Source of the DNA: an uncultured Algimonas sp.
Lineage (GTDB): Bacteria > Pseudomonadota > Alphaproteobacteria > Caulobacterales > Maricaulaceae
Direction of reading: 5' to 3'
NCBI GenBank assembly: GCA_937923575.1
Contig: CALDUL010000031.1
Location: 1-35,060 of the forward strand
Length of the DNA stretch: 35,060 nt
Made by a program: the position numbers and the translations under genes. The notes under the pieces are model-generated. The model was not told the DNA's origin. It worked only from the letters and a program-made list of their open reading frames with translations, and searched no databases. This document shows, piece by piece, positions 1 to 35,060 of this stretch. Numbering within the stretch: position 1 is the first letter of the stretch; every line of letters starts with the position of its first letter.

Positions 1-601
1 CAATGGGATTTTCGGCATCCTTTCATTACTGAGCTATTTCACGGTGATGGTGTTCACGGACTATGCGGCGTGGGACCGGCTGTGCGGAAAGAGGACGGCT
101 GTATTTCCAACGCTGGGCCGCGCTGCGATGATGACTGTGCCGGTCGCCTGTCTGATCACGGTGCTGTTCGTAACAAGCTATATCGGCTCGATTTTCTTCA
201 TCGTGCCCGGCGTCATCATCTCGATCGGCTGGGCGGTCATCGGCCCGTCTTTCCTGCACGAAGCCGAGACGTCCATTTTCGGAGCGTTCGGCCGATCATG
301 GAGATTGGGACGCGGCTATCGCGGCTGGGTCTGGCTGTCGCAGATCATCATGAATGTCGTCGTGTTCCTATTTATGGGTCTGCTGATCGGCGTGATCAGT
401 GTGCTGGAAACGACTGGGCTGGGAGGTTCACGGTCAGTCTCGGTTTCAAGCGTCTCCGCCATGACCGAGCTGCTATTGGCGCTGACCCTGATCTATTTGC
501 TCGCCGCGCTTTATGCGAGCTACACGACCGCGCTCTACGCGCATCTGCGCAATCTGCATCAGGACGATCCGAAAGAGATGATCGCCGACGTGTTCGATTA
601 G
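1..601 (+). CDS. Polytopic membrane protein, C-terminal part (GPDPase_memb/YciC-like)
   Basis: The reading frame is open from the window edge (codons in frame from base 2), so the true start lies upstream; about 199 residues are visible. The visible part holds about four hydrophobic segments. The central one is a proline-broken segment (IFFIVPGVIISIGWAVIGP) followed by an acidic/aromatic stretch and GAFGRSWRLGRG. The pattern 'PG-x-I-x-W-x-x-x-x-P ... E ... GAF-x-RSW-x-L-x-RG' is typical of membrane proteins related to the glycerophosphodiester phosphodiesterase membrane domain and YciC-like families. No catalytic residues are visible, so a specific role cannot be given. The stop codon overlaps the convergent sufE stop by four bases. 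Family placement is from memory of the motif pattern and is moderate. Confidence 0.6.
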   Translation, partial: NGIFGILSLLSYFTVMVFTDYAAWDRLCGKRTAVFPTLGRAAMMTVPVACLITVLFVTSYIGSIFFIVPGVIISIGWAVIGPSFLHEAETSIFGAFGRSWRLGRGYRGWVWLSQIIMNVVVFLFMGLLIGVISVLETTGLGGSRSVSVSSVSAMTELLLALTLIYLLAALYASYTTALYAHLRNLHQDDPKEMIADVFD

Positions 602-1038
602 CGGGCCGGCTCCGCCCCCGCCTCGCGCTTGATCCGGGCGACCATGGACCGCAGGCCATTCGCCCGCTGGCTCGACAAATGCTCGGACAATCCCAGCTCC
701 CCGAACAACGCGTCGGTGTCGAGAGCGCGGATGGTGGCGTCCGGCTTTGCAGAGAAGACCTGCGTCGCAATGGCGACCAGCCCCGACACGATATGCGCGT
801 CCGACGCGCCGCGAAACCGCAGCAAGCCATCGTCGCCGCGCGCACTGGTAAGCCAGACCTGGCTGGCGCAACCCTGCACCTTGTTGGGCTCGATCCGGTC
901 TTCATCGGGGAGCGGGTCCATCGCCTTGCCCAGATCGATGACGTGCATATAGCGCTCCTCCCAACCGTCGAGAAAGGCGAAGTCCTCGATCAGTTCGGCC
1001 ACATCGTCGGGCCATTGGATTTGCTGCGTGTCGCTCAT
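598..1038 (-). CDS. sufE: SufE-family cysteine desulfurase sulfur acceptor
   Basis: The protein has 146 residues, close to the usual SufE length of about 140. SufE accepts persulfide sulfur from the cysteine desulfurase SufS and passes it to the Fe-S scaffold in the cytoplasm. The family signature VQGCASQVW is present with the acceptor cysteine at residue 57. It is preceded by the usual acidic helix (LIEDFAFLDGWEERY) and 'LPDEDRIEPNKV', and followed by the 'DAHIVSGLVAI' segment. A longer in-frame start exists at 1107, but the ATG at 1038 gives the normal family N-terminus, so I chose it. The rest of the suf operon is not in the window, so this is a stand-alone sufE, as often seen in alphaproteobacteria. 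It ends tail to tail with the upstream membrane protein. Confidence 0.93.
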   Translation of the reverse strand: MSDTQQIQWPDDVAELIEDFAFLDGWEERYMHVIDLGKAMDPLPDEDRIEPNKVQGCASQVWLTSARGDDGLLRFRGASDAHIVSGLVAIATQVFSAKPDATIRALDTDALFGELGLSEHLSSQRANGLRSMVARIKREAGAEPAR

Positions 1039-1267
1039 GGGCTTGCAGATGGAGGGCAGGGTACCGCTTCGCAAGCATTCAAGAGCCGCAAAAGCCCAAC
1101 AGTACACCCGTTAACCTTTTGGGGAAGGGATTGCCGCGCGCACGCGCCAGACGCGAAAGGCATGGGCATGCGCGCAAAAATCACGCTTTGTTGGTCGGCC
1201 GGACCCTATGTGGTCGATGGGTCTTCACCGATGCGTATGCCCGGCAAACGTGGTTAACAGGGTTGAT

Positions 1268-2890
1268 ATGGAAAGACTTTCACTCTCCCGCTTGCTCGGA
1301 CCCCTGCTGATCTGGCTGGGCGTCATCGGTGCGGGCGTGCTCGCGGGCGCAATGCGGGGCGTCGACTTGGGCGCGCTCGGCATGGTCGGCGTGATCCTTT
1401 CCATTCCCGCGCTGCTCTCCCTGCTGCTGACCGGCGCATTGCATAAGCGTTGGGCGCAGGCCGTCCTGCTGCTGATCTGGACGGGCTTCTCTGTCTTTGC
1501 CTGTCTTGTCGGTGGGCTGTTTCCGCTCGGGCTGACGTTTCTGAGCGTGCCGGCCATCGGCATGATGTTCTACCGCGGCCGCGTGGTCGAAGCGCTGGTG
1601 CTGGCCGTCATCGGCTTCGTCGCGACGTGGTTCGCACTGGGACAAGTCGATGTGCCGAAAGTCTTGCAGGACCCCGCCATGACGCTGTTCCAATGGCTCG
1701 GCTTGCTCGCCACGCTGGCGCTGGTCGTCGCTGGCATGATCGCGGGCAGTGAGCGCCGCCGCACCTCCGTGTTGTCAGACGCCGCACCCGCAACGGGCAC
1801 GCGCTGGCGCGACGGCGTTTCGGGCGGACTGTTCGAATTTGGCCGCGACGGCGCGCTGCTCGGCGCCAATCCCGAGGGCCGCGCGCAGTTCGGTCTCGAC
1901 GGCGTGCGCGGTAATGTGGGTCTCGACACGCTGTCAGACCATGAGGCCGCGCGTATCCGCCTGGCGGAGACCGCCGACCTCGCCCGTCGCCGCGGCGAAC
2001 CGGTCGATGCGCGTCTCTCCCTGCCGCCCGAAGGCCCGGGGGACAGCTATGGCCGCTGGATAGACGCGCGCGTCACGCCGCTCAGCTCGGGCGGGATGCT
2101 TCTCCACACGGTCGACAGAACAGATGAGGAAGCACGGCTCGAAGCGCTGCGCCGCTCGGAAACTGTCGCCACGCGCGACGCGCAGGACAAGACACTGTTC
2201 TTCGCGGGCGTGTCCCACGAGCTGCGTACGCCGCTCAACGCCATCATCGGTTTTTCCGACATGATGCAGTCGCGCCTGTTTGGCCCGCTGCCCGGAAAAT
2301 ACGCCGAATATGCGGAGCTGATCCACGAGAGTGGACAATATATGCAGGACCTGATCGGCGATGTGCTGGACCTATCCAAGGTCGAAGCGGGACGCTACAC
2401 GCTCAACCCGTCCGGGTTCGATGCGTCCGATGTCGTGCGCAGCTCGGTGAAGATGATCCGGCCGAGCTCTGACGCAGCCGAAGTCGCCGTCGATGTCGAT
2501 CTGCCGGGAGACGACGCATTGCTGATCCAGGCCGACCGCAAGGCCGTGCGCCAGATCCTGCTCAACCTGCTGTCCAATGCCGTGAAGTTCTCGCCCAAGG
2601 GATCACGTGTAAGCGTGCGGGCGCGGATGGATGACGGTGCGCTGCATATGAGCGTGGCCGACACCGGTGCGGGGATGAGCGCGACCGAGCTCGCGCGCGT
2701 GGGCGAGCCTTGGGTACAGGCCGCGTCCTCACAGATGACAGATGCGCGCGGCTCCGGGCTGGGTCTGTCGCTGGTGCGCTCGCTGGCCGAGCTGCACGGC
2801 GGACGGCTGGAGCTCGACAGCGCGTTGGGTCGCGGGACGACGGCGACTGTCGTCATCCCGGACCTGGATCGGGACGAGCGCCCGAGCTGA
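1268..2890 (+). CDS. DivJ-like membrane sensor histidine kinase
   Basis: This is a 540-residue hybrid-free sensor kinase. About six hydrophobic segments occupy residues 8-165. A PAS-like region follows (about 180-290, starting GGLFEFGRDGALLGANPEG). The HisKA dimerisation helix carries the phospho-acceptor His317 in SHELRTPLNAIIGFSDMM. The HATPase domain has its N box around NLLSNAVKF (433-441), G1 box DTGAGM (465-470) and G2 box GSGLGLS (495-501). The post-HisKA sequence (FGPLPGKYAEYAELIHESG, DVLDLSKVEAGRY) closely resembles Caulobacter DivJ/PleC kinases, and the six-segment membrane anchor favours DivJ. The GTG at 1208 would add 20 unlikely residues; the ATG at 1268 follows AGGG. No response regulator is adjacent, which fits DivJ/PleC kinases acting on distant DivK. 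Orthology to DivJ is inference. Confidence 0.82.
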   Translation: MERLSLSRLLGPLLIWLGVIGAGVLAGAMRGVDLGALGMVGVILSIPALLSLLLTGALHKRWAQAVLLLIWTGFSVFACLVGGLFPLGLTFLSVPAIGMMFYRGRVVEALVLAVIGFVATWFALGQVDVPKVLQDPAMTLFQWLGLLATLALVVAGMIAGSERRRTSVLSDAAPATGTRWRDGVSGGLFEFGRDGALLGANPEGRAQFGLDGVRGNVGLDTLSDHEAARIRLAETADLARRRGEPVDARLSLPPEGPGDSYGRWIDARVTPLSSGGMLLHTVDRTDEEARLEALRRSETVATRDAQDKTLFFAGVSHELRTPLNAIIGFSDMMQSRLFGPLPGKYAEYAELIHESGQYMQDLIGDVLDLSKVEAGRYTLNPSGFDASDVVRSSVKMIRPSSDAAEVAVDVDLPGDDALLIQADRKAVRQILLNLLSNAVKFSPKGSRVSVRARMDDGALHMSVADTGAGMSATELARVGEPWVQAASSQMTDARGSGLGLSLVRSLAELHGGRLELDSALGRGTTATVVIPDLDRDERPS

Positions 2891-2913
2891 CCTTAGCTGA
2901 TTTGAAAGGGCGC

Positions 2914-5568
2914 TTAGGCCCCGCGCATGGATGACTTGGAGGTCACCAATCCGATGATCGCCAGCAGGAAGGCGAGGATCAGCAGCAATGCGGCAGGCGG
3001 CAGCACATAGGGACCGACCTTGACGCCCGGCACGTCCGGGGTGCGGATGCCGGAGCGCTCGGCCAGATTGCGGCGCGTGCGCGATGTGGCGACCTCAGCG
3101 TCGCGCAGCTTGCTGCGCAAGGTCGTGCCGAAACCCGCAATCTTGCGCTTCAGCTCACCGCCGCGCATTTCCCAATCGCCCTGACTGATAGCGAAGCGCG
3201 ACTTCGGAGCATGTCGCTTCTCGCTCAGATCGATCGTTCCGCGCAGCTTGGGCAGCGCAGTCGCCGGGGCGGCCTTGGCGACGTACGCGTCCACCGCAGC
3301 GGGCGTGGCGTCTGGCCGTTTTATTTTCGGCAGCGTGACCTCGGGCAGCTTTATCGTCGGCAAGCTCCGGCCGGGTGCGGTATTTTCCGCGACTTTCACG
3401 ACAGGCTTGGAGGCAGGTGTGGTGGATGGCACGCCCGGATTCTGCATGGCGAATGCCTCGTTCTGGGCCTGGCTCGCATAGCCAGCACCCCAGTTCTCCA
3501 CCGTTTCGGGCGTGCGCGTGGTCAGCGCGTGCCAACGATCAGAGACGGTCTCCCGCACGCCGGACAGATCAACGGACGGCAGCGACGGCAGGTCGAAGTC
3601 CGGCAGAGCGGGCAGCTCCAACCCGGCAAAGCGAGTCCATGGGGCAGGCTGCTCGACCTCTGGAACAGCGATGCCGGGGGCCGGGATAGCGGCTTGGGCC
3701 ATCACGACCGAACGGTCGTTCCAGCGCGTGACGCCGCCGCTCATGCCGTTCCAATGGGCGTCACTGGCGAGGGGCTCGATCGCGCCGGCAAAGCTGCGGC
3801 CGGGCGTGTTGGTGATGACGCCCAGCAGCTGGCCGGGCTCTCCCGGATAGACAGCCGCCACCCCGCCCGCACCGACTTCGCCAGAGGCGCGCAAGCGGCG
3901 CGCGGCGAGACGCACGGCTTCCTCAGCATCCAGCGAGGCGAAGCGTTCGATCGAGGCCAGACGGTTCTCACCACCGGTCTTCTGTCCGCGCCAAGCCGTC
4001 TGCAGTCCGCGTGGGGCGAGGGCTTTGACGCTGGCGTCCAGCTGTCCGAAGGGCTCGATAGACAGGATATGCGCGTCGGTGTCGGGCGCGGTGCCGCGGG
4101 TGAACTGCGCCTGCGTCCAGCCGCGGCCATGCGCGCGGGCCAACTTGGCCGTGATGCGCAGGGCGGCACGGTAATCGCGTGTGCCCGTCGGCAGGACGAC
4201 GGCCGTGTTTGCGCCGTCGTCACTAGCAAAGACCGATCCGCTGGCGGCCAGCCGCGACAGGTCCGTCGCGGGCGAAGCGTTGCCGCTGTCCAGCACCAGC
4301 TTCGAGCCTGCCCCGATAACAATGAAGGGCTCGGATGCGTTGCAGGCGTCCGAATCCGACGCAGCCTTGGTGCTCAGCGTCAGGCGATTGTTCGCACCGA
4401 CCAGCATTCCAGGACGAATGTCATAGGCGACGGTCTTGCGGCGGTTGTCCATGCGCGCTTCGCCCAGGGACACGCCGTTCAGCACGGCCTTCATCCGCGC
4501 GCCAGGCGCGGTCTGCCTGTCGCGCGTCAGGCGCAGGATCAGCTGACCGGAGGTGGCGGCGGGGTCCGCGACGTCAAAGCCATATTCTCGCATGGCGCCC
4601 GTCGTGACCGACAGGCTATCCAGCGCTTGTGTGCCGGCGACGCGGGTGCGCTTGTAATCCAGCGGGGCCTGCACGCGAACTTCGCCCGGCGACGTCGAGG
4701 ACCGGCGCGAGCGCGGCAGATAGTGCTGGGCGAAGGCTTGCACGCTTTGCAGCACTTCGGCGTCGGTATCGCCGGTCAGGAACAGCCGCGTCGGATAATC
4801 GCGCGACAGCTCTATCGCTGCGCCTTTGCCCGACAGGATGCTCTCATCGGAGGTGTAGCGGTAGAGCTCCGCGCGCGGCAGCATGATCAGGGAGAAGTCG
4901 GAATTTGTCGTCGTCGCGAAGTCCGGGATGGACGACATGCGCAGCCCGATCGCTTGCGCGCCAAGCGCCTGCAGTGTGGTGGCATTCGCGCCGCTCGCGA
5001 CCAGTCCGACGGTGTCGGGTGCAAAGGCAGACGCCGACAAACGGCTCTCGACTTCGCGCATCTGCAGGCTGCGGGACTTGGCACGCGCCCGCAGATCCAG
5101 ACGGCTCTCATCCAGGTTCAGCGTGTAGCCGCCGCTGGTCGCATCACAGGGCACGGCGTGGGTAAAGCGCAGCGAATTGCCAAGAGCGCGCGCGCGGGTG
5201 GTGTCGAGCGAGACGGTCGCGTCAAACCCCTGTCCGCGCGTCGTCAGCCGCACAGGCGCGCCGTTGTTGAACTGCACCATAAGCGGCAGGGACGGATCGA
5301 CGCCCGGCAGCGGATCGGCAGAGATCGTCAGCGATAGATCCTTGATGATGTCGGCCTGGGACAGATCGAACCGCATCTCAGCCACCGGCGTGCGGCGGTC
5401 CAGCGTGGCAACGGCGCGCTCTCCCGTGGCGGCGTCCAGCGCCGCGCTATAGCGGGCCTCCGCGCGCTCCGGCGTGCGCAGCGGCGCAGCCTCGGCCAGC
5501 GCCGGCATGGCGAGTGGCAGCAGGACGGCGGAGCTGATAAGCAGGCTCTGAAGACCGGACTTGGACAT
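2914..5568 (-). CDS. BcsB-like exported envelope protein, C-terminally membrane anchored
   Basis: This 884-residue protein has an N-terminal signal peptide (hydrophobic LLISSAVLLPLAMPALA, likely cleaved after ALA) and one C-terminal membrane helix (PPAALLLILAFLLAIIGLV) with a short cytoplasmic tail. That is the topology of BcsB, the periplasmic partner of cellulose synthase. The periplasmic part starts with a jelly-roll-like stretch (FDLSQADIIKDLSLTISADPLP...LPLMVQFNNG) and later has the BcsB-like 'DSDACNASEPFIVI...SKLVLDSG' segment. About residues 615-790 form a Pro/Val-rich, low-complexity linker. No bcsA or other polysaccharide gene lies nearby and the gene stands alone. An ATG at 5583 is also in frame. 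I prefer 5568 because GAGG lies nine bases upstream. The BcsB assignment is by overall pattern only, and the ligand is unknown. Confidence 0.62.
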   Translation of the reverse strand: MSKSGLQSLLISSAVLLPLAMPALAEAAPLRTPERAEARYSAALDAATGERAVATLDRRTPVAEMRFDLSQADIIKDLSLTISADPLPGVDPSLPLMVQFNNGAPVRLTTRGQGFDATVSLDTTRARALGNSLRFTHAVPCDATSGGYTLNLDESRLDLRARAKSRSLQMREVESRLSASAFAPDTVGLVASGANATTLQALGAQAIGLRMSSIPDFATTTNSDFSLIMLPRAELYRYTSDESILSGKGAAIELSRDYPTRLFLTGDTDAEVLQSVQAFAQHYLPRSRRSSTSPGEVRVQAPLDYKRTRVAGTQALDSLSVTTGAMREYGFDVADPAATSGQLILRLTRDRQTAPGARMKAVLNGVSLGEARMDNRRKTVAYDIRPGMLVGANNRLTLSTKAASDSDACNASEPFIVIGAGSKLVLDSGNASPATDLSRLAASGSVFASDDGANTAVVLPTGTRDYRAALRITAKLARAHGRGWTQAQFTRGTAPDTDAHILSIEPFGQLDASVKALAPRGLQTAWRGQKTGGENRLASIERFASLDAEEAVRLAARRLRASGEVGAGGVAAVYPGEPGQLLGVITNTPGRSFAGAIEPLASDAHWNGMSGGVTRWNDRSVVMAQAAIPAPGIAVPEVEQPAPWTRFAGLELPALPDFDLPSLPSVDLSGVRETVSDRWHALTTRTPETVENWGAGYASQAQNEAFAMQNPGVPSTTPASKPVVKVAENTAPGRSLPTIKLPEVTLPKIKRPDATPAAVDAYVAKAAPATALPKLRGTIDLSEKRHAPKSRFAISQGDWEMRGGELKRKIAGFGTTLRSKLRDAEVATSRTRRNLAERSGIRTPDVPGVKVGPYVLPPAALLLILAFLLAIIGLVTSKSSMRGA

Positions 5569-5676
5569 GGTGGACAACCTCATCGAAAATACGAGATCAA
5601 CGAAGCAAGCCGCGTGCCAAAAGACGCGCGTCAGGGGAGGCGTTAAGACTTTTCTCCCGAATCAGGGGAGCAAGGC

Positions 5677-6099
5677 TTGAGGCTGAAAACTGGCATATGG
5701 GTCGATGCGCTGATCCGGCGCGCGCAAGCGGGCGGGGCGTTTGCGTGTGTTGTGGTGCGCGGCGACCGCGATGCGGGTAGCGTTCTCGTGACCGTGCGAG
5801 GCCGCGACGGGCTGATGCTCTACACGCCGGAACGCAATTTTGAGGGCGAGCGCGTCTGGCGCGCGGAAAGCCTGGAGGAGGATGCGCTCAGCAAACGGAT
5901 CGAGCAGCGGCTGAACTTCGACCCGGACCTCATGGTGGTGGAGATCGACGACGCGCAAGGTCGTCACTTTATCGAGGAGCCTGTGGAGGCTCTCCCGATC
6001 AAGGCTAAACCGGCGTCTGCGCCCGGCTCTCCGGCAACACCTCAGGCGGACTCGGAGGCCGCCGCAGCTGCAGCACGAGCCTTATTCCGAGGCCGATGA
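5677..6099 (+). CDS. DUF1491 family protein
   Basis: A 140-residue cytoplasmic protein that starts MRLKTGIWVDALIRRAQAGG and continues with 'VVVRGDRDAGSVLVTVRGRDG..LYTPERNFEGERVW', which is the characteristic DUF1491 layout found almost only in alphaproteobacteria. The start is a TTG preceded by GGGGAG at a good ribosome-binding distance. The function of the family is not known. After about residue 112 the sequence turns into an Ala/Pro-rich tail that lies antisense to the end of the MATE gene, with 95 bases shared. The divergent neighbour is the BcsB-like gene. Confidence 0.85.
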   Translation: MRLKTGIWVDALIRRAQAGGAFACVVVRGDRDAGSVLVTVRGRDGLMLYTPERNFEGERVWRAESLEEDALSKRIEQRLNFDPDLMVVEIDDAQGRHFIEEPVEALPIKAKPASAPGSPATPQADSEAAAAAARALFRGR

Positions 6100-7444
6100 A
6101 CGCCGCCAGCAATCCGGCTGCCAGCCCCCACCACACGCCGACCGCGCCCAGCGGGGTGTGAAACGCCAGATACCAGCACAGCGGAAAACCGATCAGCCAA
6201 TAGCTCACCCCGGTGATATAGACCGGAACATCCACATCCTTCAGCCCGCGCAGCAGCTGATTGGCCGCGACTTGGGCGGCGTCGATCACCATGAACCACG
6301 CCGCGACGGGCAGGAAGAGCAGCACGAGCGCGCGCACGGCTGCGTCGTCGGGATCGGGCTCGAAGCCGAAGTAAAGATCGCCGATGAGCTCGCCCTGAAA
6401 CGCGGTGAACAATGCCAGCGCCGCCATCAGCCCGACCGAGATAAACATGGTCGCCCCGGCCGCCCGCCAGCGCGCGCCCATATCGCCCGCACCCTCGGCC
6501 AGCCCGACCCGCACAGCGCCGCCCATGGCAAAGCCCCATGGCACCATGAAAGCCATGGCGATGACGTTCAGCCCGACTTGGTAGGCCGCTTGCTCCGCCA
6601 CGCCGATCAGCCCGATGACCAGCAGGGCGGCGTTGAACAACATGCCCTCGAACAGAGTGGTCGCGCTGATCGGAATGGACAGGCGCACGACTTCGCGAAA
6701 ACGCTCGCGATCGAATGTCAGAACATTGCGGAAGACGTCGAACTCGCGCGCGCGTTTGTGGCGCCCAATCAGGATGACGAACAGTCCAAAGGACACGGCA
6801 TAGGCGATGCTCGAGGCGATGCCCGCGCCGATCAGGCCCAATTCCGGAAAGCCAAACATGCCGAAGATCAGCAGGAAGTTCAGCGCGATGTTCAGCACGA
6901 CGGTGATGCTGACCAGCACCATCGGCCAAAGCGTCTCATCCAGCGCGGCGAGGAAGTTGCGCAGCGCCTGGATTGCCAGGGCGAAGGGGAGTCCGGGCGC
7001 GACGGCCCAGGCATATTGCCCCGCCATGCGTGCAACCTCCGCGTCCTGTCCGAAAAAGAGCAGCAAGGGTTCCGTCAGGGCGAGCAGCGCGACCAGCGGT
7101 ATGCAGATCATGCCGACCGCCCAGAGTGCCATGCGCACGCTGCGTCGCACATCGAGATAGGCGTTCTCGTCCCGGCCCAGCGCCTGGCTCGCCAGCGGCG
7201 TGACGGCATTGACCGGCCCGGCCGCGACCATCCAGCCGAGGAAGATCAACAGCGCGCCCAGCGCACCCGCGGCGACGGCCTCTGTGCTGACCCGGCCCAG
7301 CATCATCGTGTCCGCGACATAGACGGCGTACTGGATGACCTGTGTCGCGCTCATCGGCAGGCCCAGCGCGAGCAGGGCGCGGGTTTCCCCGGCCCAGCTC
7401 TGCGGCATCTGCTTTGGTGCCTTGATGTCGGTTCTGCCCGTCAT
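6005..7444 (-). CDS. MATE family multidrug/cation antiporter
   Basis: A 479-residue inner-membrane protein with about twelve hydrophobic segments in two related halves, which is the normal size for NorM-type MATE exporters. These use a proton or sodium gradient to export cationic drugs or metabolites. Family hallmarks include the first-helix segment LALGLPMSATQVIQYAV, 'VADTMMLGRVSTEAVAAGALG', 'TPLASQALGRDE' and the second-half equivalents 'RLSIPISATTLFEGMLFNAA' and 'VAANQLLRGLKDVDVPVYI'. The ATG at 7444 (MTGRTDIKAP) is the likely start; the open frame extends to 7501 but adds an unlikely leader. No regulator is attached, so the substrate is unknown. The 3' end overlaps DUF1491 antisense by 95 bases, and the 5' end diverges from pstS. 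Confidence 0.93.
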   Translation of the reverse strand: MTGRTDIKAPKQMPQSWAGETRALLALGLPMSATQVIQYAVYVADTMMLGRVSTEAVAAGALGALLIFLGWMVAAGPVNAVTPLASQALGRDENAYLDVRRSVRMALWAVGMICIPLVALLALTEPLLLFFGQDAEVARMAGQYAWAVAPGLPFALAIQALRNFLAALDETLWPMVLVSITVVLNIALNFLLIFGMFGFPELGLIGAGIASSIAYAVSFGLFVILIGRHKRAREFDVFRNVLTFDRERFREVVRLSIPISATTLFEGMLFNAALLVIGLIGVAEQAAYQVGLNVIAMAFMVPWGFAMGGAVRVGLAEGAGDMGARWRAAGATMFISVGLMAALALFTAFQGELIGDLYFGFEPDPDDAAVRALVLLFLPVAAWFMVIDAAQVAANQLLRGLKDVDVPVYITGVSYWLIGFPLCWYLAFHTPLGAVGVWWGLAAGLLAAFIGLGIRLVLQLRRPPSPPEVLPESRAQTPV

Positions 7445-7531
7445 GACGCGCGCACATGCGCCCACAGGCACGGTGTGTAAAGCGGCGCGGCATGTTGCCA
7501 TGCGCGGGGCGCGTGTGGGAAAGCGAAAGCC

Positions 7532-8554
7532 GTGCTCCGCGCTCTCGCATATGCCGCGACCTTCGCTCTCCTGGCGAGCTGTTCAGATGCGCAGGACGAT
7601 ACCTTGCGCCTCGTCGGCTCCTCTACCGTATTCCCCTTTGCGGCGCGTACGGCAGAGCGCCATAGCGAGCTCACGGACGTGCGGATCGTGGTCGAGCAGA
7701 CCGGCTCCGGCGGCGGGCACAAGCTGCTCTGCGCTGGACCGGCCACGACATTTGGTGGACCCGACGCGACGACCAGTTCGCGGCGGCAGGACGCGGTCGA
7801 AGCCCAAGCCTGCCGCGACAACGGCCTCGGCGAGGTCCTGGAGCTAGAACTGGGTTATGACGGCATTGTGCTCGCGCATGCGCGCGAGGGGCAGAGCGGC
7901 GCGGCGATGACGGCGCTGACCCGGACGCAGATCTACCGCGCACTGGCGGCGGAGTTGCCCGACGCGCAGTGCCGTTACAGACGCAACCCCCACCGGCTCT
8001 GGTCCGATGTGGATGCCGCGCTGCCCGCGCGCCCCATCGTCGTGCACGGCCCGCCGCCGACATCCGGCACGCGCGATGCCTTCGTGCGATTGGTCATGGA
8101 CGTGGGCGCGCGCGCACAACCCTGCGGAGAAGAACTGGCCGCTGCTGATCCCGAAGCGTTCATGACCCGCGCCCGCACTGTGCGCGAGGACGGTGCCTGG
8201 GTCGATGCGGGTGAGAATGACAACACGCTGGTCAGGACGCTGCTGGGCGCGCCGGACAGTCTCGGCGTGATCGGATTTTCCACGGTCGAGCGAAACCGCG
8301 CGCAGCTGATGGGCCTGCGTATCGACGGGATTTCGCCCGACCGCGCCGCGATCCTGGCGGGCGACTATCCCGTCACGCGCACGCTCTATGGCTATTTCCG
8401 CGAAGACCGCCTGCGCGCACGCCCGGCGCTGGCGGGACTTGCGCGGGAAATGGTGTCGGACAGACCGAGCGAGGACTTGATCTCCCTGCCCGCTGAGCGA
8501 CGTCGCGAGATGCGCGCACGGCTGGAGCAAGCGGTCGGCGAGGGCGCGCCGTGA
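7532..8554 (+). CDS. pstS: PstS-like phosphate-binding lipoprotein
   Basis: The substrate-binding protein of the high-affinity phosphate ABC transporter, 340 residues. A lipoprotein signal ends in LLASC with Cys17 as the lipid-attached residue. Phosphate-binding motifs are visible: LVGSSTVFPFA near the N-terminus, EQTGSGGG, and TSGTRDAFVRLV in the second lobe. The start is a GTG, with no ATG giving a comparable signal peptide. It is the first gene of a pstSCAB operon and overlaps pstC by four bases (GTGA). The lipobox suggests membrane anchoring instead of a free periplasmic form. The 87 bases between this gene and the divergent MATE gene contain no recognisable Pho box on either strand. Confidence 0.88.
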   Translation: MLRALAYAATFALLASCSDAQDDTLRLVGSSTVFPFAARTAERHSELTDVRIVVEQTGSGGGHKLLCAGPATTFGGPDATTSSRRQDAVEAQACRDNGLGEVLELELGYDGIVLAHAREGQSGAAMTALTRTQIYRALAAELPDAQCRYRRNPHRLWSDVDAALPARPIVVHGPPPTSGTRDAFVRLVMDVGARAQPCGEELAAADPEAFMTRARTVREDGAWVDAGENDNTLVRTLLGAPDSLGVIGFSTVERNRAQLMGLRIDGISPDRAAILAGDYPVTRTLYGYFREDRLRARPALAGLAREMVSDRPSEDLISLPAERRREMRARLEQAVGEGAP

Positions 8555-9777
8555 CCGATCCGACGCCGCTCTACATGCTCGTGCTCTCAGCGTTGCTCTG
8601 CGCGGCAGTGTTCTACCATGTGCGCGACGGTGCGCGCAGACGGGTTTTTCTTGCCGGGCAACGCCCGCACTCGCGGTCCCGCTATCACGGCGCATTGGCC
8701 GCCTGCGCGGCGGCGGCGGCCTGCTCGGTCGTCTACGGCGTAGGTCTCGCGCTCCGGCCTGCCGGAGATGTCCTGTTCGACGCAGGCTGGATGGCGGCGA
8801 CGGGGCTGCTCGGCTGGCTCGCCGGATGGATGGTCAGCCGCCGCAGCACGATGGCCTTCCGCGCCCGCCCGCATGTGGAGCGCATTGTGCGTATCGCGCT
8901 GGCCGCGCTCTCGACCCTGGCCGTGCTGGTCACTCTGGGCATCGTCGCGTCGCTTTTGTTCGAGGCACTATTGTTCTTCGGCGATGTGTCGATTGTGGAG
9001 TTCATCTTCGGCACGCAATGGTCGCCCCAGACCGCGATCCGCGAAGGCCAGGCCGGACAGTCGGGCGCGTTCGGGGCTGTGCCGGTTATGGCGGGCACGC
9101 TGCTGATCACCGCGATTGCGCTGCTGGTGGCTGTCCCGACCGGGCTGATGATCGCGATCTACCTCTCGGAATATGCGAGCCGCAGAACGCGTGCGCTGGT
9201 CAAGCCGATGACCGAAATTCTCGCCGGCATTCCGCCCGTCGTCTACGGTTTCTTCGCCCTGCTCAGTGTCGGCCCGGCGGTGCGCAGCCTGGCGGGCGCG
9301 CTCGGTGCCAATGTCCCGACACAGTCCGCACTGGCGGCGGGACTCGTCATGGGCATCATGATTATTCCACTGATCAGCTCATTGTCAGATGACGTCATCA
9401 ATGCCGTGCCGCAGAGCCTTCGTGACGGGTCATATGCGCTGGGTGCGACGCGTTCGGAAACCGTGCGCCGTGCCGTGCTGCCGTCCGCCCTGCCGGGCAT
9501 CGTCTCCGCAGTGCTGCTGGCCGTCAGCCGCGCCATTGGCGAGACCATGATCGTCGTCATGGCCGCTGGACGCGGGGCGACGCTCTCCGCCAACCCGCTG
9601 GATAGCGTAACAACGGTGACGGTGCAGATCGTCGCGCTGCTCACGGGCGATCAGGTGTTTGATAGTTCCAAGACCCGCGCCGCCTTCGCCCTCGGCCTGA
9701 TGCTGTTCGCGCTGACGCTGATCCTCAACGTCGTCGCGCTGATCGTCGTGCGCCGTTATAAGGAGCGCTACGCATGA
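8551..9777 (+). CDS. pstC: Phosphate ABC transporter permease PstC
   Basis: An inner-membrane permease subunit of 408 residues, about 90 longer than E. coli PstC. The extra N-terminal part holds additional hydrophobic segments (residues 5-22, 45-65 and 72-90), as is common in alphaproteobacterial PstC. The core has the PstC-like FIFGTQWSP segment, the substrate-path region 'AGIPPVVYGFFALL', and the cytoplasmic EAA-type coupling loop YALGATRSETVRRAVLP around residues 293-310, followed by 'SRAIGETMIVVMAAG'. It starts with GTG inside the pstS stop and overlaps pstA by ATGA, so translation is probably coupled along the operon. Confidence 0.94.
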   Translation: MTDPTPLYMLVLSALLCAAVFYHVRDGARRRVFLAGQRPHSRSRYHGALAACAAAAACSVVYGVGLALRPAGDVLFDAGWMAATGLLGWLAGWMVSRRSTMAFRARPHVERIVRIALAALSTLAVLVTLGIVASLLFEALLFFGDVSIVEFIFGTQWSPQTAIREGQAGQSGAFGAVPVMAGTLLITAIALLVAVPTGLMIAIYLSEYASRRTRALVKPMTEILAGIPPVVYGFFALLSVGPAVRSLAGALGANVPTQSALAAGLVMGIMIIPLISSLSDDVINAVPQSLRDGSYALGATRSETVRRAVLPSALPGIVSAVLLAVSRAIGETMIVVMAAGRGATLSANPLDSVTTVTVQIVALLTGDQVFDSSKTRAAFALGLMLFALTLILNVVALIVVRRYKERYA

Positions 9778-10874
9778 GCCGCGCGCTCGCCCGCCGCAAA
9801 CGCGCGGAAGCGCGCTTCCGCCTCATGGGCCGGGCCGCAATCGCCTTTGCGCTGCTGGCGCTGGTCTGGGTAATCGGCTCGGTGCTGGTCATGGGCGCAG
9901 GCGCGCTGACCCATCACCGCGTCGAGGTGAGCGCGATGGAGCTGGTCGATCCCGCATTGGTGTCCGCAAGCGATCTTGGCGCGCAACAGCGGCGCAGCGA
10001 TTTTCAAGACGGCACTCAAAGCGTGCTCGCCACGGCGCGGCTAGATCAATATCTGAAGGGCCGCGATGTTGTGCTCAGCGCGGAACAGGTGGCGACGGTC
10101 GAGCGCTGGCGCGAGCAGGGCCGCATCTCGCGCGGGTTCAACACCACGCTTTTCACCCGACCGGACTCGCGCGATGCGGAACGCGCAGGGCTGAAGACTG
10201 CTCTGTTCGGCTCCCTAATCATGCTCGCGCTCGCCGCCGCTCTGGCGCTGCCGCTCGGCATAGCAACGGCCGTCTATCTCGACAGCTTTGCACCGCGCCG
10301 CGGCTGGGGCGGGCGGCTGACGCGGGCGCTGGAAGTGAACATCAACAATCTCGCCGCCGTGCCCTCTATCGTCTTCGGTCTGCTGGGACTGGCCGTCTTC
10401 ATCAATCTCGTGGGGCTAGCGCGGTCGATCGCCTTGGTCGGCGGGCTGGTGCTGGCGCTTCGCATGTTCCCGACGATCGTCATCGCCAGCCGCGCTGCGC
10501 TGGAATCAGTCCCGCCGCGCATCACCGACGGTGCGCTCTGCCTGGGGGCTTCGCCGGTGCAGGTCGTCTTCGGGACCAAGCTGCCCATGGCCGGACCGGG
10601 CATTCTCACCGGCTCGATCTTGGGCCTTGCCCAGGCGCTGGGGGAAACCGCGCCGCTGCTGCTGATCGGCATGATCGCCTTCATGACCGAAGCGCCGGCG
10701 GGGCTCACTGATCCCGCCACCTCCCTGCCGGTGCAGGTCTTCCTCTGGTCGGACGGGGCGGAGACAGCCTGGTCGGAGCGCACGGCGGCTGCGATCCTCG
10801 TGCTGCTCGGACTACTTCTCCTCATCAACGGCGCGGCGACAGCCTTGCGCGCCAGACTGGACCACCGCCGATGA
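9774..10874 (+). CDS. pstA: Phosphate ABC transporter permease PstA
   Basis: The second permease subunit, 366 residues. The N-terminal 130 residues contain one membrane helix and a soluble stretch ([20 protein letters not shown]), matching the DUF3333-type extension found in alphaproteobacterial PstA. The transporter core follows from about residue 140, with '[21 protein letters not shown]' and the coupling loop [17 protein letters not shown] near residues 255-271, then '[14 protein letters not shown]', which is diagnostic of PstA. It overlaps pstC and pstB by four bases on each side. It works with PstC as the channel, energised by PstB. Confidence 0.94.
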
Positions 10875-11650
10875 CAAATCATTCCCTCGAGCGTGAGCCG
10901 AAGTTTCGCTGCCGTTCGGTGTCTGTGCATTACGGCAGCTTTCAAGCGCTGCACGATGTCGACATCGATATCATGGATCGGGGCGTGACGGCGCTGATCG
11001 GGCCGAGCGGCTGCGGAAAGTCGACCCTGCTGCGGGTGTTCAACCGCATGAACGACACCATCGCCAATGCGCGCGTCACGGGCTCGGTCACCATGGACGG
11101 GCAGGATATTCTCGGCGGCGATATCGATCCCGTCAGCTTGCGCGCGCGCGTCGGCATGGTCTTCCAGACGCCCGTGCCCTTTCCGAAGAGCATCTATGAC
11201 AATGTCGCCTATGGTCCGCGCCTGCATGGCCTTGCGCGCACACGGGCGGAGCTCGACGCCGTGGTGGAAAACAGTCTGCGCCGCGCGGGACTGTGGGACG
11301 AGGTCAGTGACCGCCTGTCCATGCCCGGCACGGGTCTGTCGGGCGGTCAGCAGCAGCGCCTCGTGCTCGCTCGCGCAATCGCCGTCGATCCCGAAGTCAT
11401 CCTGATGGACGAACCCGCCAGCTCGCTCGACCCCATCGCCACGGCGCGGCTGGAAGCGCTCATCGAAGCGCTGAAGGCGCGCTACTGCATCATCATCGTG
11501 ACCCACAGCATGGCGCAGGCTGCCCGGATTTCCGACCGCACGGCGTTCCTGCATCAGGGCCGGTTGATCGAATATGATGCAACGGAACGACTGTTCACGA
11601 ACCCGGGGGATGTACGCACGCAGGACTACATCACAGGGCGATTTGGCTGA
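10871..11650 (+). CDS. pstB: Phosphate ABC transporter ATPase PstB
   Basis: A 259-residue ATPase of the normal PstB length. It has Walker [10 protein letters not shown] (44-52), the PstB-specific [19 protein letters not shown] segment around the Q loop (98-115), ABC signature LSGGQ (156-160), Walker B VILMDEP (176-182), and the switch histidine in VTHSM. It hydrolyses ATP to drive phosphate import through PstC/PstA. It is the last gene of the operon: no phoU or phoB follows, and the next gene is convergent. In many relatives phoU and phoB follow pstB, so their absence here means the signalling part is encoded elsewhere. Confidence 0.96.
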
Positions 11651-11678
11651 CCGCGGAAAGGCCCGGGGTGAGGGGGCT

Positions 11679-12650
11679 TTAGGGTTTTACACTCCGGCTC
11701 CGCGCCGCCGCATAGACGGCATCCACCGCCGCCTGCTGCGCGACCGCTTCAGCGCCACCCGTCAGCGGCGCGCCGCCCATGCGCAGGCACGCGATGAGAT
11801 GCCCGAGTTGCGCGTCATAGGTCGCGACCTCGGCCCAGCGCGGCTCGGTCATCTCCCCGTCAGGGCCACGGATCGTGCCGCCCAGATGCGGGTGCACCAT
11901 ATTGTCGAACCGGATCGTCCCGCCCGCGCCTGTTGCCTCGAACCAGATCTCGCGCGTCACGCCCGCGCACATGTCCGAGCTGACCTCCGCCGTCAGACCG
12001 TCGCCGAAGTCGAGCTGAGCGACCATGCGCGTGTCCACGCCGGTCTCGTGCCAGACGGCCTCTGCGCGCGTGACCGCAGGCTCCCGCCCGGCCGCCCACC
12101 GCGCAACGGATAGCGGATAGATGCCCAGATCGTTGAACCCGCCGCCGCCCAGCTCCGGCACATAGCGCAGCTGTCCCGGCGCAAATGGGATCGCGGCGTG
12201 AAACCGACCGACCATGTGAGTCAGCGGGCGGATGCGGTCGAGCTGCCGCAGAAAGATCGCCATGGCGGGGTGGTAGCGATGGTGCATCGCCTCCATCACC
12301 ACGCCGGGCAGGCTCGCCATTTCGCGCGCCTCATCCGCGCTCATAGCAAAGGGTTTTTCGATCAGCTGAACCTTACCCATGCAGGCCCGCGCGGTCTGCA
12401 GATGCAGCGCGGGTGGCAGGGCGTTGTAGATAATGTCGACGTCCGCCCGCGCGCCCATCTCCGCATAGCTGTCGATGACGTCGATCTCGCCCAGCCCGTG
12501 TTCGCGCGCATAAGCCCGCCCCCGCTCCACATCACGGCAAGCGAGCGCCGTGATACGACAATCCTCGCGGCGCGAGGCAGGCGCGATGATCGCCTTACGA
12601 GCAATGCGCGACGCACCGAGTAGGCCGATGGTGTAGGTCGGGCGGCTCAC
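11679..12650 (-). CDS. Gfo/Idh/MocA-family oxidoreductase
   Basis: A 323-residue NAD(P)-dependent dehydrogenase. The N-terminal Rossmann fold starts with IGLLGASRIA (residues 8-17). The family motif EKPFA, with the catalytic-site lysine, is at 98-102. The C-terminal substrate domain has GGGGFNDLGIYPL (168-180), the usual position of the catalytic Asp/His-Tyr cluster. The family oxidises sugars, inositols or related compounds, and the substrate cannot be read from the sequence. The start is GTG, placed directly after the TAG of the upstream unknown gene, so it is the last gene of a three-gene minus-strand operon with an ABC ATPase. Confidence 0.88.
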   Translation of the reverse strand: MSRPTYTIGLLGASRIARKAIIAPASRREDCRITALACRDVERGRAYAREHGLGEIDVIDSYAEMGARADVDIIYNALPPALHLQTARACMGKVQLIEKPFAMSADEAREMASLPGVVMEAMHHRYHPAMAIFLRQLDRIRPLTHMVGRFHAAIPFAPGQLRYVPELGGGGFNDLGIYPLSVARWAAGREPAVTRAEAVWHETGVDTRMVAQLDFGDGLTAEVSSDMCAGVTREIWFEATGAGGTIRFDNMVHPHLGGTIRGPDGEMTEPRWAEVATYDAQLGHLIACLRMGGAPLTGGAEAVAQQAAVDAVYAAARSRSVKP

Positions 12651-13175
12651 CTAGGTATTCTCGGGCACGAAGACGATGCGGTAGCGCTCCAGATCAGTAC
12701 GTGCTGCCAATTTGGCATCGCTTAATTCCGGCCACATGCCGTCGGGTTCGACAGGCTCTGGCTCTGTTCCAAGGTTGGACGCGCAAACATGGACGTCGTA
12801 GCGGCCGACCGGGAGGTCCATGCGAAGTCTGTGAGAGGCCCCCGTCGTTTCCCAAATTTGTGCGTCGCCGGTCTCGCAGGAGAATAGGAAATGAATGACG
12901 CGGTCAAAATTTTCGAGATGCGGCGCCTGCTCGGATAGCTCGATTGTCACCCAGTGATTTTGATACTGTGATTGCGTTCCGATCATGCGGTAGCGCGGAT
13001 TGCCCGCATGACCGCGTTTCGTTGTCTCCTTGGTCCAGTTCTCGGTGTCGAGGTCGAAGTCAGCGTCCGGCCCGTCGAGCAGGTGGAACTGGTGATAGTC
13101 GGCGAAGATGCGTCCCTCGTGCCGCTCCGGTAGGGGCCGAGCTGCCGACCGCTTGCGTCGAAACCAGCCCAGCAT
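12651..13175 (-). CDS. Conserved-looking protein of unknown function
   Basis: A 174-residue soluble protein with no signal peptide. It starts MLGWFRRKRSAARPLPERHEG and then has an apparently beta-rich domain: 'FADYHQFHLLDG', 'ENWTKETTKRG', 'RYRMIGTQSQYQNHWVTIEL', 'FDRVIHFLFSC', 'RLRMDLPVGRYDVHVCASNL' and a C-terminal 'LERYRIVFVPE'. This arrangement (WT-x-E...G, a central beta hairpin with 'FDRV', then 'PVGRYDVHV' and 'YRIVFVPE') recalls small beta-sandwich proteins of the ComJ/immunity-protein type, but I cannot assign it. Its ATG touches the stop of the ABC ATPase and its stop touches the oxidoreductase start, so the three genes are co-transcribed. Confidence 0.8.
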   Translation of the reverse strand: MLGWFRRKRSAARPLPERHEGRIFADYHQFHLLDGPDADFDLDTENWTKETTKRGHAGNPRYRMIGTQSQYQNHWVTIELSEQAPHLENFDRVIHFLFSCETGDAQIWETTGASHRLRMDLPVGRYDVHVCASNLGTEPEPVEPDGMWPELSDAKLAARTDLERYRIVFVPENT

Positions 13176-14150
13176 CTACGCCGCCGCGTCCGCCCCGTAG
13201 GTCAGCTGCAGGAAGACGTCTTCGAGGTCCGGCTGGTCGGTGCGGAGATCGGCGATAGAGAGCCCGGCCTCTTTCACGCGGCCGAGCAGGCCCGTGACCG
13301 AGTCGACGCCTTTTTGGTAGGTAATGATGAGATTGCCGTCCTCCACCTTGGCGTCGAGACCCGACAGTTCGGCTGGCACGACGGTAATATCGGTGGTCGG
13401 CGTGATGACCAGCATGCGGCGGTCCATGCGAGAGAGCAGTGAGCTCTTGGACTCATTCGCCACGATACGCCCCTGGTGAATGATCGCAATCTGGTCGCAG
13501 AGCGCTTCGGCTTCTTCGAGATAATGCGTGGTCAGGATCACGGTCGTGCCGCGCGCATGCAGCACTTGCACATAGTCCCAGAGCTGGCGACGCAGCTCGA
13601 TGTCGACGCCGGCGGTTGGCTCGTCGAGGATCAGCACGGGCGGATTATGCACCAAGGCCTTGGCGATCAACAGGCGGCGCTTCATCCCGCCGGAGAGCTG
13701 CCGCACATAGGCGTCGCGCTTGTCCATCAGGCCGAGAGCTTCGAGGATTTCCTCCGATCGTCGCTCAGACTTCGGCACGCCGTAATAGCCGGCTTGCAGC
13801 TCCAGCGCTTGCATCGGCGTGAAGAAGACATCCATCGCGATTTCCTGCGGCACGATGCCGATGGAACTGCGCGCGGCGCGGGTCTGCGTCGTGATGTCGT
13901 GGCCGCAGATGCGCGCCACGCCCGACGTCTTGTTCACCAGGCCAGCCAGAATATTGATCATGGACGATTTGCCCGCACCATTGGGGCCGAGCAGGCCGAA
14001 GATGGAGCCGCGGGGAATGACGAGATCGACAGCGTGCAGCGCTGTCTTGGCGGGGGCCTTCTTGGTCGCGGCATAGGTCTTGGTCAAACCGATCAACTCA
14101 ACCGCAGGCGCGAGTTGTTGAGGCTGGTCTGTCATTGCGCTTGTCTCCAT
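13176..14150 (-). CDS. ABC transporter ATP-binding protein (DrrA/NodI/CcmA type)
   Basis: A 324-residue ATPase with Walker A GPNGAGKSS (55-63), Q loop in IVPQE, signature LSGGM (152-156), Walker B plus D loop VLILDEPTAGVD (172-183), and the switch histidine in TTHYLEEAEALCD. The C-terminal 80 residues carry the regulatory extension typical of drug/polysaccharide exporter ATPases of the ABC-2 class, ending 'DQPDLEDVFLQLT'. These ATPases need a separate ABC-2 permease, and none is encoded in the operon or in the window. Two starts are possible, 14150 and 14135; both have GGAG upstream. First gene of the operon. Confidence 0.9.
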   Translation of the reverse strand: METSAMTDQPQQLAPAVELIGLTKTYAATKKAPAKTALHAVDLVIPRGSIFGLLGPNGAGKSSMINILAGLVNKTSGVARICGHDITTQTRAARSSIGIVPQEIAMDVFFTPMQALELQAGYYGVPKSERRSEEILEALGLMDKRDAYVRQLSGGMKRRLLIAKALVHNPPVLILDEPTAGVDIELRRQLWDYVQVLHARGTTVILTTHYLEEAEALCDQIAIIHQGRIVANESKSSLLSRMDRRMLVITPTTDITVVPAELSGLDAKVEDGNLIITYQKGVDSVTGLLGRVKEAGLSIADLRTDQPDLEDVFLQLTYGADAAA

Positions 14151-14201
14151 ATCGCGCTCCGCTTAGACCGCCCACCTGAGCTTCACAACGGATTGAACGA
14201 C

Positions 14202-14402
14202 ATGGCCGACAAGTCTCTCCCCGCCACCGCAGACCCCTCCCAAGACGGAGACGAGCGCGTCGTGGTCGCGACGAAATACGTCAAATGCGACGGCGGCGGC
14301 GGCGCGCTGGGCCATCCCGTCTCCTGGATGGATATGGGTGAGGAGGACCACGTCGTCTGCAAATATTGCGACCGCGAGTTTGTGCTGGCCGCAAGCGCAT
14401 GA
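14202..14402 (+). CDS. zf-CHCC zinc-finger protein
   Basis: A 66-residue protein. The C-terminal half carries the zf-CHCC pattern: VKCDGGGGALGHP (Cys and His) followed after a short loop by VVCKYCDREFVL (two Cys). This domain is shared with the mitochondrial complex I subunit NDUFS6 and is common as a short stand-alone protein in alphaproteobacteria. It probably binds one zinc ion. Its exact role in bacteria is not clear. The stop overlaps the mtnP start by ATGA, so the two are translated together. The upstream neighbour on the other strand is the ABC ATPase. Confidence 0.9.
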   Translation: MADKSLPATADPSQDGDERVVVATKYVKCDGGGGALGHPVSWMDMGEEDHVVCKYCDREFVLAASA

Positions 14403-15292
14403 GCTGGACCCTAGGCATCCTCGGCGGCTCCGGCCTCTATGACATCGACGGGCTGGAAAAGCGTGAGTGGGTGCGCATCGACACGCCGTGGGGCGAGACG
14501 AGTGATGAGATCCTGTTCGCCGAACTGAACGGTGTGCGCCTGCGCTTTCTTCCGCGTCACGGGCGCGGTCACGCGCTGTCGCCAAGCTCGGTCAATTACC
14601 GCGCCAATATTGACGCGCTGAAGCGAGCGGGTTGCACGGATGTGCTGTCGATCAGCGCCGTGGGCAGCCTGCAGGAGGCCTTTGCCCCCGGCGACTTCGT
14701 GGCGGTCAATCAGTTCATCGACCGGACGCATGAGCGCGAGAGCAGTTTCTTCGGTCCCGGCTGCGTCGCCCATGTCAGCGTGGCGGACCCGGTCTGCGCG
14801 CGGCTGTCGGGACTGGCGGCCGACGCGGCGCAAAGCGCGGGCGCGCATGTGCACCGCCCGAAGGACGGCGAGCATCTGACCTATCTCGCCATAGAGGGCC
14901 CGCAGTTCTCGACGAAAGCGGAGAGCGCAATCTATCGCAGCTGGGGCGCGGACGTCATCGGCATGACCAACATGCCCGAAGCCAAGCTCGCTCGCGAAGC
15001 GGAGCTGCCTTACGCCACCCTCGCCATGGTGACGGATTACGACTGCTGGCACCCCGACCACGCCAGCGTCGACGTGGCCAGCGTGATCGCCGTGCTGCAG
15101 GAGAATGCGGCCAAGGCGGCAGGCGCGGTGAGGGCGCTGTGCGAAACGCTTGGCGGAACAACCCGCACGCCGTGCCCCAGCGGGATCGAGACTGTGCTGG
15201 ACGTCGCGATGATCACTGCGCCGGACGCGCGCGACGCCGCCGTGATGCGCAAGCTGGATGCGGTCGCCGGGCGGGTATTGAGCGACGAATAG
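14399..15292 (+). CDS. mtnP: S-methyl-5'-thioadenosine phosphorylase
   Basis: A 297-residue enzyme that splits methylthioadenosine with phosphate into adenine and methylthioribose-1-phosphate, in the methionine/polyamine salvage route. The phosphate-binding GGSGLYDIDGL is at the N-terminus. It is followed by LPRHGRGHALSPSSVNYRAN, 'AVGSLQEAFAPGDFVAVNQFIDRT', 'GPQFSTKAES' and the purine-site segment 'GMTNMPEAKLAREAELPYA' with 'TDYDCWH'. The MTAP-type 'SPSSVNYRAN' and 'PQFSTKAE' distinguish it from purine nucleoside phosphorylase, although the two are close relatives. The start chosen is the ATG overlapping the zf-CHCC stop. The rest of the methionine salvage pathway is not nearby. Confidence 0.93.
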   Translation: MSWTLGILGGSGLYDIDGLEKREWVRIDTPWGETSDEILFAELNGVRLRFLPRHGRGHALSPSSVNYRANIDALKRAGCTDVLSISAVGSLQEAFAPGDFVAVNQFIDRTHERESSFFGPGCVAHVSVADPVCARLSGLAADAAQSAGAHVHRPKDGEHLTYLAIEGPQFSTKAESAIYRSWGADVIGMTNMPEAKLAREAELPYATLAMVTDYDCWHPDHASVDVASVIAVLQENAAKAAGAVRALCETLGGTTRTPCPSGIETVLDVAMITAPDARDAAVMRKLDAVAGRVLSDE

Positions 15293-15315
15293 CGCTCCAC
15301 CTCCTGCCCGGTGCT

Positions 15316-16368
15316 TCAACCCACCCGGTTCACATGCCCCATCTTCCGGCCTGGACGTATGTCCGCCTTGCCGTAGAGATGCAGATGCGTGTTCGGCCCG
15401 CGGGCCAGTGTGTCCCAGTCGTCCACATCATCGCCGATCAGGTTGGTCATGACGACGGCCCGCTTCGGCGCGGCCGATCCCAGCGGCCACCCCGCAACGG
15501 CGCGGATGTGCTGTTCGAACTGATCGGTGCAGCCCGCGTCCTGTGTCCAGTGGCCGCTATTGTGCACCCGCGGCGCGATTTCGTTGACCAGCAGGCCGTC
15601 CGGCGTGTCGAAAAACTCCACACCCATCACGCCAACATAGTCGAGCGCGTCCAATATGGTCCGCGCCGCCTCGCCCGCGCTGCCGTCGTCACCGGATGCG
15701 GGGGCATGGCTGCTGTGCAAGATGTGGTGGCGGTGTTCATTCTCGGTCAGCGGATAGGCCGCGACTTGGCCGTCTGCGCCGCGCGCGGCCACGACCGAGA
15801 CTTCGCGCGAAAATTCGATGAGTGATTCCAGGATCAGCGGCACGCCGCCGAGGCGTTCCCACGCCGCCGTCAGATCGTCGTCTGACCGGATCATCGCCTG
15901 GCCCTTGCCGTCATAGCCGCCGCGGCGTGTCTTCAACACGCCGCGTCCGCCCATGGACTGCAGCGCGTCGCGCAAGCCCTGCTCGCTATCGACAGCGGCG
16001 AAATCGGCCGTTCGTAGTCCTGTGTCTCGCAGGAAGGTCTTCTCGATCAATCGGTCCTGTGCGGTCTGCAGCGCGCGAATATTCGGCGCGACCGTGCGGC
16101 CCTTGGCGGCGGCTTCAACAGCAGCGACGGGGATCGACTCCCACTCATAGGTGATGACGTCGCATTCGCTCCCGAAACGCGCCAGCGCGCGCAGGTCAGA
16201 CCAGTCGCTGATCGTGTGGGCATGGGCGACCTGCATGGCCGGATCGTCGATATCGGTGCCGTAGATATGGGTGCGCAGGCCGAGCCGTGCGGCGGCAAGG
16301 GCGAGCATTCGGCCGAGCTGGCCGGAGCCGAGAATGCCGATGGTGGAGCCGGGCGGCAGGGCGGTCAT
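15316..16368 (-). CDS. purK: N5-carboxyaminoimidazole ribonucleotide synthase
   Basis: A 350-residue ATP-grasp enzyme that uses ATP and bicarbonate to convert AIR to N5-CAIR in purine synthesis. GILGSGQLGRM (11-21) is the PurK N-terminal signature. The ATP-grasp core includes 'GRGVLKTRRGGYDGKGQ', 'LILESLIEFSREVSVVAARG', 'VGVMGVEFF' and 'VNEIAPRVHNSGHWTQDAG', the last being the Mg/ATP site. It lies one base downstream of purE, the usual purEK arrangement, so its product is passed to PurE. The frame is open to 16422, but the ATG at 16368 gives the normal start. Confidence 0.96.
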   Translation of the reverse strand: MTALPPGSTIGILGSGQLGRMLALAAARLGLRTHIYGTDIDDPAMQVAHAHTISDWSDLRALARFGSECDVITYEWESIPVAAVEAAAKGRTVAPNIRALQTAQDRLIEKTFLRDTGLRTADFAAVDSEQGLRDALQSMGGRGVLKTRRGGYDGKGQAMIRSDDDLTAAWERLGGVPLILESLIEFSREVSVVAARGADGQVAAYPLTENEHRHHILHSSHAPASGDDGSAGEAARTILDALDYVGVMGVEFFDTPDGLLVNEIAPRVHNSGHWTQDAGCTDQFEQHIRAVAGWPLGSAAPKRAVVMTNLIGDDVDDWDTLARGPNTHLHLYGKADIRPGRKMGHVNRVG

Positions 16369-16369
16369 G

Positions 16370-16858
16370 CTAGCCTCGCGGATCGGTGCCGATGGCCGCC
16401 GTCTGCGCCGCGCGCCAATCATCGAGGCGCTTTGCGAGGTCAGTGTCGGTGAGAGCCAATATGCTCGCCGCCATCAGCCCGGCATTTTTCGCGCCCGACT
16501 TGCCAATGGCCAGCGTGCCCACGGGAATGCCGCCGGGCATCTGCGCGATCGACAGCAGGCTATCCATGCCGGACAGGGCGGCGGATTGCACCGGCACGCC
16601 GAGCACGGGCAGGCGGGTCATGGACGCGCACATGCCGGGCAGGTGGGCCGCGCCGCCCGCGCCCGCGATGATGACGTGATAGCCCGCCTCAACCGCGCCT
16701 TCGGAGAAATCCACCAGGCGCTTTGGCGTGCGGTGGGCCGAGATCACGGTGGCGTCGTAGTCCACCCCCAGCGCGTCGAGCACATCGGCCGCATGTTCCA
16801 TGGTCGGCCAATCGCTGGTCGAGCCCATGATGATGGCGACTTTTGTGGGTTCGGACAT
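16370..16858 (-). CDS. purE: N5-carboxyaminoimidazole ribonucleotide mutase
   Basis: A 162-residue class I PurE, which rearranges N5-CAIR to CAIR right after PurK. Key motifs are [10 protein letters not shown] (11-20), SAHRTPKR (40-47) with the active-site histidine at 42, and '[12 protein letters not shown]', all part of the CAIR site. [19 protein letters not shown] follows. First gene of purEK. The open frame runs upstream to 16975, but that extension has no protein-like character and crosses a 13-base tandem repeat; the ATG at 16858 fits the family. Confidence 0.96.
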
Positions 16859-16875
16859 GGTGCGTTCCAACCGAG

Positions 16876-16901
16876 CGGTAAGGGCAGGCGGTAAGGGCAG
16901 G
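16876..16901. repeat. Perfect tandem repeat, 2 x 13 bp, in the purE leader
   Basis: The unit CGGTAAGGGCAGG occurs twice head to tail (16876-16888 and 16889-16901), 18 bases upstream of the purE start. It may be a simple slippage duplication or part of a promoter/leader element. Confidence 0.85.
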
Positions 16902-17018
16902 CGTCTAGCGAGCGAGGCGCGGGATTGCAAATGCGACCGCGACGTCGCCCCGATGTTCCTTCGCGTGCCTCGCACCCGCGTTAGCCCGGTCTTAACGGCC
17001 TGCCGTCAGAGGGTGTCC

Positions 17019-17672
17019 ATGCGGTCTGACGCTCCATATTCCTCTCGGCTGTCGACCGTGTTGCAGACGGCCTCCGTGCCGCTGGCCCAACAGCTCGGCG
17101 TGACGGACGAAAAGCTCCTGTCCGACAATGAGGAGAAGGCCGCGGAGATTACCCGTCTGCGCCTGCGCGTGCTGGAATTGGAACGGGCCGTGGATATGGA
17201 CCCGCTGCTCGATCTCTATAATCGCCGCGCCTTCCTGCGCGAAATACGGCGCGCCCAGACGGTGATGGAACGCTACGACATGCTGTCGTCGATCATCTTC
17301 TTCGATCTGGACGGGTTCAAGCGGGTCAATGACCTCTATGGACACGGTGTCGGCGATGCGCTGCTGGCACAGGTCGCACGCGTACTCAGCGACGGCGTGC
17401 GCGATTGCGACATGGTCGCCAGGCTGGGCGGCGATGAGTTCGGCGTGCTGCTCTTCCGCTCCGATCCCGATGTCGCGCGCGCCAAGGCCAATGCGCTGGC
17501 CTGCAAGATTTCAGCCGCTGGGCTGGACCATCCCGACGGGGCGATCCGTGCGATGGCCAGCTGGGGTGTGGCCCCGTGCGAGCCGGGCGACACGGTAGAG
17601 GCCGTGCTCGATCGCGCGGACCGCGCCATGTATCTGGACAAGAAAAAACCCGAAGGGTTCCTGCGCGCCTGA
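17019..17672 (+). CDS. Cytoplasmic GGDEF diguanylate cyclase with I-site
   Basis: A 217-residue protein that should make cyclic di-GMP from two GTP. A coiled-coil-like helix covers about residues 25-60 (NEEKAAEITRLRLRVLELERAV). The GGDEF domain follows, starting DPLLDLYNRRAF. It has the metal/GTP site IIFFDLDGFKRVND and the intact active loop RLGGDEFGVLL (GGDEF at 137-141). The product-inhibition I-site RDCD (128-131) sits exactly five residues before GGDEF, as in PleD. There is no transmembrane segment or receiver domain. The ATG at 17019 has AGAGGG five bases upstream. The layout of a coiled coil plus one GGDEF resembles Caulobacter DgcB, but orthology is not shown. It may tie to the envelope/BcsB-like gene only speculatively. 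Confidence 0.92.
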   Translation: MRSDAPYSSRLSTVLQTASVPLAQQLGVTDEKLLSDNEEKAAEITRLRLRVLELERAVDMDPLLDLYNRRAFLREIRRAQTVMERYDMLSSIIFFDLDGFKRVNDLYGHGVGDALLAQVARVLSDGVRDCDMVARLGGDEFGVLLFRSDPDVARAKANALACKISAAGLDHPDGAIRAMASWGVAPCEPGDTVEAVLDRADRAMYLDKKKPEGFLRA

Positions 17673-17699
17673 GCATTGGTCAGGCAATAATGTAGGAAT

Positions 17700-17948
17700 T
17701 CAGGCGATGATGTCGGGCGTCAGCTCGTCTTCCAGCGCGCGAATGCGGTCCTTGAGCGCCAGCTTCACCTTCTTCATCCGGCGTATCTTCAGCATGTCCG
17801 CAACGCCGGTCTCGATCAGGGCATCGATCTCCCGGTCGATCGAACGGTGCTCGCGACGTAGCGCGGCGAGGCGCTCTTCGTCGCTCGGCGCGTCGGCATC
17901 GACGTCGTGCTCAGACGCGTCATCAGGGCTACCTTGCTCATCCTTCAC
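17700..17948 (-). CDS. DUF465 (YdcH-like) small protein
   Basis: An 82-residue protein with an acidic disordered N-terminus (residues 1-25) and the DUF465 helical hairpin: 'LAALRREHRSIDREIDALI', 'ADMLKIRRMKKVKLALKDRIRALE', ending 'LTPDIIA'. The 'LKK-x-KL-x-LKD-x-I' core identifies the family. Its function is unknown. It diverges from a second, shorter DUF465 gene 66 bases away. Confidence 0.88.
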   Translation of the reverse strand: MKDEQGSPDDASEHDVDADAPSDEERLAALRREHRSIDREIDALIETGVADMLKIRRMKKVKLALKDRIRALEDELTPDIIA

Positions 17949-18014
17949 GAAGCCCGTCTAGCGAGCGGGCCGGAATTATGCTAGCGCGGAGCCATCATGA
18001 AATAGGAGAGAACA

Positions 18015-18200
18015 ATGGCATTATCGGCCCGTCTTGAATCACTGCAGCAGCGCCACGGCGCACTCGATGATCAGATTAACCGAGAAATGCGAAGTCCTCT
18101 TCCCGATCAGGTGCGTGTCGCGCAGCTGAAGAAACAGAAGCTCCAGATCAAGGACACTATTGCCCAGACCGGAGCGATGATGGACGGAGACATGATCTAG
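18015..18200 (+). CDS. DUF465 (YdcH-like) small protein
   Basis: A 61-residue protein that is almost entirely the DUF465 helical hairpin (RLESLQQRHGALDDQINRE, then VAQLKKQKLQIKDTIAQ). The 'LKKQKLQIKD' core matches the neighbour encoded at 17700-17948, so the two are paralogs in divergent orientation. The start has a strong AGGAGA ribosome-binding site six bases upstream. It is followed by a clear Rho-independent terminator. Confidence 0.88.
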   Translation: MALSARLESLQQRHGALDDQINREMRSPLPDQVRVAQLKKQKLQIKDTIAQTGAMMDGDMI

Positions 18201-18224
18201 CGGATGACCGCGAGCGAGTAGGAG

Positions 18225-18249
18225 AGCCCGCGCCGGACGCGGGCTTTTT
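18225..18249 (+). terminator. Rho-independent terminator after the DUF465 gene
   Basis: An 8-bp perfect stem (AGCCCGCG / CGCGGGCT) with a 5-base loop is followed directly by a T run. It lies 24 bases after the DUF465 stop codon. Confidence 0.9.
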
Positions 18250-18274
18250 CATGCGCGCGGACTTTTTGTTGGAA

Positions 18275-18847
18275 TCAGCCTACGCGAAAGCGTTTCGCCT
18301 GCGCCTTGGCGCCATGCCACGCGCGACCACGCCGCTTATACTTTCCGCGCGGCGCTCGCACGGCGGGTTTACGCCCGCGCGGTTTCTCGCCCCGCATACG
18401 CAATGACGCATCATTGAGCGCCCAGAGGTCCGCTTCGCCCGACAGCACGTCCTCGCCCAGATCGATGGCGGTTTGCAGCACGGGTAAGGGTGTGTTCTTC
18501 CAGGCGGGCGATTGAATGGCCTTTCGCCACATCACGCCGCAGGCATTGTCCAACAGGATGCGTGCAAAGCAGTGGTTCAGATAGACTGGCCAGCCTGTCT
18601 TGCGGCGCGCGCGTGCGGGCAGCCGCTCGTCCACCAGCTCTCGCCAGCGCGCGCGGATTTCCGCCTCCTCATCGTCGATCTCGTCGAACATGAACTCCAT
18701 CAGCATGGGCGAGCACTTCCCTGTGATACGCGGTAGCACCGCGATGTTTCCGACCAGCGGCAACGCCGCGATGGCTTCACGAAGCGGCAACGCCGCCGGA
18801 TCTTGTATGCGTTCCGTCCCCGCGCCCACAGAGTCGAAGGCGCGCAT
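18275..18847 (-). CDS. Conserved-looking basic protein of unknown function
   Basis: A 190-residue protein. The middle has a distinct motif-rich block: 'PVYLNHCFARILLDNACGVMWR', 'SPAWKNTPLPVLQTAIDLGEDVLSGEADLWALNDASLRMRGE'. The C-terminal 35 residues are very basic (Lys/Arg/Gly-rich, ending AKRFRVG), suggesting nucleic-acid binding or a disordered tail. No transmembrane segment or signal peptide is seen. The 'NHCFARILLDNA' block looks like a conserved helical core with a possible functional His-Cys pair, but I cannot name the family. The ATG at 18847 is preferred over the TTG at 18862. A Pho-box-like repeat lies 40 bases upstream, but oriented towards the opposite gene. Confidence 0.7.
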   Translation of the reverse strand: MRAFDSVGAGTERIQDPAALPLREAIAALPLVGNIAVLPRITGKCSPMLMEFMFDEIDDEEAEIRARWRELVDERLPARARRKTGWPVYLNHCFARILLDNACGVMWRKAIQSPAWKNTPLPVLQTAIDLGEDVLSGEADLWALNDASLRMRGEKPRGRKPAVRAPRGKYKRRGRAWHGAKAQAKRFRVG

Positions 18848-18887
18848 CGTTGGCAAGCGCAAAGCGCAGACCGCCCGCGCGACCAGT

Positions 18888-18905
18888 GTGTCACAGTGCT
18901 GTCAC
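18888..18905 (+). promoter_or_regulatory. Pho-box-like direct repeat (distal)
   Basis: GTGTCAC-AGTG-CTGTCAC: two 7-base units on an 11-base period, matching 13 of 18 positions of the E. coli PhoB consensus CTGTCATAWAWCTGTCAY. It lies between the divergent unknown gene (18275-18847) and the TPR gene, and the orientation points to the TPR gene. Confidence 0.5.
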
Positions 18906-18975
18906 GCAATCACGACCGTTCGGATCACGAAAATACAAGGGTTTAGCGCTCTGATTGTCGGCTATGTGACGGCGA

Positions 18976-18993
18976 ATGTCATAGAACTGTCTT
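18976..18993 (+). promoter_or_regulatory. Pho-box-like direct repeat (middle)
   Basis: ATGTCAT-AGAA-CTGTCTT: two 7-base units with a 4-base A-rich spacer, matching 15 of 18 consensus positions. It begins 42 bases, about four helical turns, upstream of the next box, so both could sit on one face of the helix. Confidence 0.65.
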
Positions 18994-19017
18994 TTTTCTT
19001 GACCGCGTTCGCAGTGT

Positions 19018-19035
19018 CTGTCATTTAACTGTCAC
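19018..19035 (+). promoter_or_regulatory. Pho box, near-perfect match
   Basis: CTGTCAT-TTAA-CTGTCAC matches 17 of 18 positions of the PhoB consensus CTGTCATAWAWCTGTCAY; the only mismatch is the first spacer base. It ends 94 bases before the TPR gene ATG. A weak -35-like TTGACC lies at 18999-19004, and I see no clear -10, which is normal for an activator-dependent promoter. Confidence 0.82.
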
Positions 19036-19129
19036 ACACTGATGACTCCGACCCGCAGCCGGCGTGGATCGGAGCCGAAACAAAATGCCGGTGCCAGACA
19101 CTTCGGGTCTGTAACTGAAAGTCTTCGCC

Positions 19130-19687
19130 ATGAACTTTGCCACAAAACTCACCGCTTCTCTTGCTGTCATCGCTTTGTCCGCCGCGCCCGCTCTTGCGGG
19201 TGACCGCGCATCCGACATGCGCACGACCGCTCTGTCCGGCCAATCCTCCGCGCTGATTGCGGATTGTACCTCTGAAACCGCGTCATCTCGCGCCGTTCGC
19301 GCCTGCACCAAGGCCGCGCGTCTCGCCAATACTCCCGACGTTCGTGGCGAGCTGATCGCGCGCCGGGGCCTGCACCGCCTGGCGCTCGGCCAGTTCGACA
19401 AGGCAGGCACGGACTTCGAGCGCGCCGGATCGCTGACGGGCGACACCAGCCTTGCCTCGCTCGGCACGGGTTTTGCGGCGATGATGGAAAAAGACCTGCC
19501 GCGCGCACGCTCAGCCTTTGATGATTGCAGCAATTTCGGCCCGCTGGCCCCGCTCGCGCAATATGGTCTTGGTCTGTCCTACCAGATGAGCGGCGACACC
19601 GGCATGGCGCGCGAGGCCTATGCGGCCGCACTGGAAATGCGTCCCGGTTGGGCCGTGGCGACCGAACAGCTGGCCAGCCTCGGCTAA
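19130..19687 (+). CDS. Exported small TPR-repeat protein
   Basis: A 185-residue protein with a Sec signal peptide (hydrophobic LTASLAVIALSAAPALA, cleavage after ALA near residue 23), so it is periplasmic. The mature part has a Cys46/Cys59 pair that could form a disulfide ('ALIADCTSE...RAVRACTKAARL'). Two or three TPR-like helical hairpins follow: about residues 73-103 (ELIARRGLHRLALGQFDKAGTDFERA), 107-135, and 141-173 (PLAQYGLGLSYQMSGDTGMAREAYAAALEMRPGW). TPR proteins of this size usually act as protein-protein adaptors. The upstream region holds two or three Pho-box-like repeats and the gene ends in its own terminator, so it is a separate unit, probably induced by phosphate starvation. No specific partner is known. 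Confidence 0.85.
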   Translation: MNFATKLTASLAVIALSAAPALAGDRASDMRTTALSGQSSALIADCTSETASSRAVRACTKAARLANTPDVRGELIARRGLHRLALGQFDKAGTDFERAGSLTGDTSLASLGTGFAAMMEKDLPRARSAFDDCSNFGPLAPLAQYGLGLSYQMSGDTGMAREAYAAALEMRPGWAVATEQLASLG

Positions 19688-19710
19688 CGCCAATGCGCTC
19701 GAGCTTGGAA

Positions 19711-19745
19711 AAGCCGTCGCCCCAGGGGAGGGGCGACGGCTTTTT
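19711..19745 (+). terminator. Rho-independent terminator after the TPR gene
   Basis: An 11-bp perfect stem (GCCGTCGCCCC / GGGGCGACGGC) with a 6-base loop is followed by five T. It separates the TPR gene from the beta-helix/TonB operon. Confidence 0.93.
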
Positions 19746-19797
19746 CATGCGCGCTTGGCAACCATGGTTCCGCGCGTTTTACAATCTCGTGACACCG

Positions 19798-19837
19798 CTG
19801 TCGCGCAACTGTCGCTGGGCTTTCACAAGTCCGACAC
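19798..19837 (+). promoter_or_regulatory. Pho-box-like array, up to four 11-base-phased units
   Basis: Units CTGTCGC (19798), CTGTCGC (19809), CTTTCAC (19820) and CCGACAC (19831) follow each other with an exact 11-base period, the spacing of PhoB tandem sites. The first two form an 18-base box with 13 of 18 consensus positions. The array lies 127 bases before the beta-helix lipoprotein ATG, right after the previous terminator. Individual units are weaker than the box at 19018-19035. Confidence 0.6.
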
Positions 19838-19964
19838 GCATCGGTGACGCGTGTGTCACACAGCTCTGGCTTGAGGCCCTCGCAATAGCGAGATCCATCG
19901 ACCCGATTCTCTCGCTTAAATATCCACGCGCGGACCGCCCGCGCCGTGCTTCGCGAGATAGTCT

Positions 19965-22778
19965 ATGTTCGATACGTTCAAAACTCTTCTGCTTGCTTCC
20001 TCTGCTGCTCTGGTTCTGACAGCCTGCGGCTCGTCCGAGAGCGCAGCCCCCGGCAACCCGACACCCATCGTCATCGCCCCAACAGGCGGCGGCAACACGC
20101 CTCCGCCCGCCGACAATTTTGTCGATCTGGTGCCTGGCGGTTCCTGCCCGACGGGTACCGTGCTGGAAGACAATGATCTGTCGGACGGCAATGGCGGCTC
20201 GCTCGGCACGGTTCGCGCCTGCACCATCACGGGCACGATCTCGTCCAATCTCACCCTCCCATCCGGCATCGGTATTGCGCTCGAAGGCGCGGTCTTTGTC
20301 GGCGACGACGGCGCGAATGATGCGGTTTTGACCATTCCCGCGGGCACGACCGTATTTGGCAAGTCGGGTCAGGATTACCTCGTTGTGTCGCGCGGCTCGC
20401 AGCTGAACGTCCGGGGCTCCGCTACCAACCCTGTCATCATGACGTCGATCGAAGACGTGCTCGGCACGGTCGACCCGGTCAACGACCGTGGCCTGTGGGG
20501 CGGCGTGGTCATCAATGGCGCGGCGCCGCTGAACCGCTGCATCGACGCGACAGCCACACCCGGCACGGACGCCTGCCAACGCTCGGGCGAAGGCTCGTCC
20601 GGTCTCTATGGCGGCGGCAATACGGCCGATAACTCCGGCTCGCTGGAATATCTTCAGGTCAGATATGCCGGCAATCTCATCAACGACCAGGACGAGCTGA
20701 ACGGTATCGCCTTCCAGGGCGTCGGTTCCGGCACGACCTGCAACCACATCCAGGTCCACAACAACGCCGATGACGGCGTGGAGTTCTTCGGCGGCAATGT
20801 CGTCTGCTCCGAGCTGGTCCTCACCGGCAATGGCGACGACAGCCTCGACTGGACCGACGGCTGGCAGGGCGGCGCGCAGCGCGTCGTGATCAGCCACACG
20901 CCCGGCGCGGGCGACAACGGCATCGAGGCCGATAACCGCTCCGGCAATAATGACGTCACCCCCGTCTCTGACCCCACCATCTCGCAATTCACCTTTGTCG
21001 GCGCGGAAGGCGACATCGGCATTCTGGCGCGCGAAGGCACCGCAGGCCGGATCGTCAACGGCATCATCACAGACTTTCCTGATGCGGGCATCGACGTGGA
21101 CGACGGCTCGACCCTGCGCAATTTGCAGGACGGCTCGCTCTCCTTCGCATCGCTCTTCCTCGACAATCCGACCAATGTGCTCTCGGGTGACAATGGAGAG
21201 ACGGTCGCGACCGACACCATCATCCTCGGCAGCGACAATGTGGTGACGGGCAATAGCTCGCTCACCGACCGCTACTTCCCCGGCGCAAATGAGCAGGCCG
21301 TGGACAGCGACGATGTGTCGATGGTTCCGGGCTTCACATCCTATGACTACATCGGCGCATTCGCTGCGGACGAGAGCGTCGACAACAACTGGGCGCGCGG
21401 CTGGACTTTCGCGCTGTTCGAAAGCCCGACCGAATGTCCCGCCGGCACGACAGCCACCGGCACAGTGCAGGCACAGCGCCCGATCTGCGCCATCTCGGGC
21501 ACGATCGAGACCAATGTCCGGCTGAACAACAATTTCATCTACCAGCTCGAAGGCGCGGTCTTCGTGGGCCGCGATGCGGGTGCAGATCCGGCGGCTCCCG
21601 CTGCTGACGCCAACCCCGTCACCCTGACCATCGATGCAGGCACGACCGTGTTCGGCGCAACGGGCGAAGATTATATCGTCGTCTCGCGCGGCTCGCAGCT
21701 GCGTTCCAACGGAACGGCCGCTGCGCCCGTGGTTCTGACCAGCCGCGCCGATGTCTTCGGCACGGCGAACCCTGTCACGGACCGCGGCGAATGGGGCGGG
21801 CTGATCATCAATGGCCGCGCGCCGATCAACCGCTGCATCGACTCGACCGCCACGCCCGGCACGACGGGCTGCGAGCGCTCGGGCGAGGGCTCATCGGGCC
21901 TCTACGGCGGCGGCACGTCCACTGATAATTCGGGCAATCTCTTCTACACTCGCGTTCAATACGCCGGGAACCTGATCAATGACGAAGACGAGCTGAACGG
22001 CATCGCCTTCCAGGGCGTCGGCTCGGGCACGCAGGTCGATTTCGTCCAGGTCCACAACAATGTCGATGACGGCGTCGAGTTCTTCGGCGGCACGGTCAAT
22101 GCCAAGCACCTGGTGCTGACGGGTATCGGCGACGACAGCATCGACTGGACCGATGGCTGGACCGGTAATCTACAATACGCTATCGTCGATCAGGCCGACG
22201 GCATTGGCGATCAGGGCATCGAGGCGGACAACCGCAGCTCGTCCAACGACGTCACCCCGCGCTCCAACCCGACCCTGTCCAACCTGACGCTCATCGGCGG
22301 CGACGGAACGGACATTGGTGTGCTGCTGCGCGAAGGCACAGCTGGCGATCTCTACAACTCGGTCATCACCAATTTCGATCAGTCCGGCTTCGACATCGAC
22401 ACGGCGGCGTCCGCCGCACAGGCGACGACTGGTGAGATCGCGTTTAACTCGGTGCTGATCGCGGGCAATGCCTCTGATCTGCAGGTTGATGGCGACACGA
22501 CCGATGCCGCGCAACAGGCCGCACTCGACAACGGCTCCAACAACCGCGTTGGCGGCGATGTGACCGACTTCGACGCGCGTCCGATCGGCGGCGACCGCTA
22601 TGCGCCCGGCGCGGCAGAAAGCGCAGTCACAGCGACCAATGTGAATGCCGTGTCCGCCTTCTTCGACGACGTCGATTACATCGGTGCGGTCGAGAGCGAA
22701 GACGACGACTGGTACCAGGGTTGGACCCTGCTGGTCGATCAGAACACAGCAACAACGACGGCGAGCGCCGGCAACTAG
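19965..22778 (+). CDS. Large outer-membrane lipoprotein of two tandem beta-helix-like modules
   Basis: A 937-residue protein. A lipoprotein signal ends in LVLTAC with Cys21, followed by Gly-Ser, so it should be sorted to the outer membrane. After a Pro/Ser-rich linker come two homologous modules of about 430 residues, starting near Cys61 and Cys491. Each has the same order of motifs: 'LEGAVFVG', 'AGTTVFG..G.DYLVVSRGSQL', 'DRGLWGGVVINGAAPLNRCID', 'GSSGLYGGG..ADNSG', 'YAGNLIND.DELNGIAFQGVGSGT', 'DDGVEFFGG', 'DDSLDWTDGW', 'GIEADNRS..NDVTP', and a C-terminal 'YIGA..........GWT'. The repeated Gly/Asn/Asp-rich rungs look like a right-handed beta-helix, and the clustered acidic residues may bind a metal such as calcium. 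It is followed by a TonB-dependent receptor 51 bases on, with a Pho-box-like array upstream. Similar modules occur next to TonB receptors in Bacteroidota (from memory). Confidence 0.85.
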   Translation: MFDTFKTLLLASSAALVLTACGSSESAAPGNPTPIVIAPTGGGNTPPPADNFVDLVPGGSCPTGTVLEDNDLSDGNGGSLGTVRACTITGTISSNLTLPSGIGIALEGAVFVGDDGANDAVLTIPAGTTVFGKSGQDYLVVSRGSQLNVRGSATNPVIMTSIEDVLGTVDPVNDRGLWGGVVINGAAPLNRCIDATATPGTDACQRSGEGSSGLYGGGNTADNSGSLEYLQVRYAGNLINDQDELNGIAFQGVGSGTTCNHIQVHNNADDGVEFFGGNVVCSELVLTGNGDDSLDWTDGWQGGAQRVVISHTPGAGDNGIEADNRSGNNDVTPVSDPTISQFTFVGAEGDIGILAREGTAGRIVNGIITDFPDAGIDVDDGSTLRNLQDGSLSFASLFLDNPTNVLSGDNGETVATDTIILGSDNVVTGNSSLTDRYFPGANEQAVDSDDVSMVPGFTSYDYIGAFAADESVDNNWARGWTFALFESPTECPAGTTATGTVQAQRPICAISGTIETNVRLNNNFIYQLEGAVFVGRDAGADPAAPAADANPVTLTIDAGTTVFGATGEDYIVVSRGSQLRSNGTAAAPVVLTSRADVFGTANPVTDRGEWGGLIINGRAPINRCIDSTATPGTTGCERSGEGSSGLYGGGTSTDNSGNLFYTRVQYAGNLINDEDELNGIAFQGVGSGTQVDFVQVHNNVDDGVEFFGGTVNAKHLVLTGIGDDSIDWTDGWTGNLQYAIVDQADGIGDQGIEADNRSSSNDVTPRSNPTLSNLTLIGGDGTDIGVLLREGTAGDLYNSVITNFDQSGFDIDTAASAAQATTGEIAFNSVLIAGNASDLQVDGDTTDAAQQAALDNGSNNRVGGDVTDFDARPIGGDRYAPGAAESAVTATNVNAVSAFFDDVDYIGAVESEDDDWYQGWTLLVDQNTATTTASAGN

Positions 22779-22829
22779 GCCGCCTCGCATACTCCCCTTC
22801 GAACGATACTGAACGCACTGGACACGATC

Positions 22830-25463
22830 GTGACCCACTCGAATAAACTCGCTTCCCTGCTGCTGCTCGGCTCCATGCTGAGCGCCGCTCCAACCTTCGC
22901 TCAGGACACCGCTAGCTCCCCCACGGGTCCGGGCCTCGCTCAGACGCCCATCGCCGAAGACGAAGTCATCGCGATTGGCGTCTTCATCCCCAATGAGAAG
23001 CGCATTACCTCGGAAATCACTTCGGTGCTGGACGAGGAGGTCTTCGCCCAGATCGGGGCAGGGGACATTGCGTCTGCCCTGACTCGCGTCACCGGCCTGT
23101 CACTGGCGCAAGGCAAATTCGTCATCGTGCGCGGCCTGAACGAGCGCTACGCTTCCGCCACGCTGAACGGCTCGCCGCTGCCGTCGCCCGAACCGCTGCG
23201 CCGCGTCGCCCCGCTCGATCTGTTCCCGACCTCGGTGCTGTCCGACGTCGTGGTGCAGAAGACCTACAGCCCGGAATTTTCAGGCGAATTCGGCGGCGGC
23301 GCGATCAATCTGCGCACGCGCTCAGTCCCGACCGAGACGTTCTTCGAGATCGGCATTTCCGGCTCCGCCAACACCGAGACGACGCTGGAAGACGGCTTTA
23401 CCTATGAGGGTTCCGGCACGGACTGGCTCGGTTTCGATGATGGGCTGCGTGACCTGCCAGACCTCAACGAGGCGGGTCTTCCGGTCGGCAATTTTGACAC
23501 GGGCGACACGCTGGTACTGGAACGCCGCAAGAACGTTCCGTTCAATGGCGGGCTGCGCCTGTCGGGCGGAACCGTGTTCGACATGGACAACGGCTCCAGC
23601 GTCGGCGTGCTTGCCACACTCGGCTATGACAATGCGTGGGAAACGCGCGAAGGCGTCGCCAACACGACCCGCATCGGCGGTGACGGCGTGCTGGAACTGC
23701 GCGACGAGGCCGTGGAGCGCGGCACGGAAAACGCCATCTCGCTCAATGGACTGATCTCGGTCGGTTACGAGATCGACGAGAACAACACCGTGACCGCAGT
23801 CGGTTTCGGCACGCGCCAGAGCAGCGCCGAGGCCCGCTCGACCGTCGGTTTCAACGCCGATGCGTCCGAGGTGCAGCGCACGGATGTGACTGAGTGGTTC
23901 GAGCGCGAAGTCTTTCTCGGCCAGCTGCTGGGCGAGCACTTCATCCCGTCGCTCAACGACGCCGAAGTCAACTGGCGCGCCTCCTACGCCGTCGCCGGAC
24001 GCGACGCGCCCTATGAGCGCGAGATCCAATATGTCGAAAACGGCGAGGGCGGCTTCCAGGTCGATTTCGCCCGCTTCGGGCCAAGTAACCGCCTGCGCTT
24101 TTCGGAGCTGGACGACAACACGCTCGACCTCGGCCTCGATATTGCCATTCCGGTTGCCGTCGGTGACCGCGATGTGGAGCTGAAGTTCGGTGGTGCCTAT
24201 CTCGACAAATCCCGCGACAGCGAGCAGTCGACCTTCTTCTATACCGGTCTGCTGCCGAGCGAGCTACGCGACTCGCGTATCGACGTGGTGCTGTCCGACG
24301 CGGTCGTGGACGCCGGCCTTCTGCGCATCGACCGTATCAGCGGCGCGAGCGGTTTCCCGGACGCGTCGGACGCGAGCCTCGAGACTTTCGGCGCATATGC
24401 CGCGCTCGACGTGCAACTGACCGAAGCCCTGCAAGTCGCGGGCGGTCTGCGGTTCGAGGACGGCACGCAAACGACGGCCATCAGCCAGGTACTGAACCCT
24501 GATGCGCGTTTCGAATTCGACGCATTGGAAGAGAGCTATATCCTGCCGTCCATCACGGCGACCTACACATTCGGCGATTTCCAGCTGCGCGCGGCGGCGA
24601 GCAAGACGATCAACCGCCCGCAATTCCGCGAGCTGACGCCTTCGATCTTCATCAACACCGACACCAACGACCGCTTCGTCGGCAACCCCTTCCTGACCAA
24701 CTCGGAGAGCACCAACCTCGACGCGCGTCTGGAATACTACTTCGCGTCCAACCAGTTCTTCACCATTGGCGGCTTCTACAAGGACCTGACCAACCCGATC
24801 GAGGAGTTCATCTTCCAGGGCGTGGGTGAGAGCAATGCGACCTCCTTCATCAACGCCCCGTCGGCCGAGCTCTTCGGCATCGAAGCGGAGTTCGAGCGCA
24901 AGTTCGACATCCCGAGCGATATGGGTTTCGCGTCCGACCTCATCGGCGGAGAGCGTTTCGTCGTGCGGTCCAACTACACCTATGTCGACAGCTCCGTGAG
25001 CGCGGACGGCAATGTGTCGATCACGCCGCCCGTCGTCAGCCCGGACGGTTTCGAGCCGCTCGTGCTGGCCGCTGAAGGCCTCTACCGCGACGGCCGCAAG
25101 CTGCAGGGACAGAGCGATCACCTCGCCAATCTGCAGCTCGGCATCGAGGCCGATAGCGGCTGGGACGCCTTCCTGCTGCTGAACTATTCCAGCGAACGTA
25201 TCCGCGCGGTGGAGCAGGGCAATCCGGACATCAACCCGGTCTCCGCCCTGCCTGCCATCAATGAGCGCCTGCCGCTCTCGGTCGATTTCGTCACCAATAT
25301 CCCGCTGGAAATCGGCGGCGGCGACTACCAGCTTGGCCTGAAGGTCGCCAACATCCTGGGCGATAATTACGAAGCCAGCCAGGAAAACGGCGGGACGGAA
25401 ATCCTGATCGACAGCTATGATATCGGGACCACATTCTCGGCCAGCTTGAAGCGCAGCTTCTAG
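22830..25463 (+). CDS. TonB-dependent outer-membrane receptor
   Basis: An 877-residue protein with a signal peptide cleaved after TFA (residue 24). The plug domain has 'LTRVTGLSLAQGKFVIVRGLNERYASATLNGSPLP', 'PLDLFPTSVLSDVVVQKTYSPEFSGEFGGGAINLRTR', a pattern of receptors with 'RGLNERY' plugs and long extracellular loops. A 22-stranded barrel follows, with 'FGAYAALDVQLTEALQVAGGLRFED', 'FQLRAAASKTINRPQFRELTP' and a C-terminal Phe (SLKRSF) for barrel assembly. I see no N-terminal signalling domain, so it is not a FecA-type regulator. The start is GTG with a weak ribosome-binding site, 51 bases after the lipoprotein gene and with no promoter evident in between, so the two form an operon. The substrate is not readable. 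The upstream Pho-box-like array suggests phosphate or a phosphorylated compound. Confidence 0.93.
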   Translation: MTHSNKLASLLLLGSMLSAAPTFAQDTASSPTGPGLAQTPIAEDEVIAIGVFIPNEKRITSEITSVLDEEVFAQIGAGDIASALTRVTGLSLAQGKFVIVRGLNERYASATLNGSPLPSPEPLRRVAPLDLFPTSVLSDVVVQKTYSPEFSGEFGGGAINLRTRSVPTETFFEIGISGSANTETTLEDGFTYEGSGTDWLGFDDGLRDLPDLNEAGLPVGNFDTGDTLVLERRKNVPFNGGLRLSGGTVFDMDNGSSVGVLATLGYDNAWETREGVANTTRIGGDGVLELRDEAVERGTENAISLNGLISVGYEIDENNTVTAVGFGTRQSSAEARSTVGFNADASEVQRTDVTEWFEREVFLGQLLGEHFIPSLNDAEVNWRASYAVAGRDAPYEREIQYVENGEGGFQVDFARFGPSNRLRFSELDDNTLDLGLDIAIPVAVGDRDVELKFGGAYLDKSRDSEQSTFFYTGLLPSELRDSRIDVVLSDAVVDAGLLRIDRISGASGFPDASDASLETFGAYAALDVQLTEALQVAGGLRFEDGTQTTAISQVLNPDARFEFDALEESYILPSITATYTFGDFQLRAAASKTINRPQFRELTPSIFINTDTNDRFVGNPFLTNSESTNLDARLEYYFASNQFFTIGGFYKDLTNPIEEFIFQGVGESNATSFINAPSAELFGIEAEFERKFDIPSDMGFASDLIGGERFVVRSNYTYVDSSVSADGNVSITPPVVSPDGFEPLVLAAEGLYRDGRKLQGQSDHLANLQLGIEADSGWDAFLLLNYSSERIRAVEQGNPDINPVSALPAINERLPLSVDFVTNIPLEIGGGDYQLGLKVANILGDNYEASQENGGTEILIDSYDIGTTFSASLKRSF

Positions 25464-25485
25464 GCTTGGAACCAAAGCGGAAAAC

Positions 25486-25522
25486 AGGCCGTCGCTCCTC
25501 AATCGGAGCGGCGGCCTTTTTT
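25486..25522 (+). terminator. Rho-independent terminator after the TonB receptor gene
   Basis: A 13-bp stem (AGGCCGTCGCTCC / GGAGCGGCGGCCT, one G-T wobble) with a 6-base loop is followed by a T run. It closes the lipoprotein/receptor operon. Confidence 0.93.
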
Positions 25523-25593
25523 GTGCAGATCAGCGCTCACTTACAGCTTGCGCATCCGGGTCTGCGGTCGTTAAAGCGCGCCCGACCTTGAGT

Positions 25594-25680
25594 GCGGCCG
25601 TGGCGGAATTGGTAGACGCGCAGCGTTGAGGTCGCTGTGGGGTAAAACCCGTGGAAGTTCGAGTCTTCTCGGCCGCACCA
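25594..25680 (+). tRNA. tRNA-Leu(GAG)
   Basis: An 87-base gene with the acceptor stem GCGGCCG/CGGCCGC and an encoded CCA end. The D-loop has GGTAGACGC, typical of tRNA-Leu. The anticodon stem CAGCG/CGCTG encloses the loop TTGAGGT, giving anticodon GAG. There is a class II long variable arm (TGGGGTAAAACCCG) and a T-loop GTTCGAGTC. Confidence 0.97.
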
Positions 25681-25738
25681 ACATCGCAATCCGGCTTCGC
25701 CGGAAAATTCCTTCCGGGGGAAGGGATTTAGCGATGTT
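25680..25738 (+). other. Three-way-junction inverted repeat directly after tRNA-Leu
   Basis: An 8-bp outer stem (AACATCGC at 25680-25687 with GCGATGTT at 25731-25738) encloses two smaller hairpins: CCGGC/GCCGG at 25691-25703 and CCTTCC/GGAAGG at 25710-25724. The structure starts on the last base of the tRNA CCA end. No T run follows, so it is not a standard terminator. The remaining sequence to 25872 shows no gene. Confidence 0.7.
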
Positions 25739-25872
25739 CCGAAGCGCGACAGCGCGCCGGTCCAAACCTACCGATTATCTACCAACACAACCCATAACCG
25801 CCCAGCTCATGCGTTGTGTGCGTTGATATCACGGGCTGCGGAACCCCTGCGGCTTCCCGCCGTTAGCCTCCC

Positions 25873-26436
25873 ATGACACACCGCGCCCTGATCCTCCTTC
25901 TTGCCCCCGCCGCTCTGTTCGCCTGCCAGCCGCAGACGATCGTCACGCCGACGGGTAGCCAATATGGCGCGGTCAGCCAGTCGCAGACGGGCTCCGGCCT
26001 CGATGTATCTCAGCTGATCATCACGACGAGCGAGGTCGACCGGCTCGACCCGGCGGATATGGTGGACCAGATGATTGCGGAAATGGACGCGCTGTCCGGA
26101 GCCATGGCCGGCGCACAGAGCTATGCCGACGCAGCGTCGCTGACAAAGCAGATCAGCATGGCGGGGCAAAACTACCGCACGATGATCTCCCGTGTCGCGC
26201 GTGAGCGGGATGACGGAAATAATTCCGTGCTCCGCCGCTTGAACAAGCGCGAGGCCCGTCTCCGCCGATCCCATGCCGAGCTGATGGATCAGGGTCGCAG
26301 GACGATCGCGCGCTATCCCGACACCCGGCGAGAGCTCGGCGAGGCGCTCGACACGTTCGACTTCGGCATGCTCGCGACACGTAGCGCAGAGCGCAAACGA
26401 ACGGCGACCAAGCGCGACACGACGGCTCCGCGCTAG
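25873..26436 (+). CDS. Lipoprotein of unknown function
   Basis: A 187-residue protein. A lipoprotein signal ends in ALFAC with Cys18 followed by Gln, so outer-membrane sorting is likely. The mature part is helical, with few aromatic residues: 'DPADMVDQMIAEMDALSGAMAG', 'LTKQISMAGQNYRTMISRVAR', 'YPDTRRELGEALDTFDFGM', and a basic C-terminal tail. Spacing of these blocks matches the next gene's product, suggesting a distant paralog pair. No family is recognised. The next gene starts only 34 bases downstream, probably in one operon. Confidence 0.78.
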   Translation: MTHRALILLLAPAALFACQPQTIVTPTGSQYGAVSQSQTGSGLDVSQLIITTSEVDRLDPADMVDQMIAEMDALSGAMAGAQSYADAASLTKQISMAGQNYRTMISRVARERDDGNNSVLRRLNKREARLRRSHAELMDQGRRTIARYPDTRRELGEALDTFDFGMLATRSAERKRTATKRDTTAPR

Positions 26437-26470
26437 CGCCAACTTGCGCCCGGATCATCCGCGGCTCATA

Positions 26471-26974
26471 ATGAGCGCTATGAAAAGCTGGCGAACACTC
26501 TCCCTATCACTTGCAGCGGGTCTGCTCGCGGCCTGCTCTGGCGAAGTGCCGGAAGGCGCGGACTATGAAAAGCGCCGCACGACCCCGGCCTCCGAGCTGT
26601 CTGAGACCGATATTGCCGACATGTCCGTCACCGATGTGGCGGATAGCCTGATCGACGGCGGGAACGAACTTAAAGATCTTCTGTCGCGCGTGAACAGCGA
26701 GGAGACGGCCCGCAATACCTTGCCGGAGCTGGAAAAGCTCGCGCAGGATTACGGCCGTATTCTGCAGCGGTTCGAGAACATAGAAGATATCGGATTTTCC
26801 GAGATGACGGCGCTAGCGGCTCGCACGCCGCGTGTCCTCGCCGCACAGCAAGGCGTGGTGGAACAAATCACGCGTATCGACCGGGAACATCCGGAGGCGC
26901 GCGAGGTGATCCGAGAGGCGCTGGAGGACTTCGGTCAGGCCAAGGACGTCGAGATCGAAACCAAAGGCGACTGA
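26471..26974 (+). CDS. Lipoprotein of unknown function, likely paralog of the preceding one
   Basis: A 167-residue protein with a lipobox LLAAC at Cys22. The mature part is acidic and helical: 'ETDIADMSVTDVADSLIDGGNELKDLLSRV', 'LPELEKLAQDYGRILQRF', 'HPEAREVIREALEDFGQ'. The order 'AD(M/V)xD...L..., helix with QDY/QNY, then (H/Y)P-x-x-R...EALxDF' parallels the upstream lipoprotein. The start could also be the ATG at 26480. It ends three bases before the convergent JmjC gene. Function unknown. Confidence 0.78.
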   Translation: MSAMKSWRTLSLSLAAGLLAACSGEVPEGADYEKRRTTPASELSETDIADMSVTDVADSLIDGGNELKDLLSRVNSEETARNTLPELEKLAQDYGRILQRFENIEDIGFSEMTALAARTPRVLAAQQGVVEQITRIDREHPEAREVIREALEDFGQAKDVEIETKGD

Positions 26975-26977
26975 GGG

Positions 26978-28015
26978 CTAACGCAGGAGCTGCGCCAGAA
27001 AGCTCTTGATGCGGTGATCGCGTTCCGGGGACGGACGGCCCAGAATGCCGCGAATCTCTTCGGGAATATGCGCCGTGCTCCGCTCCGCGCCCTCGCCGAA
27101 GACATAGTGATCGAACAGGCTACGCCACGCCGCGCGCTGGTTGGGTGAAAGCTCGCGCAGGGCCATGACGGCATAGGCGAGACTGCTAAGCCCATGGCCC
27201 GCATCCGCCTCGCTCCACCAATAATTGACGAGCATGGAGAGCGGCGAGCGGCTTTCCACATAGTGCCAATGTAGCGCTGGAATGAAGATCGCATCGCCGG
27301 GCTGCAGATGGGCAATCCGGGCATCGGGCATCGCATCCGCATAACGCGGAAAGCGTTCCAGATCGGGATCTCTCGGATCGACCAGGCTCGCAGGCTGTCC
27401 GGCCATATTGTGGTCGATCGGACCGACATAGAGGTCCGAGACGCGCTCCGGCGGGAAGAGCAAAAAGGTTCGCGGGCCTCTCACCACGCAGGCGACATTG
27501 TCGGAGCTGTCGAAATGCGGCGCTATGCGCGAGGCATTGCCGATCCAGGCGAGCGCGGGCGTGCCTGCGGGTGCAAAGTCGGACGCGTTCTGAGCGCCAA
27601 AACGCGGCGCCAGCGTGTCGATCGGTGTGGCGGCGACATAGGCATGCGCGTCGTCTTCGCCGCGCTCGATCTGCATCAACTTGCTCAGGAATACGGAAAA
27701 GCGAGCCTCCGCGCGATCGAAATTGAAACCGCGCAGGCTCTCGTCATAGAAGAAGCGCCCACCCATGTCGCCGGAGCCGATGATGGCGCGTACCATTGGG
27801 TTGGGCCCGGCATTGATCAGATGTTCCGCAAATTCGCGATTGGGCCGATCCGCCATGCCAACCGCTGGCCAGTCCGCGCAGTGGCCGCGCAAGATAGCGG
27901 GTTGGCCGCTGGCGTGGATATCCGACCAGAACTGTTCACGCGACGGATTATCGAATTCGCGCAAGGGTTCGATCTCGTCCCAATCGGGCAAGGCGGCATG
28001 TGGGTTGGCAGGCAT
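26978..28015 (-). CDS. Cupin-8/JmjC-domain protein
   Basis: A 345-residue Fe(II)/2-oxoglutarate-type cupin. The iron-binding triad is visible as HFD (His167, Asp169) and the distal His251 in 'PGDAIFIPALHWHYVES'. The N-terminal 'QFWSDIHASGQPAILRGHCADWPA' is the typical cupin-8 opening, and 'ACVVRGPRTFLLFPPERVSDLYVG' the central strand region. Members hydroxylate proteins or small molecules; in alphaproteobacteria they often sit near TonB receptors and tryptophan-halogenase-like genes. The nearest TonB receptor here is 1.5 kb away on the other strand. The substrate is unknown. It is convergent with the second lipoprotein gene. Confidence 0.87.
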   Translation of the reverse strand: MPANPHAALPDWDEIEPLREFDNPSREQFWSDIHASGQPAILRGHCADWPAVGMADRPNREFAEHLINAGPNPMVRAIIGSGDMGGRFFYDESLRGFNFDRAEARFSVFLSKLMQIERGEDDAHAYVAATPIDTLAPRFGAQNASDFAPAGTPALAWIGNASRIAPHFDSSDNVACVVRGPRTFLLFPPERVSDLYVGPIDHNMAGQPASLVDPRDPDLERFPRYADAMPDARIAHLQPGDAIFIPALHWHYVESRSPLSMLVNYWWSEADAGHGLSSLAYAVMALRELSPNQRAAWRSLFDHYVFGEGAERSTAHIPEEIRGILGRPSPERDHRIKSFLAQLLR

Positions 28016-28109
28016 GGCTACGCGCTACAACAGGCCAATGGACAAGACCAGAGTGCGGTAGGATGGCGCAGCGCTTGCGCCCGCTCAGCCTGCCCGCCAT
28101 ATCGCGGCC

Positions 28110-28793
28110 ATGTCCTCACACCCCACCCCTTGCGGCCGTGCCGCGCTGCGGAGTGCCGCGCCGGTCGAGTGGTCCCGCGCGGCGGCACCGATCGCCTATC
28201 CCGACGCGGTCGCCCAGATGGAAGCGCGTGCGGCGTCGATTGCGGCGGGTGAGGCGGGCGAGCAGGTCTGGCTGCTACAACATCCTGCGCTCTACACGGC
28301 CGGCACCTCGGCCAAGGCCCATGACCTCGTCGATCCGGACCGCTTTCCTGTCTTCGCCTCCGGACGAGGCGGACAATATACCTATCACGGGCCGGGGCAG
28401 AGGGTGGCCTATCTGATGCTCGATCTGCGCACGCGCGGCCGCGATTTGCGCTGCTATGTGTCGGGCGTAGAGCAGGTGGTGATCGACACTCTGGCACACT
28501 TCGGCGTCGAGGGCGGTCGTCGCGATGGCCGGGTCGGCGTCTGGGTGGACATGCCGGACGGCTCCGAGGCCAAGATTGCCGCCATCGGTGTGAGAGTGCG
28601 CCGCTGGGTGTCGTTCCACGGCCTGTCGATCAATGTCGCGCCGGACCTCGATCACTTCGGCGGCATCGTACCCTGCGGCATTGCAGAGCACGGCGTGACA
28701 TCACTCGCCGCGCTGGGTGTGGAGGCCGACATGGACGCGGTGGACGCCGCCCTGCGGTCGAGCTTCGAAGCGGTGTTCGGGCCGACGGCCTAG
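28110..28793 (+). CDS. lipB: Octanoyltransferase
   Basis: A 227-residue enzyme that moves octanoate from acyl carrier protein to lipoyl domains, the first step of lipoate synthesis. The LipB motif [12 protein letters not shown] (86-97) is present. The catalytic Lys155 lies in '[18 protein letters not shown]' and the catalytic Cys189 in 'GIVPCGI', the acyl-thioester nucleophile. The ATG at 28110 is 94 bases from the divergent JmjC gene. LipA is not in the window. Confidence 0.96.
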
Positions 28794-28841
28794 TCGGCTT
28801 CCCAAGCCGCCCTCCCAAGCTGTCCTGCCAATTCGCCCTCT

Positions 28842-29369
28842 CTAGTCAAACGTCGCGGCGAGAGCGTCGCCCGTCGGCGGGCCATACATATTCGGCGCGG
28901 GGTCGGAGCGAATGATCTTGTTGAACACGAAGGCTACGGCAAAGGACAGAGCGGCTGCGGCCAGGGCGCTGCCAAAAATGAAGGGGGCGCCTTGGCCGCC
29001 CGTCATCAGCGTGCCGAAAACGTCCTCGCTATTGGACGTCTCGTCGGCATTCTCCAACGCCTCGATAATTCCGCTCGAGCTGACGAGGAAGATCATCATC
29101 ACGGCGCTGACAAGCCAGCTCAGCACCACATAGGTCACGATAGGCACGAGGCACATCCAGCCGCTTTGGCCGGAATCGTGGTAGCGTTTGACCCATAGCG
29201 CGATCCAGCACCAGATGAAGACGAGCTGCACGATACTGACGATGGCCAGGATCGGGCTGATGATCGGCAACAGGGCGATCACGAAGGCCGCGATAATCAG
29301 CACCCAGGCCCCACGCATGAACGCCTCCGGCCCGATGCGGCCATTGGGTGAAAACAGCAATTCGCCCAT
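28842..29369 (-). CDS. DUF805 membrane protein
   Basis: A 175-residue protein with the DUF805 opening 'LLFSPNGRIGPEAFMRG', about four membrane helices, the motif 'KRYHDSGQSGWM' after helix two, and the C-terminal 'NMYGPP'. A long loop before the last helix (about residues 103-125) is acidic. The ATG follows GGGGAG. Function of the family is not known. It is one of three DUF805 genes in a row. The 12-base direct repeats upstream may be regulatory. Confidence 0.88.
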   Translation of the reverse strand: MGELLFSPNGRIGPEAFMRGAWVLIIAAFVIALLPIISPILAIVSIVQLVFIWCWIALWVKRYHDSGQSGWMCLVPIVTYVVLSWLVSAVMMIFLVSSSGIIEALENADETSNSEDVFGTLMTGGQGAPFIFGSALAAAALSFAVAFVFNKIIRSDPAPNMYGPPTGDALAATFD

Positions 29370-29403
29370 ATCTAATCTCCCCTTATTTGCGTCTTTGCGT
29401 CGA

Positions 29404-29442
29404 GAATGACGCGGCCCTTCTTTGCTTCCTGAATGACGCGGC
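29404..29442. repeat. 12-bp direct repeat in the DUF805 promoter region
   Basis: GAATGACGCGGC occurs at 29404-29415 and 29431-29442, 27 bases apart. On the minus strand a -35-like TTGACC lies just upstream (29452-29457), so the repeats lie between the possible promoter and the DUF805 start. Confidence 0.6.
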
Positions 29443-29479
29443 GACCCGTCGGGTCAAGCAACGATGACGATTGTCCACG

Positions 29480-29513
29480 AAAAAGCCCGCCGCCTCGGAG
29501 CCGAGGGGCGGGC
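29480..29513 (-). terminator. Rho-independent terminator after the second DUF805 gene
   Basis: Read on the minus strand, a GC-rich stem (GCCCGCCCCTCGG with CCGAGGCGGCGGGC, one bulged base) is followed by TTTTT. It lies 26 bases after the DUF805 stop at 29540, so the two DUF805 genes are separate transcripts. Confidence 0.85.
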
Positions 29514-29539
29514 CTTTGTCTGGCGTTCGTCAGCGCGGT

Positions 29540-30037
29540 CTAGGCGGCTGGGACCGGACCGTACTGGTTGTCGCCCATGTCCTGCTTGTTGAACATGTTC
29601 ACCAGGAAGCCCGTGACTGCGAAGGTCAGGAAGCTGCTGATCGCGCCGGGAATGGCCGCCGCTTTCATGGCGTCGCCCGTGGCTTCCATGATGGCGCTCA
29701 GGTCGCCGCTTTCGCCGGCAGCCGTGATGGCGGCGTCGTCCACACCCATTCCGATCGCGGTCAGGACAAAACCCAGAACGGCGCTGATACCGAAGAGCAG
29801 CAGCAGGTGGGTGATACTCATCCAACCGGATTTACCCGCATCATGCGAACGCTTGATGCCCATCATGATCACGACCACGTAGAACACCAGTCCGAGAATG
29901 CTGATCACGACCGCCAGGGCGACATTGACGAAAAGCAGCAGATTCACCACCGCCGAAATGGCGCCGATGATCAGCATGCCCTTCAGATAGGCGCTCGGGC
30001 CGATGCGTCCGTTGGGGGAAAACATTAGGTTCATCAT
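29540..30037 (-). CDS. DUF805 membrane protein
   Basis: A 165-residue DUF805 protein: 'LMFSPNGRIGPSAYLKG', four membrane helices, 'KRSHDAGKSGWM' and C-terminal 'NQYGPVPAA'. It is a close paralog of the protein encoded at 28842-29369. The loop between helices three and four is small and Ala-rich. Two ATGs in a row (30037 and 30034) are possible, with GAAGGGA upstream. An unusually AT-rich stretch (about 30050-30130) precedes it and probably holds its promoter. Confidence 0.88.
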   Translation of the reverse strand: MMNLMFSPNGRIGPSAYLKGMLIIGAISAVVNLLLFVNVALAVVISILGLVFYVVVIMMGIKRSHDAGKSGWMSITHLLLLFGISAVLGFVLTAIGMGVDDAAITAAGESGDLSAIMEATGDAMKAAAIPGAISSFLTFAVTGFLVNMFNKQDMGDNQYGPVPAA

Positions 30038-30159
30038 GGTGGTAAGTCCCTTCTCTCTATATTGTTATGTAAAGTCTGGCACTTTATTACAGAAACGCAA
30101 GAAAAAACGAATGGAGTGTCGCACGTATTTTGTGCGTTTCGTGACCGTGACCTTGAAGC

Positions 30160-30726
30160 CTAATAGGGCGGCGGAGGTCCGTATTTGTTCGTCCCCTCGT
30201 CGCCCGGCGTCAGCCCGACCCAAGCGGTAAAGGCCAGCATCAGCCCGCCCGTAATCCAGCGAACGGCGGGGCCGGTGCGGGCCATTTTCTCTTGAAATTC
30301 GGCGTCCAGCGCCTCGCGCACCGCGGGGTCGATCACGGCTCCGCGCTCATATTCTCCGTAAGCCGCGAAATATTCCGCACCGCCGTAATTCAGCATGATG
30401 ACCATCAGCACGGTCAGGATAATGGCGATCAGGGTGAGGATCCACAGCACGGACCGCCCGAAGTCCTTCAACCGCTTGCCGTAGATTCCAAACACGCCCT
30501 GCACCAGCATGACCATCCAGATCAGAAAGCCCCAGAAGAAGAAGCCGGATGCATTGTCGTGCTGCGACAGCCCCCATTCGAACGACACGACCAGCACGGC
30601 AAATCCCGCCAGCGTGATCCAGAAGGTCCGCCGAGAGCTGCGCCCCATCGGCATGAACAGATGGTAGAGCGCGAGCCAAAGCGGGTTCTTCGGGTTGAGC
30701 GTCGGCGGTGTTTTTCTATCGACCAT
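30160..30726 (-). CDS. DUF805-like membrane protein, divergent
   Basis: A 188-residue membrane protein with the DUF805 order: 'LFMPMGRSSRRTFWITLAGF', helices, 'GKRLKDFGRSVLWI', further helices and a C-terminal 'NKYGPPPPY'. The central HD-SGW motif is replaced by KDFGRSVLW, so it is a diverged member. A soluble acidic loop (about residues 120-160) precedes the last helix. The open frame extends to 30855, but the ATG at 30726 (MVDRKTPPTLNPKNP) is the sensible start. Function unknown. Confidence 0.78.
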   Translation of the reverse strand: MVDRKTPPTLNPKNPLWLALYHLFMPMGRSSRRTFWITLAGFAVLVVSFEWGLSQHDNASGFFFWGFLIWMVMLVQGVFGIYGKRLKDFGRSVLWILTLIAIILTVLMVIMLNYGGAEYFAAYGEYERGAVIDPAVREALDAEFQEKMARTGPAVRWITGGLMLAFTAWVGLTPGDEGTNKYGPPPPY

Positions 30727-30880
30727 GGCGCGCGATATAACGGCTGTGGCGGGAAGTGCCATGACCGGGGCGCGCGAAAACGGCGATGCGTCTTGACGCA
30801 GGGACCGATGCGCACACACGCGATCCATGCGCCTGTTCAGCGAAATACTCGTCACGCTCGCTTCTGCTCTTCGTCTCGCC

Positions 30881-30909
30881 TTACGTCACTGGCTGATCTC
30901 CCCTATATG
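30881..30909 (+). promoter_or_regulatory. Possible nadA promoter
   Basis: TTACGT and TATATG are 17 bases apart, 51 bases upstream of the nadA ATG. The match to a housekeeping promoter is partial; the -10 half is the better one. Confidence 0.35.
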
Positions 30910-30959
30910 GAGTGAGAGTCGGGCCCGAAATCACGTCTGGGCCGAGAAAGGAATCACGC

Positions 30960-32132
30960 ATGGGCAAGGAACTGCTGAACTGGGAACAGGGCCGCTGGAT
31001 CGGGCAGACACTCGAAGTGCCGAACGGCGTCTGCGCCGTGCCGGGCAATGATCTGGACGGTCCGCCGGAGGGTCTCGCCTATACGGAGGAGGTCAAGGCC
31101 GCGACGGATCACCTCTACCCGCTGGTCGAGGACTTCATTCCCGAGTTTGAATGGCCTGCCTACGCCCCGCTGGTCCATGCGATCAACGTGCTGAAGACGC
31201 AGAAGAACGCGGTCGTGCTCGCGCATAACTACATGACGCCGGATATTTTCAACCTCGTCGGCGATTATAAGGGCGACAGTCTCGGCCTCGCCATCGAGGC
31301 GACCAAGACCCCCGCCGACATCATCGTGCAAGGCGGCGTGCACTTCATGGCGGAGACGTCGAAGATCCTCTCGCCCGACAAAAAGGTTCTGATCCCGTCC
31401 ATGCGCGCGGGTTGTTCGCTCGCCAGCTCTATCACCGGTGCGGATGTGCGACTGATCAAGCAGCGCTATCCCGGAATTCCGGTCGTGACCTATGTGAACA
31501 CCTCGGCCGACGTAAAAGCCGAGAGCGACATCTGCTGCACCAGCTCCAACGCCGTTGCCATTGTCGAGTCCATCTGCGCGGAATGGGGCGTGTCCAAGGC
31601 GATCATGCTGCCGGACGAATTCCTCGCCAAGAACGTCGCGCGCCAGACCGATATAGAGATCATCGCCTGGCACGGACGCTGCGAAGTCCATGCCCGCTTC
31701 TCTGCACAGGATGTGCGCGACATGCGGGACGCCAATCCCGGCGTGGTCGTGCTGGCGCATCCCGAATGTCCGCCGGAGGTGGTGGCCGAGAGCGATTTCA
31801 CCGGCTCCACCAAGGCCATGAGCGATTATGTCGGCGAGCACAGCCCGGGCAAAGTCATCCTGCTGACGGAATGTTCCATGTCCGACAATGTCGCGGTGGC
31901 GAACCCGACGGTCGATTTCGTCCGACCCTGCAATCTCTGCCCGCATATGAAGCGGATCACGCTGGAAAACCTCTATGAGTGCTTGAGAGACGAGACCAAT
32001 GAAGTGCTCGTGCCAGAACCCATGCGGTCGCAGGCCCACACGGCGGTGCAGAAAATGATCGACGTCAGCTTCCCGAAAGAGAAGGGCTATTTCGATCCCA
32101 AGAGCCCGATCAAGGATATTCAGGTCATTTAG
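30960..32132 (+). CDS. nadA: Quinolinate synthase
   Basis: A 390-residue [4Fe-4S] enzyme that condenses iminoaspartate with dihydroxyacetone phosphate to quinolinate in NAD synthesis. Likely cluster cysteines are Cys152 (MRAGCSLAS), Cys270 (HPECPPEV) and Cys327 (CNLCPHM). Substrate motifs include '[27 protein letters not shown]' and '[24 protein letters not shown]', both diagnostic. The ATG at 30960 has AAAGGA seven bases upstream; the frame is open to a GTG at 30912. nadB and nadC are not beside it. purT follows after one base. Confidence 0.97.
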
Positions 32133-32133
32133 G

Positions 32134-33366
32134 GTGGCGCTTGGCTCCACCCTCGGCACAGCCCTGCGTCCGTCCGCCACCCGCGCGCTGCTGCTCGGCT
32201 CGGGAGAGCTCGGCAAGGAAGTCGCGATTGCGCTGCAACGGCTGGGCGTGGAAGTCATCGCGGTGGACCGCTATACGGACGCGCCCGCCATGCAGGTCGC
32301 GCACCGCAGCCACGTCATCGACATGCTGGACGGCGATGCGCTCGCCCGCGTGATCGGGCTTGAGCAGCCCGATCTCGTCATTCCGGAGATCGAAGCGATT
32401 GCGACCGATAAGCTTGTCGAATTGGAAGCGGACGGGCTGAATGTGGTGCCGACCGCCCGCGCCGCACAGCTGACCATGGACCGCGAGGGCATCCGGCGAT
32501 TGGCGAGCGAAGAGCTTGGGCTGGTCACATCGCCCTACCGCTTTGCCGACACTGAGGCCGAATTCCGCGACGCTGTTTCCGCCATTGGACTGCCCTGTGT
32601 CGTCAAGCCCGTGATGAGCAGCTCCGGCAAGGGGCAGAGCACGATCCGGAATGAGAACGAGATCGACGCGGCCTGGCGCTATTCGCAGGACGGCGGGCGT
32701 GCTCCGAAGTCCAAGGCGGGTGCGTCGCGGGTCATCGTTGAAGGCTTTGTCGAATTTGATTCCGAGATTACGCTGCTGACCATCCGCCATGCTGGCGGCA
32801 CGTCGTTCTGTCCGCCGGTCGGCCATCGTCAAGCGGGCGGCGACTATCAGGAGAGTTGGCAACCTCATGCTATGAGTAAGGCCGCGCTCGCTTCTGCGCA
32901 GGACATGGCGCGGCGGGTGACGGACGCGCTGGCGGGGGACCGCCCTGGCTCCAATAGTAAGGGGTGGGGCCTATTCGGTGTCGAGCTCTTCATTCGTGGC
33001 GATGACGTCATCTTTTCCGAAGTCAGCCCGCGCCCGCACGATACCGGCCTTGTCACGATCGTCGGTCAGCGGCTGTCCGAGTTCGAACTCCACGCCCGCG
33101 CCATTCTCGGCCTGCCGATTCCGGACATTACAGCAACCGGTCCGGCTGCTTCGGCCGTCATCATCGGCGAGGGGACGAGCGAGGATATCCGCTTTGAGGG
33201 CGTGGCCGACGCACTGGCGGAGGCGGGAACGGACATTCGCCTGTTCGGCAAACCCTCCGTGGATGGCCGCAGGCGGCTCGGCGTGGCTCTGGCGCGCGGG
33301 GATAGCATCGAGGAGGCACGCGCGCGGGCGCGGGCGGCGGCATCCAAGGTGCGTGTCATCCTCTAA
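32134..33366 (+). CDS. purT: Formate-dependent phosphoribosylglycinamide formyltransferase
   Basis: A 410-residue ATP-grasp enzyme that formylates GAR with formate and ATP, the folate-independent version of the PurN step. PurT hallmarks are '[30 protein letters not shown]' at the N-terminus, '[23 protein letters not shown]' in the ATP site, '[18 protein letters not shown]', '[27 protein letters not shown]' and '[15 protein letters not shown]'. The start is GTG, one base after the nadA stop, so the two are co-translated. It is related to PurK encoded at 15316-16368 but clearly a PurT. Confidence 0.96.
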
Positions 33367-33411
33367 AGCGCGAGCCTTGCCACGCTGCCCCCGCTCCGGC
33401 AGGCTTTGGGC

Positions 33412-35060
33412 GTGGAAGGCATCCTCATCATTCTCGCGATCCTGTTTCTGGTCAGCGGACCGCTGGGCGCGATTGGCTTTTTCCTCATCGGTGGATTGCG
33501 GAGCCGGCTCGACGCGCAGGCCAAGCAGATCGAAGCCCTACGCCTCCGCCTCGAACGGGCTGAAGCGCGGGGTATATCTGCGACAAGCGATGCCGCCGCA
33601 GTGCCGCGCGATGTCGCCAAACCAGCGGCGCCCGTCGCAGTCGACCCCGGCGCAGAGACTCCCGAAACCGAGCCAGAGCGGGAGCTGGAACCGCAGCCCC
33701 TGCGAGCGGCGCGCAGCGAGGTTTTTTCAGAGCCCGAGCCGCCCGCTCTTCCGACCATCTCCGAGCTCCACACGCCCTCCAGACCTGCGCGTCCTGCGCT
33801 CGATCTCGAAACGCTGATCGGGGCCAAGGGCTCTGTCTGGATCGGCGGCCTGGCGCTGCTGCTCGGCGCGATCTTTTTGCTGCGCTACTCCATCGAAGCG
33901 GGGCTCCTGACACCGGGACTGCGTGTCGCGCTGGCCGCGCTGTTGGGCGTGGCTGCGCTCGGCGTCTCCGAAGTGCTCGCCAAGCGGGACCTCACGTCTC
34001 CCATCGGCGAAGCGCTGTCGGCGCGCGCGGATATTCCCGCGCTGCTCGCCTCCGTGGGCGTGTTCAGCCTGTTCGGCGCGGCCTATGCGGCGCATGCGCT
34101 CTACGACCTGCTGCCCGCCCTTCCGGCCTTTGCCATCATGGCCGTGGTCGCGCTCGCCGCCATGGCGTTGTCCTTGCGGCGCGGACCGTGGCTCGCCGCG
34201 ATCGGACTGGTGGGTGCGCTGGCCGTACCCCTGCTGGTCACGACCGACACGCCGTCCTTTGTCGGCGTCTTCGCCTATGCCGCCATCATCACGGCGGCTG
34301 GGCTCGCCTTGGCACGGCGGCAAGACTGGGCGTGGCTGAGTGTGGCCGCGAGTGTCGGCGCGGCGTTCTGGCTCTCCATGCTGGTCGGCAAGTCGGGCAA
34401 TGTGGTCGAAGTCCTGCTCTGGGCCGCGGGACTGGTGGCGCTGCTCACGCTCGTGCTGCGCAGTCTCCGTCCGCTGGATCAGAAGAACCCGCTCTACGGA
34501 TTTGCGGGTTGGGGCGGGCTGGCCATATTGGTCGGTCTGGCCTGTGCGCAGGCAGGAGCGTCGGCAACTGTTGGCATGAGCGGTGTCGTCACGAGCCTGC
34601 TCCCCATTCCGATCTTTGTCGCGCTCTTCTGGTTTGCGCAGCTCCGCCGCGACGAGAATTGGCGCTGGCCTGCCTTGCTGATCGCGGGCGCCGGGGCAGG
34701 GCTATTCTATATTCCGTGGGGCCCGTGGACCGGGCTCTGGGAAGCGCCGTGGTTCGGCTTGGCCATTTCCTCGGGATTGGCGTTCGCTGCTCTGCTGAGC
34801 GCGCGCCGCATCGCGGAAGCCTTCGACGATCCGCGCCACGCCACCGTGATGATGATCGTCGGTGCGTCCATGGCAGCGCTTTTTCCCTATGTGCTGCTGG
34901 AGCCCAGCTATTGGACGGGCGCGGCCTCTGCGGAGCTCTTCGCCAGTCCGGTCTATTTCGTGACGGCGGGCGTCATCGCCAGTGTCGCCGCCATGACGCG
35001 CAAGATCTGGGTCGCGGCCGGTGCTCTGGCCGGGGCGGCGCTGGCGTGGTCGATCGGCGT
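33412..35060 (+). CDS. DUF2339 polytopic membrane protein (3' end outside window)
   Basis: The frame is open from a GTG at 33412 to the window edge, giving 549 residues. One N-terminal helix (ILIILAILFLVSGPLGAIGFFLIG) is followed by a short coiled coil (LDAQAKQIEALRLRLERAEA), a Pro/Glu-rich linker (about residues 55-135), then 'LETLIGAKGSVWIGGLALLLGAIFLLRYSIEAGLLTPGLRV', the DUF2339 signature, and at least ten more membrane helices. DUF2339 proteins are usually 800-1000 residues, so roughly half is missing. Function unknown. TTG at 33406 is an alternative start. Confidence 0.88.
   Translation, partial: MEGILIILAILFLVSGPLGAIGFFLIGGLRSRLDAQAKQIEALRLRLERAEARGISATSDAAAVPRDVAKPAAPVAVDPGAETPETEPERELEPQPLRAARSEVFSEPEPPALPTISELHTPSRPARPALDLETLIGAKGSVWIGGLALLLGAIFLLRYSIEAGLLTPGLRVALAALLGVAALGVSEVLAKRDLTSPIGEALSARADIPALLASVGVFSLFGAAYAAHALYDLLPALPAFAIMAVVALAAMALSLRRGPWLAAIGLVGALAVPLLVTTDTPSFVGVFAYAAIITAAGLALARRQDWAWLSVAASVGAAFWLSMLVGKSGNVVEVLLWAAGLVALLTLVLRSLRPLDQKNPLYGFAGWGGLAILVGLACAQAGASATVGMSGVVTSLLPIPIFVALFWFAQLRRDENWRWPALLIAGAGAGLFYIPWGPWTGLWEAPWFGLAISSGLAFAALLSARRIAEAFDDPRHATVMMIVGASMAALFPYVLLEPSYWTGAASAELFASPVYFVTAGVIASVAAMTRKIWVAAGALAGAALAWSIG

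Follow-up and report, generated by a model that had tools for sequence, protein, structure and literature searches.

An ElpS-type lipoprotein and TonB-dependent receptor pair with an accessory TPR gene, probably induced by phosphate starvation

In the 35,060-nucleotide stretch of DNA analyzed here (the window), genes for a TPR protein, a lipoprotein and a TonB-dependent receptor follow one another on the same strand (Table 1), which raises the question of what such a trio serves and when it is switched on. The trio had been proposed in an initial annotation, and its open reading frames proved real, organized in two units with Pho-box-like repeats ahead of each. The receptor start codon lies 51 bp past the stop codon of the lipoprotein gene. 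Since a strong hairpin with a U-run separates the TPR gene from the lipoprotein gene and another hairpin trails the receptor gene, the TPR gene alone and the lipoprotein and receptor genes together likely form two transcription units. A simple terminator scan listed only the receptor-side hairpin and was given little weight, because it returned fewer sites (2) than were seen in shuffles (5.5). On the 3' side of the receptor gene follow a tRNA-Leu, an ORF without Pfam match, one more ORF and then a cupin gene.

Table 1 Features of the locus and its context, in window coordinates.
Feature	Position	Strand	Remarks
pstSCAB (context)	7532..11650	+	PstC and PstB over cut-offs; PstS and PstA below
Pho-box-like site, 13/14	18888..18905	+	pattern search
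Pho-box-like site, 12/14	18976..18993	+	pattern search
Pho box, exact pattern match	19018..19035	+	112 bp before TPR start codon
TPR protein gene	19130..19687	+	185 aa; N-terminal signal-like stretch; Pfam TPR_2 E 8.7e-11
Terminator-like hairpin with U-run, 3' of TPR gene	19706..19747	+	-40.7 kcal/mol, z -6.8 (strand folding)
Pho-box half-site array, 11-bp period, before lipoprotein gene	19798..19837	+	pairs 12, 12, 11 of 14
ElpS-family lipoprotein gene	19965..22778	+	937 aa; lipobox LTAC; two beta-helix modules
Beta-helix module 1	20142..21413	+	residues 60-483; profile (hmmsearch) domain
Beta-helix module 2	21426..22736	+	residues 488-924; 52% identity to module 1
TonB-dependent receptor gene	22830..25463	+	877 aa; Plug + TonB-dependent barrel; CC_0171-like
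Terminator-like hairpin 3' of receptor gene	25478..25530	+	z -5.2 (strand folding); hairpin itself 25486..25517, also listed by terminator scan

By sequence, the lipoprotein and the receptor are homologous to ElpS (CC_0170) and CC_0171 of Caulobacter crescentus, a kind of pair that is already known. As reference we used locus L152 of a Caulobacter-like genome, whose lipoprotein was taken as the ElpS orthologue from its LAGC at positions 17-20, N38 and the gene order. The two halves of the window lipoprotein are 35% and 33% identical to this protein (E 3e-63 and 6e-54), and the receptor shares 36% identity over 874 columns with the L152 receptor (E 3e-142). ElpS is surface exposed and induced by phosphate starvation; it raises phosphatase activity, is not a phosphatase itself, and is also released into the medium (PMC2996285). 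Such release is hard to reconcile with a fixed receptor partner. Unlike elpS, cc0171 was reported to be constitutive in Caulobacter, its deletion left ElpS production unsuppressed, and no change in intracellular phosphate was detected (PMC2996285). Besides homologous proteins, the two systems have in common the gene order, the lipobox and the link to phosphate starvation (PMC2996285). They differ in that the window lipoprotein consists of two beta-helix modules and ElpS of one, and in that the window carries a Pho-boxed TPR gene upstream and no T2SS genes after the receptor gene, where L152 has gspC and gspD. T2SS genes are absent directly downstream of the window receptor; a GspD match was missing from the contig and one was found on C50. 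Among 73 neighbors from 20 related loci, we counted 12 GspC, 12 secretins and 11 GspE. The window set can be described as a doubled-up ElpS system with an extra helper, the TPR protein. The homology to ElpS and CC_0171 had been missed in the initial annotation.

The Pho box has a defined consensus with an 11-bp period. A search of the window with the pattern CTGTCAY-N4-CTGTCAY, allowing up to 3 mismatches, yielded 13 sites against 6.84 (sd 2.51) expected, a number reached by 1 of 100 shuffles, and eight of the 13 fall within 18888-19859. Pho-box-like sites had been placed before both units at the outset, and tandem 7-bp repeats with an 11-bp period are indeed present upstream of the TPR gene (exact) and of the lipoprotein gene (12/14). 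Apart from this exact box, the own assembly, with a completeness rating of 85%, contains no further exact match. On the lipoprotein side, the sites at 19798 and 19809 (12/14 each) are individually weak, because at up to 2 mismatches the whole assembly contains 48 sites as compared to 27 for a reversed-pattern control; they gain weight from the comparison with other genomes. The genome also encodes PhoB (over cut-off) and PhoU, whose genes are closely preceded by a Pho-box-like site. We infer control of the gene set by PhoB, and the set is probably switched on by phosphate starvation.

Upstream of the lipoprotein genes compared, a Pho-box-like site of at least 11/14 was found in 46 of 80 cases and in 9 of 220 control genes (Fisher 1.8e-23, a value that overstates the evidence, as related sequences are not independent and the threshold was picked after seeing the window). 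The 80 upstreams comprise those of called lipoprotein ORFs with at least 200 bp of upstream sequence and distinct last 200 bp. By group, a site precedes the gene in 32 of 50 alphaproteobacterial, 13 of 23 gammaproteobacterial and 1 of 7 other upstreams. Spacings of 2, 3, 5 and 6 bp gave 9, 9, 5 and 23 upstreams with a site of this quality, and the antisense orientation gave 17, versus 46 for the sense 4-bp spacing. Three control genes reached at least 12/14, two of them being the DUF3450 genes of loci L116 and L118. The initial annotation had named orthologous pairs generally lacking Pho boxes as a finding that would refute it; no such general lack was seen, as 46 of the 80 upstreams carry a site, though the 34 that have none at 11/14 count against the reading. 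The Caulobacter-like elpS gene of L152 has only a weak site (11/14 at -242), and the sites of the window are stronger. The frequent presence of such sites ahead of the lipoprotein gene is apparently unreported in the literature searched.

The pair might instead serve another nutrient, such as iron or a sugar, with incidental Pho sites. Such a reading can draw on the receptor, which has TIGR01782 as its best NCBIfam match (below its cut-off) and whose fold resembles those of siderophore, haem and B12 receptors equally closely. The enrichment of Pho boxes at alpha- and gammaproteobacterial loci argues against it, as does the starvation-induced expression of relatives in Caulobacter (PMC2996285) and Flavobacterium (PMC8115612), and the Flavobacterium loci are reported to be repressed when N or Fe is limiting. 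We consider service to another nutrient very improbable, and the link to phosphate claimed from the start is supported on sequence grounds.

The lipoprotein itself had no Pfam or NCBIfam match at E 0.01. Its AlphaFold model (mean pLDDT 89.0) predicts two consecutive beta-helices, in agreement with the fold comparison and with the earlier guess of a beta-helix. Family-wide, the lipoprotein is made of one, two or three such modules, whose copies cluster by lineage (alignment of 56 of 61 relatives listed). Seven acidic residues (D654, D701, D702, E705, D724, D727 and E753) are unchanged in all 144 modules compared, a set that includes close relatives; the invariant columns contain neither Lys nor His, and H697 varies. 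The variation in module number, the clustering of the copies by lineage and the seven invariant residues are apparently unreported in the literature searched. In Pel9A, calcium is bound via an Asp, Asp-Asp, Asp set with a spacing like that of N678, D701-D702 and E705. Because the net charge is -89 for the lipoprotein and -71 for the receptor, binding of bare phosphate is unlikely.

Against solved proteins, phmmer returned a single chance match for the lipoprotein (E 0.55), and searching with a profile built from 57 sequences turned up nothing beyond weak rows for GlmU and dihydrofolate reductase (E 0.006 at best), which were judged to be repeat similarity. The receptor, for which 50 of 62 listed relatives were aligned, matched no solved protein at E 0.001. 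Direct sequence kinship to a solved protein was rejected. In the fold comparison, many beta-helix families tie, with NosD and phage tailspike rows equal to or exceeding those of enzymes, and therefore no function was read from the fold; neither a SusD-like nor a phosphatase fold was among the rows shown. The lipoprotein could be a surface enzyme, i.e., a polysaccharide lyase, hydrolase or epimerase-like beta-helix, which breaks a phosphate-bearing polymer whose fragments the receptor imports. Conservation of the acidic site in each module copy would suit catalysis, but fits binding equally well. PL9/PL6 and GH28 beta-helix enzymes resemble the lipoprotein in fold as many beta-helices do. The broad matching of beta-helices with one another, the lack of a Pfam family and of an invariant Lys or His, and the variable H697 speak against an enzyme. 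We regard this alternative as a serious though doubtful one.

The coupling of lipoprotein and receptor genes was examined in the best 80 of 176 relatives, corresponding to 75 distinct loci. The receptor gene lies at most 1 kb downstream of the lipoprotein gene in 61 loci, directly upstream in 2, and 4.8-5.5 kb downstream on the same strand in 6 (one a weak partial match); one further receptor was missed by the distance rule owing to overlapping ORFs, and 2 loci are cut by the contig end. Two of the 3 loci without receptor (L132 and L134) stop 2-3 kb past the lipoprotein gene. Neighboring genes were called by a greedy pick of long ORFs, which misses some genes and yielded no lipoprotein ORF in L076, L092, L120, L121, L131, L132 and L134. 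The pairing noted in the window is thus conserved among relatives, across Alpha- and Gammaproteobacteria and in one Myxococcota and one Bacteroidota locus, the latter (L127) with the receptor upstream of the lipoprotein. This conservation bears on a further possibility, that the lipoprotein is a released activator of extracellular alkaline phosphatase, as proposed for Caulobacter, and the receptor a mere neighbor. Overexpression of elpS did raise phosphatase activity in the supernatant, ElpS itself having none (PMC2996285). The broad pairing, the TonB genes that join the cluster at some loci, the window receptor without a following T2SS gene, and the view of the Caulobacter authors themselves that the co-occurrence points to a functional interaction (PMC2996285) make this explanation improbable in our view.

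The initial annotation likened the pair to SusD/SusC. Receptors of the SusC family carry an N-terminal carboxypeptidase-like domain and have a SusD-family lipoprotein as partner. In SusC/SusD pairs, including PusCD, receptor and lipoprotein are encoded together, as in the window, but the lipoprotein has a SusD fold instead of a beta-helix. The window receptor matched Plug and barrel families only. As neither this receptor nor the lipoprotein matched a SusC or SusD model at E 0.01, and the lipoprotein model is a beta-helix, membership was rejected, and the pair is SusCD-like by analogy only. BtuB-BtuG and TbpA-TbpB follow the same working idea of a surface lipoprotein serving a TonB-dependent receptor, and BtuB- and TbpA-type receptors are among the fold matches of the window receptor; BtuG and TbpB are lipoproteins of other folds with other ligands. 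The low-phosphate lipoproteins FI, FII and FIII of Flavobacterium (PUSIII and PUSIV) reportedly share 31-36% identity with the Caulobacter lipoprotein at 50-54% coverage (PMC8115612). As in ElpS-type pairs, they are phosphate-induced with TonB-dependent receptors in the same clusters; they stem from a different phylum than the window and are likened to it via the published identity to the Caulobacter protein (PMC8115612). In one phosphate-starved Flavobacterium, an ElpS-like lipoprotein was the most abundant exoprotein, at 18.7% (PMC8115612).

The best 11 TPR-protein matches, window included, all adjoin a lipoprotein-receptor pair, a linkage that upholds the initial grouping and is apparently unreported in the literature searched. 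In 28 of 39 same-family genomes having the lipoprotein, the TPR gene is missing beside the pair and is therefore dispensable in general. At loci L116 and L118, DUF3450 and ExbB or ExbD genes adjoin the pair, and in the Myxococcota locus L128 a DUF3450-ExbB-ExbB-ExbD-TonB-TPR cluster, a complete TonB2-type set that includes a TPR protein, sits between lipoprotein and receptor. These neighbor scans covered 73 of 89 and 66 of 95 listed proteins and part of a third list of 44. TonB2 systems comprise TtpB2/DUF3450, TtpC2, ExbB2, ExbD2, TonB2 and TtpD2/TPR, in which the TPR protein works with TonB (PMC6957404). Their TPR protein has 425 aa versus 185 aa in the window (PMC6957404), where the gene is solitary, has a Pho box to itself and, as far as the neighbors were scanned, no adjoining TonB gene. 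The window TPR protein is probably periplasmic and, by analogy to TtpD of TonB2, may be an accessory coupling the receptor to the TonB machinery.

With moderate confidence, we read the set as an ElpS-type, Pho-regulated and TonB-energized system by which the cell keeps a phosphorus-containing ligand at its surface and hands it over to the receptor. At low phosphate, PhoB would bind the direct repeats that precede both the TPR gene and the lipoprotein-receptor operon. The lipoprotein would form a lipid-anchored rod exposed on the outside of the outer membrane, with an invariant carboxylate-rich ladder in each of its two modules, and hold or pre-process the ligand, probably a polyanion or metal-phosphate form bound through divalent cations. 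Presented to the adjacent receptor, the ligand would be imported with power from TonB. Capture of phosphate, a phospho-ester or calcium phosphate, as initially suggested, was not borne out directly. The sequences themselves establish the gene content, the predicted fold, the kinship to ElpS and CC_0171, the conserved pairing, the enrichment of Pho boxes, the TPR linkage in part of the family and the invariant acidic residues; surface location, ligand, metal binding, hand-over and the role of the TPR protein are what we infer. A bolder and rather unlikely version takes ElpS-family proteins as multivalent binders at the cell surface that depend on calcium and take hold of phosphate-rich polyanions or calcium-phosphate. 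Selection would have lengthened them repeatedly, giving proteins of one, two or three modules that share one invariant site, and the copies would have arisen, or been kept uniform, independently in several lineages. These proteins would feed a dedicated receptor with a TonB power unit, in some lineages including a TPR adaptor, in the same Pho-controlled set. Phosphate porins provide an outer-membrane route for phosphate; the system so conceived, if real, would constitute a phosphorus uptake route distinct from these porins and from SusCD. ElpS-like lipoproteins can be major phosphate-starvation products. The comparison provides the family with a module definition, a signature of seven acidic residues, a regular receptor partner, a candidate TonB accessory and, for Alpha- and Gammaproteobacteria, a Pho box that often accompanies the gene. 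Together, these findings open to direct testing the idea that TonB-dependent receptors serve bacteria in pumping phosphorus compounds.

For downstream uptake, the initial annotation had pointed to PstSCAB. The genes do lie nearby, but co-regulation was not supported: none of the 13 Pho-box-like sites of the window precedes pstSCAB, which was therefore rejected as part of the TPR, lipoprotein and receptor unit. Six other relatives showed no pst set in the roughly 20 kb that flank the TPR gene on that side, with one generic ABC match (G078), and the G024 stretch is too short to judge. Proximity of pst and TPR genes is kept in G108 and G168, and at locus L109 the lipoprotein gene is preceded, at a distance of a few kb, by matches to pstS, pstC and pstB on the other strand.

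The best reading of the three genes is a Pho-controlled capture and import system of the ElpS type with a TPR accessory. Reading frames and domain matches bore out the existence and positions of all three genes as proposed in the initial annotation. The TPR protein combines a signal-like N-terminus with TPR domain matches, the lipoprotein (937 aa) has the lipobox LTAC and gives no hit to either Pfam or NCBIfam at E 0.01, and the receptor (877 aa) contains Plug and barrel domains. Strand folding revealed strong hairpins with U-runs 3′ of the TPR gene and 3′ of the receptor gene, only the latter being reported by a simple terminator scan. The lipoprotein and receptor genes are spaced by 51 bp, with no plus-strand terminator reported in the gap by the scan, and therefore probably share one operon, as had been claimed.

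Coordinates of the features in the window, its genome (C) and related loci (L)
Feature	Location	Strand
BcsB-like protein gene	2914-5583	-
PstSCAB genes	7532-11650	
Interval with eight Pho-box-like sites	18888-19859	
Exact Pho-box match	19018-19035	
TPR gene	19130-19687	+
Lipoprotein gene	19965-22778	+
Receptor gene	22830-25463	+
Site 5′ of phoU	C16:26333	
Alteromonadaceae DUF3450 genes with ExbB or ExbD	L116:14854-17005; L118:14790-17880	
Myxococcales TonB cluster	L128:7794-17209	one strand
Same-family locus with convergent TPR gene	L155:4874-9540	
Robiginitomaculum locus with pst genes	L109:2342-7959	opposite
Locus with sulfatase-family gene	L098:14920-16671	

On sequence grounds, the window lipoprotein is ElpS-like. 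The reference locus L152 comes from a 4.14-Mb Caulobacter-like genome and encodes a lipoprotein of 518 aa, which shows LAGC at residues 17-20 and N38 and is followed by the receptor, gspC and gspD; both motifs are ElpS features, and cc0170-cc0171-gspC is the Caulobacter gene order (PMC2996285). The two halves of the window lipoprotein align with that of L152 at 35% (E 3e-63) and 33% (E 6e-54); for the receptors, the figure is 36% across 874 columns. Whereas gspC comes next in Caulobacter, no T2SS gene follows the receptor in the window, and the GspD match of the same genome sits on contig C50. The 73 proteins scanned as neighbours at 20 alpha-type loci included 12 GspC, 12 secretins and 11 GspE.

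Lipoprotein relatives occur in 176 of the 249 genomes of the order, the window's own included. The best 80 of 176 relatives on titled genome contigs correspond to 75 loci, mainly from Alpha- and Gammaproteobacteria, with few from Myxococcota or delta-type and one from Flavobacteriaceae. Co-occurrence of the pair was confirmed, as 61 of these 75 loci have a same-type receptor at most 1 kb downstream and 2 have one immediately upstream; the contig is cut at another 2. Ten other loci include six whose receptor follows on the same strand after 4.8-5.5 kb (a weak partial match in one case) and L108, whose overlapping receptor was overlooked by the distance rule. No receptor was found at 3 of the 75.

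The Pho-box consensus CTGTCAY-N4-CTGTCAY was used as a pattern. Allowing up to 3 mismatches, 13 sites were found in the window versus a mean of 6.84 (sd 2.51) after shuffling, 13 being reached in 1 of 100 shuffles. Eight of the 13 fall within one interval (table), and the exact site before the TPR unit is the sole exact match in the 2.58-Mb assembly, whose completeness is rated at 85%. Because this assembly contains 48 sites with up to 2 mismatches versus 27 for the reversed pattern, single weaker sites prove little. Contig C16 of the same genome encodes a PhoB above its cut-off and a PhoU, with a site (2 mismatches) just 5′ of the phoU reading frame. None of the 13 window sites lies upstream of PstSCAB, which had been proposed for downstream uptake; these genes lie 30 bp from a divergent MATE gene, on a different contig from PhoU/PhoB.

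The claim of Pho boxes before the lipoprotein gene held for part of the family: when the 260 bp 5′ of each start codon were searched, 46 of 80 distinct upstreams had a sense-strand site with 11 or more of 14 matches, compared with 9 of 220 other genes (alpha 32/50, gamma 13/23, other 1/7). The majority lie at -100 to -170. No such site was found in 34 of the 80, and the Caulobacter-like ElpS gene of L152 has only a weak one, at -242. At the same cut-off, antisense sites occurred in 17/80 upstreams and sites with 6-bp spacing in 23/80, perhaps partly due to overlapping repeats in longer arrays. Two of the three control genes scoring at least 12 are DUF3450 genes adjoining the receptor in L116 and L118, and belong to a TonB2-type set. 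At both loci, DUF3450 and ExbB or ExbD genes stand immediately 3′ of the ElpS-type pair, and the sites 5′ of the DUF3450 genes are strong (13 and 12 of 14). Pho control, presumably through PhoB, would switch on lipoprotein, receptor and TPR accessory; a rival reading is a system for a nutrient other than phosphorus.

TPR matches at E 1e-5 were obtained in 88 of the 249 genomes. The top ten, the window's own among them (E up to 1.3e-29), all immediately adjoin the lipoprotein gene, and the eleventh, in genome G153 (E 1.4e-18), is convergent and adjoins the receptor. These 11 cover every genome of the window's genus (8 of 8) and, elsewhere in the family, 3 of the 31 genomes that have the lipoprotein; the scan found no such match in the remaining 28. 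The placing of a TPR gene beside the pair thus held for the genus and failed in those 28: the TPR protein is part of the set in this clade, and elsewhere the pair does without it. Pho boxes before the TPR unit were likewise substantiated, with 9 of 12 distinct TPR upstreams reaching 11 of 14 or better on the sense strand and 11 of 12 doing so on either strand; L079 has none. In G153 (locus L155), the TPR gene, convergent to a one-module lipoprotein and receptor, has a site of 12 of 14.

The Myxococcales locus L128 has the order lipoprotein-DUF3450-ExbB-ExbB-ExbD-TonB-TPR-receptor, and L133 and L135 encode TPR proteins at the corresponding position. In the Vibrio vulnificus TonB2 system, the DUF3450 member is TtpB2 and TPR motifs occur in TtpD2, both proteins being called essential for iron transport in the title of the report (PMC6957404). 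By analogy, these arrangements suggest that the window TPR protein could be an accessory coupling the receptor to TonB.

A module profile identified two beta-helix modules in every alphaproteobacterial protein aligned (33 of 33, window counted) as well as in L119 and L127; all 22 gammaproteobacterial proteins have three. Eight further proteins have one: L128, L130, L133 and L135 are from Myxococcota, delta-type or untitled, whereas L139, L143, L152 and L155 are from the window's order, L155 also from its family. The two window modules share 52% identity. A 49-module tree clusters the copies by lineage, with support for Hyphomonadaceae (99/99), Parvularculaceae and allies (95/96) and a Halieaceae-type group (100/100); the group of the window's relatives reached 93/82, not over the tool's star level. 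In Alteromonadaceae, two species each have their three copies clustered inside the species; the species-wise grouping of the three modules in the L116 and L118 lipoproteins fits recent duplication or gene conversion. Lineage-wise grouping would reflect either several separate duplications or likeness maintained by conversion. Under either account, selection would have favoured multiple equal sites.

Seven acidic residues (D654, D701, D702, E705, D724, D727 and E753, numbered as in module 2 of the window protein) are invariant in 144/144 modules. According to the strand listing of a predicted structure model, residues 701-705, 723-727 and 753 each lie on a short strand, on successive coils. As the net charge is also strongly negative (-89; family median -98), these residues may constitute a metal-assisted binding face. 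The lipoprotein would capture its ligand with the help of a metal and then hand it over to the receptor for import; rivals to such capture and import are an enzyme acting on a phosphate-bearing polymer and a released phosphatase activator.

Systems of this kind have been described for ElpS (PMC2996285) and for the Flavobacterium lipoproteins FI-FIII (PMC8115612). The repeated modules, recurrent Pho boxes in the family, TPR partner and TonB2 link are apparently new, no description being found in the titles and opening abstracts listed by searches of open-access literature, a scope outside which most subscription journals fall.

Further neighbourhood observations concern phosphorus and other genes. 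In a Robiginitomaculum MAG (L109), pst genes lie a few kb 5′ of the ElpS-type gene on the opposite strand, and at L098 a sulfatase-family gene occurs soon 3′ of the pair. PhoX phosphatase accounts for 1 of 66 scanned gammaproteobacterial neighbours of ElpS-type pairs. The window also encodes an 889-aa protein with a weak match to BcsB, a cellulose synthase subunit, whose relatives lie near pst in two genomes of the order (G108 and G168).
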